A stretch of 64,000 nt of DNA, taken from NCBI GenBank assembly GCA_032622095.1, contig CP136063.1:15603814-15667813 (forward strand), in the 5' to 3' direction. The notes under the pieces were generated by a model, which had not been told where the DNA came from, did not search any database, and saw only the letters and a list, made by a program, of their open reading frames with translations. This document shows positions 1-64,000 of the stretch, one piece after another (the first letter of the stretch is position 1; each line of letters starts with the position of its first letter). The DNA is from Siphonodentalium dalli. Lineage: Eukaryota > Mollusca > Scaphopoda > Gadilida > Siphonodentaliidae. Made by a program: the position numbers and the translations under genes.

Positions 1-3000
1 GCTGTTTATAAACATCACCTATTACACGACACTCTCCGGATAAAGTTATCGTTGTTTATAAACATCACCTATTACACGACACTCTCCGGATAAAGTTATC
101 GCTGTTTATAAACATCACCTATTACACGACACTGTCCGGATAAAGTTATCTCTGTTTATAAACATCACCTACTACATGACACTCTCCGGATAAAGTTATC
201 TCTGTTTATAAACATCACCTATTACATGACACTCTCCGGATAAAGTTATCGCTGTTTATAAACATCACCTATTACATGACACTCCCCGGATAAAGTTATC
301 TCTGTTTATAAACATCACCTATTACACGACACTCTCCGGATAAACATCACCTATTACATGACACTCTCCGGATAAAGTTATCGCTGTTTATAAACATCAC
401 CTATTACATGACACTCCCCGGATAAAGTTATCTCTGTTTATAAACATCACCTATTACATGACACTCTCCGGATAAAGTTATCTCTGTTTATAAACATCAC
501 CTATTACATGACACTCCCCGGATAAAGTTATCTCTGTTTATAAACATCACCTATTACATGACACTCTCCGGATAAAGTTATCGCTGTTTATAAACATCAC
601 CTATTACATGACACTCTCCGGATAAAGTTATCTCTGTTTATAAACATCACCTATTACACGACACTCTCCGGATAAAGTTATCGCTGTTTATAAACATCAA
701 CTATTACATGACACTCTCCGGATAAAGTTATCACTGTTTATAAACATCACCTATTGCACGACACTCTCCGGATAAAGTTATCGCTGTTTATAAACATCAT
801 CTATTACACGACACTCTCCGGATAAAGTTATCTCTGTTTATAAACATCACCTACTACATGACACTCTCCGGATAAAGTTATCGCTGTTTATAAACATCAC
901 CTATTACATGACACTCTCCGGATAAAGTTATCGCTGTTTATAAACATCACCTATTACACGAAACTCTCCGGATAAAGTTATCGCTGTTTATAAACATCAC
1001 CTATTACACGACACTCTCCGGATAAAGTTATCGCTGTGTATAAACATCACCTATTACACGACACTCTCCGGATAAAGTTATCGTTGTTTATAAACATCAC
1101 CTATTACACGACACTCTCCGGATAAAGTTATCGCTGTTTATAAACATCACCTATTACACGACACTCTCCGGATAAAGTTATCGCTGTTTATAAACATCAC
1201 CTATTACATGACACTCTCCGGATAAACATCATCTATTACATGACACTCTCCGGATAAAGTTATCTCTGTTTATAAACATCACCTATTACATGACACTCTC
1301 CGGATAAAGTTATCTCTGTTTATAAACATCACCTACTACATGACACTCTCCGGATAAAGTTATCGCTGTTTATAAACATCACCTATTACATGACACTCTC
1401 CGGATAAAGTTATCGCTGTTTATAAACATCACCTATTACATGACACTCTCCGGATAAAGTTATCGCTGTTTATAAACATCACCTATTACACGACACTCTC
1501 CGGATAAAGTTATCGCTGTTTATAAACATCACCTATTACACGACACTCTCCGGATAAAGTTATCGTTGTTTATAAACATCACCTATTACACGACACTCTC
1601 CGGATAAAGTTATCGCTGTTTATAAACATCACCTATTACACGACACTCTCCGGATAAAGTTATCTCTGTTTATAAACATCACCTACTACATGACACTCTC
1701 CGGATAAAGTTATCGCTGTTTATAAACATCACCTATTACACGACACTCTCCGGATAAAGTTATCGCTGTTTATAAACATCACCTATTACATGACACTCTC
1801 CGGATAAAGTTATCGCTGTTTATAAACATCACCTATTACATGACACTCTCCGGATAAAGTTATCTCTGTTTATAAACATCATCTATTACATGACACTCTC
1901 CGGATAAAGTTATCGCTGTTTATAAACATCACCTATTACATGACACTCCCCGGATAAAGTTATCTCTGTTTATAAACATCACCTATTACACGACACTCTC
2001 CGGATAAACATCATCTATTACATGACACTCTCCGGATAAAGTTATCTCTGTTTATAAACATCACCTATTACATGACACTCTCCGGATAAAGTTATCTCTG
2101 TTTATAAACATCACCTATTACATGACACTCTCCAGATAAAGTTATCGCTGTTTATAAACATCACCTATTACACGACACTCCCCGGATAAAGTTATCTCTG
2201 TTTATAAACATCACCTATTACATGACACTCTCCGGATAAAGTTATCTCTGTTTATAAACATCACCGATTACATGACACTCCCCGGATAAAGTTATCTCTG
2301 TTTATAAACATCACCTATTTCATGACACTCTCCGGATAAAGTTATCGCTGTTTATAAACATCACCTATTACATGACACTCTCCGGATAAAGTTATCTCTG
2401 TTTATAAACATCACCTATTACATGACACTCTCCGGATAAAGTTATCGCTGTTTATAAACATCACCTATTACATGACACTCTCCGGATAAAGTTATCTCTG
2501 TTTATAAACATCACCTATTACATGACACTCTCCGGATAAAGTTATCTCTGTTTATAAACATCACCTATTACATGACACTCCCCGGATAAAGTTATCTCTG
2601 TTTATAAACATCACCTATTACATGACACTCTCCGGATAAAGTTATCGCTGTTTATAAACATCACCTATTACATGACACTCTCCGGATAAAGTTATCTCTG
2701 TTTATAAACATCACCTATTACACGACACTCTCCGGATAAAGTTATCGCTGTTTATAAACATCACCTATTACACGACACTCTCCGGATAAAGTTATCACTG
2801 TTTATAAACATCACCTATTGCACGACACTCTCCGGATAAAGTTATCGCTGTTTATAAACATCATCTATTACACGACACTCTCCGGATAAAGTTATCTCTG
2901 TTTATAAACATCACCTACTACATGACACTCTCCGGATAAAGTTATCGCTGTTTATAAACATCACCTATTACATGACACTCTCCGGATAAAGTTATCGCTG

Positions 3001-6000
3001 TTTATAAACATCACCTATTACACGACACTCTCCGGATAAAGTTATCGCTGTTTATAAACATCACCTATTACACGATACTCTCCGGATAAAGTTATCGCTG
3101 TTTATAAACATCACCTACTACACGACACTCTCCGGATAAAGGTATCGCTGTTTATAAACATCACCTATTACACGACACTCTCCGGATAAAGTTATCGCTG
3201 TTTATAAACATCACCTATTACATGACACTCTCCGGTTAAAGTTATCGCTGTTTATAAACATCACCTATTACATGACACTCTCCGGATAAAGTTATCTCTG
3301 TTTATAAACATCACCTACTACATGACACTCTCCGGATAAAGTTATCGCTGTTTATAAACATCACCTATTACACGACACTCTCCGGATAAAGTTATCGCTG
3401 TTTATAAACATCACCTATTACATGACACTCTCCGGATAAACATCATCTATTACATGACACTCTCCGGATAAAGTTATCTCTGTTTATAAACATCACCTAT
3501 TACATGACACTCTCCGGATAAAGTTATCTCTGTTTATAAACATCACCTACTACATGACACTCTCCGGATAAAGTTATCGCTGTTTATAAACATCACCTAT
3601 TACATGACACTCTCCGGATAAAGTTATCGCTGTTTATAAACATCACCTATTACATGACACTCTCCGGATAAAGTTATCGCTGTTTATAAACATCACCTAT
3701 TACACGACACTCTCCGGATAAAGTTATCGCTGTTTATAAACATCACCTATTACACGACACTCTCCGGATAAAGTTATCGTTGTTTATAAACATCACCTAT
3801 TACACGACACTCTCCGGATAAAGTTATCGCTGTTTATAAACATCACCTATTACACGACACTCTCCGGATAAAGTTATCTCTGTTTATAAACATCACCTAC
3901 TACATGACACTCTCCGGATAAAGTTATCGCTGTTTATAAACATCACCTATTACACGACACTCTCCGGATAAAGTTATCGCTGTTTATAAACATCACCTAT
4001 TACATGACACTCTCCGGATAAAGTTATCGCTGTTTATAAACATCACCTATTACATGACACTCTCCGGATAAAGTTATCTCTGTTTATAAACATCATCTAT
4101 TACATGACACTCTCCGGATAAAGTTATCGCTGTTTATAAACATCACCTATTACATGACACTCCCCGGATAAAGTTATCTCTGTTTATAAACATCACCTAT
4201 TACACGACACTCTCCGGATAAACATCATCTATTACATGACACTCTCCGGATAAAGTTATCTCTGTTTATAAACATCACCTATTACATGACACTCTCCGGA
4301 TAAAGTTATCTCTGTTTATAAACATCACCTATTACATGACACTCTCCAGATAAAGTTATCGCTGTTTATAAACATCACCTATTACACGACACTCCCCGGA
4401 TAAAGTTATCTCTGTTTATAAACATCACCTATTACACGACACTCTCCGGATAAACATCATCTATTACATGACACTCTCTGGATAAAGTTATCTCTGTTTA
4501 TAAACATCACCTATTACATGACACTCTCCAGATAAAGTTATCGCTGTTTATAAACATCACCTATTACATGACACTCTCCGGATAAAGTTATCGCTGTTTA
4601 TAAACATCACCTATTACATGACACTCTCCGGATAAAGTTATCTCTGTTTATAAACATCACCTATTACATGACACTCTCCGGATAAAGTTATCGCTGTTTA
4701 TAAACATCACCTATTACATGACACTCTCCGGATAAAGTTATCTCTGTTTATAAACATCACCTATTACATGACACTCTCCGGATAAAGTTATCTCTGTTTA
4801 TAAACATCACCTATTACATGACACTCCCCGGATAAAGTTATCTCTGTTTATAAACATCACCTATTACATGACACTCTCCGGATAAAGTTATCGCTGTTTA
4901 TAAACATCACCTATTACATGACACTCTCCGGATAAAGTTATCTCTGTTTATAAACATCACCTATTACACGACACTCTCCGGATAAAGTTATCGCTGTTTA
5001 TAAACATCACCTATTACACGACACTCTCCGGATAAAGTTATCACTGTTTATAAACATCACCTATTGCACGACACTCTCCGGATAAAGTTATCGCTGTTTA
5101 TAAACATCATCTATTACACGACACTCTCCGGATAAAGTTATCTCTGTTTATAAACATCACCTACTACATGACACTCTCCGGATAAAGTTATCGCTGTTTA
5201 TAAACATCACCTATTACATGACACTCTCCGGATAAAGTTATCGCTGTTTATAAACATCACCTATTACACGACACTCTCCGGATAAAGTTATCGCTGTTTA
5301 TAAACATCACCTATTACACGATACTCTCCGGATAAAGTTATCGCTGTTTATAAACATCACCTACTACACGACACTCTCCGGATAAAGGTATCGCTGTTTA
5401 TAAACATCACCTATTACACGACACTCTCCGGATAAAGTTATAGCTGTTTATAAACATCACCTATTACATGACACTCTCCGGTTAAAGTTATCGCTGTTTA
5501 TAAACATCACCTATTACATGACACTCTCCGGATAAAGTTATCTCTGTTTATAAACATCACCTATTACATGACACTCTCCGGATAAAGTTATCGCTGTTTA
5601 TAAACATCACCTATTACACGACACTCTCCGGATAAACATCATCAATTACATGACACTCTCCGGATAAAGTTATCTCTGTTTATAAACATCACCTATTTCA
5701 TGACACTCTCCGGATAAAGTTATCTCTGTTTATAAACATCAACTATTACATGACAATCTCCGGATAAAGTTATCTCTGTTTATAAACATCACCTATTGCA
5801 TGACACTCTCCGGATAAAGTTATCTCTGTTTATAAACATCACCTATTACATGACACTCTCCGGATAAAGTTATCGCTGTTTATAAACATCACCTATTACA
5901 TGACACTCTCCGGATAAAGTTATCTCAGTTTATAAACATCACCTATTACACGACACTCTCCGGATAAAGTTATCGCTGTTTATAAACATCACCTATTACA

Positions 6001-9000
6001 TGACACTCTCCGGATAAAGTTATCGCTGTGTAAAAACATCACCTATTGCACGACACTCTCCGGATAAAGTTATCGCTGTTTATAAACATCATCTATTACA
6101 CGACACTCTCCGGATAAAGTTATCTCTGTTTATAAACAACACCTACTACATGACACTCTCCGGATAAAGTTATCGCTGTTTATAAACATCACCTATTACA
6201 TGACACTCTCCGGATAAAGTTATCGCTGTTTATAAACATCACCTATTACATGACACTCTCCGGATAAAGTTATCGCTGTTTATAAACATCACCTATTACA
6301 CGACACTCTCCGGATAAAGTTATCGCTGTTTATAAACATCACCTATTACACGACACTCTCCGGATAAAGTTATCGTTGTTTATAAACATCACCTATTACA
6401 CGACACTCTCCGGATAAAGTTATCGCTGTTTATAAACATCACCTATTACACGACACTGTCCGGATAAAGTTATCTCTGTTTATAAACATCACCTACTACA
6501 TGACACTCTCCGGATAAAGTTATCGCTGTTTATAAACATCACCTATTACACGACACTCTCCGGATAAAGTTATCGCTGTTTATAAACATCACCTATTACA
6601 CGACACTCTCCGGATAAAGTTATCGCTGTTTATAAACATCACCTATTACATGACACTCTCCGGATAAAGTTATCTCTGTTTATAAACATCATCTATTACA
6701 TGACACTCTCCGGATAAAGTTATCGCTGTTTATAAACATCACCTATTACATGACACTCTCCGGATAAAGTTATCTCTGTTTATAAACATCACCTATTACA
6801 CGACACTCTCCGGATAAAGTTATCGCTGTTTATAAACATCACCTATTACATGACACTCTCCGGATAAAGTTATCACTGTTTATAAACATCACCTATTGCA
6901 CGACACTCTCCGGATAAAGTTATCGCTGTTTATAAACATCATCTATTACACGACACTCTCCGGATAAAGTTATCTCTGTTTAAAAACATCACCTATTATA
7001 CGACACTCTCCGGATAAAGTTATCGCTGTTTATAAACATCACCTATTACATGACACTCTCCGGATAAAGTTATCGCTGTTTATAAACATCACCTATTATA
7101 CGACACTCTCCGGATAAAGTTATCGCTGTTTATAAACATCACCTATTACACGATACTCTCCGGATAAAGTTATCGCTGTTTATAAACATCACCTACTACA
7201 TGACACTCTCCGGATAAAGGTATCGCTGTTTATAAACATCACCTATTACACGACACTCTCCGGATAAAGTTATCGCTGTTTATAAACATCACCTATTACA
7301 TGACACTCTCCGGATAAAGTTATCGCTGTTTATAAACATCACCTATTACATGACACTCTCCGGATAAAGTTATCTCTGTTTATAAACATCACCTATTACA
7401 TGACACTCTCCGGATAAACATCATCTATTACATGACACTCTCCGGATAAAGTTATCTCTGTTTATAAACATCACCTATTTCATGACACTCTCCGGATAAA
7501 GTTATCTCTGTTTATAAACATCAACTATTACATAACAATCTCCGGATAAAGTTATCTCTGTTTATAAACATCACCTATTGCATGACACTCTCCGGATAAA
7601 GTTATCTCTGTTTATAAACATCACCTATTACATGACACTCTCCGGATAAAGTTATCGCTGTTTATAAACATCACCTATTACACGACACTCTCCGGATAAA
7701 GTTATCTCAGTTTATAAACATCACCTATTACACGACACTCTCCGGATAAAGTTATCGCTGTTTATAAACATCACCTATTACATGACACTCTCCGGATAAA
7801 GTTATCTCAGTTTATAAACATCACCTATTACACGACACTCTCCGGATAAAGTTATCGCTGTTTATAAACATCACCTATTACATGACACTCTCCGGATAAA
7901 GTTATCGCTGTTTATAAACATCACCTATTGCACGACACTCTCCGGATAAAGTTATCGCTGTTTATAAACATCATCTATTACACGACACTCTCCGGATAAA
8001 GTTATCTCTGTTTATAAACAACACCTACTACATGACACTCTCCGGATAAAGTTATCGCTGTTTATAAACATCACCTATTACATGACACTCTCCGGATAAA
8101 GTTATCGCTGTTTATAAACATCACCTATTACATGACACTCTCCGGATAAAGTTATCGCTGTTTATAAACATCACCTATTACACGACACTCTCCGGATAAA
8201 GTTATCGCTGTTTATAAACATCACCTATTACACGACACTCTCCGGATAAAGTTATCGTTGTTTATAAACATCACCTATTACACGACACTCTCCGGATAAA
8301 GTTATCGCTGTTTATAAACATCACCTATTACACGACACTGTCCGGATAAAGTTATCTCTGTTTATAAACATCACCTACTACATGACACTCTCCGGATAAA
8401 GTTATCGCTGTTTATAAACATCACCTATTACACGACACTCTCCGGATAAAGTTATCGCTGTTTATAAACATCACCTATTACATGACACTCTCCGGATAAA
8501 GTTATCGCTGTTTATAAACATCACCTATTACATGACACTCTCCGGATAAAGTTATCTCTGTTTATAAACATCATCTATTACATGACACTCTCCGGATAAA
8601 GTTATCGCTGTTTATAAACATCACCTATTACATGACACTCCCCGGATAAAGTTATCTCTGTTTATAAACATCACCTATTACACGACACTCTCCGGATAAA
8701 CATCATCTATTACATGACACTCTCCGGATAAAGTTATCTCTGTTTATAAACATCACCTATTACATGACACTCTCCGGATTAAGTTATCTCTGTTTATAAA
8801 CATCACCTATTACATGACACTCTCCGGATAAAGTTATCGCTGTTTATAAACATCACCTATTACATGACACTCCCCGGATAAAGTTATCTCTGTTTATAAA
8901 CATCACCTATTACATGACACTCTCCGGATAAAGTTATCTCTATTTATAAACATCACCTATTACATGACACTCCCCGGATAAAGTTATCTCTGTTTATAAA

Positions 9001-12000
9001 CATCACCTATTACATGACACTCTCCGGATAAAGTTATCGCTGTTTATAAACATCACCTATTACATGACACTCTCCGGATAAAGTTATCTCTGTTTATAAA
9101 CATCACCTATTACACGACACTCTCCGGATAAAGTTATCGCTGTTTATAAACATCACCTATTACATGACACTCTCCGGATAAAGTTATCACTGTTTATAAA
9201 CATCACCTATTGCACGACACTCTCCGGATAAAGTTATCGCTGTTTATAAACATCATCTATTACACGACACTCTCCGGATAAAGTTATCTCTGTTTATAAA
9301 CATCACCTACTACATGACACTCTCCGGATAAAGTTATCGCTGTTTATAAACATCACCTATTACATGACACTCTCCGGATAAAGTTATCGCTGTTTATAAA
9401 CATCACCTATTACACGACACTCTCCGGATAAAGTTATCGCTGTTTATAAACATCACCTATTACACGTCACTCTCCGGATAAAGTTATCGCTGTTTATAAA
9501 CATCACCTATTACACGACACTCTCCGGATAAAGTTATCGTTGTTTATAAACATCACCTATCACACGACACTCACCGGATAAAGTTATCGCTGTTTATAAA
9601 CATCACCTATTACACGACACTCTCCGGATAAAGTTATCGCTGTTTATAAACATCACCTATTACATGACACTCTCCGGATAAACATCATCTATTACATGAC
9701 ACTCTCCGGATAAAGTTATCTCTGTTTATAAACATCACCTATTACATGACACTCTCCGGATAAAGTTATCTCTGTTTATAAACATCACTTACTACATGAC
9801 ACTCTCCGGATAAAGTTATCGCTGGTTATAAACATCACCTATAACATGACACTCTCCGGATAAAGTTATCGCTGTTTATAAACATCACCTATTACATGAC
9901 ACTCTCCGGATAAAGTTATCGCTGTTTATAAACATCACCTATTACACGACACTCTCCGGATAAAGTTATCGCTGTTTATAAACATCACCTATTACACGAC
10001 ACTCTCCGGATAAAGTTATCGTTGTTTATAAACATCACCTATTACACGACACTCTCCGGATAAAGTTATCGCTGTTTATAAACATCACCTATTACACGAC
10101 ACTCTCCGGATAAAGTTATCTCTGTTTATAAACATCACCTACTACATGACACTCTCCGGATAAAGTTGTCGCTGTTTATAAACATCACCTATTACACGAC
10201 ACTCTCCGGATAAAGTTATCGCTGTTTATAAACATCACCTATTACATGACACTCTCCGGATAAAGTTATCGCTGTTTATAAACATCACCTATTACATGAC
10301 ACTCTCCGGATAAAGTTATCTCTGTTTATAAACATCATCTATTACATGACACTCTCCGGATAAAGTTATCGCTGTTTATAAACATCACCTATTACATGAC
10401 ACTCCCCGGATAAAGTTATCTCTGTTTATAAACATCACCTATTACACGACACTCTCCGGATAAACATCATCTATTACATGACACTCTCCGGATAAAGTTA
10501 TCTCTGTTTATAAACATCACCTATTACATGACACTCTCCGGATAAAGTTATCTCTGTTTATAAACATCACCTATTACATGACACTCTCCGGATAAAGTTA
10601 TCGCTGTTTATAAACATCACCTATTACATGACACTCCCCGGATAAAGTTATCTCTGTTTATAAACATCACCTATTACATGACACTCTCCGGATAAAGTTA
10701 TCTCTGTTTATAAACATCACCTATTACATGACACTCCCCGGATAAAGTTATCTCTGTTTATAAACATCACCTATTTCATGACACTCTCCGGATAAAGTTA
10801 TCGTTGTTTATAAACATCACCTATTACATGACACTCTCCGGATAAAGTTATCTCTGTTTATAAACATCACCTATTACATGACACTCTCCGGATAAAGTTA
10901 TCGCTGTTTATAAACATCACCTATTACATGACACTCTCCGGATAAAGTTATCGCTGTTTATAAACATCACCTATTACATGACACTCCCCGGATAAAGTTA
11001 TCTCTGTTTATAAACATCACATATTACACGACACTCTCCGAATAAACATCATCTATTACATGACACTCTCCGGATAAAGTTATCTCTGTTTATAAACATC
11101 ACCTATTACATGACACTCTCCGGATAAAGTTATCTCTGTTTATAAACATCACCTATTACATGACACTCCCCGGATAAAGTTATCGCTGTTTATAAACATC
11201 AACTATTACATGACACTCCCCGGATAAAATTATCTCTGTTTATAAACATCACCTATTACATGACACTCTCCGGATAAAGTTATCTCTGTTTATAAACATC
11301 ACCTATTACATGACACTCCCCGGATAAAGTTATCTCTGTTTATAAACATCACCTATTACACGACACTCTCCGGATAAAGTTATCGCTGTTTATAAACATC
11401 ACCTATTACATGACACTCTCCGGATAAAGTTATCACTGTTTATAAACATCACCTATTGCACGACACTCTCCGGATAAAGTTATCGCTGTTTATAAACATC
11501 ATCTATTACACGACACTCTCCGGATAAAGTTATCTCTGTTTATAAACATCACCTACTACATGACACTCTCCGGATAAAGTTATCGCTGTTTATAAACATC
11601 ACCTATTACATGACACTCTCCGGATAAAGTTATCGCTGTTTATAAACATCACCTATTACACGACACTCTCCGGATAAAGTTATCGCTGTTTATAAACATC
11701 ACCTATTACACGACACTCTCCGGATAAAGTTATCGCTGTTTACAAACATCACCTATTACACGACACTCTCCGGATAAAGTTATCGTTGTTTATAAAAATC
11801 ACCTATTACACGACACTCTCCGGATAAAGTTATCGCTGTTTATAAACATCACCTATTATACGACACTCTCCGGATAAAGTTATCGCTGTTTATAAACATC
11901 ACCTATTACATGACACTCTCCGGATAAACATCATCTATTACATGACACTCTCCGGATAAAGTTATCTCTGTTTATAAACATCACCTATTACATGACACTC

Positions 12001-15000
12001 CCCGGATAAAGTTATCTCTGTTTATAAACATCACCTATTTCATGACACTCTCCGGATAAAGTTATCGTTGTTTATAAACATCACCTATTACATGACACTC
12101 TCCGGATAAAGTTATCTCTGTTTATAAACATCACCTATTACATGACACTCTCCGGATAAAGTTATCGCTGTTTATAAACATCACCTATTACATGACACTC
12201 TCCGGATAAAGTTATCGCTGTTTATAAACATCACCTATTACATGACACTCCCCGGATAAAGTTATCTCTGTTTATAAACATCACCTATTACACGACACTC
12301 TCCGAATAAACATCATCTATTACATGACACTCTCCGGATAAAGTTATCTCTGTTTATAAACATCACCTATTACATGACACTCTCCGGATAAAGTTATCTC
12401 TGTTTATAAACATCACCTGTTACATGACACTCCCCGGATAAAGTTATCGCTGTTTATAAACATCAACTATTACATGACACTCCCCGGATAAAATTATCTC
12501 TGTTTATAAACATCACCTATTACATGACACTCTCCGGATAAAGTTATCTCTGTTTATAAACATCACCTATTACATGACACTCCCCGGATAAAGTTATCTC
12601 TGTTTATAAACATCACCTATTACATGACACTCTCCGGATAAAGTTATCGCTGTTTATAAACATCACCTATTACATGACACTCTCCGGATAAAGTTATCTC
12701 TGTTTATAAACATCACCTATTACACGACACTCTCCGGATAAAGTTATCGCTGTTTATAAACATCACCTATTACATGACACTCTCCGGATAAAGTTATCAC
12801 TGTTTATAAACATCACCTATTGCACGACACTCTCCGGATAAAGTTATCGCTGTTTATAAACATCATCTATTACACGACACTCTCCGAATAAAGTTATCTC
12901 TGTTTATAAACATCACCTACTACATGACACTCTCCGGATAAAGTTATCTCTGTTTATAAACATCGCCTAGTACATGACACTCTCCGGATAAAGTTATCGC
13001 TGTTTATAAACATCACCTATTACATGACACTCTCCGGATAAAGTTATCTCTGTTTATAAACATCACCTATTACATGACACTCCCCGGATAAAGTTATCTC
13101 TGTTTATAAACATCACCTATTACATGACACTCTCCGGATAAAGTTATCGCTGTTTATAAACATCACCTATTACATGACACTCTCCGGATAAAGTTATCTC
13201 TGTTTATAAACATCACCTATTACACGACACTCTCCGGATAAAGTTATCGCTGTTTATAAACATCACCTATTACATGACACTCTCCGGATAAAGTTATCAC
13301 TGTTTATAAACATCACCTATTGCACGACACTCTCCGGATAAAGTTATCGCTGTTTATAAACATCATCTATTACACGACACTCTCCGGATAAAGTTATCTC
13401 TGTTTATAAACATCACCTACTACATGACACTCTCCGGATAAAGTTATCGCTGTTTATAAACATCACCTATTACATGACACTCTCCGGATAAAGTTATCGC
13501 TGTTTATAAACATCACCTATTACACGACACTCTCCGGATAAAGTTATCGCTGTTTATAAACATCACCTATTACACGACACTCTCCGGATAAAGTTATCGC
13601 TGTTTACAAACATCACCTATTACACGACACTCTCCGGATAAAGTTATCGTTGTTTATAAACATCACCTATTACACGACACTCTCCGGATAAAGTTATCGC
13701 TGTTTATAAACATCACCTATTACACGACACTCTCCGGATAAAGTTATCGCTGTTTATAAACTTCACCTATTACATGACACTCTCCGGATAAACATCATCT
13801 ATTACATGACACTCTCCGGATAAAGTTATCTCTGTTTATAAACATCACCTATTACATGACACTCCCCGGATAAAGTTATCTCTGTTTATAAACATCACCT
13901 ATTTCATGACACTCTCCGGATAAAGTTATCGTTGTTTATAAACATCACCTATTACATGACACTCTCCGGATAAAGTTATCTCTGTTTATAATCATCACCT
14001 ATTACATGACACTCTCCGGATAAAGTTATCGCTGTTTATAAACATCACCTATTACATGACACTCTCCGGATAAAGTTATCGCTGTTTATAAACATCACCT
14101 ATTACATGACACTCCCCGGATAAAGTTATCTCTGTTTATAAACATCACCTATTACACGACACTCTCCGAATAAACATCATCTATTACATGACACTCTCCG
14201 GATAAAGTTATCTCTGTTTATAAACATCACCTATTACATGACACTCTCCGGATAAAGTTATCTCTGTTTATAAACATCACCTATTACATGACACTCCCCG
14301 GATAAAGTTATCGCTGTTTATAAACATCAACTATTACATGACACTCCCCGGATAAAATTATCTCTGTTTATAAACATCACCTATTACATGACACTCTCCG
14401 GATAAAGTTATCTCTGTTTATAAACATCACCTATTACATGACACTCCCCGGATAAAGTTATCTCTGTTTATAAACATCACCTATTACATGACACTCTCCG
14501 GATAAAGTTATCGCTGTTTATAAACATCACCTATTACATGACACTCTCCGGATAAAGTTATCTCTGTTTATAAACATCACCTATTACACGACACTCTCCG
14601 GATAAAGTTATCGCTGTTTATAAACATCACCTATTACATGACACTCTCCGGATAAAGTTATCACTGTTTATAAACATCACCTATTGCACGACACTCTCCG
14701 GATAAAGTTATCGCTGTTTATAAACATCATCTATTACACGACACTCTCCGGATAAAGTTATCTCTGTTTATAAACATCACCTACTACATGACACTCTCCG
14801 GATAAAGTTATCGCTGTTTATAAACATCACCTATTACATGACACTCTCCGGATAAAGTTATCGCTGTTTATAAACATCACCTATTACACGACACTCTCCG
14901 GATAAAGTTATCGCTGTTTATAAACATCACCTATTACACGACACTCTCCGGATAAAGTTATCGCTGTTTACAAACATCACCTATTACACGACACTCTCCG

Positions 15001-18000
15001 GATAAAGTTATCGTTGTTTATAAACATCACCTATTACACGACACTCTCCGGATAAAGTTATCGCTGTTTATAAACATCACCTATTACACGACACTCTCCG
15101 GATAAAGTTATCGCTGTTTATAAACATCACCTATTACATGACACTCTCCGGATAAACATCATCTATTACATGACACTCTCCGGATAAAGTTATCTCTGTT
15201 TATAAACATCACCTATTACATGACACTCTCCGGATAAAGTTATCTCTGTTTATAAACATCACCTACTACATGACACTCTCCGGATAAAGTTATCGCTGTT
15301 TATAAACATCACCTATTACATGACACTCTCCGGATAAAGTTAACGCTGTTTATAAACATCACCTATTACATGACACTCTCCGGATAAAGTTATCGCTGTT
15401 TATAAACATCACCTATTACACGACACTCTCCGGATAAAGTTATCGCTGTTTATAAACATCACCTATTACACGACACTCTCCGGATAAAGTTATCGTTGTT
15501 TATAAACATCACCTATTACACGACACTCTCCGGATAAAGTTATCGCTGTTTATAAACATCACCTATTACACGACACTCTCCGGATAAAGTTATCTCTGTT
15601 TATAAACATCACCTACTACTTGACACTCTCCGGATAAAGTTATCGCTGTTTATAAACATCACCTATTACACGACACTCTCCGGATAAAGTTATCGCTGTT
15701 TATAAACATCACCTATTACATGACACTCTCCGGATAAAGTTATCGCTGTTTATAAACATCACCTATTACATGACACTCTCCGGATAAAGTTATCTCTGTT
15801 TATAAACATCATCTATTACATGACACTCTCCGGATAAAGTTATCGCTGTTTATAAACATCACCTATTACATGACACTCCCCGGATAAAGTTATCTCTGTT
15901 TATAAACATCACCTATTACACGACACTCTCCGGATAAACATCATCTATTACATGACACTCTCCGGATAAAGTTATCTCTGTTTATAAACATCACCTATTA
16001 CATGACACTCTCCGGATAAAGTTATCTCTGTTTATAAACATCACCTATTACATGACACTCTCCGGATAAAGTTATCGCTGTTTATAAACATCACCTATTA
16101 CATGACACTCCCCGGATAAAGTTATCTCTGTTTATAAACATCACCTATTACATGACACTCTCCGGATAAAGTTATCTCTGTTTATAAACATCACCTATTA
16201 CATGACACTCCCCGGATAAAGTTATCTCTGTTTATAAACATCACCTATTACATGACACTCTCCGGATAAAGTTATCGCTGTTTATAAACATCACCTATTA
16301 CATGACACTCTCCGGATAAAGTTATCTCTGTTTATAAACATCACCTATTACACGACACTCTCCGGATAAAGTTATCGCTGTTTATAAACATCACCTATTA
16401 CATGACACTCTCCGGATAAAGTTATCACTGTTTATAAACATCACCTATTGCACGACACTCTCCGGATAAAGTTATCGGTGTTTATAAACATCATCTATTA
16501 CACGACACTCTCCGGATAAAGTTATCTCTGTTTATAAACATCACCTACTACATGACACTCTCCGGATAAAGTTATCGCTGTTTATAAACATCACCTATTA
16601 CATGACACTCTCCGGATAAAGTTATCGCTGTTTATAAACATCACCTATTACACCACACTCTGCGGATAAATTTATCGCTGTTTATAAACATCACCTATTA
16701 CACGACACTCTCCGGATAAACATCATCTATTACATGACACTCTCCGGATAAAGTTATCTCTGTTTATAAACATCACCTATTACATGACACTCTCCGGATA
16801 AAGTTATCACTGTTTATAAACATCACCTATTACACGACACTCTCCGGATAAATTTATCGCTGTTTATAAACATCACCTATTACATGACACTCTCCGGATA
16901 AACATCATCTATTACATGACACTCTCCGGATAAAGTTATCTCTGTTTATAAACATCACCTATTACATGACACTCTCCGGATAAAGTTATCACTGTTTATA
17001 AACATCACCTATTACACGACACTCTCCGGATAAAGTTATCGCTGTTTATAAACATCACCTATTGCAGGACACTCTCCGGATAAAGTTATCTCTGTTTATA
17101 AACATCACCTACTACATGACACTCTCCGGATAAAGTTATCGCTGTTTATAAACATCACCTATTACATGACACTCTCCGGATAAAGTTATCGCTGTTTATA
17201 AACATCACCTATTACACGACACTCTCCGGATAAATTTATCGCTGTTTATAAACATCACCTATTACACGACACTCTCCGGATAAAGTTATCGCTGTTTATA
17301 AACATCACCTATTACACGACACTCTCCGGATAAAGTTATCGTTGTTTATAAACATCACCTATTACACGACACTCTCCGGATAAAGTTATCGCTGTTTATA
17401 AACATCACCTATTACACGACACTCTCCGGATAAAGTTATCGCTGTTTATAAACATCACCTATTACATGACACTCTCCGGATAAACATCATCTATTACATG
17501 ACACTCTCCGGATAAAGTTATCTCTGTTTATAAACATCACCTATTACATGACACTCTCCGGATAAAGTTATCTCTGTTTATAAACATCACCTATTACATG
17601 ACACTCTCCGGATAAAGTTATCGCTGTTTATAAACATAACCTATTACATGACACTCCCCGGATAAAGTTATCTCTGTGTATAAACATCACCTATTACATG
17701 ACACTCTCCGGATAAAGTTATCTCTGTTTATAAACATCACCTATTACATGACACTCCCCGGATAAAGTTATCTCTGTTTATAAACATCACCTATTACATG
17801 ACACTCTCCGGATAAAGTTATCGCTGTTTATAAACATCACCTATTACATGACACTCTCCGGATAAAGTTATCTCTGTTTATAAACATCACCTATTACACG
17901 ACACTCTCCGGATAAAGTTATCGCTGTTTATAAACATCACCTATTACACGACACTCTACGGATAAAGTTATCGCTGTTTATAAACATCACCTATTGCACG

Positions 18001-21000
18001 ACACTCTCCGGATAAAGTTATCGCTGTTTATAAACATCATCTATTACACGACACTCTCCGGATAAAGTTATCTCTGTTTATAAACATCACCTACTACATG
18101 ACACTCTCCGGATAAAGGTATCGCTGTTTATAAACATCACCTATTACACGACACTCTCCGGATAAAGTTATCGCTGTTTATAAACATCACCTATTACATG
18201 ACACTCTCCGGATAAAGTTATCGCTGTTTATAAACATCACCTATTACATGACACTCTCCGGATAAAGTTATCTCTGTTTATAAACATCACCTATTACATG
18301 ACACTCTCCGGATAAAGTTATCGCTGTTTATAAACATCACCTATTACATGACACTCCCCGGATAAAGTTATCTCTGTTTATAAACATCACCTATTACACG
18401 ACACTCTCCGAATAAACATCATCTATTACAAGACACTCTCCGGATAAAGTTATCGCTGTTTATAAACATCAACTATTACATGACACTCCCCGGATAAAGT
18501 TATCTCTGTTTATAAACATCTCCTATTACATGACACTCTCCGGATAAAGTTATCTCTGTTTATAAACATCACCTATTACATGACACTTCCCGGATAAAGT
18601 TATCTCTGTTTATAAACATCACCTATTACATGACACTCTCCGGATAAAGTTATCGCTGTTTATAAACATCAACTATTACATGACACTCCCCGGATAAAGT
18701 TATCTCTGTTTATAAACATCTCCTATTACATGACACTCTCCGGATAAAGTTATCTCTGTTTATAAACATCACCTATTACATGACACTTCCCGGATAAAGT
18801 TATCTCTGTTTATAAACATCACCTATTACATGACACTCTCCGGATAAAGTTATCGCTGTTTATAAACATCACCTATTACATGACACTCTCCGGGTAAAGT
18901 TATCTCAGTTTATAAACATCACCTATTACACGACACTCTCCGGATAAAGTTATCGCTGTTTTTAAACATCACCTATTACATGACACACTCCGGATAAAGT
19001 TATCGCTGTTTATAAACATCACCTATTGCACGACACTCTCCGGATAAAGTTATCGCTGTTTATAAACATCATCTATTACACGACACTCTCCGGATAAAGT
19101 TATCGCTGTTTATAAACTTCACCTACTACATGACACTCTCCGAATAAAGTTATCGCTGTTTATAAACATCACCTATTACATGACACTCTCCGGATAAAGT
19201 TATCGCTGTTTATAAACATCACCTATTACATGACACTCTCCGGATAAAGTTATCGCTGTTTATAAACATCACCTATTACACGACACTCTCCGGATAAAGT
19301 TATCGCTGTTTATAAACATCACCTAGTACACGACACTATCCGGATAAAGTTATCGTTGTTTATAAACATCACCTATTACACGACACTCTCCGGATAAAGT
19401 TATCGCTGTTTATAAACATCACCTATTACACGACACTCTCCGGATAAAGTTATCTCTGTTTATAAACATCACCTACTACATGACACTCTCCGGATAAAGT
19501 TATCGCTGTTTATAAACATCACCTATTACACGACACTCTCCGGATAAAGTTATCGCTGTTTATAAACATCACCTATTACATGACACTCTCCGGATAAAGT
19601 TATCGCTGTTTATAAACATCACCTATTACATGACACTCCCCGGATAAAGTTATCTCTGTTTATAAACATCACCTATTACATGACACTCTCCGGATAAAGT
19701 TATCTCTGTTTATAAACATCACCTATTACATGACACTCCCCGGATAAAGTTATCTCTGTTTATAAACATCACCTATTACATGACACTCTCCGGATAAAGT
19801 TATCGCTGTTTATAAACATCACCTATTACATGACACTCTCCGGATAAAGTTATCTCTGTTTATAAACATCACCTATTACACGACACTCTCCGGATAAAGT
19901 TTTCGCTGTTTATAAACATCACCTATTACATGACACTCTCCGGATAAAGTTATCGCTGTTTATAAACATCACCTATTGCACGACACTCTCCGGATAAAGT
20001 TATCGCTGTTTATAAACATCATATATTACACGACACTCTCCGGATAAAGTTATCTCTGTTTATAAACATCACCTACTACATGACACTCTCCGGATAAAGT
20101 TATCGCTGTTTATAAACATCACCTATTACATGACACTCTCCGGATAAAGTTATCGCTGTTTATAAACATCACCTATTACACGACACTCTCCGGATAAAGT
20201 TATCGCTGTTTATAAACATCACCTATTACACGACACTCTCCGGATAAAGTTATCGCTGTTTATAAACATCACCTATTACACGACACTCTCCGGATAAAGT
20301 TATCGTTGTTTATAAACATCACCTATTACACGACACTCTCCGGATAAAGTTATCGCTGTTTATAAACATCACCTATTACACGACACTCTCCGGATAAAGT
20401 TATCGCTGTTTATAAACATCACCTATTACATGACACTCTCCGGATAAACATCATCTATTACATGACACTCTCCGGATAAAGTTATCTCTGTTTATAAACA
20501 TCACCTATTACATGACACTCTCCGGATAAATTATCTATGTTTATAAACATCACCTATTACATGACACTCTCCGGATAAAGTTATCGCTGTTTATAAACAT
20601 CACCTATTACATGACACTCCCCGGATAAAGTTATCTCTGTTTATAAACATCACCTATTACATGACACTCTCCGGATAAAGTTATCTCTGTTTATAAACAT
20701 CACCTATTACATGACACTCCCCGGATAAAGTTATCTCTGTTTATAAACATCACCTAGTACATGACACTCTCCGGATAAAGTTATCGCTGTTTATAAACAT
20801 CACCTATTACATGACACTCTCCGGATAAAGTTATCTCTGTTTATAAACATCACCTATTACACGACACTCTCCGGATAAAGTTATCGCTGTTTATAAACAT
20901 CACCTATTACACGACACTCTACGGATAAAGTTATCGCTGTTTATAAACATCACCTATTGCACGACACTCTCCGGATAAAGTTATCGCTGTTTATAAACAT

Positions 21001-23077
21001 CATCTATTACACGACACTCTCCGGATAATGTTATCTCTGTTTATAAACATCACCTACTACATGACACTCTCCGGATAAAGGTATCGCTGTTTATAAACAT
21101 CACCTATTACACGACACTCTCCGGATAAAGTTATCGCTGTTTATAAACATCACCTATTACATGACACTCTCCGGATAAAGTTATCGCTGTTTATAAACAT
21201 CACCTATTACATGACACTCTCCGGATAAAGTTATCGCTGTTTATAAACATCACCTATTACATGACACTCTCCGGATAAAGTTATCGCTGTTTATAAACAT
21301 CACCTATTACATGACACTCCCCGGATAACGTTATCTCTGTTTATAAACATCACCTATTACACGACACTCTCCGAATAAACATCATCTATTACATGACACT
21401 CTCCGGATAAAGTTATCTCTGTTTATAAACATCACCTATTACATGACACTCTCCGGATAAAGTTATCTCTGTTTATAAACATCACCTATTACATGACACT
21501 CCCCGGATAAAGTTATCGCTGTTTATAAACATCAACTATTACATGACACTCCCCGGATAAAGTTATCTCTGTTTATAAACATCACCTATTACATGACACT
21601 CTCCGGATAAAGTTATCTCTGTTTATAAACATCACCTATTACATGACACTCCCCGGATAAAGTTATCTCTGTTTATAAACATCACCTATTACATGACACT
21701 CTCCGGATAAAGTTATCGCTGTTTATAAACATCACCTATTACATGACACTCTCCGGATAAAGTTATCTCAGTTTATAAACATCACCTATTACACGACACT
21801 CTCCGGATAAAGTTATCGCTGTTTATAAACATCACCTATTACATGACACTCTCCGGATAAAGTTATCGCTGTTTATAAACATCACCTATTGCACGACACT
21901 CTCCGGATAAAGTTATCGCTGTTTATAAACATCATCTATTACACGACACTCTCCGGATAAAGTTATCTCTGTTTATAAACATCACCTACTACATGACACT
22001 CTCCGGATAAAGTTATCGCTGTTTATAAACATCACCTATTACATGACACTCTCCGGATAAAGTTATCGCTGTTTATAAACATCACCTATTACACGACACT
22101 CTCCGGATAAAGTTATCGCTGTTTATAAACATCACCTATTGCACGACACTCTCCGGATAAAGTTATCGTTGTTTATAAACATCACCTATTACACGACACT
22201 CTCCGGATAAAGTTATCGCTGTTTATAAACATCACCTATTACACGACACTCTCCGGATAAAGTTATCGCTGTTTATAAACATCACCTATTACATGACACT
22301 ATCCGGATAAAGTTATCTCTGTTTATAAACATCACCTACTACATGACACTCTCCGGATAAAGTTATCGCTGTTTATAAACATCACCTATTACACGACACT
22401 CTCCGGATAAAGTTATCTCTGTTTATAAACATCACCTATTACACGACACTCTCCGGATAAAGTTATCTCTGTTTATAAACATCACCTATTACATGACACT
22501 CTCCGGATAAAGTTACCTGAGATAAACATCATCTATTACATGACACTCTCCGGATAAAGTTATCGCTGTTTATAAACATCACCTATTACATGACACTCCG
22601 GATAAAGTTATCTCTGTTTATAAACATCACCTATTACACGACACTCTCCGGATAAACATCACCTATTACATGACACTCTCCGGATAAAGTTATCTCTGTT
22701 TATAAACATCACCTATTACATGACACTCTCCGGATAAACATCACCTATTACATGACACTCTCCGGATAAAGTTATCTCTGTTTATAAACATCACCTATTA
22801 CATGACACTCTCCAGATAAAGTTATCGCTGTTTATAAACATCACCTATTACACGACACTCTCCGGATAAAGTTATCGCTGTTTATAAACATCACCTATTA
22901 CATGACACTCTCCGATAAAGTTATCGCTGTTTATAAACATCACCTATTACATGACACTCTCCGGATAAAGTTATCGCTGTTTATAAACATCACCTATTAC
23001 ATGACACTCTCCGGATAAAGTTACCTGAGATAAACATCACCTACTACATGACACTCTCCGGATAAAGTTACCGCTGT
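1..23077. repeat. 50-bp satellite array, truncated by the left edge of the window
   Basis: Roughly 465 head-to-tail copies of a 50-bp unit, with junction GGATAAAGTTATCGCTG and core TGTTTATAAACATCACC. A 32-bp short form recurs (first near 343, then near 1221, 2010, 3435 and onward), made by an 18-bp deletion that joins GGATAAA directly to CATC. The length is not a multiple of three and stops occur in every frame, so no ORF survives. Marker variants recur at kilobase spacing, showing higher-order blocks. The last ~550 bp (from about 22510) are degenerate, with variant junctions containing ACCTGAGATAAAC. The array stops abruptly before a run of T near 23078. Whether it lies in an intron of the downstream gene or is intergenic cannot be seen. 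Confidence 0.98.
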
Positions 23078-25002
23078 TTTTTTAAGTTGACAATAAGTCA
23101 TCTGATGTGAACGGCATCTATCCAAGGACATTCCTCATGTCAAATTGCGTCTCAGGGTAAATGTCCCCACATATCATCTGAGTTGATAATAAACGCTCTG
23201 CATTTATCATAAGTGTTGAACTAATGTATTAGTTCCCCTTTAATTCACTTGATATTAAAAGTATATATATAATATTCCCCCGAGCAGGTGATCCATGTGT
23301 ACCAATGTTCCTGCATATCATTTAATATGATAAGTAACGATCTTTATTTCTAATTTATTATCATAGACTAGTTATGTTCCCCACCTGGGTCAATGGCACC
23401 TAGCAATGGTACGACATGTGTCAAGTCATCACAGTATACCAATTTCCAACGACTAGGGTCCACCGTTTTTGGTATATGATTAATTATTTAATTACAATGG
23501 TTTATTATTGGCACTATTATTAGTAGTCTGATCCCGTGACTCTGATATGGTCAATTCACCCCTGCGAATCAGGGTACCTGTCCAATGGTACGACCATTGC
23601 CATGTCACCATTGCATACCAATTTCCAACGATCAGGGTCCAACCATTTTCTGTATATGACTAATTATTTAATTAAAATTGTTTATTATTGGCGCGATTGT
23701 TAGTAATCTGCTATACCTATACCGTGACACTGATCTTGTCAATTTGGCCCTGTGAATCAATTTTAACGACCACATTTGGACCATTTTTGGTATATAATTA
23801 GTTATTTAGTTATATTAATTATTAGCGCTCTTTTAAGACATATGACGTCAATTATCCCACGACACTACCAGTTTGGTCGCCCATAAACTGACATATAACA
23901 AACAGAGAAATAAGAGTTGGTTGTATTGGTACATGTATATATTATCCTGGTATACAGCATGCATACAACCCATTATGGGTACGGAATGTCTTTAAACTCA
24001 AGGTCCTCTCTGACAACAATGAATGAAATATTCCATATCCAGCAGCTCGTCCCGAGAAGACATAAACATGTTAGTGATACAACTACTGTCAATATATGGT
24101 TGTGTAATGAGTCTGTATACTTCGAATTACTCCTTTAGTTCCATAAAGCCATATTCTTTCAACTTGCTGGAAACGAAATCGTCATTCATTTCAACTTTTT
24201 TTTAACAACGGCGTCGTGCTTAGCATTTGGCCCGAATGGAATCACGTGAATTTTACTATAAACTTAGTAAAATAACACGCGAAATTATTTTACCGCACTT
24301 ATTATTTCTGATTAACCCAATTCATGGTTTAGTATCTCTATATATCACACGAAACCATTATTATATCACTACAATGTCATTACATATGTCCTTATATGTC
24401 ACAAGTGATGAATAGGCGCGTGCTTGCCGGCAATCGCGCCAACAAAATTTACAATGATTCAGACGGATTAATACTATTTCGAAAAACCGGGCATGACACA
24501 AACACCAGACAATGTTCATTAAATTTAAATTGTTGTCCAACGAAAATAAACACAACAACAAAGAGACACATTTTCCGTCGCCAGTCAGTGCGCTCAATGA
24601 TATCGTACATGGTTGTGAAGCGTCTCAGCCAACGCTGTAAATATTTGCATTTGGCAGCTTGTTTTAAGGATTGTTATCTATAACAAAAATGCATGAAGCT
24701 CTAGTTTTTTCACATGATGCCAGTTTTTACAACTCGTTATGATTGGATATAAGATTTTGTGATTCTCGATTCATAAAAGTTATTCTCAACTCGGTTACGA
24801 CTCGTTGTTAACCAAATTAATCAATCTAGTTTCATAAAATTTTATATCCCAACATAGTCTCTATATATTGGGTACATTTCACTACACATATTTTACTAAA
24901 CTGCACAACACATGATTACTATGCTGTTGGGCTAAAATCCTACCCCACATAATTTAGAGTGTATTATTATCCTAAGTTATAATTGAGGTTCTATTCCTAC
25001 AG
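23078..25002. other. Non-coding stretch between satellite and first visible exon
   Basis: AT-rich sequence with only short chance ORFs. It ends in a polypyrimidine-poor but usable acceptor (ATTCCTACAG) directly before exon A. It holds the ~178-bp diverged repeat (annotated separately) and a GC-rich imperfect palindrome at 24415-24440 whose centre is TTGCCGGCAA flanked by GGCGCG and CGCGCC. No promoter or start codon could be assigned, because exon A begins mid-codon and needs an upstream exon. Confidence 0.6.
23404..23845. repeat. Three diverged tandem copies of a ~178-bp repeat
   Basis: Copy 1 starts near 23404 and copy 2 near 23582. Both share an AATGGTACGAC start, the block ACCAATTTCCAACGA, then AGGGTCCA, TTAATTATTTAATTA-like and GTTTATTATTGGC segments. 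A partial, more diverged third copy runs about 23755-23845 (CATTTGGACCATTTTTGGTATATAA). The copies differ by many substitutions, so this is an old duplication. No coding potential is seen. Confidence 0.75.
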
Positions 25003-25334
25003 GCGCCAAACAGGTTCAGGTCGACATCGTATTTCTCGTCGATGCTTCAGGGAGTGTTACGTTAACTCCCTTCAAGCAGCAGCTGGCATTCATCAGGGAA
25101 TTCACGAGGGGAGCGACGGTCGGTCCGGATGGTGTACAGGTTGGCCTCGTCACATTCTCGAGTGGTCCACAGCCTAAGTTCGATCTCAACTCCTATAACG
25201 ACACACAATCGATCATGCAGGCCGTGCAGATTGTTCCATATTCTAAGGGCGGCAAGGCGACGGGTCTAGCTCTTGCGCACGTCCGAACGGTCACTTTCAC
25301 AGAAGAAAAGGGGATGAGACCAGGTGCTATCCAG
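25003..25334 (+). CDS. Exon A: N-terminal half of a von Willebrand factor A (VWA) domain
   Basis: The exon follows TTCCTACAG and ends CCAG|GTATTT. It is open in the frame that starts at 25005, so two bases complete a codon from an unseen upstream exon, and it ends on a whole codon (phase 0). The translation begins AKQVQVDIVFLVDASGSV, a hydrophobic beta strand followed by the MIDAS motif DxSxS (DASGS). It continues through VGLVTFSSGP and the GGKATGLAL segment, which supplies the MIDAS threonine. These are the first two of the three metal-binding parts of a VWA/integrin I-type fold. Such domains mediate divalent-cation-dependent protein binding outside the cell. The exon stops at RPGAIQ, just before the strand carrying the third MIDAS residue, which exon B provides. 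Ligand unknown. Domain call is strong; exon ends are inferred from splice consensus and phase. Confidence 0.93.
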
Positions 25335-25867
25335 GTATTTTCATTGTTGTCAGTAGCTTGTTCCTTCTTAATAAAATATACGCAGAACGACCTGTCTCAT
25401 TGTGTTTGTGCTTGCTTCTGTGTCATTTCATTGTGTTTCATGTACACCGATGATGCTAATGTCGGTATGGGAGGTACTATGTGCATGATTAGATTGTAGT
25501 ATATAACGGTAAATCACAAAACATCATGAACTATCTTGGGGGTTGCCAATAAATCCAGGCACATGGTCGATAGGAGGATCTATTGAGATGGAAACATTAT
25601 ATAAATGTACGGCCAGTATAATCATCACATACTATTATGGACACAATGATATATTTCAATTGTTTGACATAGTATTGTAATGTACTTAATTTTGTAAACA
25701 ATTGTCTTCAATTGCCTAGCCATGATATGGCTTTGTTGCTAAAACGACCATAATCCCCAACCAATCAATCAATCAATCGCATGGACATCGTATGTATCAG
25801 CACTCCTGTATTGTGCATGCACTGCGGATGTGTATACGTCATAAATTGGTTGAAATGTTATCAAGCT

Positions 25868-26060
25868 TTAAAGATGGATTATCTCTTTAAATAACGAATT
25901 TTAAATAGTTTCGTGGGTATAACATAATAGATATGAACTGAAGACCTATGTCCGGAAAAGCTTCTATCAATTAATATTGATTTTATTTCGAATATAAAAT
26001 CGGGCCCATTTATGTTACAATTTTTAGAACCGACCATTCGGATGAGACCTTATTGCGATA
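25868..26060. mobile_element. 5' half of a TTAA-bordered MITE
   Basis: It matches positions 53246-53438 of the complete element further downstream base for base with few differences and with identical length (193 bp). It begins TTAAAGATGGATTATCTC and stops at TTGCGATA, where the complete element continues into ATAGAGCACTGGG. The missing 3' half is found at 42451-42783. Non-autonomous; no ORF. Confidence 0.85.
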
Positions 26061-26289
26061 ATATGACTATACGTAAACGTAATTTGCGAGCCCTCAAATG
26101 TATTTTTGACAATAAGGAATGCATGAATTCACAAATAGAAATGGGACATACATGTGCACCCACTGGGTTGGAATGTTGCAACAGTTGACTGTTATTTCAA
26201 TACTTTCAACTGTTGGAAATCTTCATCGAATCAACCCTTTGGCTAGGAACTTTCCATAGATTACCATATATATGGAACTTGTATATATC

Positions 26290-26880
26290 TGTGCAGGAGA
26301 TGTCCCTTTTATCAATTACACTAGAGCTCCGGGTGCAGACAAACATTCATGGGGCAGGGATGTTGATATACAATGTACATTAGGACATAGTGTTTTCTTC
26401 CATTTTCGAGTCTATATATAGGCCCACCACATGAGAGAAGCAGGCCCCTGTAACCCCTAATTCCCTTTTTATGACCATGGATGTTGTATGCATCTGAGCA
26501 AGGTCTGCGAGGTATACCCCCTTTATTCAAATACACTAGAGTTCCAGAATGGAGACATACTTGCATGGGGCACGGATGCTGATGACATCAAAATATGGGG
26601 TTTTACCCAATTTTAAGTCAATAAGTACATTAATGCCCTAAGTAATCGACTCCTTAACCACAGCAGAATTAAGGGTAACTTTTCAGGATTTAATCGGAAA
26701 TATGGCTGTTCTTTAATTTTCGAGTCTACATGTATATAGGCCCAGTACATGAGGGAAGCAGGCCCCCTGTAACTCCTAATTCCCTTTTTATGACTATGGA
26801 TATTGTGTGTATCTGTGCAGGAGATGCCCCAATGTACACCATATGAGGGAAGCAAGCCCCCAGGGACCCCTAATTCCCTT
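26290..26880. repeat. Diverged direct duplications
   Basis: Two interleaved motifs recur. One contains TACACTAGAG plus CATGGGGCA (near 26317 and 26531). The other contains TTTTCGAGTCTA, then GAAGCAGGCCCC and CCTAATTCCCTTTTTATGAC (near 26403-26475 and 26718-26797), with a third partial copy of the GGAAGCAAGCCCC end near 26846-26880. Spacing is about 215-315 bp. This looks like an old repetitive element present more than once; no protein is recognisable. Confidence 0.6.
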
Positions 26881-27904
26881 TATATTTACAAAATGATCGT
26901 AATATTAAGACAGAAAAACTCTCGTAATATTACAACATCATCGTAATGTGAATTTACGGTTTAATCGTAAAATTACATGGCCAACGTAATCTGAAGCTGA
27001 GAACCTGGTGTGAATTGAACTGTGGTGGGGTCTCAATCGATCTACCCCTACACATTATAAACAAATGCCAGTTAATGACATAAGTAGCTTGAGGATGGAT
27101 GTGATCCATCGAACCACAGAAAAATTCAACCAGGTCCACAGGTGGTAAATGTCTGCATTTTACATCTACAATTATAGATAAAAATCAATGTTCAACACCT
27201 AATTGTCATGAAATCGACATTTCTCGTACAAAATTTTTTTGGAACAAAGTTACATACCTTGAATAATTAGCCTAACTAATGTAGGTACCAACCTGTGCTT
27301 TCACCATGACAAAAGATAACAAACTCTGATAATCAACACCCAAGTTACAAGGTGAATGCTCGGACAGACAGCCCACGACTACCTGCAGGCCTTCGATTAT
27401 GAGGCGTGCGATCGCGCTCGCGCACCATAGCACGCCTGAAATTAAATCTTGGCGAGTAATTAATCACACTCCTCGGCGATATTAGGCGCACGATTGAAAA
27501 AGGGTTTATAATAACGATCAACCTTGTTTGCTGGAGAAGACTGACAGACATGCCGTATACGACGGAAGTAATTGTTTTAAGTTTTGCGCATGCGCTAGAA
27601 CATTATTATAGTCAGGTGCGTTTAGCGATGTCGCATTCGTATGTAGGTCTGAGTAATTCTCGGCTAGATATTGTTACCAACATGACATATTTAAATTAAT
27701 CCCACCGTGCACCCCACACCAATGCAACGTAATTTTGGTACCATGATTGTGTTGCATTCTAAATGAAGCCGCCCCGATGGGCGGTGAAGATGAATAGAAA
27801 TTGAAACTTGAGTTCGGGGCAATCAAACATTATTTTTAAAAATATCGATAGAGTTCACACAACAGGAAACTCTCACGTGGTTACCGCATTTCAGCATTTC
27901 ATAA
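26881..27904. other. Intronic stretch without a supported gene
   Basis: Mixed-composition sequence with only short ORFs. Nothing with splice support or a domain was found. A slightly more CpG-rich patch lies at about 27355-27490. Confidence 0.5.
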
Positions 27905-28071
27905 CAATTTTATCACCATTGTGATTCATGTTGTACACATGTATTCTCCACATTGAAGTAATTAAAACTCCATTCTCGAAAGCATTACGACGCAATTCGA
28001 GAATGGAGTTTTAATTACTTCAATGTGGAGAATACATGTGTACAACATGAATCACAATGGTGATAAAATTG
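27905..28071. repeat. Perfect inverted repeat, 76-bp arms, 15-bp spacer
   Basis: The left arm 27905-27980 and right arm 27996-28071 are exact reverse complements over all 76 positions, separated by 15 nt (27981-27995). The left arm starts CAATTTTATCACC and ends CCATTCTCGAA. The DNA could form a cruciform and any transcript a very long perfect hairpin. The absence of mismatches implies a very recent origin, gene conversion, or a foldback artefact of sequencing or assembly. Confidence 0.95.
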
Positions 28072-28459
28072 ATTTAATTTTGAGTCTTCGTTTGTCATTT
28101 TATACCCCCGAAATATCCACCAAAATCACACGCCTGGGTTTCAGGTTAGGCGAGTGACCAACCACACTCCTGCATTTTACAGAATCGAAGGCCTGTACCT
28201 GTACTGGTAAATACCCTCCGGGGGAGTCGGGGGGTCAGAAAACATTTTCAGGCACGTATGCTGATTTTTTACTTTCGACCCTTGTTGGGACCCCCCCCCC
28301 CCCCACCCACCCTGCGTCCAAATTGTTCCAACCATTTTTGGACACCCACCCCCTTTTAACACTAAAACAGAGATTTGCGGGGGGAATTCACTGTAAACAA
28401 CTGTATATGAATTTCTGTGCATACTATTTGTCATGGATGTTAACATTGGCATGTAAATA

Positions 28460-28797
28460 GGAACGAGTCATTTTGGGGTCATTCGGCAAAAAAAAACATG
28501 GCTGCCAGCGGCCATCTTGGATTTCAAAATTTGCAACAAAATACAACACGATAACTGCCTGCAGTCAGTTTAGCAGTTAGAATTACATTATTTCTCTTAT
28601 TCTAAGGTGTTTTAAGCCAAATTCATTGCAAAAAACAGTCAAAAAAAGTTATGAGTTGCGGAAAAATATAGGAAAGGTGCTAATTGAAATGTCTAACCTG
28701 TGCCAAAGGATTTAGTCATGCAAAGAGTAAAATCCAAGATGACTGCTGGCAGCCATGTTTTTTGACCGAATGACCCCCAAAGGAAAGTACTCGTTCC
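28460..28797. mobile_element. MITE-like element with ~65-bp imperfect terminal inverted repeats
   Basis: The left end starts GGAACGAGTCATTTTGGGG and runs through TCATTCGGC, ACATGGCTGCCAGC and ATCTTGGATTT. The right end carries the reverse complement order: AAATCCAAGATG, GGCAGCCATGT, CCGAATGACCCCC and ACTCGTTCC. The interior is AT-rich without an ORF. It sits about 20 bp before the 93-bp array. Family not identified. Confidence 0.75.
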
Positions 28798-28816
28798 CAT
28801 CTACAGTACATCATAC

Positions 28817-31800
28817 TGTTATTGCCATGTTAGTGGTCCCATTGTTCTAATTGGATTAAGACAGTCACTGGGCATTCTGCAAATATTGTCATAACACCCC
28901 ATGTTTGTGCCAAATTAAGGGGTCCCCATTGATATAATTGGACTAAAACAGTCACTGGGCATATCAATTCTGCAAATATTGTCATAACATCAAATGTTTC
29001 TGCCAAATTAAGGGGTCTCCATTGCTCTAATTGGATTAAAACAGTCACTGGGCATATAAATTTTGCAAATATTGTCATAATATTCCATGTTTCTGCCAAA
29101 TTAAGGGGTTCCCATTGTTCTAATTGGATTAAAACAGTCAATGGGCATATAAATTCTTCAAATATTGTCATAACATCCCATGTTTCTGCCAAATTAAGGG
29201 GTCCCCATTGATCTAATTGGACTAAAACAGTCACTGGGCATATAAATTCTGCAAATATTGTCATAACATCACATGTTTCTGCCAAATTAAGGGGTCTCCA
29301 TTGTTCTAATTGGACTAAAACAGTCACTGGGCATATAAATTCTGCAAATATTGTCATAACATCCCATGCTTATGCCAAATCAAGGTGTCCCCATTGTTCT
29401 AATTAGACTAAAACAGTCACTGGGCATATAAATTCTGCAAATATTGTCATAACATCCCATGTTTCTGCCAAATTAAGGGGCCCATTGTTCTAATTGGACT
29501 AAAACAGTCACTGGGCATATAAATTCTGCAAATATTGTCATAACATCCCATGCTTATGCCAAATTAAGGTGTCCCCATTGTTCTAATTAGACTAAAACAG
29601 TCACTGGGCATATAAATTCTGCAAATATTGTCATAACATCCCATGTTTCTGCCAAATTAAGTGTATCCATTGATCTAATTGGAATAAAACAGTCACTGGG
29701 CATATCAATTCTGCAAATATTGTCATAACATCACATGTTTCTGCCAAATTAAGAGGTCTCCATTGTTCTAATTGGATTAAAACAGTCACTGGGCATATAC
29801 ATTTTTGGAAATATTGTAATAATATCCCATGTTTCTGCTAAAATAATGGGTCCCCATTGTTTTAATTGGATTAAAACAGTCAATGGGCATATCAATTCTT
29901 CAAATATTGTCATAACATCCCATCTTTCTGCCAAATTAAGGTGTCCCCATTGATCTAATTGGACTAAAACAGTCACTGAGCATATAAATTCTGCAAATAT
30001 CGTCATAACATCACATGTTTCTGCCAAATTAAGGGGTCTCCGTTGTTCTAATTGTATTAAAACAGTCAATGGGCATATAAATTCTGCAAATATTGTCATA
30101 TTAACAACCCATGTTTCTGCCCAATTAAGAGGTCCCCATTGTTCTAATTGGGCTACAACAGTCACTGTGCATATACTTTTTGCAAATGTTTTCTTAACAT
30201 GCCATGTTATTGGTCCCATTGTTATAATTGGATTAAGACAGTCAATGGGCATATCAGTGCTGCAAATATTGTCATAACATCCCATGTTTCTGCCAAATTA
30301 AGGGGTCCCCATTGATCTAATTGGACTAAAACAGTCACTGGGCATATCAATTCTGCAAATATTGTCATAACATCCCATGTTTCTGTCAAATTAAGGGGTC
30401 CAAATTGTTCTAATTGGACTAAAACAGTCACTGGGCATATCAATTCTGCAAATATTGTCATAACATCCCATGTTTCTGCCAAATTAAGGGGTCCCCATTG
30501 TTCTAATTAGACTAAAACAGTCACTGGGCATATAAATTCTGCAAATATTGTCATAACATCCCATGTTTCTGTCAAATTAAGGGGTCCACATTGTTCTAAT
30601 TGGACTAAAACAGTCACTGGGCATATCAATTCTGCAAATATTGTCATAACATCACATGTTTCTGCCAAATTAAGGTGTCCTCATTGTTCTAATTAGACTA
30701 AAACAGTCACTGGGCATATACATTTTGCAAATATTGTCATAATATCACATGTTTCTGCCAAATTAAGGGGTCTCCATTGTTCTAATTGGATTAAAACAGT
30801 CACAGGACATATCAATTCTGCAAATATTGTCATAACATCCCATGTTTCTGTCAAATTAAGGGGTCCAAATTGTTCTAATTGGACTAAAACAGTCACTGGG
30901 CATATCAATTCTGCAAATATTATCATAACATCCAATGTTTCTGCCAAATTAAGGTGTCCTCATTGTTCTAATTAGACTAAAACAGTCACTGGGCATATAA
31001 ATTCTGCAAATATTGTCATAACATCCCATGTTTCTGCCAAATTAAGGGGTCCCCATTGTTCTAATTGGACTAAAACAGTCACTGGGCATATAAATTATGC
31101 AAATATTGTCATAACATCCCATGTTTTGGCCAAATAAAGGGGTCCCCATTGTTATAATTGGACTTAATCAGTCACTGGGCATATAAATTCTGCAAATATT
31201 GTCATAACATCCCATGTTTCTGCCAAATTAAGGTGTCCTCGTTGTTCTAATTAGACTAAAACAGTCATTGGGCATATACATTCTGCAAATATTGTCATAA
31301 CATCCCATGTTTCTGCCAAATTAAGGGGTCCCCATTGTTCTAATTGGACTAAAACAGTCACTGGGCATATAAATTCTGCAAATATTGTCATAACATCAGA
31401 TAACATCCCATGTTTCTGCCAAATTAAGGGGTTACCATTGTTCTAATTATACTAAAACCGTCACTGGGCATATAAATTCTGCAAATATCGTCATAACATC
31501 ACATGTTTCTGCCAAATTAAGGGGTCCCCATTGTTCTAATTGGACTAAATCAGTCACTGGGCATATAAATTCTGCATATATTGTCATAACATCCCATGTT
31601 TCTGCCAAATTAAGGTGTCCCCATTGTTCTAATTAGACTAAAACAGTCACTGGGCATATAAATTCTGCAAATATTGTCATAACATCCCATGTTTCTGCCA
31701 AATTAAGGGGTCTCAATTGTTCTAATTGGACTACAACAGTCACTGGGCATATAAATTCTGCAAATATTGTCATAACATCCCATGTTTCTGCCAAATTAAG

Positions 31801-34800
31801 GTGTCCCCATTGCTCTAATTAGACTAAAACAGTCACTGGGCATATAAATTCTGCAAATATTGTCATAAATCCCATGTTTTGCCAAATTAAGGGGTCCCCG
31901 TAGTTCTAATTTGACTAAAACAGTCACTGGGCATATAAATTCTGCAAATATTGTCATACCATCCCATGTTTCTGCCAAATTACGGGGTCCCGGTTGTTCT
32001 AATTGGACTTAATCAGTCACTGGGCATATAAATTCTGCAAATATTGTCATAACATCCCATGTTTCTGCCAAATTAAGGTGTCCTCGTTGTTCTAATTAGA
32101 CTAAAACAGTCATTGGGCATATACATTCTGCAAATATTGTCATAACATCCCATGTTTCTGCCAAATTAAGGGGTCCCCATTGTTCTAATTGGACTAAATC
32201 AGTCACTGGGCATATAAATTCTGCATATATTGTCATAACATCCCATGTTTCTGCCAAATTAAGGTGTCCCCATTGTTCTAATTAGACTAAAACAGTCACT
32301 GGGCATATAAATTCTGCAAATATTGTCATAACATCCCATGTTTCTGCCAAATTAAGGGGTCTCAATTGTTCTAATTGGACTACAACAGTCACTGGGCATA
32401 TAAATTCTGCAAATATTGTCATAACATCCCATGTTTCTGCCAAATTAAGGTGTCCTCGTTGTTCTAATTAGACTAAAACAGTCATTGGGCATATACATTC
32501 TGCAAATATTGTCATAACATCCCATGTTTCTGCCAAATTAAGGGGTCCCCATTGTTCTAATTGGACTAAAACAGTCACTGGGCATATAAATTCTGCAAAT
32601 ATTGTCATAACATCAGATAACATCCCATGTTTCTGCCAAATTAAGGGGTTACCATTGTTCTAATTATACTAAAACCGTCACTGGGCATATAAATTCTGCA
32701 AATATCGTCATAACATCACATGTTTCTGCCAAATTAAGGGGTCCCCATTGTTCTAATTGGACTAAATCAGTCACTGGGCATATAAATTCTGCATATATTG
32801 TCATAACATCCCATGTTTCTGCCAAATTAAGGTGTCCCCATTGTTCTAATTAGACTAAAACAGTCACTGGGCATATAAATTCTGCAAATATTGTCATAAC
32901 ATCCCATGTTTCTGCCAAATTAAGGGGTCTCAATTGTTCTAATTGGACTACAACAGTCACTGGGCATATAAATTCTGCAAATATTGTCATAACATCCCAT
33001 GTTTCTGCCAAATTAAGGTGTCCCCATTGCTCTAATTAGACTAAAACAGTCACTGGGCATATAAATTCTGCAAATATTGTCATAAATCCCATGTTTTGCC
33101 AAATTAAGGGGTCCCCGTAGTTCTAATTTGACTAAAACAGTCACTGGGCATATAAATTCTGCAAATATTGTCATACCATCCCATGTTTCTGCCAAATTAC
33201 GGGGTCCCGGTTGTTCTAATGTGATTAAGACAGTCACTGTGCATATCAGTTCTGCAAATATTGTCATAACACCCCATGTTTCTGCCAAATTAAGGGGTCC
33301 CCATTGATCTACTAGTAATTGGAATGAAACAGTCACTGGGCATATCAATTCTGCAAATATTGTCATAACATCCCATGTTTCTGCCAAATTAAGGGGTCTC
33401 CATTGTTCTAATTGGACTAAAACAGTCACTGGGCATATAAATTCTGCAAATATTGTCATAACATCCCATGTTTCTGCCAAATTAAGGTGTCCCCATTGTT
33501 CTAATTAGACTAAAACAGTCACTGGGCATATAAATTCTGCAAATACCGGTATTGTCATAACATCCCATGTTTTGCCAAATTAAGGGGTCCCCGTTGTTCT
33601 AATTTGACTAAAACAGTCACTGGGCATATAGATTCTGCAAATATTGGCATAACATCCCATGTTTCTGCCAAATTAAGTGGTCCCCATTGTTCTAATGTGA
33701 TTAAGACAGTCACTGTGCATATCAATTCTGCAAATATTGTCATAACATCACATGTTTCTGCCAAATTAAGGGGTCTCCATTGTTCTAATTGGATTAAAAC
33801 AGCCACTGGGCATATACATTTTGGCAAATATTGTCATAATATCCCATGTTATGCTAAATTAATGGGTCCCCATTGTTCTAATTGGATTAAAACAGTCAAT
33901 GGGCATATCAATTCTTCAAATATTGTCATAACATCCCATCTTTCTGCCAAATTAAGGTGTCCCCATTGATCTAATTGGACTAAAACAGTCACTGAGCATA
34001 TAAATTCTGCAAATATCATCATAACATCACATGTTTCTGCCAAATTAAGGGGTCTCCATTGTTCTAATTGGACTAAAACAGTCACTGGGCATATAAATTC
34101 TGCAAATATTGTCATAACATCCCATGTTTCTGCCAAATTAAGGTGTCCCCATTGTTCTAATTAGACTAAAACAGTCACTGGGCATATAAATTCTGCAAAT
34201 ATTGTCATAACATCCCATGTTTCTGCCAAATTAAGTGGTCTCCATTGTTCTAATTGGACTAAAACAGTCACTGGGCATATAAATTCTGCAAATATTGTCA
34301 TAACATCCCATGTTTCTGCCAAATTAAGGTGTCCCCATTGTTCTAATTAGACTAAAACAGTCACTGGGCATATAAATTCTGCAAATATTGTCATAACATC
34401 CCATGTTTCTGCCAAATTAAGGGGTCTCCATTGTTCTAATTGGACTAAAACAGTCACTGGGCATATAAATTCTGCAAATATTGTCATAACATCCCATGTT
34501 TCTGCCAAATTAAGGTGTCCCCATTGTTCTAATTAGACTAAAACAGTCACTGGGCATATAAATTCTGCAAATACCGGTATTGTCATAACATCCCATGTTT
34601 TGCCAAATTAAGGGGTCCCTGTTGTTCTAATTGGACTAAAGAGTCACTGGGCATATAAATTCTGCAAATATTGTCATAACATCACATGTTTCTGCCAAAT
34701 TAAGGGGTCTCCATTGTTCTAATTGGATTAAAACAGTCACTGGGCATATACATTTTGGCAAATATTGTCATAATATCCCATGTTTATGCTAAATTAATGG

Positions 34801-37627
34801 GTCCCCATTGTTCTAATTGGATTAAAACAGTCAATGGGCATATCAATTCTTCAAATATTGTCATAACATCCCATCTTTCTGCCAAATTAAGGTGTCCCCA
34901 TTGATCTAATTGGACTAAAACAGTCACTGAGCATATAAATTCTGCAAATATCATCATAACATCACATGTTTCTGCCAAATTAAGGGGTCTCCATTGTTCT
35001 AATTGGACTAAAACAGTCACTGGGCATATAAATTCTGCAAATATTGTCATAACATCCCATGTTTCTGCCAAATTAAGGTGTCCCCATTGTTCTAATTAGA
35101 CTAAAACAGTCACTGGGCATATAAATTCTGCAAATATTGTCATAACATCCCATGTTTCTGCCAAATTAAGTGGTCTCCATTGTTCTAATTGGACTAAAAC
35201 AGTCACTGGGCATATACATTCTGCAAATATTGTCATAACATCCCATGTTTCTGCCAAATTAAGGTGTCCCCATTGTTCTAATTAGACTAAAACAGTCACT
35301 GGGCATATAAATTCTGCAAATATTGTCATAACATCCCATGTTTCTGCCAAATTAAGGGGTCTCCATTGTTCTAATTGGACTAAAACAGTCACTGGGCATA
35401 TAAATTCTGCAAATATTGTCATAACATCCCATGTTTCTGCCAAATTAAGGTGTCCCCATTGTTCTAATTAGACTAAAATAGTCACTGGCATATAAATTCT
35501 GCAAATACCGGTATTGTCATAACATCCCATGTTTTGCCAAATTAAGGGGTCCCCGTTGTTCTAATTGGACTAAAACAGTTACTGGGCATATAAATTCTGC
35601 AAATATTGGCATAACATCCCATGTTTATGCCAAATTAAGGGGTCCCCATTGTTCTAATGTGATTAAGACAGTCACTGTGCATATCAATTCTGCAAATATT
35701 GTCATAACACCCCATGTTTCTGCCAAATTAAGGGGTCCCCATTGATCTAATTGAAATAAAATAGTCACTGGGCATATCAATTCTGCAAATATTGTCATAA
35801 CATCACATGTTTCTGCTAAATTAAGGGGTCCCCATTGTTCTAATTGGATTAAAACAGTCAATGGTCATATCAATTCTTCAAATATTGTCATAACATCCCA
35901 TATTTCTGCCAAATTAAGGTGTCCCCATTGATCTAATTGGACTAAAACAGTCACTGAGCATATAAATTCTGCAAATATCGTCATAACATCCCATGTTTCT
36001 GCCAAATTAAGGGGTCTTCATTGTTCTAATTGGATTAAAACAGTCACTGGGCATATAAATTCTGCAATATTGTCATATTAACATCCCATGTTTCTGCCAA
36101 ATTAAGAGGTCCCCATTGTTCTAATTGGACTAAAACAGTCACTGTGCATATAATTTTTGCAAATGTTTTCTTAACATGCCATGTTATTGCCATGTTAGTG
36201 GTCCCATTGTTCTAATTGGATTAAGACAGTCACTGGGCATATCAATTCTGCAAATATTGTCATAACATCCCATGTTTCTGCCAAATTAAGGGTTCCCCAT
36301 AGATCTAATTGGACTAAAACAGTCACTGGGCATATCAATTCTGCAAATATTGTCATAACATCACATGTTTCTGCTAAATTAAGGTGTCCTCATTGTTCTA
36401 ATTAGACTAAAACAGTCACTGGGCATATACATTCTGCAAATATTGTCATAACATCCCATGCTTCTGCCAAATTAAGGGGTCCCCATTGTTCTAATTGGAC
36501 TAAAACAGTCACTGGGCATAAAATTCCGCAAATATTGTCATAACATCAGATAACATCCCATGTTTCTGCCAAATTAAGGGGTCCTCATTGTTCTAATTAT
36601 ACTAAAACAGTCACTGGGCATATAAATTCTGCAAATATCGTCATAACATCACATGTTTCTGCCAAATTAAGGGGTCTCCATTGTTCAAATTGGACTAAAA
36701 CAAAAACAGTCACTGGGCATATAAATTCTGCAAATATTGTCATAACATCCAATGTTTCTGCCAAATTAAGGTGTCCTCATTGTTCTAATTAGGCTAAAAC
36801 AGTCACTGGGCATATAAATTCTACAAATATTGTCATAACATCCCATGTTTCTGCCAAATTAAGGGGTCCCCATTGTTCTAATTGGACTAAAACAGTCACT
36901 GTGCATATCAATTCTGCAAATATTGTCATAACATCCCATGTTTCTGCCAAATTAAGGTGTCCTCATTGTTCTAATTAGACTAAAACAGTCACTGGGCATA
37001 TAAATTCTGCAAATATTGTCATAACATCCCATGTTTCTGCCAAATTAAGGGTTCCCCATTGTTCTAATTGGACTAAAACAGTCACTGGGCATACTGTATA
37101 CATTCTGCAAATATTGTCATAACATCCCATGTTTATGCCAAATTAAGGTGTCCCCATTGTTCTAATTAGACTAAAACAGTCACTGGGCATATAAATTCTG
37201 CAAATATTGTCATAACATCCCATGTTTCTGCCAAATTAAGGTGTCCTCGTTGTTCTAATTAGACTAAAACAGTCACTGGGCATATACATTCTGCAAATAT
37301 TGTCATAACATCCCATGTTTCTGCCAAATTAAGGGGTCCCCATTGTTCTAATTGGACTAAAACAGTCACTGGGCATATACATTCTGCAAATATTGTCATA
37401 ACATCCCATGTTTCTGCCAAATTAAGGTGTCCCCATTGTTCTAATTAGACTAAAACAGTCACTGGGCATATAAATTCTGCAAATATTGTCATAACATCCC
37501 ATGTTTTGCCAAATTAAGAGGTCCCCATTGTTCTAATTGGACTAAAACAGTCACTGTGCATATAATGTTTGCAAATGTTTTCTTAACATGCCATGTTATT
37601 GCCATGTTAGTGGTCCCATTGTTCTAA
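28817..37627. repeat. 93-bp tandem repeat array, ~95 copies, intronic
   Basis: Unit of 93 bp with landmarks TTTCTGCCAAATTAAGG, CATTGTTCTAATT, AAAACAGTCACTGGGC and CAAATATTGTCATAACATC. Because 93 is 31 codons, minus-strand ORFs of up to 178 residues appear, showing a 31-residue periodicity (MTIFAE, CPVTVLVQLEQW, PLNLAET). They are broken by stops and indels, so I treat them as by-products. Two subtypes alternate over long parts: one reads AATTGGAC, the other AATTAGAC, which puts TAA in the minus frame, giving a 186-bp dimer. Larger blocks are duplicated too. Both array ends carry the same variant (TTATTGCCATGTTAGTGG). Confidence 0.97.
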
Positions 37628-37689
37628 CTGTTATATTCAGTATCATCAGAGCCACATACAACTTTGACGCGACCTAGATTTCACAACCT

Positions 37690-38035
37690 CCAGGTGGTCG
37701 TGCGCAATATAAATATAAACGCTGTTCATGTAACTGCACTTTATATGTGTGACAATACAAATGCTGTCCTTTCTGTTATTTGCCCGATAATCAATTGGAT
37801 ATGAGGCAATAGAAGGAAAAGAGCCATGTGTTGGTCTCTGATGGAAATTATAGTGGCAGCGGCCCTGTGCAATATAAATGCATTTCCTGTAACTGTGCTT
37901 AATACGTGAGTGAAGGCTATTTGACATTTGATCTTTTCTATATGTGGAAATAGAAGATAGAGAGCCAAGTGATGGACTCTGTTGGAAAGGCTATTGGCAG
38001 TGCATCGGGGGCACATGACAATATAAATGCATAGT
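37690..38035. repeat. Two diverged copies of a ~160-bp repeat
   Basis: The segment GTGCGCAATATAAATA...TGTAACTGCAC near 37699 is repeated as GTGCAATATAAATGCA...TGTAACTGTGC near 37867, and the end returns near 38008 as GACAATATAAATGCA. Shared internal blocks include GAGCCATGTG/GAGCCAAGTGATGG and a CTGATGGAAA/CTGTTGGAAA stretch. The minus-strand 156-residue ORF over this region repeats itself for this reason and is not convincing as a gene. Confidence 0.6.
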
Positions 38036-41000
38036 AGTTCACCTTGACTATTCACGGATTGAAAGCGCAGAAGTATGTCGGTATCAGTAAAAATTGACGC
38101 ACGCCATATTGATATAGTCAGTTCGTATGTCATTGAGCCTTTGAGGCACTGACACCCTTGTACTAGTATGGAACAATTATGGCTGGCCATACATGTTTTT
38201 AAGCTCACCATTTTGTATCATGTTAATTCGTAATTTGAATGTATCGACAAACACTAATGTCTGAGGATAACAGTTCAGATGTTGTCTATATGTTACAGTG
38301 AACACATGGAAATGTGAAACATCAAAATCATCAAAAGTATAAACATTGATTGACTGAAAATTTATTGAGACACTGGCCAGCCAATGAATCATTTCAACAC
38401 TGCGACCATGCTAGGTCACACGGATATGGTGACTTGCCACAAGTAGGCCAGCCAAAGGCTCTCATCCAAAATATCTCCAAAGAGTTCTGACCACGGACGG
38501 AAGTATCCTTGGATATTTAAGCAAACTATAGCTAAAGGTTCAGGCTACTGCACTTGCATATCTGTGTAGTCATGGAACAGGGAAGCCCATTCAGCAAAAT
38601 ACATTGAGTGATTGCAGTGCTTTGTGACTAACATGATTCAGCATTTGATTCTCGTAAAATTAAATGTATTTTGAGCCCTGGAACTTGAAATGAAAATCCT
38701 TGGTGCCCAATCTTGTGTCAGATAATCCTAGTCCCCAATCAAACCAGTTGCACGATTCGTAGCAACCGGACACTGTCAGTAATACTGGACAGGCATGTAA
38801 AGAACGAGACTATTCAAGAGACACAGCATTATTTGAACACAGGCCATATAATACTATATGTTATAACAAACATAATCTCATTGTTTCTAACGATTGTTCC
38901 GATGATACAATGAGGGAAAGAAAATGGAATCGCAAGAACAGGGTCAAAATTTCAAATAAATATCTTGAAGTCAATGTAACGTTCGCGACGTTCCAAGTAT
39001 CCAAATACGAGCCATCATGTTAATAGTAATACATTCGGGCTAGCTAAGATTTGCAAATATTAATCGGTAAGCACAATTAATTATAACGACATGTTGTATA
39101 TGTACAATGATGTTCTGTGATAATCATTATCCAAATGTCGGTTAAGTTCCAGTCGCTCAATTTCAACTTACAATTAGTTGAGGCAAAAGAAATTTCATTG
39201 GATTACAAGTTCTATCTTGTTTATGAATACATGTAAATTATCGTCAAAGGAGACATTTCTGTCCTGGCCAACTTTCTGCGCACTAACAGAGCTGTTGCAT
39301 ATACGATGAGGTAGTGTACATGAAATGAACGTAGCGAGAAGTCGGCTTCATGAAATAGAGTTAGCACGAAATTAGGAGACTTCGCATACCGTACCACGTG
39401 GACTCCGAAATCGGACCATTCATGCCACCGTATATGTTGCAGAATAATGCAATATAGGTTTGCTACAAGTAAACGATGTGCGTCTGTAGTCATTGTCAAA
39501 ATGGCCATCAATGGCGAAGTTCTCAACGTGATTTTGTCGATTCCAATCCCAAAATTTTCGAGATAAAATGTGTAGATAAAAAACACGGAATTTTTATAAA
39601 TTTGCGTTGCGCATACTATGAAACGAAGAGTTTCTGCGCATACTTAAAAAATATTAAACGACCGGGTACGCAACGGATCAATTGCAAGTTTGTTATCAAC
39701 AATAAATATTGAGTTGATAAACTCGCAATAGAGAAATACTTCCTTTAGTTAAAACCACGTCTGATAGGTCCAAGGAGAGAAATAAAACTGGCTAGATGAA
39801 TTGTTAGAGCGCGGGATTTGCACGGGACGCATTCATGCGTGGGCTAATCCGAGCGCTGATTGACCGGAGTAGGCAATAAATGGACAATAAATTTTAACCC
39901 TCCTGATAACACAAGGCCGAGGATAATAAGCCATATAGTTCAGTTGAAGGGCTTCTCCTTGGCGGAAATTGATCTCGCACCGTCGGGTTATGATGCGATC
40001 TGTGTGAAGGTCGCTTAAGGATGAAGTTAAGGTGACGTCATTGGTGCTACTGTATATAAATGATACTGGATTTAAGAACTGGTTATCGTACTGGTATTCT
40101 ACAACGTCGTAGCCTATACTATAGGGCGTATTTAGTCGGAACATTAACATTTTATAGTGACACCGCTCGGCACCAGTTTATTGGTGATCCCTAAACAAAA
40201 TCTCGAACGCCGATATTAAATTTAAAACCTGTATAAATGATCGTGTTTTTAATCATTATCCACCACATGTCTAATTATATAATTACATTCAGTGTGTTGG
40301 ATAAATATTAAGATGTTTACTCTATTATTTCCCAAATAAATTGGTGTCTATGCAGGGAAATGCGCTATGTAATAGACCGTCATTGCATCAGTCATCAGTG
40401 TACGCCATGTACAATGAATTTTCCGTACCATGTTATGTTTGAAAGTTTTGATATCGGGTACTGACTAGTCGACGCAACATGACTTTTGGGCCTCGACTAG
40501 TCGACTTTGAAATTCACTAATCGTTTCAACACTAGACTGCGCCACGATTATGGTACAACCGTGATGAACACGCGAACCATCACATACCTACCGGTACCTG
40601 CAGGTTGCACGAGTAACACACAGACCTTCCACGAGTAACCAGCGCCGGGACTGGGAGGCCAATACATATGAGCAGTGGGCTATTGGGCAACTTAGCCTAT
40701 ACTATAGATACACATTGGACTATACGGAGGTCCCCGATCGTCGTGGAAGGAGACTCAAGGGGATATAATGATTTTTTTTATATAAATTTATTATGCAGTC
40801 TACATGTGTATTCCCGGTGATAAAAGACTTGTAAGTGGTACACAAAGATTCGAAATATCCCTAATCACACGACCGCTTTCAAATCAGAATGTAAGAACTA
40901 AGATTCGAAATTGAATTGAATCTTCGTCAGGCCCTACCAGGTGCCTACCACTGACTGTACCAGTACCACAGGGGTTAACTTTAAAGTTACTCAGCCGTGG

Positions 41001-42410
41001 TAGCACCTGGACCAGTGTGGCTCTAACCAGAATTGGTTGCTGCACTGAAATATCAACACTGACAAGAGCTACTGAGCTAGTGACCTACAGGCTACAGTCC
41101 AGATGCAGCGAATTTAGGAAAATTAATTTTAAACATGCATAAACTACTATTTACTGATTATTCGTATTGTCACAGATTGTCATACTATTTTGCATACATT
41201 AAAATAGTACATCTATATGTAGTTCATCTTGCGAAACATCATTTCTCAATTTATATCATGATTAGCAATTTAGCGGTCATTTGTCAAAGCACATTGCCAT
41301 TGTTATTTTTTGTGCGAAATCGCTGAAATTGAAAATAGTCGGCAACCTTTGAACATCTTGTGCCAAGTTGTGGCTTGCCTGGCTAAACTTTTCTATCAAA
41401 TATCTTGTTCAAATGGTGTTCGTAAATTGGCACACAATGCTTAGCACAGTGACAGTGATGTGCATTTCTCCGTATTGACAAATATTCGTGTTCTGTCGAT
41501 CAGATTACACAAAATAGACATTTCAATGTCATGTCTGCGGACTATTGACATAATTGTTTTGCGTAATAATTCACCACAAATTGCACAAACTTGTATTTCA
41601 TTCGCTTTTGCACAAAAACACAAATTTGGCCATCAATTTAATACACTACATAATTATATTCCTTCTTTCCTGTGTGAATATAATGACTCAAATGATAAAA
41701 ATGTTGCGAACTATTGTTTATTTCGCCGATGTTAGGATGAGCAGTACTTTGGATTTCCTTGGTAACCGTCGATTTAAAGGGGAACCGCTGAATATTGGTT
41801 GATTAAGTTATAAATATAATTCCGGTTTGTTGGCTTCGAGCTTTGGCTCTATTCCATCAATCTTTTATGTGAAAACGTCTATAGAAAATTAAAGACAAGC
41901 TCCAAATGTACAATAGGCAAACTAGAATTGTGTTTCGAGTCAAATATTTGTAATAATTGAATGAAATATGAACACAAAACCTTTACAGAACAATTACAAC
42001 TTTACTACAAATTACAATTGCCGTTTCGAATTTCAGCACTTTTCGCCTATTGTAAGTTGTAACAAATGTAAGTTGTTGACATTTTTATGGAAAAATATCA
42101 TCCACAAATTTACAATATTTCGATATTTATAATGGAGTCTAACTCACCTTTGCTCCTGGCCACTTTAATCAGTTATGTTAATTAGTATGAACTTTGAGGT
42201 GGAACCGGATACTGGAGTCTCTAAGTCTCCAGGTCACTAGGTCAACGTCGTAACTAATAAGTAACGTTAATTTTGATTGGCAATTGATAAGTAACGTTAA
42301 TTTAAATAGGTCAGTATATTTAGTAACAAATCGATATTTATAGATTTCCCGCCAAAACATCGAATAGTATAGCGTTGATTTCGCGTATACGTATATGCTT
42401 ATCGCTCGCG
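38036..42410. other. Intronic stretch without a supported gene
   Basis: 4.4 kb of unique-looking AT-rich sequence. ORFs of 60-121 residues occur on both strands, but none shows a recognisable domain, signal peptide or splice-supported border. A small inverted repeat lies at about 39686-39724 (AGTTTGTTATCAAC versus GTTGATAAACT). Confidence 0.5.
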
Positions 42411-42435
42411 AACGAGACCCCTGCGGGGTCTCGTT
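42411..42435. repeat. GC-rich perfect hairpin
   Basis: Arms AACGAGACCCC (42411-42421) and GGGGTCTCGTT (42425-42435) pair perfectly across a TGC loop. It lies 15 bp before the 3' half of the split MITE and stands out as GC-rich in an AT-rich intron. It resembles a terminator hairpin by shape only; no such role is claimed in a eukaryotic intron. Confidence 0.85.
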
Positions 42436-42450
42436 TCGGGCTCGCTATAA

Positions 42451-42783
42451 GAGCACTGGGCTGTTCCCACGGCTACGCAACGCATGTCAAATGTCACAGA
42501 TTGGTTGTTTGTATTGTTTTGTTCCAACGATATAAGCGATAACGAGTATAATTAACATCTATTTGTGACAAAATTGCACAATATAATTTCTGGTCTCTGT
42601 TAACAGTAACCACCATTGTTCGTTAGCTGAACAAACACACCTTTTTAGACCAGAAAATATTCGAAATAAAATTAATATTAATCGATAGAAGCATTTCCGG
42701 ACAAGAGTCTTCGATTCAAATCTAATATTTTATACCACGGTAACTATATAATACATGTTTACAAAGAGATAATCCACCTTTAA
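42451..42783. mobile_element. 3' half of the split TTAA-bordered MITE
   Basis: It matches 53441-53773 of the complete element with the same length (333 bp), from GAGCACTGGGCTGTTC to GAGATAATCCACCTTTAA. The piece missing from its left is the 193-bp half at 25868-26060, so the two partial copies together account for one complete element. Confidence 0.85.
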
Positions 42784-43214
42784 GTTAAACTAATGTCACA
42801 GAGATACTCATAGGCCTCATTGTGTGGTCAACCAAGCCTTATACGAGATAATAAACACGTATTCATATTCACATATGTTCCACGAGTCATACTGACTACA
42901 GCGATATATACAAGTAAACCCATATATGTATAAATTGTGATATATTATATTTTAACCCCATTATAATGATACCCTTCATTATCGGTATCATGTTCACAGT
43001 GGACATATGTTTATAAGTTATTGTGTCATCCGGGGCTTATGTCATGCATTTTATCAGGTATCTAAACCTTACCACCAATAACTTTCCAATACAAGAACGT
43101 GTCACATGCACCGTTATCAATCCGCTATCACCACTTCGATATGTTTTAAAATTCATTACCTCGTGAAAATAATGAGCAACGGTGGTGTATTGCCTGCGTG
43201 TATGTAAACAGCTA

Positions 43215-43232
43215 CCCCCCCCCCCCCCCCCC
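43215..43232 (+). repeat. 18-nt homopolymer C run followed by (CA)n
   Basis: Eighteen consecutive C followed by ACACACACACAC, ending about 20 bp before the acceptor of exon B. It takes the place where a pyrimidine tract would normally be, being pyrimidine-only but all C. Homopolymers like this are often length-polymorphic and prone to sequencing error. Confidence 0.9.
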
Positions 43233-43264
43233 ACACACACACTGACAAGGTATTATGCTAACAG

Positions 43265-43493
43265 GTGCTGGTGGTGATGACGGATGGTCAATCAAATTTG
43301 AGGTCACGTACTTTGGCTGAGGCGGCGCTTCTACATGAAACAAACATAAAATGCTTCGCCATGGGGATTGGACAGAATGTCGACGAGGTGGAACTGGAAG
43401 CTATAGCATCGAACGTCGACTATGTGTTTAATGTGTCGGACTTTGACTCGTTGGACACATTCAAGGAAATCATACAGGGGAATGCGTTCGAAG
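43265..43493 (+). CDS. Exon B: C-terminal half of the VWA domain
   Basis: The exon follows GCTAACAG, starts on a whole codon and ends GCGTTCGAAG|GTGGGT, leaving one base (phase 1). The first residues VLVVMTDGQSN form the hydrophobic strand and the third MIDAS residue (the D of TDG), exactly what exon A lacks. Then come the helix LRSRTLAEAALLHE, the strand IKCFAMGIG, the segment VDEVELEAIASN, VDYVFNVSDFDSL and the closing helix DTFKEIIQG, the normal order of a VWA fold. The A plus B domain is about 180 residues, normal for the family, with all MIDAS positions present (DASGS, T, D), so it should bind metal. The open reading continues 104 nt past the donor by chance. Confidence 0.94.
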
Positions 43494-45282
43494 GTGGGTT
43501 CAATTTATTTCACATTTTAGAACAAATTCACCCATCAGTAGCATGTATCATTGATGTGAACATGTATATGCCAGTCATAATGGTGAGGGAGTTGTAATTT
43601 GTCTAATAAGTCAATTCTGAACCACGCATAGCTGTCGTAAGCTGATTCATGTGTCAAACTTTAGCTTCATTGGAGTCGTTGTTATCTATAGTATTGTTGT
43701 AACAATTTTTTTGAGGGAATTAGCTCACTTTACGACATTCCGAATATATTATTAAATGATACAGAAGCAATAAACGGCGGTCTGCACGGAGTCTCCTAGC
43801 ATAGACTCAATAAACGGCGAAGTCCGCATGGAGACAACTACCATATAATCAATTACTACTAGCTTTTAATCTCTGCTTCGATAATTTAACATCATTGAAT
43901 CATTGATTATATAATGTACTTTGTGGGCACAAGGTAAATAACACTATCAATAGAGATTTTGACATAATATGGCTTATCTCGGCGTCAACAATTTCAGCGT
44001 TGTGGTTGTGTTTAAATAGACTCTATGTCATTAAATTATTGCTTGGCCAGAAGCTAATTAGCTGAAATTTGTGACCAAAAGGTGATAAGTTACAAACCAA
44101 ACGACGCGCCATTGTCTACACACTTGGAACTAATATTACTTGCCAGAGTTACATAAACGAATATCATCGAGTACCCATGAACCCCAACGTAGTACACAAT
44201 GCCCATGCACTCCAACGTAGTACACAATGTCTATGTACCCCAAGTAGTACACGATTTTGAAAATACAGTTGTAACGAACGACAGACGTATAATATTATGA
44301 CTGATAATCAAAATCGCCGTACAACTATACCCGTTCTGATAATATAACTATGTGAGAATTCTGCCACTTCTCGTCTCCTTCATTAACTCTGCCTCTTATT
44401 CTATTTCGTGCCAAATGCATATTACTCTCTCAAAAGTCCTCATTCTTTAGTTGATTTGTATGGTATTCGTATTTTTTTAATCAAATATTTTCCATTTCAC
44501 TTTCAAATATTTATAAATATTAATAATTAATTAACTAAAATCGTTTTAACTCAAATGTGAACTCAAATCTGCACCAACATTCGACCATTCAATGAAAACG
44601 AGAGAGTTCCATTTGTAAAAGGCCACCAGTATAGTGATATAACCATACTGTGATTTGCATAAAGGCTCCAGAATGATCGAAAGCTAATAGTGCGAGCTTT
44701 CTTTGCCCGATGTGTCACACGAAAGTGTAATTTCAACGACAACCATATTAATATAGTCTAGATATTCTAATTTCAGGATGCTATTGTTTTTGTGTGAATG
44801 TGTGGGTCCAGATATCATTGTGTTCACACTTCCCTCATGCTATCCAACCCTATGTGTATGAATTTTCGCCTTATGTCCCGTGAAGTTAATTATTCTAAGT
44901 TTCTTAATAAACCGTCAGGCTATAATGTACTGTACGTACATGTAACTCAATTTGGAATAAACTCAGGAGTCATACCATTTTTCGCTCATTTTTAGCTTCG
45001 CGCACCCATCGACTGTATAATATAGCAACAACTAGGCTAACTACCGAACGAAAACAATATACATCGACTGTATAATATAGCAACAACCAGGCTAACTACC
45101 GAACGAAAACAATATACATCGACTGTATAATATAGCAACAACCAGGCTAACTACCGAACGAAAACAATATACATCGACTGTATAATATTGCAACCACACA
45201 AAAAACCTTCTACTACGCGGTCGTGATATGTCACGTGTCTCATCTCAATCAAAAGCCAATGGCCAACACGTATCTACTTCAG
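43494..45282 (+). other. Intron B/C (1.8 kb)
   Basis: It begins GTGGGT and ends TATCTACTTCAG, and it joins phase 1 to phase 1: G from exon B plus AG from exon C gives Glu. Contents are short repeats: CAATAAACGGCG twice (43769 and 43809), a ~31-bp motif with AACGTAGTACACAATG three times in decaying form (about 44175-44255), and the 55-bp repeat at 45007-45196. No other gene is seen. Confidence 0.8.
45007..45196. repeat. 55-bp tandem repeat, about 3.4 copies
   Basis: Units start at 45007, 45062 and 45117, with a partial fourth at 45172. Each begins CATCGACTGTATAATATAGC and contains AGGCTAACTACCGAACG. Copies 2 and 3 are identical and copy 1 has one difference. The array ends about 86 bp before exon C. 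Confidence 0.95.
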
Positions 45283-45480
45283 AGGACCCTTGCTTCAAAT
45301 ACCAGACGAAAGAGGACACTAATGGCGATCGATCGTACCATGTCGACAGCATCAGCTTCCTATGCGATAACAACATAACATCAGGCTGGTACCGTGTTAT
45401 CAGTCCTGCTGGTGACGATATGGCGACATCGTGCCCGGGAACACTGAAGTGTGGAGCCCTCTACCCTGTATGGATGGATG
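45283..45480 (+). CDS. Exon C: first half of a D8C (uromodulin/GP2/VWDE-type) domain
   Basis: The exon follows TCTACTTCAG. Two bases (AG) complete a Glu with the G from exon B, giving the junction NAFE-E-DPCFKY. The translation has the hallmarks of the D8C domain: a Cys near the start (DPC), YHVDSISFLCDN, SGWYRVISPAGD, the MATSCPG block and the KCGALYPVWMDG motif, which corresponds to the CG..aP.W..G signature of uromodulin, GP2 and VWDE. Four cysteines and a glycosylation sequon (NIT) are present. With the first donor used (GGATG|GTAAGT) the exon is 198 nt and ends in phase 1, joining exon D as Gly (WMDG-NLP). The last 36 bp are the first copy of a 28-copy array, so the true 3' end may lie at any of 45480+36n up to 46452. 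Function: extracellular Cys-rich module, partner unknown. Confidence 0.9.
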
Positions 45481-46454
45481 GTAAGTGTGGAGCCCTCTAC
45501 CCTGTATGGATGGATGGTAAGTGTGGAGCCCTCTACCCTGTATGGATGGATGGTAAGTGTGGAGCCCTCTACCCTGTATGGATGGATGGTAAGTGTGGAG
45601 CCCTCTACCCTGTATGGATGGATGGTAAGTGTGGAGCCCTCTACCATGTATGGATGGATGGTAAGTGTGGAGCCCTCTACCCTGTATGGATGGATGGTAA
45701 GTGTGGAGCCCTCTACCCTGTATGGATGGATGGTAAGTGTGGAGCCCTCTACCATGTATGGGTGGATGGTAAGTGTGGAGCCCTCTACCCTGTATGGATG
45801 GATGGTAAGTGTGGAGCCCTCTACCCTGTATGGATGGATGGTAAGTGTGGAGCCCTCTACCCTGTATGGATGGATGGTAAGTGTGGAGCCCTCTACCCTG
45901 TATGGATGGATGGTAAGTGTGGAGCCCTCTACCCTGTATGGATGGATGGTAAGTGTGGAGCCCTCTACCCTGTATGGATGGATGGTAAGTGTGGAGCCCT
46001 CTACCCTGTATGGATGGATGGTAAGTGTGGAGCCCTCTACCCTGTATGGATGGATGGTAAGTGTGGAGCCCTCTACCCTGTATGGATGGATGGTAAGTGT
46101 GGAGCCCTTTACCCTGTATGGATGGATGGTAAGTGTGGAGCCCTCTATCCTGTATGGATGGATGGTAAGTGTGGAGCCCTCTACCCTGTATGGATGGATG
46201 GTAAGTGTGGAGCCCTCTACCCTGTATGGATGGATGGTAAGTGTGGAGCCCTCTACCCTGTATGGATGGATGGTAAGTGTGGAGCCCTCTACCCTGTATG
46301 GATGGATGGTAAGTGTGGAGCCCTCTACCCTGTATGGATGGATGGTAAGTGTGGAGCCCTCTACCCTGTATGGATGGATGGTAAGTGTGGAGCCCTCTAC
46401 CCTGTATGGATGGATGGTAAGTGTGGAGGCCTCTACCCTGTATGGATGGATGGT
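45447..46454 (+). repeat. 36-bp minisatellite, exactly 28 copies, each with an in-phase splice donor
   Basis: 28 x 36 = 1008 bp. The unit begins AAGTGTGGAGCCCTCTACCC and ends ATGGATGGATGGT. It encodes KCGALYPVWMDG in the exon C frame and spans the exon end, so every copy holds ATG|GTAAGT at the same phase. Only six substitutions from consensus are seen (copy 6: one, copy 9: two, copies 19, 20 and 28: one each), about 99.4% homogeneous. Two cause Pro-to-His, one Met-to-Val and one Ala-to-Gly; two are silent. The frame stays open through the array and meets TGA at 46461-46463. Another plus frame and one minus frame are open too, as by-products of the 36-bp periodicity. Confidence 0.98.
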
Positions 46455-46993
46455 AAGTGTTGATCTACAGCTACTTGTACGTTTTGAATATCTTGTTAGA
46501 GGGCACTCACAAAATATGTTCATTATCATGAATTATACAGCGCGTCCGCGGTTAGTGTTTATGACATATTATTGACTAGTTCGAGTGCGTGAAACTGATA
46601 AGTTAGTACTCAGGCGAGATGCCAACTTGGGGAATGTAGAATAATACTAGCATCCCAAAACTTTCAAAGAAAATACCACTCCATAGAATACATGGTCTGA
46701 ACTACGCTCAGTTTTAAATATCAATCTCGATTCGGGACGCAACTACATATATAGGCGATATCCTAACACAAGTGATTTCGCCATTGAGAGTCATTGCATT
46801 TAATTAATATATGACTGGCGGCCTGTTAATTTGGATTAATTATCGTAAAAATAATAACATCTACATCTATGTGGTCACCCTACCGGAGTAGTTCGCGTCA
46901 CTTTAACACCACTGACATTCACATAGTTGTCAATATTCAATAGATGAGATCAGTGAGAAGTTATACACGATTGGCGAGGTCGGTGAGTAGTTA

Positions 46994-47154
46994 TATAAGG
47001 ATTAACTGTCATGTGGACTGTTTTTATGGAGATGTAACGGTGAGGTAAGTGGACATAACTTGTGTAAAACCCGACGGGTTTTACATACGAGTTATGTCCA
47101 CTTACCTCACCGTTACATCTCCATAAAAATAGTCCACATGACAGTTAAGCCTTA
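46994..47154. repeat. Long inverted repeat, ~80-bp arms, 1-nt centre
   Basis: Left arm landmarks TTAACTGTCATGTGGACTG, TGGAGATGTAACGGTGAGG and GTGGACATAACT return as reverse complements in the right arm (AGTTATGTCCAC, CCTCACCGTTACATCTCC, CACATGACAGTTAA). The centre GTAAAACCCG-A-CGGGTTTTAC is perfect. A few mismatches near the centre (TGT versus ATACG) and one A/C difference near the ends argue for a real, slightly aged foldback element. Confidence 0.92.
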
Positions 47155-48979
47155 TATTTATATACATTTAGCGAAAAAGCCACTTTTGTAAATATATTTA
47201 AATCGAAAAGTGTATCGTGACAAGTCAGACAAGATCAGCCCAAAATACCCAATAGCACCCTTGGCAAAAGTTAATAGGAACAATTTCTCTTCATGTTGAA
47301 ACCCGATGATGTATTAAGTCAATCCTGCGCGAGTCAAAATGCGCCCAAAGCATTACGCGTTCGTCTTTTCAAACCTAATGTATATCGATGGTGTTATTAG
47401 CTTGGTGTTATGAGGCGTTGCGCATTCACCGAGAAATAACTGCAACTAGCCACGTGGGCGCCGACCAATCAGAATGCTGGATTTAGTGATGACAACACTT
47501 AGTGTGTAAATATACTCAATTGATATAAGCGGGGACTCTCGTCAGCCGCACCCGGGTCTTGTCTTGACACTCAATACAATAGTGGCAGATGCGTGGAGGC
47601 ACAATCGAAAATGGGGTTCTACATGTCTATACACGTCTCCACTGGAAGTGCAAATTGCGAAAGCGGTCATGTTGACGTAGGTACAACCATCTTACTATGT
47701 TAAGACTGTACACGCCAAAGACACATTGTATGCGAACAGCGTCGGTGGTGTTTATATATATTCCTAGTGATGCACATAGTGTGTATGCATACAAAATAGC
47801 TATGCTATACGTAATCTACCCCTTTAATGAGGTTGTAGATCAATAATACCGCCAGTATAGTGATACCGCCTCGAGTGCTAGCGGTTGACATATGGTATCC
47901 GCTGGTATCCGCTGGTAATCTCACTACGGTAATAACTGCGATAACCAAGTAAATTTCCGCAGCGTTCATTTAGTTTTTTACTGCAAAAACTGTTTTTATA
48001 AACTGTTTACGGTTAATTCAACATACAAAGTTGGTCACTGAACGCCATTTGCGATTGCATCATCAATGCACGCCATGCCAGAAATAAACAATTTATCTGG
48101 TGTGGTTACAATACCGATTTAAAACAATACAATACGTCTATCAGTGAACGAGATATTTGACTGCGGTTGTTGACATGAACACGGTCGAGTAGTGCGGGAA
48201 TAACGGAGTCTAAGGTGGGTCGATTAATTAGGGCATATCTTTATGTATTTCCATAGTGATTCTGGATTTCCTTTACCGTACATAAATGTGCATTAAACTC
48301 CCAATAGTATTGTTTCTTCATATCTTCAGAAAACCTTATTTATGTGAGATTGGTTGTAATTCGTTTAATTAGGTTTAATTGGTACATAGTGCTGTTCCGG
48401 TAACCCACCTGCCCCTACATGTAGTCCAGACGTCCTCCGTTATTAATTTTATCGATACCATAAAAATATACAAAGCGCACTAACCGCAACAACATAAAAT
48501 CATGTGTAATCAATATCTGATTATAGTACAATAGTGATAATCAGTCGCTGATCTGAATTATTTGCACTGAAAATCTTATATAAGAAGCGCCTCTGTGTAT
48601 ATGGTCAACTGGTTATTGAACCAGTTTCAACATCTGATTTTATCGCGATAATGTTTATTACAAATAATGACAATGATTAGTTACCCCTTCCAATAAAAAA
48701 ACCAAGTAATCTGCCCAGTGTGTCTTATAACCACCGGTTGTGCAAATGGCATATATTCAGATAAAATATATGTAAACAATATGTTCATAGCCCAATCACA
48801 TTTGTTTTCCTTCCGTTACCGGTAACATCACTAGCAATACCGCGTATCTATTTGGAGGTGGGCCAGTGGTTTTTAAGCCCTTTCATGACGGGAGCTGCGC
48901 TGGCGCAGCATTAGCACATCCAGCTTCAGTCCATTCTCGTACAATGTACTGTCTTAAAATGTCAATGTAAATATTGTTA

Positions 48980-49048
48980 GCCAATGTATTCACGTATATA
49001 TGCGAGGCTCCCATAGGGAGACTAGCTTTTATAAGATAATGCATTGGC
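48980..49048. repeat. Diverged 69-bp hairpin unit
   Basis: Same 69-bp length and layout as the hairpins at 54287, 54734 and beyond: GCCAATGTATTCACG, TATATATGCGAG, then CTAGC...ATAAGATAATGCATTGGC. The loop region differs (GCTCCCATAGGGAGA). An older or separate subfamily member. Confidence 0.75.
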
Positions 49049-50209
49049 ACAATGTTTTCGTAAAACTCAGGAAGCTCCAGTCATGAACACATACCTTTAT
49101 ACTGTTTACATAAAAAGGGGTAGGGTTGTCCTGCCTGAGTGGCCAAATTTGACCCATACTTGGTAAAATTGTCCCCAAGGAGTGGCAACACATTCCCCCC
49201 CCCCAATTAGTGGCAACATTGCCTCAAGGAGTGGCAAAATTGCCTCCTAAACTTCCCTAAAGTGGTAATATTTCCATACACGAATTGGTAACACTGTCCC
49301 AAAAATGGCAATTATCTACCTCTATTTAGGGTGTAAGTTAATTGCCCCATTAGAAGGGGTAGTTTGCAAATTACAAATTTTACATTATTTTTTATAATTG
49401 TTAAAAAATGTAAGAAAAAATGAAAACAATTATAAAAAAACATGTTAAAGAATGTAAGAAATAATGATAAGAAATATGATAAAAATTGTTTTAAAGAATG
49501 TAAGAAAAAATTATAAAAATTGATAAAAAAAAAATGTAAGAAAAAAATTATTAAAACAAATGATATAATTGTTAAAGAATGTAATACAAAATGATAAACA
49601 TTGTTATAGTTTGGGGAAAGAGTAACAGCAATCCCATGATGGTGGCAAAACCCCCTCCCTAAAGGAGCAGATCTGACAACCAGTTATTCAGTGTGTAACG
49701 GGAACAGAAGGCAATAAACGCTGGATGCGAATAGTATACATATATACGGTCACATGTGTGCATGACAGGTCACAGTAAACTAACTAAATGTCACAGTTTG
49801 GAAATTTACGTATGAGAAAAGCAGATGGAGGCGAATTGGTTCAGTTAGAAACATACACGATAGACACCACCTCGCGTGTGGATAGACGGCAGACAATACA
49901 ACTGAAGGTCAGTCTTTTTTTCCATATTTTCCAAAGATATAATAAAAAATCTATTAGCGGCTTAAGCTATCACAACAATTCTTATATGATACTGCAGAAA
50001 CCGGACATTGAACATATTTGTTTGAATAAAATTTTGGCATGCAAATTTTACTTCTAAAAATTGTGATCGACGCCACTTAAACGCTTATATGTCATGTTCT
50101 CCACATCTGGACCCCGTCATTCACATGCCATCGGATGCGTATAATGTCATGCACGAATTCCAATCGATTGCGGAGTGAATGTGCTGATAATGATTTTGTC
50201 CCAAAACAG

Positions 50210-50377
50210 GAAACCTTCCGACTCCATCTGACAGAACTGTCCGCCGGAAGATGTGCGTTTCCACCGGAAGTAGCTGCTGCACATATACGACGACATTTAG
50301 AATGCGGAATTGTGGGGATTACTATGTCTACAAGCTCGCTCCACTGAGCACACCTTGCCAATATCGATTCTGCTTTG
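50210..50377 (+). CDS. Exon D: second half of the D8C domain
   Basis: The exon follows CCCAAAACAG and ends TGCTTTG|GTGAGT; 168 nt, phase 1 at both ends. The translation NLPTPSDRTVRRKMCVS, then TGSSCCTYTTTF, RMRNCGDYYVYKLAPLS and TPCQYRFCF matches the C-terminal half of D8C domains in order: R..C, G.CC, V..C..YYVY.L and C...YC. The pattern NCG-YYVY-L is characteristic. Six cysteines are present. With exon C the domain is about 120 residues and complete. The WMDG|NLP junction falls where other family members have a variable linker, so extra 12-residue copies of CGALYPVWMDGK could be inserted there without touching the later cysteines. Confidence 0.92.
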
Positions 50378-52387
50378 GTGAGTTGTACGCTCAAATTATG
50401 ACTATATGATGCTGACTATGTACCAATGATAATGTGTCCCGTAGTCTAGTGGTGAATGTAGATTTGGCCGTGAACGGGACAATGAAGAATCCAGTAGGTT
50501 TGATATTTTTATACTTGAAATAAGTTTCTGCCGATAAGCACAATAGGTCGATGAACAGAGGAGTTGGTTGTTCGGTGGTCTGAGCGGGAGTGCCTCTATG
50601 TTCTTGACGCGAGTAGTTATGCAAACGTTTGGTGTATCATGCTTCCAAATAAGGTCTGATATATCATGATACCCTTGTCTATGACGTGTACCATACTATT
50701 GTTTACTATAGGATGATGGTGGTTTGATCCTCCCTCACTTATACAATGCGTCGTGTGAGAATCAGATGGTGCTATCTAACATTTATCATTTTGTTGGGAA
50801 ATCGATGTTGAAATTTCGAGACGGGAATTACCAAGTAAATCGTTTTCAGTGTGTGTCGTCGTGTTTTAAAATGTTAAAGCTAACTAAAACATTATTATAT
50901 CCGAAGTCTCAGTTCTAGAAACTCGCCAGTTTTATAATAAAAGACAAAAATGTGTTAGAGATAGAACCTTTTGCCTACGAAACAGCTTCCGGATCAGAGT
51001 GCACATGGAGATAGAACTACCTAGCCTGAATTTTTCCTCCATTTTATGTTGGCCTATGTGGTTAAATTCGACAGCAGCTTATTCAAGAAATGTGTTGTAT
51101 TATCTCCAGCAGTTTGTGAGGGGATTGTGTCAGTGTATATTTATATGAGCGAGTGGTCACAATTCTTTGCCATTTTGGGAAACGAATGGTTGTCGCTTTC
51201 AATTTCATGGGTAAGAATGCATGTAGGCCTGAAAAATGGCGTGACGCGCAGAATCACTTCTCACATTTTCTAGGTTCACATGCATTCACACACCATGGAT
51301 ATGAACGAAACAATAATTTATTTCTTATATGTACATATCAGAATGTTAACGAGGCAATAATGTGATATAAGTATGCCACAGAAATATCAAGGATTGTGCC
51401 ATTTTCGTTTAGTTGGTCTATTTGGCTCAAATGGGGAGTGTATTATCGACTAAAACATGTCAACGATATCATAACCGTCTAATTACATAGTTAGGTTAAT
51501 GAATGTGTAAGTAGATCCGCTGTCTCTCCTTGACAATGTGTGTGATTTTCATAGTTATAACGTATGCCCAGGTCAAGTTACATAAACATATAATATTATA
51601 TTTCAACTGTAAAACCTCAAACGAAAAGGAATAGGAACAACAAGAGGTTTGGAGCTATGTCTCGCGCACAGTATCAGACAAGTCTGGGAAAATGTGCACT
51701 CTAAACTGGTATTTATTATTATCCGAAGAAGGATAAAATACTTTCGGTAGATAACATAATTTCCCTAATAACCAATTTCACCAAAACAAAGCATGGAAGC
51801 CAGACTGTTTCCATCTTTTGGATTTTATAAGAAACAACTCAGTTGTTAATAACTAACGTTGATGTCTTTTGATAATGCATTGGTTCACCATCTGGTAGAC
51901 TGCTGGTCGCATTGATTTGTTCTCCAACAACACAATATTATAAAGATGGTTTATCGGTTATAGTTATTACCGTGGACTGGTACATGATACATAGTTCCAT
52001 GCCCACAAAATATGATCGATCAACACACGAAAAAGATCCGAGAACATAATACATATATGTATACGTATGACATATCCAACTGTAGGCTGATGCAGGATCC
52101 GAGTTTTCAACTGTTCGATGTTGGACCAACCTTGGGGATAAGCCACCCCACACCCCCTGTCGCCGCGTCCCTGATTGGTGGTCAACGCTACGATTGTGTT
52201 ATTTACAAAGCAATGCTCCGGTATTTGTTTCACTACAAGACAACTTGTTTACCCACTGGATCCATTTTGGGATTATTCGTTGTACTGTATGGTGCTCTAG
52301 CTGTATTCGAGTTTGTTATTAATGTGATAGTTATGTGTTTTATATGTTAACTGGGTGTGAATGAAATTATGTTTTATCTATATACAG
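50378..52387 (+). other. Intron D/E (2.0 kb)
   Basis: GTGAGT to CTATATACAG. AT-rich, no repeats of note. Several ORFs of 60-112 residues are present; one (52012-52350, plus) has a hydrophobic C-terminus but no splice support or family resemblance. Confidence 0.7.
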
Positions 52388-52447
52388 GTGGAAAGCAACG
52401 GTGTGCCAATGGGGACTACATGCCTTCAACACCGGCTGTTTGTTCCG
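52388..52447 (+). CDS. Exon E: 20-residue Cys-containing linker
   Basis: A 60-nt exon between CTATATACAG and TTCCG|GTAAGT, phase 1 at both ends. It reads GKQRCANGDYMPSTPAVCS plus a split codon. It contains two cysteines, one near each end, and links the D8C domain (RFCF) to the next segment (DPQPGITI). In VWDE-like proteins a short Cys-containing stretch follows the D8C domain, so its position fits. Evidence is the paired splice consensus and the matching phase on both sides, not a domain match. Confidence 0.72.
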
Positions 52448-52568
52448 GTAAGTGGTGCAGGGCGTGGTTCCAGGGACGTTGCCATAGGGGTAGGGTGTTT
52501 CACTCCCCAACATTGGTCAAATATGTTATGACCGAAACAACATTAGTTGGAAATGTAATAACAAAATT

Positions 52569-52678
52569 GTGTTGAATATGCTCTGATAGTGTGTTGAATA
52601 CTTTCTGATAGTGTATTGAATACTTTCTGATAGTGTGTTTAATATGCTGTGATAGTGTGTTGAATATGTTCTGACAGT
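52569..52678. repeat. 22-bp tandem repeat, 5 copies
   Basis: Five units of 22 bp built on GTGTTGAATA, then TGCTCTGATAGT or CTTTCTGATAGT variants. No coding role is apparent. Confidence 0.95.
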
Positions 52679-53245
52679 GTATATTACAACCAGTATGCCA
52701 CGTGGCATTCCGTTGTTTAAGGCCTGACCAGGCCTGACGTCGAATATTTCGCAATTTCTTTTTCAAACTTTTCGACTGAAATGTCCCACAATATGTGGTG
52801 TCAAGTCAGATCATTTGATACTTTTGGCGGACAATTTGGAAAACAAGCCAACGTGGAACGATTGTGCACATGGACTATCTCGGGTTTGGAAATGCCCATC
52901 TGCTTCAATGGGGCACATTTTAAATATCAAAATAAGGATCAAACCCGGAGATCATCTAGCAACGCCCATGTGTGTATGTTAGGTTTTACTAAATGTACCG
53001 TACAGGTAAGTTTATATTCTACAGTTGAGATAACGTTCACACCACCAACATGCGACACGTAATGTCTACCCGCAATGCCGGTACTGACTGCAATATCCCA
53101 ATCAGTTATCAAGTTACATATTGGAACGGCCTGTTATTAAGTTCGAGGTATGTTCAGGTATTAAACGTAAATAACATGCAGCAAAAAAGAGGATGCCAGA
53201 GCAAAATGATTCATATTCATATGCGGGAAATGTTCAGATAATAAG

Positions 53246-53773
53246 TTAAAGATGGATTATCTCTTTAAATAACAAATTTTAAATAGTTGCGTGGGTATAA
53301 AATAATAGATATGAACTGAAGACCTTTGTCCGGAAAAGCTTCTATCAATTAATATTGATTTTATTTCGAATATTATATCGGGCCCAGTTATGTTACTATT
53401 TTTAGAACCGACCATTCGGATGAGACCGTATTGCGATATAGAGCACTGGGCTGTTCCTACGGCTACGCGACGAATGTCAAATGTCACAGATTGGTTGTTA
53501 GTATTGTTTTGTTCCACAGATATATGCGATAATGAGTATAATTAACGTTTATTTGTGACAAAATTGCACCATATAATTTCTGGTCTCTGTTAACAGTAAC
53601 CACTATTGTTCGTTAGCTGAACAAACACACCTTTTTAGACCAGAAAATATTCGAAATAAAATGAATATTAATCGATAGAAGCATTTCCGGACAGGAGTCT
53701 TCGATTCAAATCTAATATTTTATACCCCGGTAACTATATAATACATGTTTACAAAGAGATAATCCACCTTTAA
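53246..53773. mobile_element. Complete 528-bp MITE with long imperfect terminal inverted repeats
   Basis: Ends are TTAAAGATGGATTATCTCTTT and AAAGAGATAATCCACCTTTAA, i.e. an inverted repeat bounded by TTAA. The similarity of the two ends extends inward about 130 bp (TCCGGAAAAGCTTCTATC and ATTTTATTTCGAATATT versus GATAGAAGCATTTCCGGA and AATATTCGAAATAAAAT). No ORF, so non-autonomous. TTAA at both ends could be a piggyBac-like target site, but the internal ends do not start with CCC, so the family is open. Two partial copies in the 17.9-kb intron match it. Confidence 0.88.
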
Positions 53774-54286
53774 CATCTGAACATTTCCTAAAATACTCGC
53801 AAATGTGTGTTTAGTCTGGAAATGGCTAAAGGCGCACAAAGCCCCATAAACCACACACAACTGCCGAATATTAATATTTGCCTATAGTCGCGTATGCGTG
53901 CGATACAATACATGCGATCGAATGCAACACGAGTCGTGTGTTAGGACAACTATGTAGGTTATATGTCGTCTTCTTGTGGTATATAACATGTGTAGTTACC
54001 TCAGTTAACTGGTTCCCAGTCAAGTTGATCTCATGTCTGGTATTTACTTGAACAATAAACAGACACTGTCGAAATATGCCCGTAGGGCGGTATCGACAAT
54101 GAGCCCCAACAAACCAAATACATATTAATCATACAGTTTTATACATTTGCCAGCGAACATCCAACAAAGCATGGTATGTTTATCGCCTTTGTAATGCAAT
54201 ACACCTACAAATTTAAAAGAAACGGTTTATCGATATGTGACCCGCCGTATCAAATCCAGTCGTAAGTCGGGAGTTTTTTACCCTGT

Positions 54287-54355
54287 GCCAATGCATTCTC
54301 TTATATATGAGAGTCGACCATAGGTCGCCTCGCATATATAAGAGAATGCATTGGC
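54287..54355. repeat. 69-bp hairpin unit
   Basis: Arms of 27 bp start GCCAATGCATTCTCTTATAT and end with the reverse complement. The left arm has one mismatch (GAGAG instead of GCGAG). The inner segment CGACC-ATA-GGTCG continues the stem after one mismatch. Confidence 0.93.
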
Positions 54356-54733
54356 CTAACAATTTTTTACAATTTTAATATTTTTTTCTTGTATTCTTTA
54401 ACAATTTTATAATTTCACCCTTACATAGCCCCAGACAAACATGAGCAGACGACACTCTTCTATGTGCTTCTATATATGTGTGGGGCTCACTGCAGGGTAA
54501 TGGATATTTTGTTATTTTATGTCCTAAAAATTGTAAGAAACATTTATTTAAAAAAAATGATAAAAAATTGTTATATATGCGAGGCGACCTATGGTCGACT
54601 AGCATATATAAGAGAATGCATTGGCACAGGGTACAAAACAATCCCGACTTACGACTGGATTTGATATGGCGGGCCTCTCAATGTGGAATAGACAATTCCA
54701 ATGCATGCTTTCATATAACTGAAAAATTGTTAG

Positions 54734-54802
54734 GCCAATGCATTCTCTTATATATGCGAGGCGACCTATGGTCGACGAGCATATATAAGAGAATGCATTG
54801 GC
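54734..54802. repeat. 69-bp hairpin unit (inverted loop orientation)
   Basis: Same arms as 54287, with the loop reading GGCGACCTATGGTCGAC, i.e. the reverse complement orientation. One difference in the right arm (GACGAGC). Confidence 0.93.
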
Positions 54803-55224
54803 ACAGGGTAAAAAAAGTCCCGACTTACGACTGGATTTGATATGGCGGGTCACATTTAACAGAATCGGTTTATCGATATTACACCCATGCTTTAAAGTGA
54901 GTTATCCTTTTACGGGGACCATATATTTGGTACGTTCCATTGGTTTACTCGTAACATTACTAGTGCCAGAACAACTTCCTATAAACCGTATATATAGGAA
55001 ACAACGTTCTGATTGATTCAATTACGGGACTCTTGGCAGCGTGGTGACTTCTATACTCCGGACGTTGTCAATGACGCCGTGTTCCTTTCAGAATGTATCA
55101 TCTGACCAGTGGCCGATGCCGGTGAATCGAAAACTATAGTTAGCATCTCTTGACCAATCATAATGTTTGTTTCAACGACAATTATTCAACTTGAATTAAT
55201 AATGTGCACATGTCGGTTCTTCAG

Positions 55225-55460
55225 ATCCGCAACCAGGTATAACAATATATCCTGAGGTGGAGGCGTTATTGTTTGAAGGAAACATAAGCTTCCGCTGTAA
55301 CATAGACGCGGCGAACGAAATGTATGACGTGACCTGGAGGATAGACGGTGAGGAAATACAGAAGTCCGTGCATGTGGTGTCTGTGGATGGCAAACTACCA
55401 CCGGAGACGTATTTAATGGAGTATCCGTGGCTGTACCGCAACATCACAATCGGATTCTTA
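55225..55460 (+). CDS. Exon F: VWDE-like region, first part
   Basis: The exon follows GGTTCTTCAG. It begins with two bases that complete Asp with the G of exon E and ends GGATTCTTA|GTAAGC on a whole codon. Reading DPQPGITIYPEVEALL, then FEGNISFRCNIDAANE, YDVTWRIDGEEIQ, SVHVVSVDGKLPPETY and WLYRNITIGFL. The pattern of a Pro-rich start, a strand with one Cys (F.C.I), then V.W..DG and a C-terminal L....I..GF resembles the Ig-like or filamin-like segment between the D8C and VWD domains of VWDE proteins. This match is from memory of the family, not a search. Two sequons (NIS, NIT) fit an extracellular location. Confidence 0.8.
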
Positions 55461-56259
55461 GTAAGCATATAAATATTTGGATCGTACTATGTATTTTATA
55501 TGAATGTTGATTTACAGAATATGCACAACTGCAAAAATCCATATAAAGTAATGTTATTCTGACGGTCCTCATGGTGTATTGGTCAGGGACTTGGAGACTG
55601 GATGCAAGAGTGGGCAGTATGAAATGTAACCGACACAACGTCAGTTGAAATTTCCATACCAATAGTATGTTGAATGTGATATTACAACAAGTGATGAGTG
55701 TGAATTGTGTTTTGACAAATAAAAGTAAAATATTCCCTACTTCTGCAGGGTGTGGGTCAAACAAGTTTTTTTCCGGGCACGTATGACGGGTGGGTTATCA
55801 AGGGGGTCTCAAATGCATTTTCAGCAACTCAAAACATGTTTCCTCTATTTATACTTCTTTCAGTGTAATTAGGAATAATATTAGTCAAAACCAACATTGC
55901 TTGCTATGTCAGTACTTAGTATATTGTTATAAATTACTGCCACTACAAGTCCATTCACACTTAGAACTCTTGGATAACATTGCATAAGCAATCACTATCC
56001 GAGCAAACTGAACAAATCACATATACAACCTTGATAGAAGATAGGAACAGTTATGAGTCTGACAATTACATGAGGTTGGGGTTGATTAGTTCAACTTAGT
56101 GAAAATAGAAGGGACAAGCCCACGTTTTTTGTTGCGCGCCACACTGGCCTAAGATTGACAAAGGAGTGTGTAATGGGGCTCACTTAATTCACATCATTGT
56201 GCGGTTCTGCGCTTAGTACACATCCATCTTTCATGACGATTTTTTTGCGAAAACTCTAT

Positions 56260-56622
56260 GCCAATGCATTCTCTTATATAAGCGAGTCCACCATAGGTCG
56301 CCTCGCATATATAATATAATGCATTGGCCTAACACATTTTATATCATCTTTATAATTGTTAAACAATGTAAGAACAAATGAAAAAGGATGATAAAAAAAA
56401 CATTATAAATAATGTAACAAAAAATGATAAAAAATGTAAAATTGTTAAAGAATGTAATAAATGATAAAAAATGCTAAAATTGTTAAAGAATATAATAACA
56501 AATGATAAATATTGTTATAGAATGTAAGAAGAAATTATAAAAATGACAAACATTGTTAAAGAATTTGTTTTTAAGGAATGTAAGAAAATTGCTAGGCCAA
56601 TACATTCTCTTATATATGCGAG
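56260..56622. mobile_element. Hairpin-bearing AT-rich element, one complete and one half hairpin
   Basis: A complete 69-bp hairpin at 56260-56328 (loop GTCCACCATAGGTCGCC) is followed by AT-rich sequence with repeated AAAGAATGTAAGAA and ATGATAAAAA words, then by a single arm at 56595-56622 (GCCAATACATTCTCTTATAT). The outer GTGACCCGCC-type ends of the other copies are missing, so this copy is truncated. Confidence 0.75.
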
Positions 56623-56797
56623 AGCATTAAAAGGGTTACTGGGTATGTGTGTATAATAATAATTTATTTCAAACCATTTATGTGAGACCATGAGGAAGTG
56701 GTAAACATTCCGGCCATTTCACATTTACAACATCAGTTCAAATATGATTAGCGTACAACAAAATTCAGCAAGGGATTCACCAAAATGCAAGCGTTGA

Positions 56798-57025
56798 AAT
56801 AGGGTGTCTGTCATTTGCAGAATGAGGTCCCCATAGGGTGCATTTAGTGATGCTACCCCACATAGTGGGCTAACATCACCAAATTCACCCTCTGGGGACC
56901 TCATTCTGCTTACATCTCAGCAGAATGAGGTTCCCAGAGGGTGAATTTGGGTGCTAGCCCGCTATGCGGAGTAGCATCACTAAATTCACCCTCTGGGAAC
57001 CTCATTCTGCAAATGACAGACACAC
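56798..57025. repeat. Nested inverted repeat, four related arms
   Basis: GTGTCTGTCATTTGCAGAAT at the left is the inverse of ATTCTGCAAATGACAGACAC at the right, so the whole 228-bp block is one large foldback. Inside, GCAGAATGAGGTCCCCA and TGGGGACCTCATTCTGC (left half), and GCAGAATGAGGTTCCCA with TGGGAACCTCATTCTGC (right half), each form their own foldback. The centre is TTACATCTCA. Confidence 0.92.
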
Positions 57026-59010
57026 TATTTTAAGGCTTGGGGGCTGCAGGTCATCAATATTATACAAGGTAAATCACTCGAGTCTAGCATATTATTAATA
57101 AAGAACGTACTATACCATTAAGTCTGATTAAGTTGTGAAATGTTGCTTCTTGTTAAGTAGCATACATTGCCAACTTAAGAAATACATTCAGTGTTTGTTT
57201 TTCTCGCAAATTATTGTTTATGCTACTAGCAGGTGGGTGTAGAAAAACGCTGACAAAATTAGCAGAAAACAAATTTGGGTCAAGGGGTTGGTGGGTCCCA
57301 AAAATCGTTAACAACTAAAAAAAATTAATCGTACTTTTCCGACAGCCCCCTATATACTAACTAGGTCAAATTTATGAATTAAAGTTCAATTGGAAATGTT
57401 CTAAGTTCTAACGTGATTGCGTGTTAGGTTGGACATTTCAACAAAAATTAATAAGTTCGAGGTACCAGCTGTAACATTACCACTCAATGACAGTACAAAT
57501 GGAATTTCCCTGGGTTGCAGTTGGAAATTCTAACTGGACGCCAACAACCGAGACCCTCTAGTCATGTCCCTGATAATAATATAGATGTAGGTGTAGCAGT
57601 TAATAATTGTCACCGGCGTCAGTTGAATAGAGAGTGTCTCAATCAAATAAAACTGACATGGTTTGAATTGAAGCAACATGGCTTGTATCGGTTATATGAG
57701 CATGTCACTGTGTTCCTATTATAATCAATCGGTGAATGCATGACAATACACAAACACACGTATACGCACGTCACATTATTATGCACACGAACAGAGCAAT
57801 GTGCTTCACACGATAATAATAGTTGTCGGTACGAAATACTTCAGAATGACAGTTTAAAGATTCCGGATATTGTTGGGGTGCGATTTAAAATTATATAGGA
57901 TGTGGGCTAAGTAAACGGCGAACGATAACATCCTTCGATCTGGTAGCTTCAATGGTTCTGCACATAATAATGTTCATAGCCTAATTATCTGAACGTAGTG
58001 CAGTGGTATGCGCGGTTTATTAAAAGTCCACGAACTTTGTGTTAGTTACACACTTAGTTGTGTCATCAAGTCCGTGTCATAATGTTTTTTTTATGTTTTT
58101 ATAAATTGGGCGAGGCTCTGATGAGGACATGAACAGAATATATTAGTGACTAATTATGAAGACTATAAAAGTCACTCAATTTCAAAATTTAATTAATCAA
58201 ACTAACGTTTTTACTATAATATACGGTCATGGTTCAACCAAGCGTTCAGTAAGTGGCATGGGAACAACTCAAAAACTACTGAGAGCACAAAATCGAAATT
58301 GCACCTAAAATTAAACTCCCTAATTTAGTTCAAGTTATATCCATCTATGAGCTTGACGGATATTTGCTCAAGACAAAGCAAGAAATGCAGAAGAACAGAA
58401 GATGCCCGAATACAATGTTACTATAAATCATGTTAATTGTAGACAATGCTTCCGGGCTGTCAATCTTATGCAGTTAAACCCCCGAATTTAAACCGCGCTG
58501 AATTATATATTAACAATGGAGCTAAACCAACGTCTAAGGGCGCGTTTGTGCTCATGGACAACAACCAACAAACAAACATGTCATACACCCTACTGTAACA
58601 TGTGTGATCGCATGTCGGTTGTAAAAGTCCGGATCAAAATATGCTCGCTATCAAAACCATTATATGTTCACTGTAATACTATAAAGAACGCAACAGTTCG
58701 CACAAGGCTCGTACGGTTGATAATCTTGACACAACAGCCAAACCAGACTCGTCACTTGAACGTGTGTGAATCTGTAGGTAATATGAACCTAGTTGTACGA
58801 TGAATTGTTGGCCTGTGGATGACAATTCAGCCTGTTCTCCCGGAAATCAGAACGTTATGTACTGATAATGGGATTTGTTTTAGGTTCATGCACCATCGGC
58901 TTAGCATCTCCCCAATTCGAATTGATAACGAACTGAAATTGAGAGGGTTTATTAACATTATCGACTCATTATGACTTATTATAAGTTGAGTATGGACGGA
59001 AAATAGCACG

Positions 59011-59571
59011 AATAAACCTACTCTAGACTTACCAGATATGTGACCGGTCATATCAAATCCAGTCGGAAGTCGGGATTTTTTTACCCTGTGCCAATGCATT
59101 CTCTTATATATGCGAGTCGACCATAGGTCGCCTCGCATATATAAGAGAATGCATTGGCCTAACAATTTTTTGTCATGTTTTTTAAATAAATGTTTCTTAC
59201 AATTTTTAGGACATAAAATAAAAAACATACATTACCCTGCAGGGAGCCCCACACATATGTAGAAGCATATAGAAGAGTGTCGTCTGTTCATGTTTGTCTG
59301 GGGCTCTGTATGGGTGAAATTATAAAATTGTTAAAGAATACAAGAACAAATTATTAAAATTGTAAAAAATTGTTAGGCCAATGCATTCTCTTATATATGC
59401 GAGGCGACCTATGGTCGACTCGCATATATAAGATAATGCATTGGCACAGGGTAAAAAAAATCCCGACTTCCGACTGGATTTGATATGGCGGGTCACATAT
59501 ACGGAATTTCACCTGCGTGGAACCTCTTGTGTAATGTCATGTAATAAACCTACTATAGACTTACCAGATAT
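59011..59571. mobile_element. Second inverted-repeat element with two 69-bp hairpins, flanked by a 29-bp direct repeat
   Basis: The element proper is 59040-59496. The ends GTGACCGGTCATATCAAATC and GATTTGATATGGCGGGTCAC are inverted copies, and hairpins lie at 59090-59158 and 59377-59445. The interior between them is the inverse of the interior of the 54237 element (ACATAAAATA, CCCTGCAGGGAGCCCCACAC, GTCTGGGGCTC), so the two copies are in opposite orientation. A 29-bp direct repeat flanks it (59011-59039 and 59543-59571, AATAAACCTACT at the start; 28 of 29 identical), the right copy standing 46 bp away from the element end. Confidence 0.82.
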
Positions 59572-59649
59572 ACGCTCTATGAACTGTGTTTTAAATGTGG
59601 GCCGCGCCATAAAAAGGAATAACTGATACAACTCCACTACGGGTTATTT

Positions 59650-60032
59650 AACCCTTTACCCAACAAAACGGTCAAAAACGCCCAAATAAAGTTTCAACAG
59701 CCTAAAATATATTCGGTCTGTCTCAATAACACCATACAAATATGGATATCATTGGAACCGGTTCATTGACCACATTGTGATGGTTACAGTTATGCCCTGT
59801 GCCAGCGCATTCTCTTATATATGCGAGTCGACCATAGGTCGCCGCGCATATATAAGAGAATGCATTGGCCTAAAAATATATTTTTTAACACTTTTTCTAC
59901 ATTCTTTGACAATTTTATCATTTTTAATATGTTAAGCCAATGCATTCTCTTATATATGCGAGGCGACCTATGGTCGACTCGCATATATAAGAGAATGCAT
60001 TGGCGCAGGGCCGTTATGTTGGGTAAAGGGTT
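59650..60032. mobile_element. Compact 383-bp element with 22-bp terminal inverted repeats and two hairpins
   Basis: Ends AACCCTTTACCCAACA (59650) and TGTTGGGTAAAGGGTT (to 60032) are inverted over 22 bp with one mismatch. Inside are 69-bp hairpins at 59801-59869 and 59936-60004 in opposite loop orientation around a short AT spacer. The outer ends differ from the GTGACCCGCC type, so hairpins of one family sit in a different carrier. Confidence 0.8.
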
Positions 60033-60169
60033 CAGGACCTATGTGAATATCACAGGTCGATTATGAACCTGTTTGCGCAAGCATATGTTGGATATTTCGA
60101 TCTGATTAATTTCCCGAACAGTTAACAGAGAACGGTTCCCGTTGGAATTTTAGGATTCGGATTAGAGTG

Positions 60170-60739
60170 TATATTATAACCGTGTGCATATTATAACTGT
60201 GTATAATGTAATCAATATAAAGGAGAACCGTGTGTTTATTATAATCGTTGAGAACCGTGTGTATATTATAATCCTTGAGAACCGTGTGTATATTATAATC
60301 ATTGCTAAACCGTGTGTATATTATGATCATTATAAAGGAGAACCGTGTGTATATTATAATGTGTGTGCATCATACACGTGTGCATATTATAACCGTTTGT
60401 ATATTATAACCGTGTGTACATTATAACCGTTTGTATATTATAATGGGTGTACAGTATAACCGTGTGTATTATAACCGTTTGTATATTATAACCGTGTATA
60501 CATTATAACCGTATGTATGTTATAATCGTGTGTATACTATAACTGTGTGTATATTATAACCGTGTGTATATTATAACCGCATGCATGTTACAATCGTATG
60601 TATATTGTGATCGTGTTTATATTATAACCGTGTATATATATTAACCGCATGTATATTATAACCGTGTGTATATTATAACCGTGTGTATATTATATCCGCG
60701 TGTATATTATATCAGCGTGTATATTATATCCGTATATAT

Positions 60740-60804
<65 letters not shown>

Positions 60805-60865
60805 CCATTTGTGTGTTATAACCGTATGTATATTATAACCGCGAGCATATTATAACCGTGTGATT
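60170..60865. repeat. 17-bp minisatellite with an internal TA microsatellite
   Basis: Degenerate units of about 17 bp reading ATTATAACCGTGTGTAT, about 35-40 copies with many variants (CCGTTTG, CCGCATG, TCGTGTG), interrupted by a (TA)n run at about 60740-60798. The last recognisable unit (ATTATAACCGTGTG) lies about 15 bp before the acceptor of exon G. Confidence 0.93.
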
Positions 60866-60876
60866 TCTTATTCCAG

Positions 60877-60963
60877 GTTGACTGTATGGTTCTCGTTAAA
60901 ACTGCCGAAAGTGATGGTACTGGAAACGGTTTCAGAAGCGCGCCATTCTTTGCAGGCATCAAG
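60877..60963 (+). CDS. Exon G: VWDE-like region, short Cys-containing strand exon
   Basis: 87 nt, whole codons, between TTCTTATTCCAG and ATCAAG|GTCGGT. It reads VDCMVLVKTAESDG, then TGNGFRSAPFFAGIK. Joined to exon F it gives WLYRNITIGF-LVDCMVLVK. In VWDE proteins the matching place has a strand with a single Cys followed by a variable loop and a conserved FFAGIK motif. FFAGIK here is the best single marker that this region is VWDE-like (from memory). It pairs with exon F to complete a small domain. Confidence 0.82.
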
Positions 60964-61378
60964 GTCGGTCAGACGCTCTTAATTTATATATCACGTGTTG
61001 TTTTATGATATAATATGATCTAAAATCGTTTTCGTTTATGATTGTGGTGCGGAATAATAATAAATCCATACTTGTCACCGTCCTATCGTTCGCCCTCATG
61101 ACGCGCAGCTCCCGTTATGCTAGGGATACAATTGGTGAGATAATGGACGATTCCGATGTCATTGGTGGCAGAATTGTCGATTATACAATGAGGCACACGT
61201 GACGTCCACATTTTGTGCAGAACAGAATGCGATAGTGAATACTAATTGTGGACAGATATTCAGTGAGACACAGCGGAGTCGGGCCCATTAATTTGGTATA
61301 CAAGTGATAATTGTTTTTATCTAAAGAGTAAGAGCACACATAATATGATATTGTCACTGCTACATTTATTTACCACAG
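60964..61378 (+). other. Intron G/H (415 bp)
   Basis: The shortest intron of the gene; GTCGGT to TTTACCACAG. Nothing else is seen in it. Confidence 0.8.
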
Positions 61379-61628
61379 ATCCTTGACCCAGAGCTCACCT
61401 TGATAGAAGGGGAGAGTGGGACAATACGACTTCAGTCGACGGTCCCTGTCGGATGTACTGAAAGGGCAAAAGAGTTGAAGGAGGAAGATGCAGTGTGCAA
61501 TGTGGGATGAAAGAAAACGATCTTGTGTTTGAATTCGATAGACAGGATTGTGGGATGTCCATACGACACGTGGCATGGTCAAATGTAACAACTATAGATG
61601 TCACAACTCTTCCTGACCATACATATAG
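61379..61628 (+). CDS. Exon H: VWDE-like region, carries an apparent 2-nt frameshift
   Basis: The exon follows TTTACCACAG and ends ACATATAG|GTTGGT. The first part, in phase 0, reads ILDPELTLIEGESG, TIRLQSTVPVGC and TERAKELKEEDAV, resembling the VWDE segment with a T..STVP..C motif. It then meets TGA at 61505-61507. The second part is open in another frame: CGMKENDLVFEFDR, QDCGMSIRHVAWSN and VTTIDVTTLPDHTY. The switch lies in GCAGTGTGCAATG (about 61491-61503). The frames would be continuous if one TG of the TGTG were absent. Counting that, the exon ends in phase 2, which fits exon I. It may be an assembly indel, a polymorphism or a real disabling mutation; I keep it as a coding exon because all other exons are intact. 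Confidence 0.72.
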
Positions 61629-62330
61629 GTTGGTGTCAACACATTTATTATTCCGAAAAGCCATATCCAGTAATATAATATGACTCCATTTATGAAGATG
61701 TTAAAGGTGAAAGGTAAACATGTTTCGAATTGTCATTACCAAATAAGTTAATGTGTAATGTATAATTTTCCCGGCGCCGATACAGACACACGGGTAGGTA
61801 CAAGGGACGGGTGTAGTTATGTTGGGTGTCGTCTGTATGTATATTAATTTGGAATGTAAATAAGTATATTACCGTTATTACACATGTATATATGTTGATT
61901 CATAATTTGTTCCAACCAGCTATTTAATTGCTTTATTCTCAGATTCAATGAATAACATGAATAGATATTGAGCATACGAAATTACATACAAAGGATGGAC
62001 AGAATGACGAATAAAATTTATGTAAAAAATATACAGGGACCTCCCATAACGTCCACATCGTCATCATCAACATCTTTATCATCGTTATATCACCACCACC
62101 ACTGTCATCATGATCATCATCATAATATTCTTCGTCGTCGTCATCATCAGCAGCATCATCATCATCACCAACATCTTTATCATTTGTATATCGCAATCAC
62201 CATCATCATCATTATCATCATAATAATAATCATCGTCACCATTATCACCATCATCATCACGATCATCATTATTATTATTATCATCACCATCATCATCATC
62301 ATCATCACCATCAACACCAGCATTATTATC

Positions 62331-62362
<32 letters not shown>

Positions 62363-63081
62363 CACCACCATCATCATCATCATCATCACCACCATCATCA
62401 TCACCATCATTATCATCATCATCATAATAATCTTCACCATCATATAGTCGTCATGATCAGTATCGCCATTATCATCATTAAAATAACATATCCATCAGAG
62501 TCTTATAAAATATGTTTTAACCAGCTCTGGCATACACCATTATTACGCGCGCTGGGTTTATACTGTCCTAGAGATTGTAGATAGCTATGGTTCGCTGAGC
62601 GTTTTATTTATGGATAATGGGAATTTTTGGGAGGATTAAACGTCGAACTGCGAATCAGAGGCCGAGTCCGGAGAAAGGTGTAGTTGGGAATTTGAATTTC
62701 GTTTATTGTCCTTTACATTATTATATCAATAATGTTGATTTTTGGTTTGTGACAAACTCTGTCAATTACAAATAAAAGAAATGAAAAAGATAATATGTAA
62801 GTCCTATATTTCAACTTGTATAGACACTTTTCGTTCGACAACCCACTGGGGGTTGTGGTCGGAGACGGCCGAGTCGGCCGCCGGTTCGTAAATTAGTTGC
62901 TGGTTGTTATTGTTATTTTAACGGAACTCTGAGTTGGTCATTCGCGAAACCAATATATTTTATATTCTATAATTACAATCATGGGCATATAATAGATTAT
63001 CTTGAGCGCGTTACAATTTCTGACATTGGTTTTCTTGTATATACATGCATTACATTTACTATAGTATTGTGTTAGGTTCAG
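61629..63081 (+). other. Intron H/I (1.45 kb)
   Basis: GTTGGT to TTAGGTTCAG. The middle holds the ATC/ATT trinucleotide array (62045-62445). The rest (62470-63080) has nothing recognisable. Confidence 0.7.
62045..62445. repeat. ATC/ATT-rich trinucleotide low-complexity array
   Basis: About 400 bp of near-continuous CAT/ATC units with ATT and ACC variants. It produces poly-Ile/His ORFs on the plus strand and poly-Met on the minus strand, which are artefacts of the repeat. Confidence 0.97.
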
Positions 63082-63166
63082 GAGGACCGCTTATGTTATG
63101 TTGCGAGCGCTCAAAGGGACTATCAATCACCCGGCTTGGGGGCTTGCACAGCTGCCAACTATACGG
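63082..63166 (+). CDS. Exon I: VWDE-like region just before the expected VWD domain
   Basis: 85 nt between GTTAGGTTCAG and ATACGG|GTGAGT. One base completes Arg with AG from exon H (TYR|RTA). The exon then reads RTAYVMLRALKGTI and NHPAWGLAQLPTIR in whole codons, ending in phase 0. The pattern hydrophobic strand, then HPAW, then LPTIR(V) fits the segment before the VWD domain of VWDE proteins, where a W and an I.V strand precede the C..DPH start of VWD. The VWD domain itself is not in the window. The other two frames are open too, so the frame choice rests on the phase match with exon H and on this pattern. Confidence 0.6.
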
Positions 63167-64000
63167 GTGAGTGTAAGTGTATGGTGATCCAAACTACAAG
63201 ACGATTGCAGTGTTAGACACAAGTATAATTAATATGTTACTTACTGGATGACTTGCCACGTGATTACAATTTCAAATGTTGTATAGCAGTGAGGGTGACA
63301 TGACCTCATTGACATTATAGCCATTCTTCTCGCAGTTAAATGTCGTCTTACGTCAAGTAGATAAACCCAGTGGCTTTTCAATTCAATTTAAAGTAATTGG
63401 AATAACTATGTTCACTCTACTCGTGTGTGTGTGTTTGTCATGATTCGCTACACGGTATAATTGCTCGCAATGCGGCATTTATGCAATTAATGGGACGACA
63501 CAGTAACTATGTGCCTCTCCCACTTTATGACAGTGTTCCAATTAGGTCGTGAGAAGTCAAATGAGACAAGCTAACGGAAATAAGTTAAATGACCCCCCGC
63601 CCAATATTTAATTTGAAGAGGAGTTTCTTTTCACGTCCTTGATTGTCGTTTTTCGCGTCAATGGCAATATAGAAAGTGCATGAATTATTCTCCTGGCGTG
63701 ATACGTTTGGGTTGACCGTTGGCCGTGTTGTACCGTTGTCGTCTTCCTGTGCGATATGATAGGGTTGTCCCTGGTCCTGTTTCCCCGGCGTGTGGGATTT
63801 CCCCGGTGCGATATATTCGGGTTGTCACTATGTCCGGTTGTCACTGGGTCGGGTTGTGTCGGGTTTTGTTTTCCCGGCGCAATAGGTTTGGGTTGTCACT
63901 GGGTCGGGTTTTCCCGGATTGGGTTTTCCCGGCGCGATAAATTCGGGATGTCGGGTTGTCACGGGTTGTGTTTTCCCTGAGTGATAGGTTCGGGATATCA
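63167..64000. other. Start of next intron, ending in a degenerate GC-richer repeat
   Basis: It begins GTGAGT. From about 63720 to the window edge, TTTTCCCGGCGCGATA, TTCGGG and GGGTTGTCACTGGG words recur in loose tandem order (units of roughly 30-60 bp). Both plus-strand ORFs here are products of this repetition. No further exon is recognised before the edge. Confidence 0.65.

Follow-up and report, generated by a model that had tools for sequence, protein, structure and literature searches.

In the scaphopod Siphonodentalium dalli, a 36-bp segment covering the end of a D8C-domain exon and the start of the following intron is present in 28 nearly identical tandem copies, each with its own intact 5' splice site in the same phase. 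We interpret this array as a mirage-type minisatellite in a gene that is probably spliced mainly through the first of these donors (position 45481). As a boundary-spanning minisatellite the array is known in kind; its copy number, identical donors and in-frame unit are unusual. The window analyzed is the whole 64,000-nucleotide stretch C3:15,603,814-15,667,813 of an assembly of 2.23 Gb in 9 contigs, and positions without a contig name refer to it. The relevant features are listed below.

43262 to 43493, forward strand: VWA-domain exon upstream, C-terminal part of the VWA domain (Pfam PF00092, E 2.8e-11); start set at the ORF limit, phase-1 donor at 43494
45007 to 45194, forward strand: tandem array of recent origin, 55 bp x 3.4 copies, 98% (TRF), in the intron that precedes exon C and close to that exon; a sign of local minisatellite activity
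45283 to 45480, forward strand: exon C ending at the first donor, 198 nt, first half of the D8C/D10C domain; acceptor TACTTCAG/AG
45447 to 46454, forward strand: 28 tandem copies of the 36-bp unit AAGTGTGGAGCCCTCTACCCTGTATGGATGGATGGT (TRF and unit-by-unit comparison)
45481 to 45486, forward strand: first donor GATG/GTAAGT, judged likeliest to be in use from the sequence and the conserved intron position; 27 identical donors follow, one every 36 bp
46455 to 46460, forward strand: AAGTGT, the 6 bp of the unit's exonic start (45447-45452), in the intron directly after the last full copy; possible slippage seed
50210 to 50377, forward strand: exon D, second half of the D8C/D10C domain; phase-1 acceptor ACAG/GAAACC, donor TTTG/GTGAGT
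about 55203 to 55439, forward strand: Ig-like exon downstream with ORF-based limits (sub-threshold Pfam matches to Ig_3, E 6e-4, and Ig_VWDE, E 0.17)

Exon C and its repeated end

The donors and acceptors at the B-C and C-D junctions are canonical and in phase 1, and the introns flanking exon C measure 1789 and 4729 nt. When exon C is joined to exon D from donor 1, the product matches Pfam D8C_UMOD (PF23283) with 32.1 bits against a cut-off of 27 and retrieves uromodulin and GP2 from the PDB (best E 1.1e-13, uromodulin); the splice junction WMDG/NLP falls in a gap-free alignment to uromodulin. Exon C by itself matched no Pfam family. The acceptor of exon C and the Pfam and uromodulin matches bear out the original prediction that the repeated unit spans the exon/intron boundary of a real D8C exon, and the exon D that it placed downstream is present with its phase-1 acceptor at 50210.

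The array begins with the last 34 bases of exon C and continues into the intron, the boundary-spanning arrangement of a mirage minisatellite. TRF reports it at 45447-46460 with period 36, 28.2 copies and a score of 1986; its periodicity extends 6 bases past the last full copy. A unit-by-unit count of the 28 full copies found 6 substitutions in 1008 bases, or 99.40% identity to the consensus, in agreement with the copy number, position and approximate identity (~99.4%) claimed at the outset. These variants are C20A (copies 6 and 9), A28G (copy 9), C15T (copy 19), C18T (copy 20) and C11G (copy 28), and the C20A common to copies 6 and 9 hints at a secondary duplication of three units. The 9-mer ATG/GTAAGT is intact in all 28 units, with donors at 45481 + 36n and the last at 46453, so that the phase-1 donor foreseen for each copy was found in every one. 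Splice signals thus lie inside every repeat unit, as in mirage minisatellites, and near-identical tandem 5' splice sites stand at the exon end, as in the repeated donors of the F7 type. The frame of exon C is open across all copies and closes just past the last donor at a TGA (46461-46463). An intact frame and 28 intact donors are also what a coding role predicts. Within a unit, 108 single changes are possible (22 synonymous, 79 nonsynonymous and 7 to stop), and because only 6 substitutions occurred this count has no power to tell whether selection acts inside the array. Pfam matches along the array frame (DUF5637, Ntox33, Cmr2_Zn-bd and DUF346) were rejected as artefacts of repetition; no stretch passes alone.

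The D8C/D10C domain is defined by ten cysteines, C1-C10, which in the GP2 structure are paired C1-C8, C2-C9, C3-C6, C4-C10 and C5-C7; a shorter D8C construct was described as barely expressed and unsecreted (PMC8930769). All ten are present in the product that includes one array copy (k=1). Four of the 28 donors (1, 2, 3 and 28) were joined to exon D in silico, and all four joins were in frame with no stop. Each added copy lengthened the stretch from C4 to C5 by 12 residues, one of them a cysteine, giving 10, 11, 12 and 37 cysteines in the C+D product for k=1, 2, 3 and 28, respectively. The ten-cysteine pattern is kept by donor 1 alone because the repeated segment carries C4. The earlier claim that any donor joins correctly therefore stands for the reading frame, as far as these four donors go, and fails for the ten-cysteine D10C pattern.

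Origin and genomic setting

We propose that tandem amplification caught a 36-bp segment that by chance lay across the exon C/intron boundary, plausibly through slippage or unequal exchange seeded by AAGTGT, a motif present both in the exon, where it encodes Lys-Cys, and in the intron at positions +3 to +8. Slippage or unequal exchange is suggested because the AAGTGT at the start of the unit recurs at these intron positions; the motif is read from the array's own edges and may be a by-product of the amplification rather than its cause. The array would be tolerated and free to change length because the unit is open and a multiple of three, and length polymorphism is to be expected.

Tandem amplification is ordinary in the window because about half of it is satellite, in addition to the 55-bp array just upstream of exon C. 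The satellites are two long blocks with 50-bp and 93-bp units at 1-23079 and 28838-37627. The intron that contains the array also holds an inverted repeat ~540 bp past the array's end (46993-47063 and 47087-47157), with 71-nt arms that are 96% complementary and 23 nt apart.

Several searches placed the array in the context of the genome. A pattern of four GTAAGT at 36-bp spacing gave 654 overlapping matches, 25 of them from the window array, and its reversed control gave 1260; a special enrichment of 36-bp GTAAGT arrays in the genome is unsupported, the reversed pattern being the commoner. Minisatellites with this period are common in the genome. The array itself is clearly beyond chance, and its unusual feature is its position rather than the existence of such arrays. 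A DNA search with three units returned the window array as its sole locus; uniqueness of the unit is not proven by this result because such a search can miss repeats, a comparable search having missed its own query's locus. An exact genome pattern with CCAGTATGG, in which one base of the unit differs, gave zero matches.

Boundary arrays were counted in several sets of exons. Among D8C loci, an array crosses the exon C boundary in 1 of 24, the window locus only, and an array lies over the boundary in 1 of 19 exon D loci fetched from 20 matches, the twentieth being the window's own. None was found in 11 Ig and VWA exons (2 of 3 Ig matches and 9 of 58 VWA matches). Of 40 trypsin exons, fetched from 137 matches, 3 had an array no more than 40 bp from the matched stretch. 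The first of these arrays (36 bp x 2.9) is in a frame interrupted by stops, the second (13 bp x 5.2) lies outside the matched stretch, and the third (47 bp x 2.0) sits where a C-terminal match ends. The rates for Ig, VWA and trypsin exons are rough because exon limits were taken as match limits.

Donor choice and alternative readings

Boundary-spanning repeats are known from a few systems. Lancelet 'mirages' are tandem duplications at exon/intron boundaries in the Adh3, globin, TnC and PGBD5 genes that reportedly leave regular splicing undisturbed (PMC3087553, PMC3902484); their units could serve as cryptic sites, and they have been proposed as a source of new introns (PMC3087553). As described there, they share with the window array a minisatellite-like structure, a location across a splice boundary (at either end of an intron) and many units with AG/GT signals. 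The lancelet examples include 3 or 6 units of 150-160 bp, depending on haplotype, in the BflGb6 globin gene and units of 10-72 bp in Adh3, whereas all 28 units of the window array are exactly 36 bp long, nearly identical and in frame, and every one carries the donor GTAAGT. In human F7, 37-bp repeats in intron 7 carry repeated 5' splice sites of which normally only the most upstream is used (PMC6627357). This case, like ours, is a tandem repeat of nearly the same unit length that starts from an exon end and repeats the 5' splice site, and so offers a natural test among near-equal donors. It differs in that its downstream donors shift the frame, because 37 bp is not a multiple of three, whereas each step among the 28 window donors keeps it. 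In human segmental duplications, gene structure is altered by ~30-bp minisatellites, internal tandem repeats that can lie at exon-intron boundaries (PMC2812944). These are likewise short minisatellites, some of them at boundaries, but average ~4 copies, and an array of intact donors is not described in the part of that report considered here. Within the open-licence papers searched, an array of the present size was not found, and these three cases were the closest.

Published cases of equal tandem donors point to the first site. In human minigenes spliced by exon definition, two equal strong donors 52 nt apart led to exclusive use of the upstream one (PMC9225289). In the human data of that study this preference is clear-cut in the minigenes only: it falls to 60% for naturally occurring near-equal donors, and across all alternative donors the downstream site is preferred in ~60%. 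Exclusive upstream use was seen in a setting of long flanking introns, and the long introns on either side of exon C were therefore counted in favor of donor 1. Under exon definition the upstream acceptor would pair with the nearest of several equal donors, making the donor at 45481 the one mainly used; donor 1 is the most likely choice because exon definition favors the nearest equal donor. Copies 2-28 would then be removed with the 4.7-kb intron, leaving the protein with the usual ten cysteines in its D8C/D10C domain. A later donor, if used now and then, would cause in-frame insertions without frameshifts, and some such use beside donor 1 is possible. The short pyrimidine tract at the acceptor of exon C might loosen exon definition, and this animal may differ from the sources of these precedents, which are human minigenes, human F7 and lancelet genes. 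Masking of array donors by RNA structure is unsupported because the fold of ~4 units is not unusually stable (z +1.21; it was equalled or bettered by 182 of 200 shuffled sequences).

The best of the alternatives, which we nevertheless regard as unlikely, is the one put forward originally: splicing would draw on several donors, and the gene would produce a ladder of proteins, each containing CGALYPVWMDGK from once to several times, in principle 28 times. In its favor, the 28 donors are identical, local sequence barely distinguishes the copies, and the four joins tried are open and in frame. In human duplicated genes, moreover, 66% of the intron modifications driven by such repeats also have a transcript in which the repeat is retained in the exon (PMC2812944). 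Against a ladder stand the published equal-donor cases, which favor the upstream site (PMC6627357, PMC9225289), the extra cysteine that each copy would add inside a disulfide-dense domain, and the relatives of exon C. The genome contains 24 exon C matches at E up to 10, 23 besides the window and the last three weak. At the 21 whose exon end could be aligned (window included; L021, L023 and L024 were left unscored), GT directly follows the first base of the WxxG glycine codon in every case, and each of the other 20 exon ends has a single copy. We read this as an old splice site that carries a new array.

The gene itself has close relatives. A collinear paralog lies ~270 kb away at C3:15.34-15.39 Mb, with VWA (15338758), exon C (15377626), exon D (15386452) and Ig (15391658) in order; its VWA exon and exon D are 82% and 95% identical to those of the window gene, and the exon C donor of this nearest paralog is one GATG/GTGAGT. 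Exon C, exon D and Ig also occur together at a third locus near C3:297.02 Mb, and Ig exon homologues were found near two D8C paralogs on C3. Matches to the VWA exon also included a run of 15 with equal scores on one strand at C4:203,601,887-203,653,752, a local cluster of VWA genes. Compared with the collinear paralog, exon C of the window gene shows a Ka/Ks of 0.14 and exon D one of 0.09; the two exons together give 0.14 (bootstrap 0.07-0.25). By this comparison purifying selection acts on exons C and D, and the gene is probably functional because the ratios are as low as 0.09-0.14. A pseudogene or unexpressed gene, in which the array would be without consequence for splicing, is accordingly very improbable: only four exons were traced, but they are open, the splice sites at B-C and C-D are canonical, and the VWA-D8C-Ig order is kept in the paralog.

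We give still less weight to a mostly exonic array, in which splicing would start from the last donor or another late one and give a protein with a long tandem repeat of the 12-residue unit. The frame that stays open through the copies, with a stop only past the last donor, and the in-frame 1170-nt exon (k=28) would fit such a protein. It would, however, place 324 residues, 27 cysteines among them, in the middle of the D8C domain, although exons C and D align as one domain and evolve under purifying selection, and exon definition again favors a nearer donor (PMC9225289). Equally little is to be said for the array or its copy number being an artefact of assembly, since the single assembly and the error-prone nature of tandem arrays are set against a window without N, an array of ~1 kb with variant copies scattered through it, and comparable arrays at other places in the assembly. 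Use of mainly the first donor beside a tolerated minisatellite remains our preferred reading.

Amplification at the acceptor side and its meaning

A second array, the one counted above among the 19 exon D loci, lies over the exon D acceptor of a paralog at C2:20.69 Mb (C2:20,691,864-20,727,863, minus strand). Here an 83-bp unit is repeated in 251.4 copies, 97% alike, over ~20.8 kb. The array has a stretch resembling exon C (E 2.6e-4) on one side and exon D on the other, and its units repeat the acceptor and the first 39 nt of exon D. We counted 239 acceptor motifs TTCAG/GTTC[A/G]CTCC, the real exon D start included; in all 239 the next 39 nt can be read through in phase 1, and in 234 they are succeeded by GTGTGT or GTATGT. 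The units are potentially in-frame 39-nt mini-exons, although, being so short and having middling donors, they may well be ignored by splicing. The related locus at C2:20.076 Mb (C2:20,074,800-20,079,800) has an 83-bp array of 8.9 copies, with the array on the other strand. Since the exon D regions of the two loci are 95% identical over ~250 nt and their arrays contain 251.4 versus 8.9 copies, copy number has changed greatly between them, and mirages are a recurrent feature of this genome. Unexpectedly, this second amplification concerns the opposite end of the same conserved intron whose donor end is repeated in the window gene.

Taken together, one gene of the family has 28 donors in the same phase, and another has ~240 pseudo-exons of 39 nt, likewise in phase, almost all of which have both an acceptor and a donor-like site. 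It is conceivable, but in our estimation improbable, that both ends of one conserved intron are growing in-frame cassette arrays in the D8C family and thereby creating proteins of variable length that differ between individuals; a variable-length protein from the window gene is possible. Were splicing to draw on these cassettes, a minisatellite at a splice site would be a mechanism of diversity in which array length and site choice set protein length. The window array is also a natural experiment, for its 28 donors are identical, in frame and in near-identical surroundings, so that their use would be decided nearly by position alone. Together with its acceptor-side counterpart, it would show that boundary-spanning minisatellites are not confined to the lancelet and human cases described above, and that they can reach a far higher copy number and occupy both sides of one intron position.
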